From positions 1 through 40,680 of the forward strand of contig NZ_JABCJJ010000023.1 in assembly GCF_012952065.1 (NCBI RefSeq): 40,680 bases of DNA, given 5' to 3'. Of this stretch, positions 1 through 40,680 are shown in pieces. The notes below the pieces were generated by a model. The model searched no databases. It saw nothing but the letters and a program-made list of their open reading frames with translations, and had not been told where the DNA came from. The number at the start of each line of letters is the position of its first letter. Position 1 is the first letter of the stretch. Source of the DNA: Cellulomonas fimi (GTDB taxonomy: Bacteria; Actinomycetota; Actinomycetes; Actinomycetales; Cellulomonadaceae). The translations under genes and the position numbers were made by a program.

Positions 1-3
1 CGC

Positions 4-126
4 CTACGACCAAGGACCATCAGTGGAAAAGCCGGGCAGACCGGCGAACACCACACACCCGAGAACCACCACCGCCGTCCCGGCCCAGATCAACGAGCGA
101 GCCACGGCCCATCGGTGGATCGAGGC
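4..126 (-). pseudogene. C-terminal end of a truncated membrane protein
   Basis: Reading the minus strand from about 126 down to a TAG at 4-6 gives an open frame ending in one clear hydrophobic segment (roughly LIWAGTAVVVLGCVVFAGL) and a short polar tail. No start or family signature is visible. The frame runs into the insertion-sequence end at about 127, so this looks like the surviving 3' end of a membrane-protein gene cut by that element. It could also be a chance open frame. Confidence 0.3.
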
Positions 127-140
127 TGAACCGCCCCGGG
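127..140. repeat. Possible terminal end of the IS3-type element
   Basis: TGAACCGCCCCGGG lies just outside the stop codon of the adjacent transposase remnant. From memory it resembles the terminal inverted repeats of actinobacterial IS3-family elements. The partner repeat is not in the window, in line with a decayed element. Confidence 0.35.
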
Positions 141-141
141 T

Positions 142-381
142 TCAGTGGAGGCTCGGTTCTCTGGTTTCCAGGTTCGTCGACGAGCTGACTTGACGGTAGT
201 GGTTGGTCTCGTGCTCGCTCGGTGGGAAGTCGCCGAGCTCGGTGTGCAGGCGGCGGGTGTTGAACCGGTCGACTCAGTCCAGGGTCGCGATCTCGACGTC
301 GTCCAGCGTCCGCCAGGGCACGCGACGACGGATGAGCTCGGTCTCGAACAGCCCGATGGTCGACTCGGCGAGGGCGTTGAT
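142..381 (-). pseudogene. IS3-family transposase C-terminal remnant
   Basis: The minus strand translates to the end of an IS3-family OrfB (DDE integrase) transposase. Recognisable stretches are NALAESTIGLFETELIRRR, then DDVEIATLD, a stop, VDRFNTRRLHTELGDFPP and a final ETNHYRQ. This corresponds to the end of the rve catalytic domain, including the conserved glutamate region and the RRLH motif. The usual tryptophan codon in 'LDWVDRFN' is TGA here (274-276), so the copy is dead. The 5' part of the gene is missing: homology stops at about 381, where a different transposase fragment begins. Confidence 0.8.
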
Positions 382-385
382 GCTC

Positions 386-522
386 CTAATAGCTGTCAAG
401 CGGCGCGTGCGGCGCCTGTGGCTGCTGAGCGGAGGGTCGGATGGTGGCCCAGAGCTCGCGGGCGAGGTGGCGCTTGAGGCGGCGGATGATCTCGGATTTC
501 CTCTTGCCGTCGGTGATACGTC
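386..522 (-). pseudogene. Second transposase remnant, possibly IS110-like
   Basis: The minus strand reads RITDGKRKSEIIRRLKRH followed by LARELWATI and ends with a TAG at 386-388. A Gly-Lys-x-Lys-x-Glu-Ile-Ile-Arg-x-Leu-Lys-Arg block followed by a short basic C-terminus is what I remember from the end of IS110/IS116-type transposases; the family assignment is tentative. Only about 45 codons are left. It abuts the IS3 remnant directly, so two elements have been shuffled together and both truncated. Confidence 0.5.
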
Positions 523-669
523 GGGCTGTCGCCGTCACGAATCTCACTACCCACACCGCCTAGGACCGTACGAGTCACCGGGCTCATGACCAGGGAAATA
601 CCCCTATTGACCCAACGTGTCCACCCCTGCCAGTCTGCGGGCGCAACGGGAACCCAATCGAAGGAGATC

Positions 670-1629
670 ATGCACCTCGACACCCGCAGTCCGCGCACCA
701 CCGTCGCCGCGGCCGCCGCCGTGGCCATGCTTCTCACCCTGACCGTCGGCCCTCCCGCCCAGGCAGCCGACCACTTCGACGAGGTGGCCGACCTCATCTC
801 ACGGGTCGGCCCCGACCAGGGCACCGTCGTCCCGGCGACCGCGCTACCTGGCGGCGACCTCACGGCGGTCGCGTCCGGCGTGCACGCCACGATCCCCACG
901 GACCCGTCCGCCGAGCTACTGCTGAGCAAGCCTGCCGACGTCGCCATGCCGCAGCTAGCAGTGAATCTGCCTGCTGAACTCAACCTCAGCAAGGGCGGCG
1001 TTGCTAGGGACGGCACGGTGGTCTACAAGGGCAAGGGGAAGGGCAAGGGCGTCGACGCCGCAGTGCAGGTCCTCGACGACGGCTCGATGCGCGTGCAGAC
1101 GATCATCCGCAACGCGAAGGCGGCGCACTCGTTCACCTACACGTTCGGTGACGATGTGAAGGTCGCTGAAGGCTCGAACGGCGAGGTGGCGCTGGTCACC
1201 GACACCGCTGACGGCGGCGTGGCGATCGCGGAGGTCGGCGCCGCGTGGGCCGTCGACGCGAACGGCGCCCCAGTCGCCACGCGCTACGAGGTGCAGGCCA
1301 ATTCCCTCGTGCAGGTGATCGGGGCCGACGCGAGCACGGCGTACCCCGTGACCGCGGACCCGCGGTGGAAGTGGTTCGCCGCGGCGTGGTCGGCGAAGTT
1401 TAACAAGCCTGAAACCCGCGACTTCGCCAACGCGGGCAGCGCGATCGCCATGTGTGGGGTGTTCGGGAAGTACGGACTTCCGGCGTTGGGGTTCTGCGCT
1501 TTCTACGCGGGCTACATCAACGCGCAGGCGAACATCGCCAGGGGCGCCGGCCAGTGCATCGCGATCACGGTCACCCCGCCGCCGTTGGTGTACCGGTACA
1601 ATGACAGGGACTGCTTCGGTAGCTACTAG
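670..1629 (+). CDS. Secreted protein of unknown function
   Basis: 319 residues. The ATG at 670 is chosen because AAGGAG ends just upstream and a textbook Sec signal peptide follows: basic N-terminus, hydrophobic stretch and a likely cleavage after AQA at about residue 33. The middle (about residues 110-240) is rich in short beta-type segments and ends in YPVTADPRW. I recall this arrangement from actinobacterial secreted proteins with variable C-termini. The last 85 residues contain FNKPETR and a glycine/alanine/cysteine-rich hydrophobic stretch (four Cys: CGVF, FCAF, QCI, DCF) that could form disulfides or insert in a membrane. There is a GKGKGKG tract at about residue 122. It lies next to IS debris and pairs with the small membrane protein that follows, 9 bases downstream. 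No enzymatic motif is seen. An exported toxin or bacteriocin-like role is only a guess. Confidence 0.75.
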   Translation: MHLDTRSPRTTVAAAAAVAMLLTLTVGPPAQAADHFDEVADLISRVGPDQGTVVPATALPGGDLTAVASGVHATIPTDPSAELLLSKPADVAMPQLAVNLPAELNLSKGGVARDGTVVYKGKGKGKGVDAAVQVLDDGSMRVQTIIRNAKAAHSFTYTFGDDVKVAEGSNGEVALVTDTADGGVAIAEVGAAWAVDANGAPVATRYEVQANSLVQVIGADASTAYPVTADPRWKWFAAAWSAKFNKPETRDFANAGSAIAMCGVFGKYGLPALGFCAFYAGYINAQANIARGAGQCIAITVTPPPLVYRYNDRDCFGSY

Positions 1630-1638
1630 GAGCCCCTG

Positions 1639-1899
1639 ATGACGCGGTGGCATGACCCGACGCCGGCGCTGCGGAGCACTCCGTGGCGATCGGCCCTCTC
1701 AACGGTTGCCACGGTGGTGGTCGCCATCGTCGCGGTGGCGCTCTACGGCGCGGGTGCCCACGGGTTGCTGTGGGCGGTCATGGGTGTCTACGTCGCCGTG
1801 CTGTACGTCGTCGCAGGTGAGATGGAGACGCGGGACATACTGCGCGCCGCTTCGCAGGAACCATCCCCGGATGACCAGCGGGCGCCGACGCCCCACTGA
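1639..1899 (+). CDS. Small two-helix membrane protein
   Basis: 86 residues with an AGGAG ribosome binding site at 1628-1632, overlapping the stop of the secreted-protein gene, so the two are almost certainly co-transcribed. Two adjacent hydrophobic segments (about residues 19-38 and 42-59) are followed by a charged cytoplasmic-looking tail ending in DDQRAPTPH. No family is recognised. Small two-helix proteins placed directly after a secreted protein are sometimes immunity or export partners. That reading is inference from position only. Confidence 0.7.
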   Translation: MTRWHDPTPALRSTPWRSALSTVATVVVAIVAVALYGAGAHGLLWAVMGVYVAVLYVVAGEMETRDILRAASQEPSPDDQRAPTPH

Positions 1900-1951
1900 G
1901 CACGACGGAGCGGCCCGCCGCGGACGTCCGCGGCGGGCCGCTCCGTCGTGC
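1900..1951 (+). terminator. Perfect 52-bp palindrome, probable terminator
   Basis: Bases 1900-1925 are exactly complementary to 1926-1951, 26 bp on each side with no spacer. It begins at the second base of the TGA stop codon of the preceding gene. The core is GGCCCGCCGCGGAC/GTCCGCGGCGGGCC. A very strong hairpin at a gene's end indicates a factor-independent terminator of the U-tract-free actinobacterial kind. As DNA it could also extrude as a cruciform. Confidence 0.75.
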
Positions 1952-2247
1952 GTCAGGACGACGCCGGTGTCGGCGGGTCGACCGCGCCCAGTCGCCCTCA
2001 ACTCATCCGAGGTCGATCATGACGCTTCAGTTGATGAAGCCTTCCGGGCCCATTGCTGCAGGGCGCATTCAAGGCGGCTCTGCGGCATGGTCATCTGCCG
2101 GGCGTCGCCCCGGCGGCCGCGTGCCGGACCGGATGAGCCCGAGCAACTGGTTCTCGTCGGGGCGAGTGCGCATGTTCACGAGGGCACCACGTCGGCAGCG
2201 GGGGGACTCCGGCGGGAGTGACTCAGGCCACAGGCCGCGGGCTTTCC
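1952..2247. other. Gene-free stretch before the iron importer
   Basis: About 300 bases without a convincing gene. Open frames cross it on both strands, but none has a ribosome binding site, a recognisable domain or a sensible start. It probably contains decayed accessory DNA plus the promoter region of the iron transporter. Confidence 0.4.
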
Positions 2248-2264
2248 CAGGTAAGGCTTACCTG
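2248..2264. promoter_or_regulatory. DtxR/IdeR iron box
   Basis: CAGGTAAGGCTTACCTG is a 17-bp inverted repeat (CAGGTAAG / CTTACCTG around one G) that closely matches the DtxR/IdeR consensus TTAGGTTAGCCTAACCTAA. A second, weaker half-site pair, TGAGTAAGGTTCACCTC, follows at 2263-2279, giving the overlapping double-site layout typical of this repressor. It lies 45 bases upstream of the Fe3+ binding-protein start, so repression by Fe2+-loaded DtxR/IdeR is expected. Confidence 0.85.
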
Positions 2265-2308
2265 AGTAAGGTTCACCTCGCCCCGCTGACCACTCTCAGG
2301 AGACTTTC

Positions 2309-3358
2309 GTGCGACGTTCCCGCCTGCTGGTGCCCGCCCTCGTCGTCGCGGTCGCCGCGACGCTGGCCGCGTGCGGGGGGTCGTCCCCCGAGGACGGCGA
2401 CGGGGCGCGGGCGGGCGGCTCGCAGGACGCGCTCGTCATCTACTCCGGGCGCAATGAGAACCTGGTCGAGCCGGTGCTCGAGAAGCTCGAGGAGGCCGTC
2501 GGGGTACCCGTCGAGGTGCGGTACGCGTCCTCGAGCGAGCTCGCCGCGCAGCTCCTCGAGGAGGGGGACGCGACCGAGGCGGACGTGTTCTTCAGCCAGG
2601 ACGCCGGCGCCCTCGGCGCGCTGGCCAAGGCCGACATGCTCGCGCCGCTCGACCCCGCCGTCACGGACCTCGTGCCCACGGAGTACCGCGACGCGGAGGG
2701 CCGCTGGGTGGCCACGAGCGCGCGTGCGCGGGTCCTCGCGTACGACCCCGAGCAGGTGCCGGGCATCGACCAGATCACGTCGATCGACCAGATCCTCGCG
2801 CCCGAGTTCAAGGGCAAGCTCGCGTACGCGCCGAGCAACGCGAGCTTCCACGCCTTCGTGACCGCGCTGCGCGTGGACCGCGGCGAGGAGGGTGCCCGGC
2901 AGTGGCTCGAGGCGTTCGCCGCGCAGGACCCGAAGGCGTACGACAACAACATCGCCGTGCTCGACGCGGTCGACTCGGGCGAGGCTGCCCTCGGGCTGAT
3001 CAACCACTACTACTGGTACGAGAAGGTCGCCGAGCTGGGCGAGGACGAGGTCAACGCCCGGATCCACTTCCTCGACAGCGACGACCCCGGGGCGCTCGTG
3101 AACGTCGCCGGCGCCGGCGTCCTGGCCGGTTCGGACAAGGCCGAGGCCGCCGCGGCCGCGGTCGCGTACCTGCTCTCCGACGAGGCCCAGCAGTACTTCG
3201 CCGACAAGACCGCGGAGTTCCCCGTGGTCGCCGGCATCACGAGCACGGAGTTCGAGCTCGCGCCGCTCGCCGAGCTCGACTCGCACCAGATCGACCTCAA
3301 CGAGCTGGACTCGCTCGAGACGACGCTCGAGCTGCTGGCGGACGTGGGGCTGACCTGA
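2309..3358 (+). CDS. Fe3+ ABC transporter substrate-binding lipoprotein
   Basis: 349 residues, GTG start with CAGGAG upstream. The N-terminus is a lipoprotein signal with lipobox LAAC (Cys22), so the mature protein is anchored outside the cell membrane. The body is an FbpA/FutA-type periplasmic-binding-protein fold: LVIYSGRNENLVEPVLEKLE opens the domain, and VFFSQDAGALGAL and FKGKLAYAPSNASFHAFVTA are characteristic. The tyrosine cluster in INHYYWYEKVAE supplies the Fe3+-coordinating side chains of this family. It is the first gene of a three-gene importer operon and follows directly on the iron box, so binding of ferric iron or a ferric chelate and iron-repressed expression are well supported. 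Confidence 0.93.
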   Translation: MRRSRLLVPALVVAVAATLAACGGSSPEDGDGARAGGSQDALVIYSGRNENLVEPVLEKLEEAVGVPVEVRYASSSELAAQLLEEGDATEADVFFSQDAGALGALAKADMLAPLDPAVTDLVPTEYRDAEGRWVATSARARVLAYDPEQVPGIDQITSIDQILAPEFKGKLAYAPSNASFHAFVTALRVDRGEEGARQWLEAFAAQDPKAYDNNIAVLDAVDSGEAALGLINHYYWYEKVAELGEDEVNARIHFLDSDDPGALVNVAGAGVLAGSDKAEAAAAAVAYLLSDEAQQYFADKTAEFPVVAGITSTEFELAPLAELDSHQIDLNELDSLETTLELLADVGLT

Positions 3359-5001
3359 TCCTCGCCCCGCACCTGACCCGACCCCGGCCCGCGCGCCGGG
3401 ACGCCGAGCGGCCCCCCGCTGCCCTCGTCGTCCCGGCGTGCGTGGCCGGGGCCGTCGCGCTGCTGCCGCTGGTCTACCTCGTGATCCGCGCCTCGGAGGG
3501 TGGCGCTGCGACGGCCGTGGACGTCCTGCTGCGCGAGCGGACCTTCTGGCTCGTCGCGCGCAGCGTGGGGCTCGCCGCCGCGGTCACCGCCGCGTGCGTG
3601 GTCGTCGGCGTCACGCTCGCCTGGCTCACCACGCGCACCGACCTGCCCGGGCGGCGGACGTTCGGCGTGCTGGCGGCGCTGCCCCTCGCGGTGCCGAGCT
3701 ACGTCGCGGCGTACGCGTGGATCTCCGCGCTGCCGGGCCTCGCGGGCTTCTGGGGCACGTTCCTGGTCATGACCGCGTGCACCTACCCCTACGTGTACCT
3801 GCCGGTGGTCGCCGCACTGCGGCGCACGGACCCCGCGCTCGAGGAGGTCTCGCGGTCGCTGGGCCGCTCGGCCCGGCAGACGTTCCTGGCCGTGACCGTC
3901 CGCCAGGTGCGCCCTGCCGCGGCCGCGGGGGCCCTGCTCGTCGCGCTCTACGTGCTCTCCGACTTCGGCGCGCCGTCGCTCCTGCGGTACGACGTGTTCA
4001 CGCGGGTCATCCACGCCTCGTACCGCTCGAGCTTCGACCGCACGCCGGCCGCGCTGCTCTCGCTGCTGCTCGTGGCCCTCACGATCGCGATCACGGTGGC
4101 CGAGTCGCGCTCGCGCGGGCGGGCGAGCCAGGCGCGGGTCGGCGGCGGGGTCGCCCGGGTCGCGGCGACGGTGCGGCTCGGTGCGTGGCGCGGTCCTGCG
4201 GTCGGGGCCTGCGTCGCGGTCGCCGCCGTGGCGCTCGCGTTCCCGGCCGCCTCGCTCACGTTCTGGCTGGTCCGCGGGTCGTCGGCGGCCTTCGAGCCGG
4301 GCAGGCTCGTGGCGGCGGGTCTCGCGACGGCGGGCGTCTCGGTGCTCGGCGCCCTGCTCACGACGACGCTCGCCGTCCCGGTCGGCGTGCTCGTCGCCCG
4401 GTTCCGTGGTCGCGGCGTGCGGACGCTCGAGCACGCGACGTTCGCGGGGCACGCGCTGCCGGGCATCGTCGTCGCGCTGTCGCTCGTCTTCTTCGGCGTG
4501 CGGTTCGCCCGACCGGTCTACCAGGAGACGCCGCTGCTCGTCGTCGCCTACGCGGTCCTGTTCCTGCCCGCCGCGGTCGGGGCCGTGCGGGCGTCGGTCG
4601 CGCTGAGCCCGCGCCGGCTCGAGGAGGTGTCGCGCTCGCTCGGTCACGGCCCGTGGTCCTCCATGCGACGCGTGACCCTCCCGCTCGCCGGCCCCGGCGT
4701 GGCCGCCGGTGCTGCGCTCGTGCTGCTCTCGTGCATGAAGGAGCTGCCCGCGACGCTCCTGCTGCGCCCGACCGGCATGGACACCCTCGCCACGCGGCTC
4801 TGGACCGAGACGGGGACCGGCGCCTACGCCGCAGCCGCGCCCTACGCCGTCCTGCTCGTGCTGCTCGCGGCGGTGCCCACGTTCCTGCTCACGACGGCGC
4901 ACGCGCGCCTCGGCCGGGACCCCGCCGTGCTCGCCGGGACGCCCCCGGGTGCCGAGCCGGCACCCGTCCCTGCTCCTGCCCTGGAAGGACGATCCCGGTG
5001 A
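3355..5001 (+). CDS. Fe3+ ABC transporter permease (FbpB-like)
   Basis: About 548 residues if translation starts next to the end of the binding-protein gene. The long fused permease has two copies of the BPD transport domain, each with a cytoplasmic EAA loop: EEVSRSLGRSARQTF in the first half and EEVSRSLGHGPWSSM in the second. There are about twelve hydrophobic segments. No ATG or GTG lies in the right place. The first in-frame candidate is CTG at 3355, overlapping the upstream TGA, and the next GTG (3442) would remove part of the first helix. The start is therefore uncertain. The gene forms the membrane channel of the importer and overlaps the ATPase gene downstream by 4 bases. Confidence 0.88.
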   Translation: MILAPHLTRPRPARRDAERPPAALVVPACVAGAVALLPLVYLVIRASEGGAATAVDVLLRERTFWLVARSVGLAAAVTAACVVVGVTLAWLTTRTDLPGRRTFGVLAALPLAVPSYVAAYAWISALPGLAGFWGTFLVMTACTYPYVYLPVVAALRRTDPALEEVSRSLGRSARQTFLAVTVRQVRPAAAAGALLVALYVLSDFGAPSLLRYDVFTRVIHASYRSSFDRTPAALLSLLLVALTIAITVAESRSRGRASQARVGGGVARVAATVRLGAWRGPAVGACVAVAAVALAFPAASLTFWLVRGSSAAFEPGRLVAAGLATAGVSVLGALLTTTLAVPVGVLVARFRGRGVRTLEHATFAGHALPGIVVALSLVFFGVRFARPVYQETPLLVVAYAVLFLPAAVGAVRASVALSPRRLEEVSRSLGHGPWSSMRRVTLPLAGPGVAAGAALVLLSCMKELPATLLLRPTGMDTLATRLWTETGTGAYAAAAPYAVLLVLLAAVPTFLLTTAHARLGRDPAVLAGTPPGAEPAPVPAPALEGRSR

Positions 5002-6038
5002 GCCTGCTCGAGGTCCGCGGTGTCCGGAAGTCGTTCGATGACCTGGAGGTGCTGCGCGGCGTCGACCTCGACGTGCCGTCCGGGGCGCTCGTCGCCGTGC
5101 TCGGCCCGTCGGGCTGCGGCAAGACGACGCTGCTCCGGGTGATCGCGGGGTTCGAGCGCGCCGGTGCCGGCACGGTCTCCGTCGGCGGTCGCCTCCTCAC
5201 TGCGCCGCCCGGGACGCACGTCGCGCCCGAGAAGCGCCGCATCGCCGTCGTGCCCCAGGAGGGGGCGCTGTTCCCGCACCTCACGGTTGCCGACAACGTC
5301 GCGTACGGGCTGCGGCGTCGCGACCCGCGGCGCGGTCGCCGGGTGTCGGAGCTGCTCGAGCTGGTCGGGCTCGAGGGGTACGAGCGGCGCATGCCCGCCG
5401 AGCTCTCGGGGGGTCAGCAGCAGCGCGTCGCGCTCGCGCGGGCGCTCGCCCCGGAGCCGCAGGTCGTGCTCCTCGACGAACCCTTCTCTGCGCTCGACGC
5501 CGCGCTGCGGGCGAGCGTGCGCGCCGACGTCCGGGCCGCGCTCCGCGCCACGGGGGCCACCGGCTTCCTCGTGACGCACGACCAGGAGGAGGCCCTGTCG
5601 ACCGCCGACGTCGTCGCGGTCATGCGCGACGGCGTCGTCGTGCAGGCCGGGACGCCGGAGCAGGTCTACCGCGCCCCGCACGACCTCGACGTGGCGCGCT
5701 TCGTGGGCGAGGCCGTGGTGCTCGCCGCGACGGTGGCCGGCGGCGTCGCGCGCACCCCGCTGGGCGAGCTGCGGCCCGCGCCCGGCTGCGTGGACGGGAG
5801 CGGGACCCTCGTGGTGCGGCCCGAGCAGGTGCACCTCGTGGCGTGCGACGTCGGCGTGCCGGCGCGCGTCGTGGACACCGTGTTCTACGGGCACGATGCC
5901 AGCGTGCTGCTCGAGGTCGACGGGGAGGGCGGGGCGCCGCTGCCCGTGCTCTGCCGGCTGCAGGGCGACCTGCCGGTCACCGAGCGCGTCGGGCTCCGGG
6001 TGGACGGTCCGGTCTCGTGGTTCCCGCGCGCGTCGTGA
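4998..6038 (+). CDS. Fe3+ ABC transporter ATP-binding protein (FbpC-like)
   Basis: 346 residues. The GTG start overlaps the permease stop (GTGA), with AAGGAC upstream. ABC ATPase signatures are in order: Walker A GPSGCGKTTLL (about 36), Q-loop VVPQEGALFP, signature LSGGQQQRVALARAL, Walker B VVLLDEPFSALD and the switch histidine in LVTHDQEEA. After about residue 240 comes a TOBE-type domain (GTLVVRPEQVHLV and following), as in FbpC, PotA and CysA proteins. It powers the ferric-iron import formed with the two preceding genes. Confidence 0.93.
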   Translation: MSLLEVRGVRKSFDDLEVLRGVDLDVPSGALVAVLGPSGCGKTTLLRVIAGFERAGAGTVSVGGRLLTAPPGTHVAPEKRRIAVVPQEGALFPHLTVADNVAYGLRRRDPRRGRRVSELLELVGLEGYERRMPAELSGGQQQRVALARALAPEPQVVLLDEPFSALDAALRASVRADVRAALRATGATGFLVTHDQEEALSTADVVAVMRDGVVVQAGTPEQVYRAPHDLDVARFVGEAVVLAATVAGGVARTPLGELRPAPGCVDGSGTLVVRPEQVHLVACDVGVPARVVDTVFYGHDASVLLEVDGEGGAPLPVLCRLQGDLPVTERVGLRVDGPVSWFPRAS

Positions 6039-6114
6039 GGTTCGCGGCGTTAGCGTGACGGCTGCGCGGGTGGCGCGCGAGGGAGCGCGCACCGCGACCC
6101 GACGGGAGGACGCC

Positions 6115-6867
6115 ATGCTGACGACCCGGGTGGCCGACGGGGTCCACCGGCTCGAGCACGCGCACGTGAACTGCTACCTGATCGAGGACGGCGGCCGGCT
6201 GACGCTGGTCGACGCCGGGCTCCCCGCGATGTGGTCGCTGCTCCACGAGGCGCTGCGCGAGCTCGGCCACGAGCCGCGGGACATCGCCGCGATCGCGCTG
6301 ACGCACGCGCACTTCGACCACGTCGGGTTCGCCGCGCGCGCCCAGCGCGAGCTGCGCGTGCCGATCTGGGTCCACGCCGACGACGCGTACCTGGCCGCGC
6401 ACCCGTACCGCTACAGCCACGAGCGGCTGCGCAGCACGTACCCCCTGCGCTACCCCCGCGCGATCCCGATCCTCGCCACCATGACGCGGGCGGGCGCGCT
6501 CGCGGTCAAGGGAGTGCGTGGCCTGCGCACCTACGACCTCGACGGCGGAGTCGGGACGCTCGACGTGCCGGGCTCGCCACGGGTGCTGTTCACACCCGGC
6601 CACACGTTCGGGCACTGCGCGCTGCACCTGCCGGAGCGCGACGTGGTGATCAGCGGGGACGCGCTCGTGACGCTCGACCCGTACACCGGGCGGACCGGCC
6701 CGCACATCGTGGCCGGCGCCGCCACGGCGAACAGCAGCCGGGCGCTCGCATCGCTCGACGCCCTCGCCGCGACGGGGGCGTCCGTGGTGCTCCCCGGGCA
6801 CGGCGAGCCCTGGGCGGACGGGGCGGTCGACGCCGTCGCACGCGCACGGCGTGCCGGCGCGGCTTGA
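6115..6867 (+). CDS. MBL-fold metallo-hydrolase
   Basis: 250 residues. The ATG at 6115 is chosen for the GACGGGAGGA ribosome binding site just upstream; a TAGCGT -10-like box lies at 6051. It has the metallo-beta-lactamase fold with the zinc ligands THAHFDH (about residues 63-69), the third ligand in GHTFGHC, the bridging aspartate in ISGDALV and a late histidine in LPGHGEPW. The sequence is of the glyoxalase-II-like general hydrolase type; substrate unknown. It lies about 75 bases after the iron operon but has its own promoter-like element, so it is probably a separate unit. Confidence 0.88.
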   Translation: MLTTRVADGVHRLEHAHVNCYLIEDGGRLTLVDAGLPAMWSLLHEALRELGHEPRDIAAIALTHAHFDHVGFAARAQRELRVPIWVHADDAYLAAHPYRYSHERLRSTYPLRYPRAIPILATMTRAGALAVKGVRGLRTYDLDGGVGTLDVPGSPRVLFTPGHTFGHCALHLPERDVVISGDALVTLDPYTGRTGPHIVAGAATANSSRALASLDALAATGASVVLPGHGEPWADGAVDAVARARRAGAA

Positions 6868-6948
6868 CGGGTGCTTCCGTCGTGCCAGGCGAAGCATCCC
6901 GCGTACCGTCCGACAGCCGTTCACCAGGAAGGACCGGGGCCGCGCTCC

Positions 6949-6954
6949 TAGGCT
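6949..6954 (+). promoter_or_regulatory. -10 box of a leaderless promoter (DUF72 gene)
   Basis: TAGGCT ends 6 bases before the GTG start at 6961, and there is no Shine-Dalgarno sequence. This spacing puts the transcription start on the start codon. Confidence 0.6.
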
Positions 6955-6960
6955 CGGTCG

Positions 6961-7785
6961 GTGGCTGCCGTCCGCGTCGGGATCTCGGGGTGGCGGTACG
7001 CGCCCTGGCGCGGCTCGTTCTACCCGCGCGGGCTCCCGCAGCGCGCGGAGCTGGAGTACGCGTCCGCGCACCTGAACTCGATCGAGATCAACGGCTCCTT
7101 CTACTCGCTGCAGCGGCCGGCGAGCTACCAGGCCTGGTACGCGCAGACCCCGCCCGGGTTCGTCTTCGCGGTCAAGGGTCCGCGCTTCGTGACCCACATG
7201 AAGAAGCTGGCCGACGTCGAGGCGCCGCTGGCCAACTTCTTCGCCTCGGGCGTCCTGGCGCTGGGGGACAAGCTCGGACCGGTTCTCTGGCAGCTGCCGC
7301 CCATGCTCGGGTTCGACGCCGCGCGCCTGGCCGCCTTCTTCGACCTGCTCCCGCGCACGACCGCCGACGCCGCGCGGCTCGCCACGAGGCACGACGCGCG
7401 CCTGGAGGGGCGCGCCTGGACGACGACCGATGCCGACCGCCCGCTGCGGCACGCGCTCGAGGTCCGGCACGCCTCGTACGAGCAGCCGGCCTTCGTCGAG
7501 CTGCTCCGCGCGCACGACATCGGGCTGGTCGTGGCCGACACGGCGGGGAAGTGGCCGTTCATGCTCGACGTCACGTCGGACTTCGTCTACGTCCGCCTCC
7601 ACGGCGCCGAGGAGCTCTACGTGAGCGGGTACGACGACGCCGCGCTCGACGCCTGGGCCGACCGCGTCCGCGCGTGGAGCGCGGGCAACGCCGCCGCCGA
7701 GCGCGACGTCTACGTCTACTTCGACAACGACGTCAAGGTGCGCGCGCCGTTCGACGCGATGGCCCTGGCTCGCCGTCTCGGGTAG
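6961..7785 (+). CDS. DUF72 family protein (YecE-like)
   Basis: 274 residues with a GTG start placed by the leaderless -10 box and by the conserved N-terminus VRVGISGWRYAPWRGSFYP. DUF72 proteins adopt a TIM-barrel fold. Diagnostic stretches here are LNSIEINGSFYSLQRP, FAVKGPRFVTHMKKL, LGPVLWQLPP, YVRLHGAEELY and the late VYFDNDVKVRAPFDA. The biochemical function of the family is not established. It ends convergently with the GntR gene, with a shared hairpin between them. Confidence 0.93.
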   Translation: MAAVRVGISGWRYAPWRGSFYPRGLPQRAELEYASAHLNSIEINGSFYSLQRPASYQAWYAQTPPGFVFAVKGPRFVTHMKKLADVEAPLANFFASGVLALGDKLGPVLWQLPPMLGFDAARLAAFFDLLPRTTADAARLATRHDARLEGRAWTTTDADRPLRHALEVRHASYEQPAFVELLRAHDIGLVVADTAGKWPFMLDVTSDFVYVRLHGAEELYVSGYDDAALDAWADRVRAWSAGNAAAERDVYVYFDNDVKVRAPFDAMALARRLG

Positions 7786-7809
7786 CGGCCGCCCGGACGT
7801 GCCTCGCAG

Positions 7810-7836
7810 CCCGGCCGGGGTCCGCGCCCGGCCGGG
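7810..7836. terminator. Bidirectional terminator hairpin
   Basis: Two copies of CCCGGCCGGG (7810-7819 and 7827-7836), each self-complementary, form a 10-bp stem with a 7-base loop between the convergent DUF72 and GntR genes. It touches the GntR stop codon. Confidence 0.65.
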
Positions 7837-8202
7837 TCAGGCCTGCGCGACCTTGAGCGCGTCGCGCACCCAGCGCAGCGCCTCGGCGTCCTCGAGCCCG
7901 AGCTCGCGGGCCCGGCGCGCGTAGTCCAGCGCCGCGGCCAGCGCGGCGCGATCACCCGCAGCACCCGTGGCGGCCACGAACGTGCCGTGCCGACCGCGCG
8001 TCTCGACGACGCCCGCCTGCTCGAGCTCCCGGTACGCGCGGGCCGCGGTGTTGGCCGCGACCCCGAGGTCGTCGGCCAGCCGGCGCACCGTCGGGAGCCG
8101 GGTCCCCGGGACGAGCGTCCCGGAGCGGACGGCCGCCGCGACCTGGCCGCGGATCTGCTCGTACGGCGGGACCGGCGAGCGGGGGTCGACGGCGAGGATC
8201 AT
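7837..8202 (-). CDS. GntR family regulator (YtrA type)
   Basis: 121 residues. The N-terminal winged helix-turn-helix is complete: PPYEQIRGQVAAAVRSGTL, GTRLPTVRRLADDLGVAANT and AARAYRELEQAGVVETRGR. Only about 45 residues follow, lacking a large ligand domain, which is the YtrA-subfamily pattern. The ATG at 8202 overlaps the stop of the upstream membrane-protein gene (ATGA), so the two are translationally coupled. YtrA regulators typically repress themselves and a divergent or linked ABC transporter in response to envelope-active compounds, which fits the ABC genes across the intergenic region. Confidence 0.9.
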   Translation of the reverse strand: MILAVDPRSPVPPYEQIRGQVAAAVRSGTLVPGTRLPTVRRLADDLGVAANTAARAYRELEQAGVVETRGRHGTFVAATGAAGDRAALAAALDYARRARELGLEDAEALRWVRDALKVAQA

Positions 8203-8516
8203 CGGGTCGCCCCTGCCGCGCGGCCGGTCGCGGCGGCCGGTGCCGGGGTGGACGGCCACAGGGTCTGGCGGAAGTGGCGCGCGGGGCGGTCGATGGCGAT
8301 CGCGGCACCGACCGCCCAGCCGCCGAGGCCCGCGAGCGAGCGCGCCCGCACCCGGTGCAGCACGTCGTCGTGCATCGCGGACGTCGGCGCCAGATCCACC
8401 ATTCGGGCGAACGTGGTGGCCGCGCGCTGCTGGGCGGCGGGGCGACGCAGGTCGGCTGCGGCCACCAGCACGGCGAGCGCAACCGCCACCAACCCGATGA
8501 TCTCGGACGTGCTCAT
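8199..8516 (-). CDS. Small membrane protein co-transcribed with GntR
   Basis: 105 residues. The ATG at 8516 is preferred over an upstream in-frame ATG because GAGGAG lies just before it. A single N-terminal hydrophobic helix (IIGLVAVALAVLVAAA) is followed by an arginine-rich soluble part. No family is recognised. The start of the regulator gene overlaps its end by 4 bases, so it belongs to the regulator operon and may be an accessory of the divergent ABC system. Confidence 0.7.
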   Translation of the reverse strand: MSTSEIIGLVAVALAVLVAAADLRRPAAQQRAATTFARMVDLAPTSAMHDDVLHRVRARSLAGLGGWAVGAAIAIDRPARHFRQTLWPSTPAPAAATGRAAGATR

Positions 8517-8571
8517 CGGCACGGGCTCCTCGGGTGGCGTCGGACGGCGGTTGTGCCGAGCGTTGTGCCAA

Positions 8572-8583
8572 TGTAGCACTACA
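8572..8583. promoter_or_regulatory. Candidate GntR operator in divergent promoter
   Basis: TGTAGCACTACA is an inverted repeat of TGTAG/CTACA with a 2-base centre. On the minus strand it overlaps a TACATT -10-like box of the regulator operon, and it lies about 35 bases upstream of the ABC ATPase start. The position suits autorepression plus control of the ABC genes. Confidence 0.5.
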
Positions 8584-8606
8584 GAGTAGCGCCCGGTGGA
8601 GCGGGT

Positions 8607-8612
8607 TACTCT
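8607..8612 (+). promoter_or_regulatory. -10 box of a leaderless promoter (ABC ATPase)
   Basis: TACTCT ends 6 bases before the ATG at 8619; no ribosome binding site is present. Confidence 0.6.
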
Positions 8613-8618
8613 CCGCGG

Positions 8619-9389
8619 ATGACTGCCCTCGCGCCCGCCCTGAGCCTGCGGGGCCTGGCCAGGCGGTTCGGCGCCACGATCGCGGTCGCGGGGCTCGACC
8701 TCGACATCCCGAGCGGCTCCTTCTACGGCGTCGTCGGCCCGAACGGCGCCGGCAAGACGACCACCCTCTCAATGGCGACGGGCCTGCTCGTCCCCGATGC
8801 GGGGCGCGTGCTCGTGCACGGCGTCGACCTCTGGGCGGACCCGCACGCGGCGCGCCCCCTGCTGGGCGTGCTGCTCGACGGCCTGCGCACGTTCGACCGC
8901 CTCACCGGTGCCGAGCTGATCAGCTACGCCGGGCTGCTGCGCGGGATGCCCGCCGACGTTGTGCGCGAGCGTCGCGACGACCTCCTGGCCGCGCTGGACC
9001 TGCGGGCGGCCGCGGGCCTGCTGGTGGCCGACTACTCCGCGGGCATGACGAAGAAGGTCGCGCTCGCGTGCGCCCTGGTCCACGCGCCGCGCCTCCTCGT
9101 GCTGGACGAGCCGTTCGAGGCGGTGGACCCGGTGTCGGCCACGGCGATCCGCGGCATCCTGACCCGGTTCGTCGCGGCGGGCGGCACGGTGGTGCTGTCG
9201 AGCCACGTGATGGCGCTGGTCGAGCGGCTGTGCGACCACGTGGCGGTGGTCGCCGCGGGCCGCGTCGTGGAGGCCGGGACGCTCGACGAGGTGCGCCGCG
9301 GCATCGACCTCGAGGACCGGTTCGTCGGTCTCCTCGGTGGGGCCGTCCCCGAGCAGGAGCTCGCGTGGTTGCGACCGTCGTCCGCCTGA
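8619..9389 (+). CDS. ABC transporter ATP-binding protein
   Basis: 256 residues. Walker A is GPNGAGKTTTL (about residue 41), Walker B LLVLDEPFEAVD, and the switch histidine lies in VLSSHVMALVERL. The signature motif is unusual: YSAGMTKKVALACAL in place of LSGGQ. Such variants occur in ATPases of ABC-2-type exporters. It is coupled to the permease gene, whose start lies inside its last codons. The divergent YtrA-type regulator suggests export or a resistance role, perhaps for peptide or envelope-active drugs; the substrate is not known. Confidence 0.9.
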   Translation: MTALAPALSLRGLARRFGATIAVAGLDLDIPSGSFYGVVGPNGAGKTTTLSMATGLLVPDAGRVLVHGVDLWADPHAARPLLGVLLDGLRTFDRLTGAELISYAGLLRGMPADVVRERRDDLLAALDLRAAAGLLVADYSAGMTKKVALACALVHAPRLLVLDEPFEAVDPVSATAIRGILTRFVAAGGTVVLSSHVMALVERLCDHVAVVAAGRVVEAGTLDEVRRGIDLEDRFVGLLGGAVPEQELAWLRPSSA

Positions 9390-10954
9390 AGCTCACGCTC
9401 CTGCGGAACACGCTGCGACGCGACCGGTGGCGGGTCGTGCTGCTCGCTCTCGGCGCCGTGTGGGCGCTCGGGGCGGTGCCCTCGGTCCTGGGCGGGGCGC
9501 TGTTCCTCGCTCGGCAGGACGTCTCGGTGCGGCACGACATGCTGGTCGTCGTCGGCACGGTGCTGGTGACCGGCTGGGCGGTCGTGCCGGTGCTCGTCTT
9601 CGGCTCGGACGACACCCTCGAGCCCGCGCGGTTCGCGACCTTCGGCGTCCGGGTGCGCCGCCTGGTCCCCGGGCTCCTGGTCGCCTCCGTCCTCACGGTG
9701 CCTGCGCTGTTCACGGCCGTCGTGTGCGCGAGCGCCGTGGTGGCCTGGGGGAGCGCGGGCACCGCGGCCGCGGTGGTCGCGGCGGCGGGGGCCGTGCTCG
9801 CGCTGGCGACGTGCCTGCTCGCCGCGCGCATCACGACCACGGCGGCGGCGCGGATGCTGGGCAGCCGACGCGCACGCGAGCTGAGCGCCGTCACCGCCGC
9901 GGTCGTCGTCACGTCCGCGCTCCCGCTCGCGTTCGGGATCGGCGGGCTCGGCCTCGAGGGCACCCTCGAACGCGTTCCGGGAATCGCCCGCGTGCTCGGC
10001 TGGACCCCGCTCGCCCTCGCGTGGGCGGCTCCCGCGTCCGCCGCCGACGGCGACACCCTGGGTGCCGTGTCGCGGCTCGCCCTCGCCTCGGCGTGGGTCG
10101 TGCTGGGCGCGGTCGCGTGGGGCCTGCTGATCCGGCGGCGCCTGGTGAACCCGTCCGAGGGCTCGGGTCGTTCGCGTCGCCAGGTCGACGCGCTGCTGAC
10201 CGGGTCGCGGCTCGGCGCCGCGTCCCGCGAGCGGATCGCCGCGCGCGCGATCGGCGTCCGGGCCCGCCGGTACTGGGTCACCGATCCCCGCTTCGTCACG
10301 GCGCTCGTCTCGTTGCTCGTCCTCCCGGCGCTCATCACCGTCCTGCTCGCGACCGTGGTCGACGTGCCGGGGATCGTCGCGATCGCGCTCGGGCCGCTGC
10401 TCGGCGCGACGCTCGGCTGGGGGCGCCACAACGACCTCGCGTTCGACGGGTCAGCGTTCTGGCTGCACGTGGTCAGCGGGACCACCGGCCGCGTGGACCG
10501 GTGGGGCCGGCTGCTCGGCCTGCTGGGCTGGGGCGTCCCGCTCGTGGTGGCCGGCAGCCTGGCCGGCGTGGCGGTCGCCCGCCGGCCCGACCTGCTCCCG
10601 GCGACGCTCGGGCTCGCGCTCGGGCTGCTCGCTGCCGGGCTGGCCGTCTCGGCCGTCACGAGCGTCGCGCTCCCGTACCCCGTCCCGGCCGCGGGCGCCA
10701 GCCCGTTCGCGAGCGAGGCCGGCGCGATCGGCGCGAGCATGGCGGCGCAGCTGGTCGCGTCCGCCGCGACGGCGGTCGTGGCGCTCCCGGTGCTCGTGGC
10801 GTTCGCCCTCGCGGTGGCGTGGCAGCCCGCGATCGGGTGGGTGGTGCTCGCGCTCGGCGCGGGTGGGGGAGCGGTCGCGGTGCGGGCCGGGGTGGTCCTG
10901 GGCGGCCGGGTCTACGACGCGCGTGCGGTCCGACTTCTCGCTCGTCTCCGGTGA
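9365..10954 (+). CDS. ABC transporter permease
   Basis: 529 residues. The GTG at 9365 has CAGGAGCTC just upstream and begins VVATVVRLKLTLLRNTLRR, the usual amphipathic lead-in of ABC-2-type permeases. About twelve hydrophobic segments follow, interrupted by a cytoplasmic basic region (about residues 255-300, with RSRRQVDALLTGSR). It overlaps the ATPase gene by 25 bases. It has no catalytic motif; it is presumed to be the membrane half of the exporter. Confidence 0.85.
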   Translation: MVATVVRLKLTLLRNTLRRDRWRVVLLALGAVWALGAVPSVLGGALFLARQDVSVRHDMLVVVGTVLVTGWAVVPVLVFGSDDTLEPARFATFGVRVRRLVPGLLVASVLTVPALFTAVVCASAVVAWGSAGTAAAVVAAAGAVLALATCLLAARITTTAAARMLGSRRARELSAVTAAVVVTSALPLAFGIGGLGLEGTLERVPGIARVLGWTPLALAWAAPASAADGDTLGAVSRLALASAWVVLGAVAWGLLIRRRLVNPSEGSGRSRRQVDALLTGSRLGAASRERIAARAIGVRARRYWVTDPRFVTALVSLLVLPALITVLLATVVDVPGIVAIALGPLLGATLGWGRHNDLAFDGSAFWLHVVSGTTGRVDRWGRLLGLLGWGVPLVVAGSLAGVAVARRPDLLPATLGLALGLLAAGLAVSAVTSVALPYPVPAAGASPFASEAGAIGASMAAQLVASAATAVVALPVLVAFALAVAWQPAIGWVVLALGAGGGAVAVRAGVVLGGRVYDARAVRLLARLR

Positions 10955-10985
10955 GCGAGCCGCCGGTCTGTCACAGGGCCCGTCG

Positions 10986-10991
10986 TAGACT
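10986..10991 (+). promoter_or_regulatory. -10 box of a leaderless promoter (DUF3039 gene)
   Basis: TAGACT ends 7 bases before the ATG at 10999. Confidence 0.6.
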
Positions 10992-10998
10992 CGTCGCC

Positions 10999-11358
10999 AT
11001 GAGCGAGCCGCTTCCCCCCGCCACCGGCCCCGACGACCCGTTCGGTGAACCGGGCGGAGCCGGCGGCACCTCGACGAGCATCCTCGAGCGCGAGGAGACC
11101 ACCGAGCAGGTGGAGCCGGGGGACCACGAACGGTTCGCGCACTACGTCCGCAAGGACAAGATCCTCGGCTCTGCGCTCTCGGGAAAGCCGGTCATCGCGC
11201 TGTGCGGCAAGGTGTGGGTGCCGGGCCGGGACCCGAACAAGTTCCCGGTCTGCCCCATCTGCAAGGAGATCTACGACGGTCTCCGCGCGCCGCAGGACGG
11301 CGGCCCGGGCGGCTCGGGCAGCGGTTCTGGTGGCAGCGGCGCCGCCGGCGGCAAGTGA
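10999..11358 (+). CDS. DUF3039 protein, probable zinc binder
   Basis: 119 residues. The conserved core is HERFAHYVRKDKI, then a GKPVIALCGKVWVPGRDP block and FPVCPICKEIYDGL. The cysteine of LCGK, the CPIC pair and His55/His59 are likely Zn2+ ligands. The N-terminal 40 residues are acidic and low-complexity, and the C-terminus is a Gly/Ser linker. DUF3039 is widespread in actinobacteria with no assigned function. The helicase gene starts inside its stop codon, implying a shared function or at least coupled expression. Confidence 0.87.
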   Translation: MSEPLPPATGPDDPFGEPGGAGGTSTSILEREETTEQVEPGDHERFAHYVRKDKILGSALSGKPVIALCGKVWVPGRDPNKFPVCPICKEIYDGLRAPQDGGPGGSGSGSGGSGAAGGK

Positions 11359-13187
11359 GCGCCGCGCACCGCCAGGGCGCACGTTCCGCATCGGCCGCAT
11401 CCTCGTCGGCTGCCTCGCACCTCTCGCCTGCCTTCCCCGGCCGTGCGCCGTGGGGCACCGCGCAGAAGCTGCGTGCGTGGCAGGCCGCCGCCCTGGACCA
11501 GTACCGCTCGCAGGCGCCGCGCGACTTCCTCGCCGTCGCGACCCCGGGCGCCGGCAAGACGACGTTCGCCCTGCGGATCGCCACCGAGCTGCTCGAGGCC
11601 GGGGCTGTCCGGCGCGTCACCGTCGTCGCGCCCACCGAGCACCTCAAGAAGCAGTGGGCCGACGCCGCCGCACGGGTCGGTATCCGCCTCGACGCGAACT
11701 TCCGCAACGCGCAGGGTCGCACGGGAGCCCACTACGACGGCGTGACGCTGACGTACGCGCAGGTCGCCATGAAACCCGCGCTCCACGCGGCCCGGACGGC
11801 GGCGGCGCCGACCCTCGTCATCCTCGACGAGGTGCACCACGGCGGCGACGCGTTGTCCTGGGGCGACGGCATCCGGGAGGCGTTCGAGGGGGCCACCCGC
11901 CGCCTGAGCCTGACGGGGACGCCCTTCCGCTCGGACACCGCCGCGATCCCGTTCGTGCGGTACGAGCGGGACGCGCAGGGCATCCGGCGGAGCTCGCCGG
12001 ACTACAGCTACGCCTACGGTGACGCGTTGCGCGACCACGTCGTGCGCCCGGTGATCTTCCTGACGTACTCGGGCCAGATGCGCTGGCGCACCAAGGCCGG
12101 GGACGAGGTGAGCGCCCGGCTGGGCGAGCCCCTCACCAAAGACATGACCGCGCAGGCGTGGCGGACGGCGCTCGACCCGAACGGCGAGTGGATCCCGTCC
12201 GTCCTCGCCGCGGCCGACCGGCGGCTCACGGAGGTGCGACGGACCGTCCCTGACGCGGGGGCGATGATCATCGCGACCGACCAGGCAGACGCACGTGCGT
12301 ACGCCGGTCACCTCGCCCGGCTCACGGGCGAGTCGCCCACGGTCGTGCTCTCGGACGACTCGGGCGCGGACACGGGACCGTCCGAGGCGATCGACGCGTT
12401 CTCGGCGGGCGACTCCCGCTGGCTCGTCGCGGTCCGCATGGTGTCGGAGGGCGTCGACGTGCCCCGGCTCGCCGTCGGGGTGTACGCGACCTCGACCGCG
12501 ACCCCGCTGTTCTTCGCCCAGGCGGTCGGGCGGTTCGTCCGTGCGCGGCGTCGCGGGGAGACCGCCTCGGTGTTCCTCCCGAGCGTGCCGCCGCTGCTCG
12601 AGCTCGCCGGCACGCTCGAGGCCGAGCGGGACCACGCGCTGGACCGGCCGCTGACCGGTGCCGAGGCAGGCGACCTGTTCAACCCCGAGGACGCGCTGCT
12701 CGCCGCGGCGAACGCACGCGACTCGGGACCCGATGCGGTGGGACCGGACGGGCTGCAGGGCGCGTTCGAGGCGCTCGAGGCCCAGGCGTCGTTCGACCGC
12801 GTGCTGTTCGACGGCGGCGAGTTCGGCACCGGGGCCGACGTGGGGTCGGAGGAGGAGCTCGACTTCCTCGGCCTGCCCGGCCTGCTCGAGCCGGACCAGG
12901 TGACGACGCTGCTCCGGCAGCGTCAGGCCGACCAGCTCACGGCCCGGCGCAGCCGTGGCACGCCGAGCGATCCGGCCCCCGAGGTCGACCACCGCCGCCT
13001 GGCGGAGCTGCGCAAGGAGCTGGCCGCCCTGGTGTCGGCGTGGGCACGGCGCAGCGGGCAGCCGCACGGGTCGGTGCACGCCGAGCTCCGCCGTCGCAGC
13101 GGCGGGCCCGAGGTCCCGCTCGCGACCGTCGACCAGCTCGAGGCACGCGTGGCGCTCGTCCGGACGTGGTTCGTGGGCAAGCGCTGA
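11355..13187 (+). CDS. DEAD/DEAH box helicase
   Basis: 610 residues; the GTG overlaps the DUF3039 stop (GTGA). Superfamily 2 motifs are in order: Q-like WQAAALDQY (about 42-50), motif I ATPGAGKTT (62-70), motif Ia VVAPTEHLKKQW, motif II DEVHH (158-162), motif III LTGTPFRSD and motif VI QAVGRFVRARR. Between them are the second RecA domain pieces MIIATDQADAR and MVSEGVDVPRLAVG. The C-terminal 170 residues are a poorly conserved extension with charged helices. It is likely an ATP-dependent DNA or RNA translocase of the RadD/type III restriction-like class. No nuclease or methylase neighbour is present, so it is not an obvious restriction system. Confidence 0.9.
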   Translation: MSAAHRQGARSASAASSSAASHLSPAFPGRAPWGTAQKLRAWQAAALDQYRSQAPRDFLAVATPGAGKTTFALRIATELLEAGAVRRVTVVAPTEHLKKQWADAAARVGIRLDANFRNAQGRTGAHYDGVTLTYAQVAMKPALHAARTAAAPTLVILDEVHHGGDALSWGDGIREAFEGATRRLSLTGTPFRSDTAAIPFVRYERDAQGIRRSSPDYSYAYGDALRDHVVRPVIFLTYSGQMRWRTKAGDEVSARLGEPLTKDMTAQAWRTALDPNGEWIPSVLAAADRRLTEVRRTVPDAGAMIIATDQADARAYAGHLARLTGESPTVVLSDDSGADTGPSEAIDAFSAGDSRWLVAVRMVSEGVDVPRLAVGVYATSTATPLFFAQAVGRFVRARRRGETASVFLPSVPPLLELAGTLEAERDHALDRPLTGAEAGDLFNPEDALLAAANARDSGPDAVGPDGLQGAFEALEAQASFDRVLFDGGEFGTGADVGSEEELDFLGLPGLLEPDQVTTLLRQRQADQLTARRSRGTPSDPAPEVDHRRLAELRKELAALVSAWARRSGQPHGSVHAELRRRSGGPEVPLATVDQLEARVALVRTWFVGKR

Positions 13188-13321
13188 CCGCCCAGCTGCG
13201 AACAACGTTTGAACAACCCTTGGCGCGTTTCAAGATGCGTGATCGCTTCAGTGGTGCGATCCTGTCGTCAGCACTACCCCGCCGGGACCCCCGCGCGGGC
13301 CCCGGAGTGAAAGGGCGACTC

Positions 13322-13477
13322 ATGCCTACCTGGCTCATCCTCATCATCATCGGTGCTGTGCTGCTCATCCTCGGGGTCGCGACCGGAATCGGTCAGTGGC
13401 TCATCTGGATCGGTGTCGCCGTCCTCGTCGTGAGCCTGATCCTCGCTCTCGTGGGCCGCGGCAGCTCGCGCGTGTAG
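13322..13477 (+). CDS. 51-residue two-helix membrane protein (DUF6131-like)
   Basis: ATG at 13322 after a GAAAGGG ribosome binding site. Almost the entire protein is two hydrophobic helices, LILIIIGAVLLILGVATGIG and IWIGVAVLVVSLILALVG, with a short basic tail. It resembles the DUF6131 family of small actinobacterial membrane proteins as I remember it. Function unknown. It is preceded by about 130 bases of probable promoter and ends one base before the convergent pncB stop. Confidence 0.65.
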   Translation: MPTWLILIIIGAVLLILGVATGIGQWLIWIGVAVLVVSLILALVGRGSSRV

Positions 13478-13478
13478 C

Positions 13479-14876
13479 TCAGCCGTCGATCTCGACCAGC
13501 ACGGTCGGGATCGCGGCCTCGTCGGCGGAGAGGCGCCGGGCACCCCGTGGCAGCTCGGCACGGGAGGTCCGGTGCCTCTCTGCTGCGAGGTTGACCCCCG
13601 CTGGACCGGTCCACCGCGTGTCGATCGCGCCGGCCTGCACCAGCGGGACCTGGAGCGGGCGGAGGTCGACCGTCTCCGGGGCCCACGCGGCGACCGCGGC
13701 GTCCGGGCCGCCCACGAGCACCTCCTCGCTCGCCCGCCCCTGCGCGTCCAGCCGGCGTGCCGCCTTCTTGCGTCCGCCCACGCTCACCTTGCTGCTCGAG
13801 GTCTTGGCGACCGGCGCCATCACGCCGTCGGCCCCCTCGCGCGCGACGAGCTTGTAGACCATGCCGCACGTCGGTGCGCCGGACCCCGTCACCACGGAGG
13901 TCCCGACGCCGTAGCTGTCGACCGGCGCCGCGGCCAGGGCCGCGATGGCGTACTCGTCGAGGTCGGACGTCACGACGATCTTGGTGCCGGTGGCCCCCAG
14001 CTGGTCGAGCTGGCGACGGACGTCCTGCGCGAGCGAGAGCAGGTCGCCGGAGTCCAGGCGGACCGCGCCGAGACCAGGCCCGGCGGCTGCGACGGCCGCC
14101 TCGACGCCCTTGCGGACGTCGTACGTGTCCACGAGCAGCGTGGTGCCCTTGCCCTGCGAGGCGACCTGGGAGACGAAGGCCGACTCCTCGTCGTCGTGCA
14201 GGAGCGTGAAGGCGTGGGCCGCGGTGCCGGTCGTGGGCAGCCCCCACCGACGCCCCGCCTCGAGGTTGGACGTCGCCGCGAACCCGGCGATCACGGTCGC
14301 CCTCGCCGCGGCGACCGCCGCGGCCTCGTGCGCCCGCCGGGCCCCCATCTCGATCACGGGACGGTCGACGGCGGCGCTCGTCATGCGGGACGCGGCCGAC
14401 GCGACCGCCGAGTCGTAGTTGAGGATCGACAGGACGAGCGTCTCGAGCAGCACGGCCTCGGCGAACGTCCCGTCGACGACGAGCACCGGTGAGCCCGGGA
14501 AGAAGACCTCTCCCTCGGCGTACCCGTGGATGTCGCCGGTGAACCGGTAGCCCTCGAGGAAGGCGAGCGTCCGGTCGTCCACCACGCGCTCGCTCGCGAG
14601 CCACTCGAGCTCGGCCGGGCCGAACCGGAAGTCCGCGATCGCCTCGAGCAGGCGCCCGGTGCCTGCGAGCACGCCGTAGCGTCGGCCGGCCGGCAGGCGC
14701 CGCGTGAACACCTCGAACACGCAGTGCCGGTGAGCCGTCCCGTCGGCGAGCGCGCCCTGCAGCATCGTCAGCTCGTAGCGGTCGGTGAGCAGGGCGGTGC
14801 TGGGCCGCGCGGGCTCCACGGGGGTGGTGCGGGCGACCGCGGGGCGGGCGGGGGTCGAGGGCTCCGGTGCGCTCAT
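13479..14876 (-). CDS. pncB: Nicotinate phosphoribosyltransferase
   Basis: 465 residues. It makes nicotinate mononucleotide from nicotinate and PRPP with ATP hydrolysis (Preiss-Handler NAD salvage) in the cytoplasm. Family signatures: LLTDRYELTMLQGAL at the N-terminus, VFEVFTRRLP, EMGARRAHE (with the catalytic-region histidine), GFAATSNLEAGRRWG, LLVDTYDVRKG, VRLDSGDL and the phosphate-binding YGVGTSVVTG. The ATG at 14876 is preferred to a GTG three codons upstream, because TAGCGT (14884-14889) lies 7 bases before it as a leaderless -10 box and overlaps the upstream codons. It is divergent from clpS. Confidence 0.95.
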   Translation of the reverse strand: MSAPEPSTPARPAVARTTPVEPARPSTALLTDRYELTMLQGALADGTAHRHCVFEVFTRRLPAGRRYGVLAGTGRLLEAIADFRFGPAELEWLASERVVDDRTLAFLEGYRFTGDIHGYAEGEVFFPGSPVLVVDGTFAEAVLLETLVLSILNYDSAVASAASRMTSAAVDRPVIEMGARRAHEAAAVAAARATVIAGFAATSNLEAGRRWGLPTTGTAAHAFTLLHDDEESAFVSQVASQGKGTTLLVDTYDVRKGVEAAVAAAGPGLGAVRLDSGDLLSLAQDVRRQLDQLGATGTKIVVTSDLDEYAIAALAAAPVDSYGVGTSVVTGSGAPTCGMVYKLVAREGADGVMAPVAKTSSSKVSVGGRKKAARRLDAQGRASEEVLVGGPDAAVAAWAPETVDLRPLQVPLVQAGAIDTRWTGPAGVNLAAERHRTSRAELPRGARRLSADEAAIPTVLVEIDG

Positions 14877-14883
14877 GGGCCTC

Positions 14884-14889
14884 ACGCTA
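14884..14889 (-). promoter_or_regulatory. pncB: -10 box of a leaderless promoter (pncB)
   Basis: On the minus strand TAGCGT is followed by 7 bases and then ATG at 14876, with no Shine-Dalgarno sequence. This box decides the start. Confidence 0.6.
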
Positions 14890-14917
14890 GGGCTCGCGCC
14901 CGCCGCGCGCCGCTGAT

Positions 14918-14963
14918 GTCCGCCGGACGTCGTCGGGCGGGGGTCCGCCGGACGTCGTCGGGC
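14918..14963. repeat. Tandem repeat in the pncB-clpS divergent region
   Basis: A 21-base element, beginning GTCCGCCGGACGTCGTCG and ending GGC, occurs at 14918-14938 and 14943-14963, period 25. Each copy contains the inverted repeat GTCCG-C-CGGAC. The repeats sit between the two leaderless promoters and could bind a dimeric regulator. Confidence 0.6.
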
Positions 14964-14992
14964 AGGGGTCCCACGGCGGCGAGCGACCCACC

Positions 14993-14998
14993 TACAGT
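14993..14998 (+). promoter_or_regulatory. -10 box of a leaderless promoter (clpS operon)
   Basis: TACAGT ends 6 bases before the GTG at 15005. Confidence 0.6.
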
Positions 14999-15004
14999 GG
15001 ACGC

Positions 15005-15298
15005 GTGCCCGTGCTGACCTCTCCCGACCAGGACCTCCGGGTCGACGAGGAGCAACGGCTCGCCGACGCGTGGGTCACCCTCGTCTGGAACGACCCGGTC
15101 AACCTCATGAGCTATGTCGCGTACGTCTTCCGGTCGTACTTCGGCTACCCCGAGGAGAAGGCGACGCGGCTCATGCGGCAGGTGCACGAGGAGGGTCGGG
15201 CGGTCGTGTCGTCGGGGAACCGCGAGCAGATGGAGGTGGACGTGCAGGCGATGCACTCCTTCGGGCTGTGGGCGACGCTCCAGCAGGGTGGGGTCTGA
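15005..15298 (+). CDS. clpS: ATP-dependent Clp protease adaptor ClpS
   Basis: 97 residues. ClpS binds the ClpC/ClpA N-domain and delivers N-degron substrates. The diagnostic parts are present: [15 protein letters not shown] with the NDPVN substrate-pocket motif and the conserved [18 protein letters not shown], the VHEEGRAVV helix-strand, and the C-terminal [13 protein letters not shown] start with a leaderless promoter. It is the first gene of the clpS-DUF2017-murI-MBL operon; the next gene starts directly after its stop codon. Confidence 0.95.
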
Positions 15299-16057
15299 GT
15301 GCGGGCGTTCCGATGGCGCGACGGGCGCTACGTCGCAGGTCTCGACGGGGCCGAGCGTGAGGTGCTCGCGACCGTGGTCGCCGACGTCGCGGAGCTGCTC
15401 GGTGCCGAGCGGTTCGGCCGCGCGGAGGGCGGGGTGCCCGACGGCGCGACGGACGGTGCGGACGACGTCGCCCGGGCGGACCGCGGGTCGGGCGCGACCC
15501 CGCACCCGCTCGGCCTCGCGCTGAACCCCGACTCGGTGCCGGCGCCGACGGACCCGGCCGTCCGTCGTCTGCTCCCGGACGCCTCGGACGACCGTGAGCT
15601 CGCGGCCGAGTTCCGCCGGCTCACCGACCAGGACCTGCGCCGGGTCAAGATCGACCGGCTCAGGTCGCTGTGGGACGCACTCGTCGCGGAGCCGGGCCCG
15701 GCGTCGGGCAGCGACTCCGCGAGGACCTCCGGGCACGCCGGCGCCGACGCGGAGCTCGCGATCCGGCCGGAGGAGGCGCCTGCGGTCGCCGCGACGCTCA
15801 CCGACCTGCGCCTCGTGCTCGCGGACCGCCTGGGCATCGAGTCCGACGAGGACTCCGAGGCCCTCTACGACGCGCTGGACCGGCGCGAGCTCGAGGACCA
15901 GCTCGACGAGGTCGGCGGGGCAGGGCCTTCGCGGTCCGGGCGGAGCGCGCGCGAGGAGCTCGAGGCGGAGCTCCGCGACTACCTCGGCTCCGTCTACGCG
16001 GCGCTGACCTGGCTCCAGGAGTCGCTGCTGACGGTGATGGTCGACGACCTGCCGTGA
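15299..16057 (+). CDS. DUF2017 family protein
   Basis: 252 residues, GTG immediately after the clpS stop. N-terminal [19 protein letters not shown] and the later [22 protein letters not shown] and [13 protein letters not shown] helices are typical of DUF2017, which is nearly always found between clpS and murI in actinobacteria. A variable acidic insert (about residues 40-90) separates the conserved ends. Function unknown; the constant linkage to ClpS suggests a role in protein turnover, which is inference. Confidence 0.9.
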
Positions 16058-16074
16058 GTCCCCGCCCCTCGGCA

Positions 16075-16110
16075 CCGCCCGTGTCAGGACCGCCCGTGTC
16101 AGGACCGCCC
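16075..16110. repeat. 15-bp tandem repeat ahead of murI
   Basis: CCGCCCGTGTCAGGA occurs at 16075-16089 and 16090-16104 and is followed by a partial third copy (CCGCCC). It lies between the DUF2017 stop and the internal promoter of murI. Confidence 0.7.
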
Positions 16111-16112
16111 AG

Positions 16113-16118
16113 TAGGCT
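16113..16118 (+). promoter_or_regulatory. murI: -10 box of an internal leaderless promoter (murI)
   Basis: TAGGCT ends 7 bases before GTG 16126. It supports that start over GTG 16054, which would give a repeat-encoded [12 protein letters not shown]-terminus foreign to the family. Confidence 0.6.
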
Positions 16119-16125
16119 CGCCCTC

Positions 16126-16941
16126 GTGAACGACGCGCCTATCGGCATCTTCGACTCCGGCGTCGGCGGGCTCACGGTCGCCCGGGCGATCCTCGATCAG
16201 CTGCCTCATGAGTCGCTGCTCTACATCGGGGACACGGCGAACACGCCGTACGGCCCGAAGCCGCTCGCCGCCGTGCGCGCGCACGCGCTCGAGGTCATGG
16301 ACGACCTGGTGGACCAGGGCGTCAAGATGCTCGTCATCGCCTGCAACAGCGCGTCCGCGGCGGTGCTCCGCGACGCGCGTGAGCGGTACACGAGGCGCCA
16401 CGGGCTCCCGGTCGTCGAGGTGATCCTCCCCGCCGCGCGCAGGGCGGTCGCCGCGACGAAGACCGGACGTGTCGGCGTCATCGGGACCCGCGCGACGATC
16501 GAGTCCCACGCCTACGAGGACGCCTTCGCGGTCGCGAGCCGGCTCGAGCTGACCACGCAGGCGTGCCCGCGGTTCGTCGAGCTCGTCGAGGCGGGGATCA
16601 CGTCGGGTCCCGAGGCTCTCGCGGTGGCGCACGAGTACCTCGACCCGGTGCGCGAGGCCGGGGTCGACACCCTGGTGCTCGGCTGCACGCACTACCCGTT
16701 GCTGACCGGCGTGATCTCGTACGTCATGGGAGACGAGGTGACCCTCGTCTCGAGCGCCGAGGAGACGGCCAAGGACGTGTACCGCACGCTCGTCGCGCAC
16801 GACCTCGAGCGGTCCGCGGCGGTCGGCGAGCCGGTGCACCGGTTCCTCGCCACGGGCGACGCGGAGTCGTTCCACCGGCTCGCGCGCCGGTTCCTGGGAC
16901 CCGAGGTGGCGACCGTCGAGGCAGCCAGGGCGGTGCGGTGA
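16126..16941 (+). CDS. murI: Glutamate racemase
   Basis: 271 residues. It interconverts L- and D-glutamate, supplying D-Glu for peptidoglycan, in the cytoplasm. It starts [17 protein letters not shown], with the catalytic Asp in the FDSG motif. Both catalytic cysteines are present, in VIACNSASA and [10 protein letters not shown], and the neighbouring [13 protein letters not shown] and GTRATIES motifs bind substrate. It is translationally coupled to the next gene by a 4-base overlap. Confidence 0.96.
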
Positions 16942-17726
16942 GGCTCACGGTGGTGGGCTGCGCGGGCTCGTTCCCGAGCGCCGAGTCCGCCGCCTCGAGC
17001 TACCTCGTCGAGGCCGACGACGCCGCGGGCCGCACGTGGCGCGTCGTGCTCGACCTCGGCAACGGCGCGCTCGGCCCGCTCCAGCGGTACTGCGACCCGG
17101 CGGAGCTCGACGCGGTCGCCGTCTCGCACCTGCACGCCGACCACGCCGCCGACCTCGTGGTGCTCGGCGTGTACCGCCGCTACCGCCCGACCGGGCCCTG
17201 CCCGCCGGTGCGGGTGCTCGGGCCGGAGGGCACGACGGAGCGCGTGGCGCAGATGGCGGGTTCGGACCCGGCGACGGACACGTCCGCGCAGTTCGCCGTC
17301 GGCGAGTGGCACGAGGGGGTGCCCGTCGACATCGGTCCGCTGCGGCTCGAGCCGGTCGCGATGCTGCACCCCGTGCCCGCGTTCGGCGTCCGCGTCACCG
17401 GCCCGGCCGAGCACGAGCCGGGTCGTCGCGTCACGCTCGCCTACACCGGTGACACCGACGCGTGCGCCGGGCTCGATGCGCTCGCCACGGGCGTCGACCT
17501 CCTCCTCGCAGAGGCCGGGTTCATCGAGGGGCGCGACGACGCCGCCCGCGGGATCCACCTGACCGGCCGCCGGGCCGGCGAGGCGGCGACGACCGGCGGT
17601 GCCGCGCGACTCGTCCTCACGCACCTCGTGCCCTGGAACGACCCGGCCGTGAGCATGGCCGAGGCCCGGGAGGTCTACGCGGGCCCGATCGAGCTCGCCG
17701 TCCCCGGCGCGGTCTACCGGCTCTGA
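16938..17726 (+). CDS. MBL-fold hydrolase (RNase Z-like superfamily)
   Basis: 262 residues, GTG overlapping the murI stop. N-terminal [25 protein letters not shown], zinc ligands in [11 protein letters not shown], third ligand His in [13 protein letters not shown], aspartate in [10 protein letters not shown] and final histidine in [10 protein letters not shown]. This is the arylsulfatase/RNase Z-like branch, usually found between murI and rph in actinobacteria. The substrate is not established. In this genome the synteny breaks directly after it. Confidence 0.9.
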
Positions 17727-17912
17727 CCCGAGTGCTCCGATCGCAGGCGTGTCGGGCGCCGCGCTCCGCCGCGCGTCGACATCGGCTCGTGCCGAGGACC
17801 GCGCAAAGCGGGTGAGCTCGCGGGGCGGGCGCCGGGGGCCCGTGTCCGCAGAGCACATGGGTCGCACTCGAGCCAGCCTTCCGAGTCCTCGTGCCGTGTG
17901 TCTGAGGGCCGC

Positions 17913-17933
17913 GCGACGCTCCGTGAGCGTCGC
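17913..17933 (-). terminator. Hairpin at the 3' end of the TetR gene
   Basis: GCGACGCTC-CGT-GAGCGTCGC, a 9-bp perfect stem with a 3-base loop, sits at the TetR stop codon. It can terminate the TetR transcript and perhaps the convergent murI operon. The bases 17727-17912 before it show no gene. Confidence 0.5.
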
Positions 17934-18607
17934 TAGGCGGAGGCTCTCAGGGGCTCGAGGGCGGCGAGGACGAGGTCGAGGCCGAACATGAACTCCTCGG
18001 CCGGGTCGAAGCCGGCAGCGACGAGCGCCGCGGCGGACTCGTTGAGGTAGGGGAACTCGTCAGGAGGAAGCTGGGGCAGGAAGACGTCCTCGATGATGTC
18101 CGCGAGCTCATCGGCGGTGTCGAACGGCAGGCTGGCTTCCTGCAGGGCAAACCCGTAGATGTAGCTGTCGAGCAACCAGTTGGCGTGCGTCGCCATCAGA
18201 ACCGGGAAGCCGGCCCTCCGCAGGCAGGCGGTGACCGCCTCGTGGTGGCGGAGGTTCGCGGGCCCCGGCGATGTCCGCGACTCGATCAGGCCGTTCGCCC
18301 ACGGGTGGCGTGCCAGGACCTGTCGGGCGGAGACCGCCCGCCGTCGCATCGCCGACTGCCAGTCGGTCTCCTCGGGCGGGAGCTCGATCTCCTCGTACAC
18401 GGCGTCGATCATGGCGTCCAGCAGCTCCTCCTTGCTCGCCACGTAGTGGTAGAGCGACATCGCGCCCGCGCCGAGCGCGCCGGCCAGCCGGCGCATGCTC
18501 AGCCCGTCGACCCCCTCGCGGTCGGCGAGCCGGATCGCCTCGACCACCACCCGCTGCTTGCTCAGTCCCGCGTCTGACGCGACCTGGCGTTGTTCCCTCG
18601 CGGACAC
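17933..18607 (-). CDS. TetR family transcriptional repressor
   Basis: 224 residues. The GTG at 18607 is chosen for its AAGGAG upstream. The DNA-binding domain covers about residues 10-60: VVVEAIRLADREGVDGLSMRRL, then the recognition region AGAMSLYHYVASKEELLDAM. The remaining helices, with PWANGLIESR and NWLLDSYIYGFALQE, match the TetR class C-terminal ligand domain (tetracycline-repressor C-like). It is divergent from the oxidoreductase gene across a region with three GTAC-type repeats, so it very probably represses both. Confidence 0.92.
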   Translation of the reverse strand: MSAREQRQVASDAGLSKQRVVVEAIRLADREGVDGLSMRRLAGALGAGAMSLYHYVASKEELLDAMIDAVYEEIELPPEETDWQSAMRRRAVSARQVLARHPWANGLIESRTSPGPANLRHHEAVTACLRRAGFPVLMATHANWLLDSYIYGFALQEASLPFDTADELADIIEDVFLPQLPPDEFPYLNESAAALVAAGFDPAEEFMFGLDLVLAALEPLRASA

Positions 18608-18644
18608 AGATCGTCTCCTTGCTCCCTCGAACGGCTTGACAACC

Positions 18645-18687
18645 GTACAGCGTACGAGCACAGTACAGTGTACGACGTACGGTGTAC
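18645..18687. promoter_or_regulatory. Three tandem TetR operator candidates
   Basis: GTACAGCGTAC (18645-18655), GTACAGTGTAC (18663-18673) and GTACGGTGTAC (18677-18687) are three copies of GTAC-RGY-GTAC, each an inverted repeat with a 3-base centre. A TTGACA -35-like box at 18636-18641 abuts the first. The cluster sits between the divergent TetR and oxidoreductase genes. Confidence 0.75.
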
Positions 18688-18727
18688 GAGCCAGCGGGGG
18701 CCGCGGCTCCGACGTGAGGAGGCTTCT

Positions 18728-19768
18728 ATGGGAACCGAACAGGGATCGAGTGCCGGAGCGCGCCTGGTGCTGGGCGCGAGTCCGGGCGGGGCGGCGACGA
18801 TGCGGGCCGCCGTCCAGCACCGCTACGGCCTGCCCTCAGTGCTCGAGACGTCCGAGGTCGGGCTACCGATGCCCGGGCGAGGCGATGTGCTCGTCCAGGT
18901 GGGCGCGGCCTCAGTACATCCCGGCGACTACTTCGTCATGACCGGCGAGCCGTACATGGTGCGCCTGGCGTTCGGGCTCCGCCGGCCGCGCCACGGCATC
19001 CCTGGCATGGACCTCGCCGGCGTGGTGGCCGCGGTCGGGAAGGATGTCACCGCTTTCCGCCCCGGCGACAAGGTGTTCGGCTGGAGCACCGCGGGAGCGC
19101 TCGCGGAGTACGCCTGCGTCCCGGCGCACAAGCTCGTGTCCGTGCCTGCCACCCTGTCGGTGGTGGACGCGGCAGCGGTGCCCACGTCGGCCATGACGGC
19201 GTTGCAGGCATTGCGTGACATCGCGAACGTCCGACCGGGCCAGACGGTGCTGGTCACGGGCGCGTCGGGCGGCGTGGGCTCCTTCGCCGTACAGATCGCC
19301 AAGGCGTTCGGCGCCGAGGTGACGGGGGTGTGCAGCACCCGCAACGTCGACCTGGTCCGGTCGCTCGGTGCCGACCACGTCGTCGACTACTCGAGGACCG
19401 ACTTCACCCGCACCGATGATCGCTACGACGTCATCCTCGACAACGTGGAAGCCCAGCCCCTGGCTGCTGTCCGCCGAGCGCTGGCGCCCGCCGGCACCCT
19501 CATCCCCAACAGCGGACGCGGCGGCCGCTGGTTCGGCCCCCTCGGTCGGATCGTCCGAGCGCGCGCGCTGTCCGGGTTCACCCGTCAGCGGCTGAGGCCC
19601 TTCACGTCGGTCGGGAAGCGCCAGGACCTGCTCACCCTGGTCGACCTCCTCGCGACCGGGCAGGTCACGCCCGTCATCGACCGTACCTACCCCCTCGACG
19701 AAGCAGCCGACGCCCTGCGCTACGTCGGGGCCGGCCACACCCGAGGGAAGGTCGTCGTCACCGTCTGA
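18728..19768 (+). CDS. NADPH:quinone reductase-like MDR oxidoreductase
   Basis: 346 residues; ATG at 18728 after GAGGAGG. The medium-chain dehydrogenase body begins at MRAAVQHRYG (about residue 25), so the first 24 residues are an unusual extension. Motifs: PGMDLAGVVAAVG, FRPGDKVFGW, VPTSAMTALQAL, nucleotide-binding VLVTGASGGVGSFAVQIAKAFG and the C-terminal GKVVVTV. It lacks the structural zinc cysteines, as in QOR-type enzymes, which reduce quinones or enones with NADPH. It is controlled by the divergent TetR regulator and probably has a detoxification role. Confidence 0.9.
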   Translation: MGTEQGSSAGARLVLGASPGGAATMRAAVQHRYGLPSVLETSEVGLPMPGRGDVLVQVGAASVHPGDYFVMTGEPYMVRLAFGLRRPRHGIPGMDLAGVVAAVGKDVTAFRPGDKVFGWSTAGALAEYACVPAHKLVSVPATLSVVDAAAVPTSAMTALQALRDIANVRPGQTVLVTGASGGVGSFAVQIAKAFGAEVTGVCSTRNVDLVRSLGADHVVDYSRTDFTRTDDRYDVILDNVEAQPLAAVRRALAPAGTLIPNSGRGGRWFGPLGRIVRARALSGFTRQRLRPFTSVGKRQDLLTLVDLLATGQVTPVIDRTYPLDEAADALRYVGAGHTRGKVVVTV

Positions 19769-19864
19769 CGACCGGACCGACGAGAACGACCCCACCCGTG
19801 CGTATGCGCGCCCAGACCTGCCGCCACTCCGGCGGACGGACCGCTCCTCTCGAAAGAAGAACCG

Positions 19865-20335
19865 ATGACCATCCGAACGAACACCCCGAAACTGCTCGAC
19901 GACCCGCCGGTCCCCGTGCAGGCCACGCTCGCGGCAGCCTGGACCAGCCTCATGTTCCTCGTCATCTACATCGACTACTTCCACCTCTACCAGCCGGGGG
20001 AGATCGACGTGATCCGGGGTGGCGACATCTTTGCGTTCGACATCACCCCGACGTTGATGACCATCATCTTCGTGGTCATAGGGATCCCGGCCCTCATGGT
20101 GATGCTCTCCAGGACGCTGCCCGCCCGGGTGAACCGCGCCACGAACCTCGTCGTGGCATCGCTCTACATCCCGGTCATGGTGTTCAACGCGGCAGGGGCG
20201 TCCTGGGACTGGGCCTTCTACTACGCCCTCACCATCGGGCTCGAGGTGCTGATCCTGGCCTTCATCCTGCGCGCCGCCTGGACCTGGCCCCGCGGCGCGG
20301 CGTCGCGGCCGGGGTGGGTAGCGACATCGCGCTGA
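19865..20335 (+). CDS. DUF6326-like four-helix membrane protein
   Basis: 156 residues. The hydrophobic pattern gives four transmembrane helices. Key stretches are WTSLMFLVIYIDYFHLYQPGE, LMTIIFVVIGIPALMVML, NLVVASLYIPVMVFN and a closing AWTWPRG. This matches my memory of DUF6326. The ribosome binding site (GAAAGAAG) is weak. It lies 96 bases after the oxidoreductase gene on the same strand, so it is probably part of the TetR-controlled unit, and ends 7 bases before the convergent aldo/keto reductase. Confidence 0.75.
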   Translation: MTIRTNTPKLLDDPPVPVQATLAAAWTSLMFLVIYIDYFHLYQPGEIDVIRGGDIFAFDITPTLMTIIFVVIGIPALMVMLSRTLPARVNRATNLVVASLYIPVMVFNAAGASWDWAFYYALTIGLEVLILAFILRAAWTWPRGAASRPGWVATSR

Positions 20336-20342
20336 TCCAGGA

Positions 20343-21275
20343 TCAGGGCACCGTGTATCCGGCGGTGCGGAACAGCTCGTACCACTCGGCCCTGGTGAGC
20401 GGCAGGTCTGAGCCCTGTGCCGCACCGGCGACACGCTCAGGGGTGGTCGTGCCGAGGACGACCTGCATGCCCGCCGGGTGTCTCGTGATCCACGCGGTGG
20501 CCACCGCGATGGCCGGGACGTCGTACTGCGCCGCCAGCCGGTCGATCACCGCGTTCAGCTCGGGGTACTCGGGGTTGCCCAGGAACGGCCCGGTGAAGAA
20601 GCCGGCCTGGAACGGCGACCACGCCTGGACGGTGATGTCGTGCAGCCGGCAGTAGTCGAGCAGGCCTGAGCCGTCCCGCACGACGGACTGGTCGAGGTTC
20701 GCCATGTTGGCCGCGACACCCTGCGCCACCAACGGCGCGTGCGTGATCGACAGCTGCAGCTGATTCGCCACCAGCGGCTGGCTCACCGAGCGCTTGAGCA
20801 GCTCGATCTGGGCCGGCGTGTGGTTCGAGACCCCGAAGGCCCTCACCTTGCCTGCCGACTCGAGCTCGTCGAACGCGCGCGCCACCTCGTCCGGCTCGAC
20901 GAGCGCGTCAGGGCGATGCAGGAGCAGCACGTCGATGCGGTCGGTGCCGAGCGCCTCCAGCGAGCCGTTCACCGACTCGATCAGGTGCTCGTAGGAGAAG
21001 TCGAAGTACGGGCCGTCGGGGACGATCCCTGCCTTGGTCTGGATCGTCCAGGCATCACGCTCGGACGGCGTCAGCTGCATCGCCTCGGCCCACCGGCGCT
21101 CACAGCCGTGCAGGGTGTCGCCGTAGACGTCGGCGTGGTCGACCATGTCGATGCCGCCGTCGCGCGCGGTCCGGACCAGGGTGCGGACCTCGTCGTCCGA
21201 CTTCCCGTCGATGCGCATGAGGCCCAGGACGACGTTCGAGGCCGACATCCCGTGGGCCAGGTCGATGCTGCGCAT
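20343..21275 (-). CDS. Aldo/keto reductase
   Basis: 310 residues; ATG at 21275 with AGGAG. TIM-barrel NADPH-dependent reductase of the YdhF type: GLMRIDGKSDDEV, the catalytic Asp/Tyr segment GIDMVDHADVYGD, catalytic Lys in WTIQTKAGIV, His in VLLLHRPDALVEP, then VRAFGVSNHTP and the coenzyme-binding VVLGTTTPERV. It reduces aldehydes or ketones; the specific substrate is not deducible. It closes the cassette separating the MBL gene from rph. Confidence 0.93.
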   Translation of the reverse strand: MRSIDLAHGMSASNVVLGLMRIDGKSDDEVRTLVRTARDGGIDMVDHADVYGDTLHGCERRWAEAMQLTPSERDAWTIQTKAGIVPDGPYFDFSYEHLIESVNGSLEALGTDRIDVLLLHRPDALVEPDEVARAFDELESAGKVRAFGVSNHTPAQIELLKRSVSQPLVANQLQLSITHAPLVAQGVAANMANLDQSVVRDGSGLLDYCRLHDITVQAWSPFQAGFFTGPFLGNPEYPELNAVIDRLAAQYDVPAIAVATAWITRHPAGMQVVLGTTTPERVAGAAQGSDLPLTRAEWYELFRTAGYTVP

Positions 21276-21338
21276 GTCAACTCCTGTGAGGTCGGACGTT
21301 CTCGCGGACCCCCGCCGTCGAGGTCGCTCGAACGAGAA

Positions 21339-21377
21339 GACCGAGGACCCCGACCGAGGACCCCGACCGAGGACCCC
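21339..21377. repeat. Three 13-bp tandem repeats upstream of rph
   Basis: GACCGAGGACCCC occurs three times exactly (21339-21351, 21352-21364, 21365-21377). It lies between the aldo/keto reductase and the rph promoter, at the right edge of the inserted cassette. Confidence 0.8.
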
Positions 21378-21423
21378 GTCAGCATGCAGCACCCCGCGCA
21401 GCGGGACCAGCGCGACCCCCGGA

Positions 21424-21429
21424 TAGGCT
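21424..21429 (+). promoter_or_regulatory. rph: -10 box of a leaderless promoter (rph)
   Basis: TAGGCT ends 7 bases before ATG 21437. Confidence 0.6.
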
Positions 21430-21436
21430 CGGACGC

Positions 21437-22204
21437 ATGACCACGCCCACCACCGACACGTCCGCGCGCTCCGACGGCCGCCGTCCCGACGAGCTCCGCC
21501 CGGTCACGATCACCCGCCGCTGGCTCGACGCAGGCGAGGGCAGCGTCCTGGTCGAGTTCGGCGGCACCAAGGTGCTCTGCGTCGCTTCGTTCACCGAGGG
21601 GGTCCCGCGCTGGAAGAAGGGGTCCGGCCAGGGCTGGGTCACCGCGGAGTACGCGATGCTCCCGCGCGCGACGTCCACGCGGTCGGACCGCGAGTCGGTC
21701 AAGGGACGCGTGGGTGGCCGGACCCACGAGATCTCGCGCCTGATCGGCCGCTCGCTGCGCGCCGTCGTCGACGTCTCGGCGCTGGGGGAGAACACGCTCG
21801 TCCTCGACTGCGACGTGCTCCAGGCCGACGGCGGCACCCGGACCGCGGCGATCACCGGTGCCTGGGTGGCGCTGGCCGACGCCGTCGCGTGGGGTCAGCG
21901 TCGGGGCGCCATCAAGGGCTCCAGGCCGGTGCTGCGCGACTCGGTCGCCGCGGTGAGCGTCGGCATCGTCGACGGCGTCCCGGTGCTCGACCTGCCCTAC
22001 GTCGAGGACGTGCGCGCGGAGACCGACATGAACGTCGTCGTGACCGGCTCGGGCCTGTTCGTCGAGGTCCAGGGCACGGCCGAGCAGGCGCCCTTCGACC
22101 GGCGCGAGCTCGACGCCATGCTCGAGCTCGCGGCCGCGGGCACCACCGAGCTCACCCGTCTCCAGCAGCTCGCGCTCGCGACGGACCCCGCCCCGCGACC
22201 GTGA
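21437..22204 (+). CDS. rph: Ribonuclease PH
   Basis: 255 residues. A phosphorolytic 3'-5' exoribonuclease that trims tRNA 3' ends. Typical landmarks: [63 protein letters not shown] (phosphate-binding arginines), [19 protein letters not shown] and [18 protein letters not shown]. Full length. It is coupled to rdgB by a 4-base overlap. Confidence 0.97.
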
Positions 22205-22875
22205 CCGGGTCGGCTCGCGTCGTGCTGGCCACGCACAACGCGCACAAGATCGGCGAGCTCCGCGCGATCCTCGCGCCGCTCCTGCCCGACCTCGCACCCG
22301 AGCACGTCGTCGGGGCGGGCGACGTCGGCGCGTCGGAGCCGGTCGAGGACGGCCTCACGTTCGCCGCGAACGCGCTGATCAAGGCGCGTGCGCTCGCGGC
22401 GTTCACGGGGCTGCCCGCGATCGCCGACGACTCGGGCCTCGCGGTGGACGTGCTCGGCGGGGCCCCGGGGATCTTCTCGGCGCGGTGGGCCGGGCGGCAC
22501 GGCGACGACCGGGCGAACCTCGAGCTGCTCCTGGCGCAGCTGTCCGACGTCGCGCCCGAGCACCGCGGCGCCCAGTTCGTGTGCGCCGCCGCCCTGGTGC
22601 TCCCCGACGGGTCCGAGCACGTCGAGCACGGGTTCCTGCGGGGGTCGCTCGCGACCGCGCCACGCGGTGGGCACGGGTTCGGGTACGACCCCGTCCTCGT
22701 GCCGACCGGGTCGAACCGCACGACCGCGGAGCTCGCGCCGGGCGAGAAGAACGCGATCTCGCACCGCGGCGAGGCGTTCCGTGCGCTGGCCCCGGTGATC
22801 GCGGCCGTGCTCAGCGGCGAGCCGCTCCCGGCCCCGAGCCCGCGGGCGGTCCGGTCCGCCGACGAGCCGCGCTGA
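22201..22875 (+). CDS. rdgB: Non-canonical purine NTP pyrophosphatase (RdgB/HAM1)
   Basis: 224 residues, GTG overlapping the rph stop. It hydrolyses dITP, ITP and XTP to monophosphates. Motifs: [64 protein letters not shown] and [14 protein letters not shown]. The last 20 residues are a variable tail. Its 3' end overlaps the convergent DUF3054 gene by 65 bases. Confidence 0.96.
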
Positions 22876-23278
22876 TCCCGACGACGACGCCGCGCCAGCC
22901 GATGATCAGCAGCCCGAGCGCCGCCGCCGCGACCGCGAGGAACGCCGGGGCGCGGCCGTCGCCCGCGAGCCCGCGCAGCACCATGCCGAGCCCCCACGTC
23001 AGCGCCCAGATCGCGACCCCGCGCGGCCAGAGCTGCGCCGGCGCGCGCCACGCCCGGGTGACGACCCAGGCGACGACGAGGGCCGCGAGGAAGGGCCAGG
23101 CGATCCGCGCGACGTCGGCCAGGGCGTCGTCGCCGGAGTGCGAGGCGCGGCCGGCGACGGCGAACACCAGGACGCCGACCGCGTCGGCGGCCGCGGCGAG
23201 TCCCGCGCGGACGCGCCGAGGCGGTCCGGAGCGGGGTTCGGCGGGTGCGGTCGGGGAGTGCGAGGTGGTCGCGGCCAT
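22811..23278 (-). CDS. DUF3054 membrane protein
   Basis: 155 residues. The ATG at 23278 is supported by TAGGTT 7 bases upstream on the minus strand (leaderless). Four hydrophobic segments: VGVLVFAVAGRASH, then AWPFLAALVVAWVVTR, then WALTWGLGMVLRGL and FLAVAAAALGLLIIGWRG. The GRxSH, WPFL, TR and GWR residues are DUF3054 hallmarks. Function unknown. It overlaps rdgB tail-to-tail. Confidence 0.85.
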   Translation of the reverse strand: MAATTSHSPTAPAEPRSGPPRRVRAGLAAAADAVGVLVFAVAGRASHSGDDALADVARIAWPFLAALVVAWVVTRAWRAPAQLWPRGVAIWALTWGLGMVLRGLAGDGRAPAFLAVAAAALGLLIIGWRGVVVGISAARRRTGPPAGSGPGAARR

Positions 23279-23285
23279 GACGCCG

Positions 23286-23291
23286 AACCTA
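23286..23291 (-). promoter_or_regulatory. -10 box of a leaderless promoter (DUF3054)
   Basis: Minus-strand TAGGTT followed by 7 bases and ATG 23278. Confidence 0.6.
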
Positions 23292-23335
23292 CTCGCCCCG
23301 CCGCGTGGGCCGGTCACCTCCGGGTGGGAGGTCCG

Positions 23336-25003
<1,668 letters not shown>

Positions 25004-25316
25004 CCGCGTCTCGGTCGGGGTGCTCGACGCCGAGATCGTCCTCGTCGCGCGCTCCCGCACCGTTACGATCGAGCCCGATCCCCTCGCGACGCTCGCGATC
25101 GTCACCATCGAGGGCGCCGCGCTCCTCGCGGCGGTCGAGGGCCCTGAGCACCTGAACTGCCTCGTGAACGAGCCGTCGACCGGTTCCTCGCGCTCGTGCG
25201 GGCGGACGCGCACTGACATCGGATGGGACATCGGAGGGGCCTTCCATGGACGTCGCCCGCACAGAGCCGACCTGCGGGGCCGGTGCTGCCCCGCCTCCGG
25301 GACCGGGATCGTCGCC
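25004..25316. other. Stretch with no convincing gene
   Basis: An open frame continues in phase with the CoA-transferase downstream, reading VLDAEIVLVARSRTVTIEPD and onward. Its codon pattern is coding-like until about 25140, but it has no recognisable domain or ribosome binding site. It may be a decayed short gene or an unusual leader; a TACGAT box at 25064-25069 could be a promoter. Confidence 0.35.
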
Positions 25317-26690
25317 GTGCTGACCCGCGGCGAGCGCGCCGTCCTGCTCGGGCTTCAGCCGGACCTCGGACCGGACGCGTTCGAGGACCGTCTCTCACTC
25401 GTCGGGCACGGTTTCCTGCGATCCGCGTTCGCGGTGTCCGAGCTGGCGACGGCGTCGCTGTCTGCGGTCGCCCTCGCGCTCTCCGAGCTCGGCGACCGCC
25501 TCGGGCACGACCGTGCGGTCGAGGTCGACCGGGAGCTGTGCGACGCGTGGTTCGGCCTCCACGTCCGACCGATCGGATGGACCGCGCCGTCGGCGTGGGA
25601 TCCGCTCTCGGGAGTCTTCGCGACGGTCGAGGGCTCGTGGATCCGCACCCACGCCAATGCGCCTCGTCATCGAAGCGCGCTGCTGACCGTCCTGGGTTGC
25701 GACCCGGATCAGCAGGCCGTCGCGAGAGCCATCCGGTCCTGGCGCGCCGAGGAGCTGGAGACGGCGATCATCGAGCGAGGCGGTGCCGCGGCCGCGTTGC
25801 GCACCGCCGCGGACTGGAAGCGCTCACCTGCCGGGCAGGCCGTCACGGCCGAGCCGCTCGTGAGGGCGCAGGCGGGCACGCGTCGCGACGGACCGTCCGC
25901 GTGGAGCCCCACCCCCACCCGGCCGCTCCGCGGTCTTCGCGTGCTGGACCTCACGCGCGTGATCGCGGGGCCGGCGTGCACGCAGGTGCTCGCCGGGCTC
26001 GGGGCGGATGTGCTGCGGATCGACCCGCCCGGGTGGGACGAACCGGCGGTGCTGCCCCTCGTGATGTGGAACAAGCGCTCGGCGCGTCTCGACGCGAAGG
26101 AGCCCGCCGGGGCGGCGCGGCTCCGCGACCTGCTCGCCGAGGCTGACGTCCTGGTGCACGGCTACCGCGCCGGCGCGCTCGACCGGCTCGGGTTGCCGTT
26201 CGCGGAGCGACAGCGGATCCGGCCCGGGCTGATCGAGGTCAGCGAACGGGCCTACGGCTGGAGCGGCCCGTGGGCAGAGCGGCGCGGGTTCGACTCCCTC
26301 GCTCAGTTCGCCACGGGCATCGCTCACACCGGGATGGTCTCGTCCGGCAGGCGCGAGCCGCTGTCGCTGCCCGTCCAGGCACTCGACTGGGCGACGGGGT
26401 ACCTCGCGGCAGCCTGCGCCCTCACCGGTCTCGTCCGGCGGGTCGACACCGGCGCCGGATCGTCCTGGCACCTGTCGCTCGCACGGACCGCGCACGAGCT
26501 GCGACGACTCGATCGAGCCCCCGCGGTCGACGAGCTCTCCGCCGAGGCCCGGGAGCCACCGTCCCAGGTCGTCTCGACCCCGCACGGACAGGTGGCACTC
26601 GCCTCCTCACCGATCCGCGTGGGGGCAGCAGCCCTCGACCACTCCCGAGTCACCACGACACTCGGCATCCATCGGCCGGAGTGGCGGTGA
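25317..26690 (+). CDS. CaiB/BaiF family (class III) CoA-transferase
   Basis: 457 residues from GTG 25317; the true start is uncertain, since there is no clear ribosome binding site and the frame stays open upstream. The N-terminal half has FAVSELATASLSAVALALSE as in the longer actinobacterial members. The CoA-transferase domain proper begins at LRGLRVLDLTRVIAGPACTQ and contains LAGLGADVLRIDPP, WNKRSARLDAKEP, DVLVHGYRAGALDRLG and ALDWATGYLAAACAL with the catalytic aspartate. It transfers CoA between carboxylic acids; the substrate is not evident and no pathway partner is adjacent. Confidence 0.88.
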   Translation: MLTRGERAVLLGLQPDLGPDAFEDRLSLVGHGFLRSAFAVSELATASLSAVALALSELGDRLGHDRAVEVDRELCDAWFGLHVRPIGWTAPSAWDPLSGVFATVEGSWIRTHANAPRHRSALLTVLGCDPDQQAVARAIRSWRAEELETAIIERGGAAAALRTAADWKRSPAGQAVTAEPLVRAQAGTRRDGPSAWSPTPTRPLRGLRVLDLTRVIAGPACTQVLAGLGADVLRIDPPGWDEPAVLPLVMWNKRSARLDAKEPAGAARLRDLLAEADVLVHGYRAGALDRLGLPFAERQRIRPGLIEVSERAYGWSGPWAERRGFDSLAQFATGIAHTGMVSSGRREPLSLPVQALDWATGYLAAACALTGLVRRVDTGAGSSWHLSLARTAHELRRLDRAPAVDELSAEAREPPSQVVSTPHGQVALASSPIRVGAAALDHSRVTTTLGIHRPEWR

Positions 26691-26711
26691 TGCCTGCACC
26701 TCCGGCACCTG

Positions 26712-27263
26712 TCAGTGCAGCCGCCCGACGTGCGCCATCGCCTGGCGCAGCAGGGTGCCCTGGCCGCCGGTCATCTCCATCTGGATCTGCTCGCTCGTGA
26801 CCTCCTCGGGCGTGAGCCAGGCCAGGTCGAGCGAGTCCTGCTGCGGCGTGCAGTCGCCCGCCACCGGCACCACGTAGGCGAGCGAGACGGCGTGCTGCCG
26901 CGGGTCGTGGTACGGCGTCACGCCCGGGGTGGGGAAGTACTCGGCGACCGTGAACGGCTGCGGCGACGACGGGATCTGGGGGAGCGCCACGGGGCCGAGG
27001 TCCTTCTCGATGTGCCGGACGAGGGCGTCGCGCACGCGCTCGTGGTACATCACGCGGCCGGAGACGAGCGCCCGCGACATCACGCCCTCGGGCGTCACGC
27101 GCAGCAGGAGCCCGACGGCGACGACGTCGCCCGAGTCGTCCACGCGGACCGGCACCGCGTCGACGTACAGGATCGGCAGCGAGGCCCGGGCGGTCGCGAT
27201 CTCCTGGGCACTGAGCCAGCCTGCGGGCCGCTCGGGACGGGGGAAGTCGGCGGTGTCTGTCAC
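26712..27263 (-). CDS. DUF4916/NUDIX-related hydrolase
   Basis: 183 residues, GTG start, with TAGAAC at 27270-27275 as a near-consensus leaderless -10. Strong DUF4916 blocks: LPILYVDAVPVRVDDSGDVV, GLLLRVTPEGVMSRALVSGR, LVRHIEKDLGPVALPQIP, FTVAEYFPTPGVTPYHDPRQ, AVSLAYVVPV and the closing MEMTGGQGTLLRQAMAHVG. The fold belongs to the NUDIX superfamily, but the canonical GX5EX7REUXEEXGU box is not seen, so activity may differ. It is convergent with the CoA-transferase. Confidence 0.87.
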   Translation of the reverse strand: MTDTADFPRPERPAGWLSAQEIATARASLPILYVDAVPVRVDDSGDVVAVGLLLRVTPEGVMSRALVSGRVMYHERVRDALVRHIEKDLGPVALPQIPSSPQPFTVAEYFPTPGVTPYHDPRQHAVSLAYVVPVAGDCTPQQDSLDLAWLTPEEVTSEQIQMEMTGGQGTLLRQAMAHVGRLH

Positions 27264-27358
27264 CGTGACGTTCTATCGCGTCGGCGTCCGGGCGGGCGAC
27301 CCGACGCTCCGGCGTCGCGCGCGGGCGCCGGATCACGGGCCCTCGGCGCCAGGGGCGG

Positions 27359-27384
27359 GGAATATCCGCACGGCGCGATTTGTC
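27359..27384 (+). promoter_or_regulatory. trxA: SigR/SigH-type promoter of trxA
   Basis: GGAAT (27359-27363), 18 bases, then GTC (27382-27384). Disulfide-stress sigma factors of actinobacteria recognise GGAAT-N18-GTT in front of thioredoxin genes. The match is one base short of consensus in the -10. Confidence 0.6.
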
Positions 27385-27416
27385 CTACCAGCGGTTGACA
27401 CGACGACGGGAGAACC

Positions 27417-27815
27417 ATGGCCACGAAGGAACTGACCGAGACCACGATCGAGCAGGCGATCAAGGACAACGAGATCGTCCTGGTCGACTTCTGGGCCGAG
27501 TGGTGCGGGCCGTGCAAGCGGTTCGGCCCGGTGTTCGAGGCGTCGTCCGAGACGCACCCCGACGTGCTGCACGCCAAGGTCGACACCGAGGCCGAGCAGG
27601 CGCTCGCGGGGGAGCTCGGCATCACGTCCATCCCCACGCTCATGGCGTTCCGCGACGGCATCCTCGTCTTCAACCAGGCCGGAGCGCTGCCGGCGCCGGC
27701 CCTCGAGCAGGTGCTGACCGCGGTCAAGGGGCTCGACATGGACGACGTGCGCGCGCAGATCACCGCGCAGCACGCGGGCCACGAGCACGCGGAGGACGGC
27801 GCCGCTCAGCACTGA
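27417..27815 (+). CDS. trxA: Thioredoxin
   Basis: 132 residues; ATG after GACGGGAGAACC. Active site WCGPC with Cys30 and Cys33, preceded by the buried Asp in LVDFWAEW and followed by the cis-Pro in SIPTLMAF. It reduces protein disulfides in the cytoplasm. It has a C-terminal extension beyond the usual 105-110 residues, ending in a His-rich segment (HAGHEHAEDGAAQH) that might bind metal. A strong hairpin terminator follows. Confidence 0.96.
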   Translation: MATKELTETTIEQAIKDNEIVLVDFWAEWCGPCKRFGPVFEASSETHPDVLHAKVDTEAEQALAGELGITSIPTLMAFRDGILVFNQAGALPAPALEQVLTAVKGLDMDDVRAQITAQHAGHEHAEDGAAQH

Positions 27816-27871
27816 GCACGCCTGCGCAGCCGAGCAGGACAGAACGGCCGAGCGCGACGGACAGTCGCATG

Positions 27872-27918
27872 ACGCCGAACGCGGGTGCCGCCCGACGGGC
27901 GGCACCCGCGTTCGGCGT
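27872..27918 (+). terminator. Strong terminator after trxA
   Basis: Perfect 22-bp stem (27872-27893 with 27897-27918) and a 3-base loop GAC, between trxA and the convergent tRNA-Leu. It probably works in both directions. Confidence 0.85.
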
Positions 27919-27923
27919 TCCCG

Positions 27924-28004
27924 TGCGGGAGACGGGACTCGAACCCGCACGCCCGGAGGCACGGCGACCTAAACGCCGCGTGGCTGCCATTTCACCACTC
28001 CCGC
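27924..28004 (-). tRNA. tRNA-Leu (anticodon TAG)
   Basis: The minus strand folds as a class II tRNA: acceptor GCGGGAG/CTCCCGC, discriminator A, anticodon loop TTTAGGT (TAG, reading CUA), a variable arm (GTGCCTCCGGGCGT region) and a T-loop with GGTTCGAGTCC. 81 bases; CCA is not encoded. It is convergent with trxA across the shared hairpin. Confidence 0.93.
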
Positions 28005-28069
28005 GCCGACCACCCTTCCACACCGGGCGAGGGTTCGCGCCGCCCTGCCGACCGGGGCAGCCCAGGCGG

Positions 28070-28540
28070 TCAGGCGATGCGGAGGTCCCGGCGCAGCTTG
28101 GCGACGTGGCCGGTCGCCTTGACGTTGTACTGGGCCAGCTCGACCTTGCCCTCCGGGTCGACGACGACGGTCGACCGGATCACCCCCGTGATCGTCTTCC
28201 CGTAGATCGTCCGCTCGCCCCAGGCGCCCCACTGCTCGAGGACCTTGTGGTCGACGTCCGAGAGGAGGGGGTACGGGATCTGGTCGCGTGCGACGAACTT
28301 CGCCAGGTCCTCGACGGTGTCCGGTGAGATGCCGACCACGCGGTAACCCTGCGAGTTGAGCGCGTCGAGCGAGTTCCGGAAGTCGCACGCCTGCGTGGTG
28401 CAGCCCGGGGTCATGGCGGCGGGGTAGAAGTAGACGACGACGTGCCGGCCGCGCAGGTCGGACAGCGTGAGGCTGTCGCCGTCGGCGGTCGGGAGCGTGA
28501 AGTCGGGCGCGGGGTCGCCTACGGCGAGACGGGTGGTCAT
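28070..28540 (-). CDS. bcp: Thioredoxin-dependent peroxiredoxin Bcp
   Basis: 156 residues. It reduces H2O2 and organic peroxides with thioredoxin. Catalytic block VVYFYPAAMTPGCTTQACDF with the peroxidatic Cys in TPGCT and the resolving Cys five residues later; also GYRVVGISPDTVEDLAKF and YPLLSDVDHKVLEQWG. The ATG at 28540 has TACGCT at 28549-28554, 8 bases upstream (leaderless). It sits close to trxA, its likely electron donor. Confidence 0.95.
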   Translation of the reverse strand: MTTRLAVGDPAPDFTLPTADGDSLTLSDLRGRHVVVYFYPAAMTPGCTTQACDFRNSLDALNSQGYRVVGISPDTVEDLAKFVARDQIPYPLLSDVDHKVLEQWGAWGERTIYGKTITGVIRSTVVVDPEGKVELAQYNVKATGHVAKLRRDLRIA

Positions 28541-28612
28541 GGCGCCCCAGCGTAGTGATCGGCGCCGCCGCCACGGAACCGTCCCGCGGCACAGGACCCT
28601 CCTCGGCCGGGG

Positions 28613-28618
28613 TACCGT
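28613..28618 (+). promoter_or_regulatory. -10 box of a leaderless promoter (GroES-like)
   Basis: TACCGT ends 6 bases before GTG 28625. Confidence 0.55.
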
Positions 28619-28624
28619 CTGGCC

Positions 28625-28999
28625 GTGACCTCCGGACCGTCCCCGTCCTCGGCTCCCGAGCCGTTGCCGTCCCCGGCCGCCGAGCCGCCGCCGTCGATCC
28701 GGCTGCTGGGCGACCGCCTGCTCGTGCGGCTCGACGGCGAGGCGGCGGAGCGGCGCTCGTCGTCGGGCATCGTCATCCCCGCCACCGCCGTCGTCGGCCG
28801 CAAGCTCGCCTGGGCGCACGTCGCCGCCGTCGGGCAGGGTGTGCGCCAGGTCGGGGTCGGTGACCGCGTGCTGTTCGACCCGGACGACCGCGCCGAGGTC
28901 GAGCTGACCGGTGTCGTCTACGTGCTCCTGCGCGAGAAGGACGTCCACGGTGTCGCGCGGCCCGAGGCGCAGGGCGAGGGAACCGGCCTCTACCTCTGA
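28625..28999 (+). CDS. GroES-like co-chaperone family protein
   Basis: 124 residues, GTG start. After a 24-residue Pro/Ser-rich leader comes a GroES fold: IRLLGDRLLVRLDGEA, the mobile-loop-like RRSSSGIVIPATA, HVAAVGQGV, VGVGDRVLFDPDD and VVYVLLREKDVHGV. No GroEL gene is nearby, and the sequence differs from canonical GroES. It is probably the divergent actinobacterial paralogue. Confidence 0.85.
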   Translation: MTSGPSPSSAPEPLPSPAAEPPPSIRLLGDRLLVRLDGEAAERRSSSGIVIPATAVVGRKLAWAHVAAVGQGVRQVGVGDRVLFDPDDRAEVELTGVVYVLLREKDVHGVARPEAQGEGTGLYL

Positions 29000-29092
29000 G
29001 CGTTGACGTGAAGGCCACTCAGGCAGGCGGCGCTCGTTGCGCTCAGACCCCCGGGTGGTGCCATGAGGATCCGAGAGAGGGAGGTGGGCGCC

Positions 29093-29449
29093 GTGACCGA
29101 ACCACGCGACGCCGCCCAGCACGACCCCGACGTCGAGCGTGCGACCGAGTGGACGGGGGCGGGCACGGTCGCGGACGCGCCGGAGCCGCCCATCGCCGCC
29201 CCGGACGTCATGGAGCTCCTTGCCGAGCACGTGCCGCTCGCGCTGCTCGTCGACCTCGCCGCGCCCGACGGGCCGGTGTCGACCGCGATCCTCGAGACGG
29301 AGGGCCTGCCCGAGGACGCCTGGTGGGACGCGCCGGTGGTCGGCCCGGTCGACGACGACCCGTCTGGCGACGGCCCGTCTGGCGACGGTCCGGCCGGCGA
29401 CGGCCCGGCCGACGCAGCGGGATCCGACGACGGTCCCCTCAGCGCGTGA
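29093..29449 (+). CDS. Small acidic protein of unknown function
   Basis: 118 residues. The GTG at 29093 is preferred to an ATG at 29063 because GAGAGGGAGG lies 8 bases before it. A central ordered part (VMELLAEHVPLALLVDLAAP and onward) is followed by a low-complexity tail of DGPSGDGP repeats. A conserved-looking WWD follows the acidic GLPEDA. No family is recognised. It is followed by tRNA-Lys. Confidence 0.6.
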   Translation: MTEPRDAAQHDPDVERATEWTGAGTVADAPEPPIAAPDVMELLAEHVPLALLVDLAAPDGPVSTAILETEGLPEDAWWDAPVVGPVDDDPSGDGPSGDGPAGDGPADAAGSDDGPLSA

Positions 29450-29499
29450 TGTGATCGACGTCCCGCACACCAGGTTCGCATCGGGCGCGGCGGCGGTGG

Positions 29500-29505
29500 T
29501 AGCGT
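29500..29505 (+). promoter_or_regulatory. -10 box of the tRNA-Lys promoter
   Basis: TAGCGT is centred 13 bases before the tRNA 5' end, with TTCGCA (29475-29480) as a weak -35 at 19 bases. Confidence 0.5.
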
Positions 29506-29515
29506 CATGCACCGC

Positions 29516-29588
<73 letters not shown>

Positions 29589-29940
29589 CCCTCACCGCAG
29601 GCCAGCGACTCGTCACGGTCGCTGGCCTGTCGCATGTCCGATGCCCGGATCGACGTGCGGCGGTGCCGAACGCCCTCACGCGCTCATCTCCCCGGACCTC
29701 GATCGGGAAGACCACGTAGCCGTTCTCGGCGATCTCGTCCCAGTGCAGAAGGACCCCGGCCGCGCTCTCCGTGGTCGGCTCGCCGGCAGGAACCGGAATG
29801 GCGACTCGTGGAGCCTCGGGGACGACCAGCCCGTGCTCGACAGCGGGCTCGGCGGGAACGTGTGCCCCCGCGGGAGCGAGCCGGCCGGGGTCGACCATCC
29901 GCTCCGCGCGCCAGGTGCTGTCGGGTGCGCCGCGGGTCAC
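29589..29940 (-). CDS. Possible hypothetical protein antisense to tRNA-Lys flank
   Basis: An ATG at 29940 opens a frame with coding-like codon choice up to about 29690 (LLHWDEIAENGYVVFPIEVR). It then runs through the complementary strand of tRNA-Lys, where the frame's end is a tRNA artefact. No ribosome binding site or family is seen. It may be the remains of a gene whose 3' part was replaced by the tRNA region. The 29589-29975 interval holds no other candidate. Confidence 0.3.
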
Positions 29941-29975
29941 GATGGGGTGACCGCCGTGCGAGCCGAGGAGCGTCC

Positions 29976-31532
29976 ATGACCACCACCGAGCCGGGAACCA
30001 CCACCGAGCCGGGCACCACCACCGAGCCGGAGACCGGCACCGAGCCCAAGACCGGGACGGCGACCGGGGCCGGGCCGCTGACCTACGACGTCGTCGTCGT
30101 GGGCGCCGGCGCTGTCGGCGAGAACGCTGCGGACCGCGCGGGACGGACCGGGCTGAGCGTCGCCGTCGTCGAGTCCGAGCTCGTGGGTGGCGAGTGCTCG
30201 TACTGGGCGTGCATGCCGTCCAAGGCGCTGCTGCGCGCGGGTGCCGTCGTGGAGGCAGCGCGCGCGGTGCAGGGTGCCGCGGCCGCCGTGACGGGACCGG
30301 TCGACCGCGACGGCGTCCTCGCGCGCCGGGACTCGTTCACCCACGACTGGGACGACGCGAGCCAGGTCGAGTGGCTCGACAGCGTGGGGATCGCCCTCGT
30401 CCGCGGCAGCGCGCGGTTCACCGGACCTCGTCGGCTCGAGGTGACCGACGACGACGTCGGCACCCGCGTGCTCGTCGCGCGCCGCGCCGTCGTGGTCGCG
30501 ACGGGCAGCGAGCCCGTGGTGCCCGACGTCGCCGGGCTGGCCGAGTCGGCACCGTGGACCAGCCGCGAGGCGACCTCGGTCCAGGACGTGCCCGCCTCGC
30601 TCGCGATCATCGGTGGCGGCGTGGTCGCCGTCGAGATGGCGACCGCGTTCGCCGACCTCGGGGCACGCGTGACCGTGCTGGTGCGGGGCGACCGCCTGCT
30701 CGCCGGCACGGAGCCGTTCGCGGGCGGGGCCGTCGCGGAGTCGCTCGTGCGGCGCGGCGTGGAGCTCCGGTTCGGGACCGAGGCGACCCGCGTCGTCCGC
30801 GACGACCACGGCGTCCACCTGACCCTGACCCGCGGCGACCCGCTGCACGCGGCGGAGGTGCTGGTCGCCACGGGTCGGCGGCCGCGGACCGGTGACCTGG
30901 GCCTCGAGACGATCGGGCTGACGCCGGGTGAACCGCTCCGCGTCGACGACCAGCTGCGCGTCGAGGCGGTCGCGGACGGGTGGCTCTACGCGGTCGGTGA
31001 CGTGACGGGCCGCGTCGCGACGACGCACCAGGGCAAGTACGACGCCCGTGTCGCGGGTGACGTCGTCGCCGCCCGCTTCGCGCCGGCGGGCTCGGCGCAG
31101 GGTCCCGCCGTCGACGCCGAGAGAGACGTCGAGGGGGCGGGGCAGTGGTCGCGGTACCGCGCCACGGCCGACCACGCGGCGGTACCACAGGTCGTGTTCA
31201 CGCGGCCCGAGGTGGCGACGGTCGGGCTCACGGAGGCCGCGGCGCGCGAGGCCGGCCACGCGGTGCGCACGGTCGAGGTGGACCTGAGCCAGGTGGCCGG
31301 CGCCTCGGTCGCGGCGGACGACTACCGCGGCACGGCTCTCCTCGTGGTGGACGAGGACCGTGAGGTGCTGCTCGGGGCCACGTTCGTGGGACCGGACGTC
31401 GCCGAGCTCCTGCACGCGGCGACCGTCGCCGTGGTCGGGGAGGTGCCGCTGCACCGCCTGTGGCACGCGGTCCCCGCGTACCCGACGGTGAGCGAGGTGT
31501 GGCTGCGGCTTCTCGAGGGCTACGGGCTGTGA
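29976..31532 (+). CDS. LpdA-like pyridine nucleotide-disulfide flavoprotein
   Basis: 518 residues; ATG after GAGGAG. An N-terminal low-complexity leader made of three TTTEPG-type repeats (18-bp DNA repeat, 29979-30032) precedes the FAD domain at VVVVGAGAVGENAA. Redox motif GGECSYWACMPSKAL has a CX4C pair (Cys74, Cys79); NAD domain ASLAIIGGGVVAVEMA; FAD-binding GWLYAVGDVTG; dimerisation domain VFTRPEVATVG. The C-terminal active-site segment reads AVPAYPTVSE where lipoamide dehydrogenases have HAHPTLSE, so the catalytic histidine is missing. This is as in the Mycobacterium tuberculosis LpdA (Rv3303c) quinone-reductase group, so a quinone or other acceptor is likelier than lipoamide. Confidence 0.88.
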   Translation: MTTTEPGTTTEPGTTTEPETGTEPKTGTATGAGPLTYDVVVVGAGAVGENAADRAGRTGLSVAVVESELVGGECSYWACMPSKALLRAGAVVEAARAVQGAAAAVTGPVDRDGVLARRDSFTHDWDDASQVEWLDSVGIALVRGSARFTGPRRLEVTDDDVGTRVLVARRAVVVATGSEPVVPDVAGLAESAPWTSREATSVQDVPASLAIIGGGVVAVEMATAFADLGARVTVLVRGDRLLAGTEPFAGGAVAESLVRRGVELRFGTEATRVVRDDHGVHLTLTRGDPLHAAEVLVATGRRPRTGDLGLETIGLTPGEPLRVDDQLRVEAVADGWLYAVGDVTGRVATTHQGKYDARVAGDVVAARFAPAGSAQGPAVDAERDVEGAGQWSRYRATADHAAVPQVVFTRPEVATVGLTEAAAREAGHAVRTVEVDLSQVAGASVAADDYRGTALLVVDEDREVLLGATFVGPDVAELLHAATVAVVGEVPLHRLWHAVPAYPTVSEVWLRLLEGYGL

Positions 31533-31551
31533 CCGCCGGGGCCGCCGGGCG

Positions 31552-32556
31552 TCAGCTCGTCGCGAGCACGGCGTCCGACGAGAACACGAGGCCGAGCGTG
31601 ATCTTGCCCTGCTGAAGCGCTGTCTTCGTGAGCGGTCCGCCGGCGTCGAGCGACGTGAACTGCGCGATGTCGAGCCCGTAGGTCTCCTCGAGGCCCGGCT
31701 GGCAGAACGGACGCTCGGGGCACTCGGGCGGACCGCCGAGCAGCAGGCCACCGCACGCTTCGCCGAGGTCGCTGAGCGTCGTCAGATCGTGCTCCTCGGC
31801 GAACTCGACCGTGACCGCGAAGGCGTTCTGGTCCTGGGCCGCAGCGGGCTCACCGAACGTGAGCCCGACGCCCTCGCCCAGCCGGCGCAGCTCCGTCATC
31901 GTCTCGTCCAGGTCGGAGCTCGCGACCGGCGGCGCGTCCGCGCCGTTCGCGCTCTTGTTGAGGAACTCGGTCAGGGTGCCGACGTACTCGGGCACGACCG
32001 TGAGCTGCCCGGACTGGAGGGCCGGCGCGTAGGTCTCGCGGTTGCCGATCGTCTGCGTGCTCGCGGCATAGCCGGCGGAGCGCAGGACCCCGGCGTAGAT
32101 CTCCGCGAGAGTCGCGCTCTCCGAGAAGTTCCCGGCGCCCACCACGACAGGCTTGCCCGCCCCGACCATGTCCTGCGCGTCGAGCCCGTTCGACTCGAGG
32201 TACTCCGCGGCGACCTGCGTGGAGGTCTGGCGATCGACGTCCACGGCCTTGTTGAGGGCGATCAGCGTCTCGGTGTCGAGCGTCGCCGACACGGCGTCGA
32301 GCAGGGACACGATCGTCGTGTCGCCCGCGACCACGGCGGCGTTGATCGCGGGCACGATGTTGTCGACCGTCTGCAGGCCCTGGTCGTCCTCGAGCACGAC
32401 CAGCCGGTCGCCCGGGATCGGCTCGCACGTCGCGGGGGCCCCGTCGGCCGCGGCCGACGTGGGGTCGGAGGCCCCGGACGAGCCGGCCTGGCCGCAGCCC
32501 GCGGTGAGCAGCAGGAGCACGAGGGAACCGCCGAGCACCGATCGACGTGAGCGCAT
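31552..32556 (-). CDS. Quaternary-amine ABC substrate-binding lipoprotein, permuted
   Basis: 334 residues; ATG at 32556. Signal with SRRSVLGG (Tat-like) and lipobox LTAGC (Cys21). The domain order is abnormal. Residues 51-120 (RLVVLEDDQGLQTVDNIVPA, LLDAVSATLDTETLIALNK, VDVD, VAAEYL) are what an OpuAC/ProX-type protein normally has at its C-terminus. Residues 136-334 (PVVVGAGNFSESATLAEIYA ... QSGQLTVVPEYVGTLTEFL ... GLVFSSDAVLATS) are the normal N-terminal and middle parts, ending exactly where the LVVLEDD segment should follow. It therefore looks like a circular permutation of the choline/glycine-betaine binding fold, with all pieces present once. It is the last gene after the two permeases. 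Confidence 0.9.
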   Translation of the reverse strand: MRSRRSVLGGSLVLLLLTAGCGQAGSSGASDPTSAAADGAPATCEPIPGDRLVVLEDDQGLQTVDNIVPAINAAVVAGDTTIVSLLDAVSATLDTETLIALNKAVDVDRQTSTQVAAEYLESNGLDAQDMVGAGKPVVVGAGNFSESATLAEIYAGVLRSAGYAASTQTIGNRETYAPALQSGQLTVVPEYVGTLTEFLNKSANGADAPPVASSDLDETMTELRRLGEGVGLTFGEPAAAQDQNAFAVTVEFAEEHDLTTLSDLGEACGGLLLGGPPECPERPFCQPGLEETYGLDIAQFTSLDAGGPLTKTALQQGKITLGLVFSSDAVLATS

Positions 32557-32665
32557 GGATGTGACCCCCTGGGTAGCGGTGCCGCGAGTGCAGCGCCGCA
32601 GCCATTCGACCCCGCGCGACCCGACCTCGGCAACCGGAGCTCGCACCCGGCCGGTCACATTCCGG

Positions 32666-33373
32666 TCACGATCCGGTCGAGGCGCGGAGCGGGCCGGGCC
32701 TGCGGGTGCGCATCGCCCGTGGTGTGAGCCGACGCTGCGCGAGCGCGAGGACGCCCTCCGCGAGGAGGCACAGCCCTGCGACCAGGATGCCGCCGGCGAG
32801 GACCTCGCCGAACCGCCGCGTGGCGAGGCCGGTGATGATGATGGGACCCAGTCCGCCGCCCCCCACGAGCGCCGCGAGGGGCACGGTCGCGATGACCTGG
32901 ACGGTGGCGGTGCGCACGCCGGCGGCGATCAGGGGCAGGGCGAGCGGCAGCTCGACGAGTGCGAGCGACCGCGGGCGCGACATGCCCATCCCGCGGGCGG
33001 CGTCGCGGACACCGCGGTCGACGTCCCGCAGACCCGCGTACGTGCTGCTCAGCATCGGCGGCACCGCGAAGATCGCGGCCGCCAGCACCGTGGGCCGGTT
33101 CCCGAAACCGATCGAGGTGGACGCGAACAGGAGCAGGAGCGCGAACGTCGGCAGGGCCCGCGACGTGTTGGCGAGCGCGACCGTCGCGGCTCCGCCGCCC
33201 CGCCGTTGGCCGAGCCAGACGCCGACCGGGAGCGCGACGGCCGCCGCGAGCAGCACGGCGAGCACCGACATGCCGAGGTGCTCGAGCGTGAGGGCGGTGA
33301 TGCCCTGCGGCCCGCGCCAGTTGAGCGGGTCGTTGAGCCAGACGAACGCGTCGCCGACGATGGACGTGCTCAT
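32666..33373 (-). CDS. Quaternary-amine ABC transporter permease 1
   Basis: 235 residues; ATG at 33373 overlaps the stop of the upstream permease. BPD transport domain of the OpuCB/OpuCD type with about six helices: an LALPVGVWLGQ-like opening (VALPVGVWLGQRRG), NTSRALPTFALLLLF, the EAA loop VRDAARGMGMSRPRSLALVELP and ALVGGGGLGPIIITGLA. Residues 1-35 keep the periplasmic WLNDPLNW lead typical of one permease of the pair. Osmolyte or choline uptake is the likely role. Confidence 0.9.
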   Translation of the reverse strand: MSTSIVGDAFVWLNDPLNWRGPQGITALTLEHLGMSVLAVLLAAAVALPVGVWLGQRRGGGAATVALANTSRALPTFALLLLFASTSIGFGNRPTVLAAAIFAVPPMLSSTYAGLRDVDRGVRDAARGMGMSRPRSLALVELPLALPLIAAGVRTATVQVIATVPLAALVGGGGLGPIIITGLATRRFGEVLAGGILVAGLCLLAEGVLALAQRRLTPRAMRTRRPGPLRASTGS

Positions 33374-34056
33374 GATCGCCGGCCCGCCGCCCACGGCGTC
33401 GCGAGCCTCCCGGCGAGCGCCAGCAGCAGGTCCGCGGCGAACGCGATGACGAGGCACAGCACGGTCGCGGTCACGATCTCGGCGCGGTAGGCGCTGTTGA
33501 ACCCGCGGTACATGAGCTGGCCGAGCCCGCCGTAGCCGACGACGACGCCGATGGTGACCAGGGCGACGGTCGTCACCGTCGCGAGCCGCAGGCCGACGAC
33601 CACGGACGGCAGCGCGTTCGGGAGCTCGACCGTCACCAGCATGCGCATCCGGCCGTAGCCGAGCCCGCGGGCGGCGTCGACCACCCCGGGATCCACGCCC
33701 TCGAGCCCCACGAGGACGTGGCGGACCAGCACGAGCAGCGCGTACCCGACGAGCCCGATCAGCACCGTGGTGCGGCCGATGCCGGTGAACGGCGCGAGGA
33801 TCGCGAACAGCGCGACCGACGGCACGGTGTAGAGGACGCCCGAGACCCCCAGGACGGCGGCGGCGAGCCGCGGGCGGCCGTGCACCAGCGCCGCGAGCGG
33901 TAGTGCGACGGCGAACGCGACGAGCACCGCCTGGACGGTCAGCGTGAGGTGCTGCCCCAACGCCTCCGCGATGTCCGCCCGGTTGGCCTCGACGTAGCTC
34001 CAGGAGAACCACGGGTTGGCGACGGGCGGCGCCTCGGCCCACGATCTCGCGTCCAC
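33370..34056 (-). CDS. Quaternary-amine ABC transporter permease 2
   Basis: 228 residues. The GTG at 34056 is supported by TAACCT (34064-34069) 7 bases upstream on the minus strand; no Shine-Dalgarno is present. BPD permease: SWSYVEANRADIAEALGQHL, LYTVPSVALFAILAPFTGIG, the EAA loop VVDAARGLGYGRMRMLVTVELP and IGVVVGYGGLGQLMYRG. First gene of the leftward permease-permease-binding-protein operon. Confidence 0.9.
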   Translation of the reverse strand: MDARSWAEAPPVANPWFSWSYVEANRADIAEALGQHLTLTVQAVLVAFAVALPLAALVHGRPRLAAAVLGVSGVLYTVPSVALFAILAPFTGIGRTTVLIGLVGYALLVLVRHVLVGLEGVDPGVVDAARGLGYGRMRMLVTVELPNALPSVVVGLRLATVTTVALVTIGVVVGYGGLGQLMYRGFNSAYRAEIVTATVLCLVIAFAADLLLALAGRLATPWAAGRRS

Positions 34057-34063
34057 CGCCCGG

Positions 34064-34069
34064 AGGTTA
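34064..34069 (-). promoter_or_regulatory. -10 box, leftward leaderless promoter
   Basis: Minus-strand TAACCT ends 7 bases before GTG 34056. It is back-to-back with the rightward promoter at 34096, within 40 bases. Confidence 0.6.
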
Positions 34070-34095
34070 CTCGGCGCGCGGCCGGTCGGCGCGGG

Positions 34096-34101
34096 TAGCG
34101 T
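34096..34101 (+). promoter_or_regulatory. -10 box, rightward leaderless promoter
   Basis: TAGCGT ends 7 bases before ATG 34109. The two divergent -10 boxes leave only 26 bases between them, so the -35 regions interlock with the opposite promoter and expression of the two arms is probably linked. Confidence 0.6.
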
Positions 34102-34108
34102 GCCGCGC

Positions 34109-35182
34109 ATGACGACCGACGCAGGCCCGAGGCGCGAACCGACGGGTGACCCGGTCATCCGGTTCGAGGCCGCGCGCAAGGAGTACCCCGACGGCACCGT
34201 CGCCGTCGAGGGACTCGACCTCGACGTCCGCGAGCACGAGCTGCTCGCCCTGGTGGGCCCCTCCGGGTGCGGCAAGTCGACCATCCTGCGGATGGCTAAC
34301 CGCCTCGTCGAGCTGACCTCGGGCCGAGTGCTCGTCGAGGGGACCGACGTCGCGCAGGTCGACCCGGTGCGGCTGCGGCGCCGGATCGGCTACGTCATCC
34401 AGGACGTCGGGCTGTTCCCGCACCGCACGGTCGCGCAGAACATCGGGACCGTCCCCGCGCTCCTGGGCTGGGACGCCCGGCGGACCCGCAGCCGCACGGC
34501 CGAGCTGCTCGAGCTCGTCGGCCTCGAGCCGGGCACGTACGCGCGCCGTTACCCCCACCAGCTCTCGGGGGGCGAACGGCAGCGCGTCGGGGTGGCCCGC
34601 GCACTCGCCGTCGACCCGCCGGTGCTGCTCATGGACGAGCCGTTCGGAGCCGTGGACCCCGAGGGCAGGCGCCGGCTCCAGCAGGAGTTCTGGCGCATCC
34701 AGCGCGAGCTCGGGACCACGGTCATGCTCGTCACGCACGACATCGACGAGGCGGTGCGGCTCGGCGACCGGATCGCGGTGCTCAGCCGGGGCGGCCACCT
34801 CGAGCAGCTCTCCGACGCCGTCGAGCTGCTCGCGCGGCCCGCGCCCGGGATGGTCACGGACTTCGTCGGCTCCGGACGGGCGGTCCGGCTGCTCGGCATC
34901 GGGCGTGTGACGCCGGCCGACCTCGCCCCGAGCGACGAGCAGAGGCCCGGGGCGCTGCACGTCGGCGCGCGGCTCGACGACGCGCTCGCGGCCCTCGCGT
35001 CGTCGGGCGGCGAGGCGGTCCCGGTGACGGGCGACGGGGGCGTCGTCGTCGGCCGCCTCACGTCCCAGGGCCTCCTCGCGGCGCTGGCACGCATGGTGGA
35101 GGAGAGCGGGGACGACGCCGGGGACCGCGGTGCGGGCGCCGAGGTCGACGGCCCGCGCGGGAACGGTCAGGTCGCTCGATAG
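34109..35182 (+). CDS. Quaternary-amine ABC transporter ATP-binding protein
   Basis: 357 residues. Walker A GPSGCGKSTILRMANRL (about residue 50; the MANRL ending is typical of OpuCA/ProV-type ATPases), Q-loop YVIQDVGLFPHRTV, signature LSGGERQRVGVARAL, Walker B VLLMDEPFGAVDP and VTHDIDEAVRLGDRI. After residue 270 a single CBS-like segment (LHVGARLDDALAALASSGGE and GRLTSQGLLAAL) matches the osmosensing tail of OpuA-type ATPases, but only one repeat is clear. It energises the permeases and binding protein encoded divergently. Confidence 0.92.
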   Translation: MTTDAGPRREPTGDPVIRFEAARKEYPDGTVAVEGLDLDVREHELLALVGPSGCGKSTILRMANRLVELTSGRVLVEGTDVAQVDPVRLRRRIGYVIQDVGLFPHRTVAQNIGTVPALLGWDARRTRSRTAELLELVGLEPGTYARRYPHQLSGGERQRVGVARALAVDPPVLLMDEPFGAVDPEGRRRLQQEFWRIQRELGTTVMLVTHDIDEAVRLGDRIAVLSRGGHLEQLSDAVELLARPAPGMVTDFVGSGRAVRLLGIGRVTPADLAPSDEQRPGALHVGARLDDALAALASSGGEAVPVTGDGGVVVGRLTSQGLLAALARMVEESGDDAGDRGAGAEVDGPRGNGQVAR

Positions 35183-35185
35183 CCT
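35180..35185 (+). promoter_or_regulatory. -10 box of a leaderless promoter (ATP-grasp gene)
   Basis: TAGCCT overlaps the stop codon of the ATPase gene and ends 6 bases before ATG 35192. Confidence 0.55.
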
Positions 35186-35191
35186 GAGGCC

Positions 35192-36106
35192 ATGACCCCA
35201 CCGCGCGTCGCCCTGGCCACCTGCTCCGCCTTCCCGGAGATGGAGGCCGACGAGGCGCCGCTGATCCCCGCGCTCGGCGAACGTGGCGTCGAGGCGGTCC
35301 CCGCGGTCTGGGACGACCCGGAGGTCGACTGGAGCGCGTTCGACCTCGTGGTCGTGCGGAGCACCTGGGACTACACCCCGCGGCACGAGGAGTTCCTGGC
35401 CTGGGCGTCGGGCGTCCCGCGCCTCGCGAACCCGGCGGAGGTGCTCGCCTGGAACACCGACAAGTCCTACCTGCGGGACCTCGAGCAGGCCGGTCTCCCG
35501 GTGGTCCCCACGATCTGGCTGGACCCCGCGCGCAACCTCACGTCGCGTGCGGTCCACACCCGGTTCCCCGCGAGCGGGGAGTTCGTCGTCAAGCCGACCG
35601 TGAGCGCGGGCGCCCAGGACACGGGCCGCTACCAGTCCAACGAGGCGCACCAGCGCGGGATGGCGATCGTCCACGCGCGCGACCTGCTCCGTGCGGGCCG
35701 CCACGTGATGGTCCAGCCGTACCTCGAGCGTGTCGACACGGTGGGCGAGACGGCGCTGGTGTACCTCGACGGGAAGTTCAGCCACGCGGTGCGCAAGGGT
35801 GCCCTGCTCCAGGGCCCGTACCGCGGGGTCGAGGGGCTCTTCAAGCCCGAGGACATGACGGCACGCGAGGCGACGCCGCAGGAGCGCGCGCTCGCCGACC
35901 GCATCATGGCCGCCGTCCCGTCCGTCGTGCCGGGTGCGGCCGACCGGCCGTTGCTCTACGCGCGCGTCGACCTGCTCCCCGACGCCGACGGCAACCCGAT
36001 GCTGCTCGAGCTCGAGCTGACCGAGCCCTCGCTGTTCCTCGGCCTGGACGACGGCGCCCTCGACCGGGCCGCGGACGCGATCGCCGCGCGCGTGGCCTTC
36101 GCCTGA
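35192..36106 (+). CDS. ATP-grasp domain protein
   Basis: 304 residues. The N-terminal pre-ATP-grasp part has VALATCSAFPEMEADEAPLI and FDLVVVRSTWDYTPRHEEFL. ATP-grasp elements follow: NTDKSYLRDLEQAGLPVVPT, FVVKPTVSAGAQDTGRY (ATP-binding Lys and glycine loop), the VMVQPYLE hinge, and the metal-binding YARVDLLPDADGNPMLLELE. It is similar to RimK/glutathione-synthetase-like ligases that join an acid to an amine at ATP cost. The product is unknown. Confidence 0.87.
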   Translation: MTPPRVALATCSAFPEMEADEAPLIPALGERGVEAVPAVWDDPEVDWSAFDLVVVRSTWDYTPRHEEFLAWASGVPRLANPAEVLAWNTDKSYLRDLEQAGLPVVPTIWLDPARNLTSRAVHTRFPASGEFVVKPTVSAGAQDTGRYQSNEAHQRGMAIVHARDLLRAGRHVMVQPYLERVDTVGETALVYLDGKFSHAVRKGALLQGPYRGVEGLFKPEDMTAREATPQERALADRIMAAVPSVVPGAADRPLLYARVDLLPDADGNPMLLELELTEPSLFLGLDDGALDRAADAIAARVAFA

Positions 36107-36152
36107 GCGCGGCTCGCCCCGGTCGCCGGTCGTCGCTCCCGAGCGAGAAGCC

Positions 36153-36187
36153 GAACGGCGCCCGGCTCGATGAGCCGGGCGCCGTTC
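36153..36187 (+). terminator. Terminator after the ATP-grasp gene
   Basis: 16-bp perfect stem GAACGGCGCCCGGCTC / GAGCCGGGCGCCGTTC with a 3-base loop GAT, just before the convergent tRNA-His. Confidence 0.8.
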
Positions 36188-36192
36188 CCACG

Positions 36193-36266
36193 GGTGGCTA
36201 ACGGGACTTGAACCCGCGACCCCCTGGACCACAACCAGGTGCTCTACCACCTGAGCTATAGCCACC
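36193..36266 (-). tRNA. tRNA-His (anticodon GTG)
   Basis: The minus strand folds with acceptor GTGGCTA/TAGCCAC, the extra G-1 encoded opposite discriminator C73 (a tRNA-His hallmark), D-loop AGCTCAGGTGGTAGAGC, anticodon loop TTGTGGT (GTG) and T-arm CGGGTTCAAGTCCCG. Confidence 0.95.
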
Positions 36267-36337
36267 GTGCCCCCGGCGCGCGTGCGCCGGGGCCGACGAA
36301 AGTGTACCGGGTGCGTGGGGGTGCTCGTGGGCCCTGC

Positions 36338-36991
36338 TCAGGCGCTCGGCACGGCTCGCGTGACCGACGTCGCGACGACCTGGGCCGCGATGGCCTTCGC
36401 GGTCCTGGAGTCGGGGCCGGGCTGCGGGACGAGCAGCGCGGCGCGGTAGTAGCGCAGCTCGTCGATGCTCTCGAGGATGTCGGCGAGCGCCCGGTGACCG
36501 CCGTTCTTGGCGGGGGACGCGAAGTACACGCGCGGGTACCACCGGCGCGCGAGCTCCTTGACCGACGACACGTCGATGACGCGGTAGTGCAGGTGGCCGA
36601 CCAGCTCGGGCATGTCGCGCTCGAGGAAGGCCTTGTCCGTCCCGACCGAGTTGCCCGCGAGCGGGGCCTTGCCCGCCTCGGGCACCCAGTGGCGCAGGTA
36701 CTCCAGCACCGCTGCCTGCGCCTCCTCGAGGGTCACCCCACCCTCCAGCCGCTCGAGCAGACCTGAGGTGGTGTGCATGGTGCGGACGAAGTCGTTCATC
36801 TGCTCGAGCGCCTCGGCCGGCGGCCGGACGACGACGTCGACGCCGTCCCCGAGCACGTTCAGCTCGGAGTCGGTGACGACCACGGCGACCTCGACGAGCG
36901 CATCCGCACCCAGGTCGAGGCCGGTCATCTCGCAGTCGATCCAGACGATGCGGTCGCCGCTCGCCCCGGCGATGGTGCTGTTGTCGCTCAC
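36338..36991 (-). CDS. orn: Oligoribonuclease
   Basis: 217 residues; GTG start with a leaderless -10. DEDDh exonuclease that degrades 2-5 nt RNA and pGpG. Motifs: [20 protein letters not shown] (first D and E), [34 protein letters not shown] and [14 protein letters not shown] with the catalytic His and last Asp. A basic C-terminal extension of about 25 residues. Full length. Confidence 0.96.
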
Positions 36992-36997
36992 CGCACC

Positions 36998-37003
36998 AGC
37001 CTA
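36998..37003 (-). promoter_or_regulatory. orn: -10 box of a leaderless promoter (orn)
   Basis: Minus-strand TAGGCT, then 6 bases, then GTG 36991. Confidence 0.6.
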
Positions 37004-37035
37004 CGGCGCCGCCGGTGCGCCCCCCGGGCGGACGG

Positions 37036-37072
37036 CGAGGCGCGCCGGACCGCAGCGGTCCGGCGCGCCTCG
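37036..37072 (-). terminator. Terminator of the FAD-oxidoreductase gene
   Basis: 17-bp perfect stem CGAGGCGCGCCGGACCG / CGGTCCGGCGCGCCTCG with loop CAG, about 80 bases past the oxidoreductase stop and before the orn promoter. Confidence 0.8.
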
Positions 37073-37153
37073 TCGGTGCTCAGCGGATCGCCAGAGGGAA
37101 CTACGTGGACCGGTTGGAGAGCACGTCATTTTTCGTCCCCCGGCGCCGTGGCC

Positions 37154-38626
37154 TCAGCGGGCGCCGGTGTCACCGCGCGTGTCGCGGGTGCCGACCGGGT
37201 GGTTGGCGAGCAGGCGCCCGGTCGGGTCGACCGAGGCGCGGACGGCCTGGAGCCGTCGGTACGCCGCGGGGGCGTACCCCGTGGACGCGTCCACGCGGCT
37301 CTCGGCGAAGTTGAGGTACTGCCGGCCGTTGGCCCACGGCTCGAGCGCCGCGACGACGTCGGCGGCCTGGTGACCCATCGCGGCGCCCATCTCGGGCGTC
37401 GCCGCCAGGCCGCCGGCGAAGAGCACGAAGGCGCCGTCGAGGTGGTCCAGGGCGCTGCCGCCGGCGTCGGGCCGGCCGAGCGCCCCGCCGAGCTGACGCA
37501 GCTCGACCATGGTGAGCCCCGACGTCGAGCCCGGACCCGCCACCGCCAGCAGCATGCTCTGGGCCGCGGCGGGGAGCTCGGCGAGGACCGACGTGTCGGC
37601 GACGGCCGGCGTCGGGCCCTCGGGGTCCAGGTGCAGCCGCACGAGCGACGCGGCCGGGACGCGCGCGAACGTGTCGATCTCGGGGGCGAGCCCGCGGAGG
37701 TCGGCGATCACGTCCGCGCACGCCGCGTCGTCGTCCCCGAGCACGGCGCCGTCGACGATGACGAGGCGACGGCCCCGGAACGGCTCCGGGATGTCGGGCA
37801 GCGGCGGGATCTGCATGAGGCGGAACGACGTCGTGACGGCGTCGGGGGCGTCTGCGGTCCAGGCGACCCAGCGCTCGAGCACCTCGGGTGCACGCTCCCA
37901 GCCCCACACGAGCATGCCCGCGTAGGCGTCGGGGATCGCAAAGAGCTCGAACTCGAGGCCGACGACGACGCCGACGTTGCCACCACCGCCGCGCAGCGCC
38001 CAGAGCAGGTCCGGCTCGTGGTCGGCGTCCACGTGGACGGTCGAGCCGTCCGCGAGGACGAGGTCGGCCGCCGTGACGTGGTGCGCGGCGAGGCCGTGGG
38101 TCCGCGCGTACCACCCCATGCCGCCGCCGAGGGTGTAGCCCACGACGCCGACGTCGGGCGACGAGCCGTGCAGGGCCGCGAGCCCGTGCTCCGCGGCCGT
38201 CCCCACGACGTCGGACCACAGCGCCCCGGCCTCGACGCGCGCCCGACGCGCCGTCGCGTCGATCTCGACGCCCCGCATCAGGGACGTGCGAAGGAGCACC
38301 ACGTCCCCGAGCGGACCCAGCGGGCCGGCGTTGTGGCCCGTGCCCTGAGGCGCGACACGCAGCCCGGCCGCCGCGGCGGCGCGGACCACGTCGGCGACCT
38401 CGGCCGCGTCGCGCGGGAGGGCGACCGCGGCGGGACGCTGGTCGACGGCGAGGTTCCAGGGCGTGCGCGCGTCGTCGTAGCCGGGATCGCCCGGAAGGTG
38501 GAGCGGCGCGCCGGTGAGCGTCCGCAGGGTGCGCGCGCGGTCGAGGGCGACCGGCGGGGTGGCGACGGGGTGGGTGGCGACGGGGTGGGTGGCGACGGCG
38601 GGCGTGGTGCGGGTGTCCGTGCTCAT
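37154..38626 (-). CDS. FAD-binding PCMH/BBE-type oxidoreductase
   Basis: 490 residues; ATG at 38626 with AGGAG. The leader holds PVATHPVATHPVAT repeats (15-bp DNA repeats, about 38556-38600). The PCMH FAD domain follows: PRDAAEVADVVRAAAAAGLR, VAPQGTGHNAG with the histidine expected to bind FAD covalently, VGYTLGGGMGWYAR, ADLVLADGSTVHVDAD and LLWALRGGGGNVGVVVGLEF. The BBE C-terminal motif NFAESRVDASTGYAPAAYRR closes it. The second FAD-linking Cys of bicovalent members is absent (HGSSPDVG). It is probably an oxidase of alcohols, sugars or lactones; the substrate is unknown. Confidence 0.92.
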   Translation of the reverse strand: MSTDTRTTPAVATHPVATHPVATPPVALDRARTLRTLTGAPLHLPGDPGYDDARTPWNLAVDQRPAAVALPRDAAEVADVVRAAAAAGLRVAPQGTGHNAGPLGPLGDVVLLRTSLMRGVEIDATARRARVEAGALWSDVVGTAAEHGLAALHGSSPDVGVVGYTLGGGMGWYARTHGLAAHHVTAADLVLADGSTVHVDADHEPDLLWALRGGGGNVGVVVGLEFELFAIPDAYAGMLVWGWERAPEVLERWVAWTADAPDAVTTSFRLMQIPPLPDIPEPFRGRRLVIVDGAVLGDDDAACADVIADLRGLAPEIDTFARVPAASLVRLHLDPEGPTPAVADTSVLAELPAAAQSMLLAVAGPGSTSGLTMVELRQLGGALGRPDAGGSALDHLDGAFVLFAGGLAATPEMGAAMGHQAADVVAALEPWANGRQYLNFAESRVDASTGYAPAAYRRLQAVRASVDPTGRLLANHPVGTRDTRGDTGAR

Positions 38627-38763
38627 CGGGGTGCTCCTGAGTGGGGTGCGGCTGGTGGTCGTGGAGGCGCGCGGGTGCGGCGCTCGACCGCGGGATCGAG
38701 GCGGAGGAGTCGGGGTGCGTCCCGCAGATACGTCGGCGGCGGGCGACGGCGGCGAACCGCCGG

Positions 38764-38769
38764 TAGCGT
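38764..38769 (+). promoter_or_regulatory. -10 box of a leaderless promoter (PAP2 gene)
   Basis: TAGCGT ends 7 bases before ATG 38777. Confidence 0.6.
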
Positions 38770-38776
38770 CGCGGGG

Positions 38777-39584
<808 letters not shown>

Positions 39585-39676
39585 TGGGTGTCCCACAGTA
39601 GACGGACAGGTGGACGGACCGTATCCGCACGGCGCGGACGTTTGGCCTGTTCACGGGCGTCGGCCAGGATGGGACC

Positions 39677-40680
39677 GTGAGCGTCCACCTGGAGCCCGAC
39701 GTCGCGGACGCGGCCGTCGAGCCGCCCACCGTGACGCTGTCGCTGCTGGACGCCGTCCGTGACCTGCGCCGCGACGTCGACGCCACGCGCTTCCCGCTCG
39801 ACATCCCGGGGGTCGCGGCTGCCCGCGCGTCCCGGACCCGCCTGCTCGACCAGCTGAACGACCACCTGCTGCCGCGCCTCGAGGAGCTCTCGACGCCGGC
39901 GGTCGTCGTGCTCGCGGGGTCGACCGGGGCGGGCAAGTCGACGCTGCTCAACTCGCTGCTCGGCGAGGAGGTCTCCGAAGCCGGCGTGCTCCGCCCCACG
40001 ACGCGCCGCCCGGTCCTCGCGCACCACCCCGACGACGGCGAGCTGCTCGCGAAGCACCCCGTCCTCGAGGCGGTCCGGGTGGTGGTCCACGAGAAGGTGC
40101 CGCGCGGGATCGCGCTCCTCGACGCCCCCGACCTCGACTCGGTGCTCGACTCCAACCGCGCCGCGGCCCACCGGCTCCTCGAGGCCGCCGACCTGTGGCT
40201 CTTCGTCACGACCGCCGCGCGGTACGGGGACGCGCTGCCGTGGCGCGTGCTCGGCGACGCGATGGAGCGCGGGGCCTCGGTGGCGATGGTGCTCAACCGC
40301 GTGCCCCGTGACTCCCTGCCCACGGTGCGCGGCGACCTGCTCCAGCGGCTGCGGGACCGGGGGATGCAGGGCGTCCCCCTGTTCGTCGTGCCCGACGTCG
40401 GGCCGCACGAGGGTCTGCTCGACGTCGGGACGGTCGCGCCGATCAACCGGTGGCTCGCGATGCTCGCCGGGCCGGACCGTGCCCGGACGGTCATCGCGCG
40501 CACGCTGCGCGGTTCGCTCGCGGCGCTGCGGCCGTGGGTCGACGCGCTCGCGGACGCCGTGCAGGAGCAGGTCGACGCCGCGGCCGAGCTGCGGGCCGAG
40601 GTCGAGCGCGTGCTCGCGGCGCCCGCCGCGGCTGCGCGCCGTGCCGTGGCCGCGGGCTCGGTCGTCGACGGCGCGGTCCG
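39677..40680 (+). CDS. Dynamin-like/ERA-type GTPase, 5' part only
   Basis: The frame is open from GTG 39677 to the window end (at least 334 residues). CAGGAT lies 6 bases before the start as a weak leaderless -10. G1 motif LAGSTGAGKSTLLNSLLGEE (about residue 97); G3-like LLDAPDLDSVLDSN, where the usual DxxG glycine is replaced (DAPD); G4-like VLNRVPRD in place of NKxD. An N-terminal helical region (LLDAVRDLRRDVDATRF) and further alanine-rich helices after residue 270 fit dynamin-like membrane GTPases, which in actinobacteria usually come as adjacent pairs. The next gene is outside the window. Confidence 0.82.
   Translation, partial: MSVHLEPDVADAAVEPPTVTLSLLDAVRDLRRDVDATRFPLDIPGVAAARASRTRLLDQLNDHLLPRLEELSTPAVVVLAGSTGAGKSTLLNSLLGEEVSEAGVLRPTTRRPVLAHHPDDGELLAKHPVLEAVRVVVHEKVPRGIALLDAPDLDSVLDSNRAAAHRLLEAADLWLFVTTAARYGDALPWRVLGDAMERGASVAMVLNRVPRDSLPTVRGDLLQRLRDRGMQGVPLFVVPDVGPHEGLLDVGTVAPINRWLAMLAGPDRARTVIARTLRGSLAALRPWVDALADAVQEQVDAAAELRAEVERVLAAPAAAARRAVAAGSVVDGAV

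Follow-up and report, generated by a model that had tools for sequence, protein, structure and literature searches.

Natural circular permutation of substrate-binding proteins is already known, from OpuAC as compared with ProX and from TpMglB-2. Permutation relations among glycine betaine-binding proteins, including B. subtilis OpuAC (2b4l), were reported by CPSARST, and the circular permutants shown in that report share less than 24% identity (PMC2395249). T. pallidum TpMglB-2, a tethered binding lipoprotein that has Gram-positive homologues as well, is likewise a natural circular permutant, but it has a sugar-binding Type I/Cluster B fold and not a cluster F fold (PMC4990184). Conventional module order is found in the OsmF/AfProX type (PF04069; NF049931), of subcluster F-III in the sense that PMC9732360 gives it for EgtUC and AfProX, and in S. 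pneumoniae EgtU, whose PF04069-type solute-binding domain has an aromatic cage for ergothioneine and shares one chain with the permease (PMC9732360).

Here, we analysed a 40,680-nucleotide stretch of Cellulomonas fimi DNA (contig NZ_JABCJJ010000023.1, positions 1 to 40,680; hereafter the window), in which a minus-strand ORF (31552–32556, ATG start) encodes a 334-residue lipoprotein with a signal peptide and a lipobox cysteine, Cys21. Like the OsmF/AfProX type, this protein has both homologous modules, the same predicted fold, and ATPase and permease partners. It differs from that type in carrying Asn244 and Asp65 for AfProX Tyr111 and Tyr214, in its additional Cys44 and Cys268, and in its module order: conventional proteins read N1-N2-C, whereas the window protein reads C-N1-N2 (order W; pA). 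The window protein is very probably a genuine circular permutant of a PF04069 lipoprotein of the OsmF/ProX type that serves the neighbouring ABC importer; it would have arisen in place by tandem duplication and trimming, keeping flytrap binding, with its anchor on domain D2, a cysteine staple, and a ligand that is probably not glycine betaine.

The PF04069 modules of the window protein are swapped

The whole window protein scored 131.6 bits against PF04069 (gathering score 21.2), and the two pieces alone scored 40.5 and 93.2 bits. Residues 51–120 matched profile positions 188–255 (E 3.1e-10 for the piece alone, from which the coordinates are taken), and residues 135–332 matched positions 1–184 (E 2.6e-26 as a separate piece, 5.1e-38 within the full-length sequence). 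The profile order is thus not kept, as 188–255 precedes 1–184, and each profile position is used once except for a few at the joints. In a phmmer comparison with A. fulgidus ProX (1sw1), the order was reversed likewise: window residues 135–303 aligned to 6–170 and residues 51–125 to 200–273. N2 ends at the point where conventional proteins continue with LVVLEDD, and among 94 order W proteins the tail C-terminal to N2 is 2–11 residues long. A swapped module order had been proposed from the sequence-only reading, and the separate matches of both pieces, in reversed order, confirm that the window protein is a PF04069 lipoprotein with swapped module order. The same reading had the lipoprotein signal directly preceding the LVVLEDD module; the order holds, but a 28-residue linker intervenes. 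The module borders and the neighbouring genes are given in Table 1.

Table 1. Features of the binding-protein gene and of the adjoining importer genes in the window
Feature	Residues	Position (strand)	Description	Basis
Signal peptide and lipobox	1–21	32494..32556 (−)	Lipidated Cys21	Translation; Cys21 invariant in 35-row alignment
Linker with Cys44	22–49	32410..32493 (−)		AF2 pLDDT ~50 to residue 40; Cys44-like in 94/94 order W
Module C	50–126	32179..32409 (−)	Conventional C-terminal part LVVLEDD...VDVD, here first	PF04069 188–255
New linker	127–134	32155..32178 (−)	Joins old C-terminus to old N-terminus	Median 9 residues, range 7–10 (n = 94)
Module N1	135–266	31759..32154 (−)	D1 core and first part of D2	PF04069 1–184 together with N2; module HMMs
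Module N2	267–334	31555..31758 (−)	Remainder of D2; Cys268 and ECPERPFC loop	PF04069; module HMMs
Cys44 codon	44	32425..32427 (−)	Proposed disulfide partner of Cys268	94/94 order W; isolated strand bridge at residue 43 (model)
Cys268 codon	268	31753..31755 (−)		94/94 order W, 0/45 conventional; isolated bridge at residue 269 (model)
Permease, BPD_transp_1		32666..33373 (−)	Directly upstream of binding-protein gene, 109-bp gap	PF00528 E 2.1e-20
Second permease, BPD_transp_1		33370..34098 (−)	Start approximate	PF00528 E 9e-13
ABC ATPase, same importer		34109..35182 (+)	Divergent; start by eye	PF00005 E 4.3e-34 for 34064–35182

The ORF contains no internal stop, and its third-position GC is 0.81 in the signal peptide and 0.91–1.00 in the five segments that follow. 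After rotation to a common order, its closest conventional homologues are 54–55% identical to it. Against the OsmF equivalog NF049931, the window protein reached 86.3 bits in two reversed stretches, below the cut-off of 400, and a conventional sister (L248) also fell below it with 102.5 bits. Profile searches split permuted proteins into two partial matches, which can hide them. For comparison among loci, the modules were cut by window residues into N1 (135–266), N2 (267–330, extending to 334 in the gene) and C (50–126); on this basis order X (pB) is N2-C-N1, and order Y consists of the second half of N2, C, N1 and the first half of N2 and is represented by two distinct lineages (pD and pE).

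A complete predicted fold, with the cut placed in domain D2 by alignment

AlphaFold2, run with 35 aligned members, returned one confident, complete two-domain fold (mean pLDDT 90.4, pTM 0.82), in line with the single two-lobe fold anticipated earlier. Each ten-residue block from 41 to 330 had pLDDT ≥ 91, and up to residue 40 the value was about 50. Alignments by VIA and Foldseek run along the chain order. Conventional PF04069 structures (AfProX, OsmF, OpuCC, EgtU and others) aligned by VIA-align within residues 129–334 only, over 183–193 residues, while four B. subtilis OpuAC entries aligned within residues 39–266, over 192–194 residues, and module C therefore precedes N1 in OpuAC, which agrees with the permutation relations reported by CPSARST. 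OpuAC is N2-C-N1, unlike the window protein, which failed to align with this topology colinearly from end to end; a model of an order X protein aligned to OpuAC over residues 38–316, and no conventional PF04069 structure was among the 50 matches listed for that model. OpuAC itself was too distant to be found by sequence with the module profiles.

To place the cut we used the domain limits given for EgtUC in PMC9732360 (D1, 233–331 and 445–506; D2, 341–432; linkers between them). Window residue 333 corresponds to EgtUC 427 in the structural alignment, which would put the order W cut inside D2, only a few residues ahead of linker 2. The new termini had been expected at the inter-lobe hinge, where they might affect opening or presentation; they are indeed close to linker 2, but the cut itself is inside D2. 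Judging from this alignment, both inter-domain linkers should stay covalently intact; they seem unchanged, whereas TpMglB-2 gains a fourth crossover (PMC4990184). We also considered that the cut removes one inter-domain crossing and that the cysteine pair bridges the domains. This idea was dropped because LVVL, by the EgtUC limits, forms the last part of D2; neither linker is then lost, and the proposed disulfide stays inside that domain.

By the same offset (± a few residues), the order X cut (window residues ~268–270) is near EgtUC 363 and the order Y cut (~298) near 392. Every cut found, at three places in orders W, X and Y, falls in D2, and conventional termini are in D1; this is an observation on the fetched loci, which are the best matches, and D1 cuts may occur among weaker ones. 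Each permutation would thus shift the lipid anchor to the other domain, from D1 to D2. Natural cut sites of this kind mark positions that tolerate new termini and are useful for sensors built on the fold.

Order W in other genomes and its operon

From the 142 relatives found in a scan of genome contigs, we took the best 80, and an order W gene was present in all four other genomes of the genus of the window. Six-frame ORFs from 90 loci showed order W in 87; the three others (L001, L004 and L090) are further places matched by the searches. Three of the 87 (L002, L003 and L085) are the window itself, leaving 84, and two more are identical to other loci (L088 to L012, and L089 to L008 from C. aerilata). 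The remaining 82 distinct loci comprise 80 in named genome records and two of the four from the genus of the window; all but one are complete, L076 being ended by its contig at residue 293. Frameshift, truncation and duplication as causes of order W are ruled out by these 82 loci, which bears out the preference of the sequence-only reading for permutation.

Order W occurs, among other hosts, in Cellulomonas, Actinotalea, Demequina, Sanguibacter, Geodermatophilus, Blastococcus, Motilibacter and Catellatospora. In a sample of 394 genomes of the class, full-length order W (a row from residue ≤ 19 to ≥ 333) was present in 17, the genome of the window included. Two order W loci, in records titled Spirochaetaceae MAG (L051) and Bacillus sp. 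AZ43 (L083), branch inside actinobacterial clades and are likely mislabelled or contaminating sequence. The genome of the window also encodes a conventional PF04069 protein (G000:C9:6647-7390, L001; profile positions 2–256 in one piece), and thus both orders coexist in one genome. On plasmids, 215 records matched and none had a single place covering 80% of the query. A Mycobacterium ulcerans plasmid (L259:3300-4058, NZ_CP083743.1) encodes a PF04069 protein in which module C precedes N1; the annotation calls it a glycine betaine binding protein, and the 7.5-kb stretch shown has no permease annotation.

The window gene stands in an ABC-importer neighbourhood with permeases and ATPase beside it. 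Using its permeases and ATPase as tblastn queries against the fetched flanks (~5 kb where the contig allows), we found both a permease and an ATPase at 76 of the 80 order W loci of named records, so that homologues of the same order do stand beside similar permeases, as foreseen. The four exceptions are two loci at contig ends (L027 and L046), one on a 3.9-kb contig (L047) and one without an ATPase match (L015); the two genes are present at two additional order W loci (L140 and L252) as well. Both were likewise found at 8 of 12 order X loci (L130 and L131 had neither; L129 and L132 had no ATPase match), at 2/2 loci in each Y lineage, at 8 of the 9 conventional sisters of order W (L249 had neither) and at all 10 conventional relatives of X and Y. 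The permease and ATPase are kept across the orders, and the binding-protein gene thus seems to have changed topology while the operon stayed. Two further ORFs were noted nearby. A 304-aa ORF at 35192–36106 matches nothing in Pfam with E ≤ 0.1, and a pyridine nucleotide-disulfide oxidoreductase gene (29946–31532), convergent with the binding-protein gene, has matches in the flanks of 43 of the 80 order W loci of named records.

Several permuted orders within one phylum

In the phylum of the window, three permuted orders (W, X and Y) exist among the PF04069 proteins that such operons encode. A maximum-likelihood tree of 73 rows was built from sequences rotated to one order, with order W thinned at 68% identity and conventional proteins at 85%, and with the window re-added. 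This tree requires 6 changes of order (one for W, three for X and one for each Y lineage), and an 84-row tree requires 8 (X 5), with three added X rows on long branches and of uncertain placement. If only strongly supported branches are counted, X forces one change on 73 rows and two on 84, and the conventional label forces three and four. The trees have no inferred root, and some changes may be returns to the conventional order, which are themselves permutations. A single clade for all X rows of the 73-row tree was rejected (p-AU 0.00012, the group being chosen after the tree was seen), which rejects one origin for order X. The two Y lineages are on opposite sides of a 100/100 branch with conventional rows on each side. 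As different cuts mean different events and Y is split by that branch, our reading of the trees is that at least five events would have occurred: W once, X twice and Y twice.

Order W forms one clade with moderate support (83/66 on 73 rows; 96/76 on 84 rows). Its sister is a conventional group (L186–L190, L193–L195 and L198), also with moderate support (82/84 and 85/79). A young case is L133, with 78% identity to a conventional homologue. Two order X proteins (L243:4070-6352 and L244:4527-6605) have PF04069, with C before N1, fused to a peptidoglycan-binding domain and a polysaccharide deacetylase; the X assignment is based on an N2 match in L243 and was made by eye in L244. No importer gene matches were found in their flanks, and the binding domain has apparently been reused here in a cell-wall enzyme.

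A literature search, covering titles and abstract openings of the papers listed, mostly outside subscription journals, found no permuted binding proteins of this actinobacterial family. To the extent of that search, four features are new: PF04069 cuts of the W and Y kinds, conventional relatives this close, the recurrence of permutation, and a cysteine pair exclusive to order W. Conventional and permuted proteins are here 54–78% identical, with the same kind of operon and of permease, which makes the genetic route and the functional cost of permutation directly testable.

Cysteine pairs and ligand pocket

Cysteines at the positions of Cys44 and Cys268 were present in all 94 order W proteins. 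None of 45 conventional proteins had a cysteine near the 268 position, two (L159 and L160) had one near linker 2, and nine OsmF-like rows have Ile or Leu at the 268 position. The two cysteines trace to one origin of order W, and their co-occurrence counts as one event. In the window model, DSSP assigns isolated strand bridges at residues 43, 241, 260 and 269, and the order X model has likely equivalents of the bridges at 241 and 260, at 291 and 310. This leaves residue 43 to pair with residue 269, the neighbours of Cys44 and Cys268, and the model suggests that these cysteines perhaps form a disulfide. Another pair, Cys279/Cys285, flanks the pocket arginine in 42 of 45 conventional and 11 of 11 order X proteins and is absent from the nine OsmF-like rows; it is the older of the two pairs.

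The ligand contacts given for AfProX in PMC10087775 are Y63, D109, Y111, R149, Y190 and Y214. Their alignment equivalents in the window protein are Y191, D242, N244, R282, F325 (placed by its offset from where the aligned range ends) and D65. Tyr191, Asp242 and Arg282 thus equal AfProX Tyr63, Asp109 and Arg149, and the four-aromatic cage of AfProX (Y63, Y111, Y190 and Y214) is here Y191, N244, F325 and D65. As two of its four tyrosines are replaced by Asn244 and Asp65, the ligand is probably not glycine betaine and might, at a guess, carry a protonated amine. The pocket columns of order W are common to its conventional sisters: N244 and D65 are invariant in 35 order W rows and occur in 8/9 and 9/9 of the sisters, respectively; a change in specificity hence probably preceded the permutation.

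Origin of the permutation and alternative explanations

The usual route to circular permutation is an in-frame tandem duplication with trimming at both ends. For order W, the binding-protein gene would have been duplicated in place, in frame and in tandem; loss of the start of the first copy and the end of the second, with the signal peptide kept, would have followed, and the old termini would now be connected by a short linker. Joins of 7–10 residues fit this route, and the order W gene occupies the same place as the conventional gene in sister operons. No duplication intermediate, an ORF with two copies of a module, was found in the fetched loci; L129 had a weak second N1 match (E 0.02). Since the D1/D2 core, both inter-domain linkers and the pocket residues Tyr191, Asp242 and Arg282 are kept, the Venus-flytrap binding function is predicted to be retained. 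The new N-terminus, and hence the lipid anchor, would have moved from D1 to a place on D2 next to linker 2, and a Cys44–Cys268 disulfide specific to this lineage may pin the freed first strand onto D2.

More broadly, we put forward tentatively, with doubt slightly outweighing confidence, that circular permutation is recurrent in this family and perhaps still active. There would have been at least five in-place rewirings in one phylum, at three sites in D2, each moving the anchor from D1 to D2 with the permeases, ATPase and pocket unchanged, and in the lineage of the window a new disulfide would have replaced the lost backbone connection.

What drove the changes can be read in more than one way. 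Neutral topological drift is quite possible, though we stop just short of favouring it: the termini are close, cuts in D2 loops would be tolerated, and given a long flexible linker the position of the anchor would be irrelevant and the change of no functional consequence. It accords with the recurrence of order changes on both trees (6 on 73 rows, 8 on 84) while operon and pocket columns are constant, and with lipobox linkers that are flexible in both forms (median 29 residues in 94 order W and 20 in 43 conventional proteins; a lipobox-like motif was present within the first 90 residues in 85/85 proteins). However, all cuts found are in D2, which is only about one third of the chain, and order W is kept throughout its clade together with its exclusive cysteine pair. 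The confinement of cuts at three places to D2 would instead suit an adaptive relocation of the anchor, selected repeatedly because a tether moved from D1 to D2 alters how the protein reaches and leaves the two permeases; tethering was likewise raised as a possible reason for the permuted TpMglB-2 (PMC4990184). We regard this as unlikely, since the independent events are few, and cuts in D1 may be structurally worse or have been missed among weaker matches, the best matches being those examined. If anchor relocation does matter, it has implications for the docking of tethered binding proteins on importers.

A chimera whose N-terminal module derives from another PF04069 gene is very improbable. 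The C part had its best match outside the sister clade in 4 of 16 order W rows (L008 to L120, L083 to L093, L062 to L112 and L184 to L095), but this module is short, and mean identities of the N and C parts rank the groups alike (0.51/0.45 for the sister clade, 0.46/0.42 for the next and 0.43/0.38 for others). Moreover, the nearest conventional proteins of the window are L186–L188 for the N part (0.58–0.60) and L189 for the C part (0.52), all of one sister clade, and both parts of L133 are closest to conventional homologues of one and the same family group, f17 (0.81–0.84 and 0.68–0.70). That a frameshift, misassembly or annotation error hides the usual order has a negligible likelihood, as the gene is a single ORF and order W recurs in the other distinct loci, isolates included.
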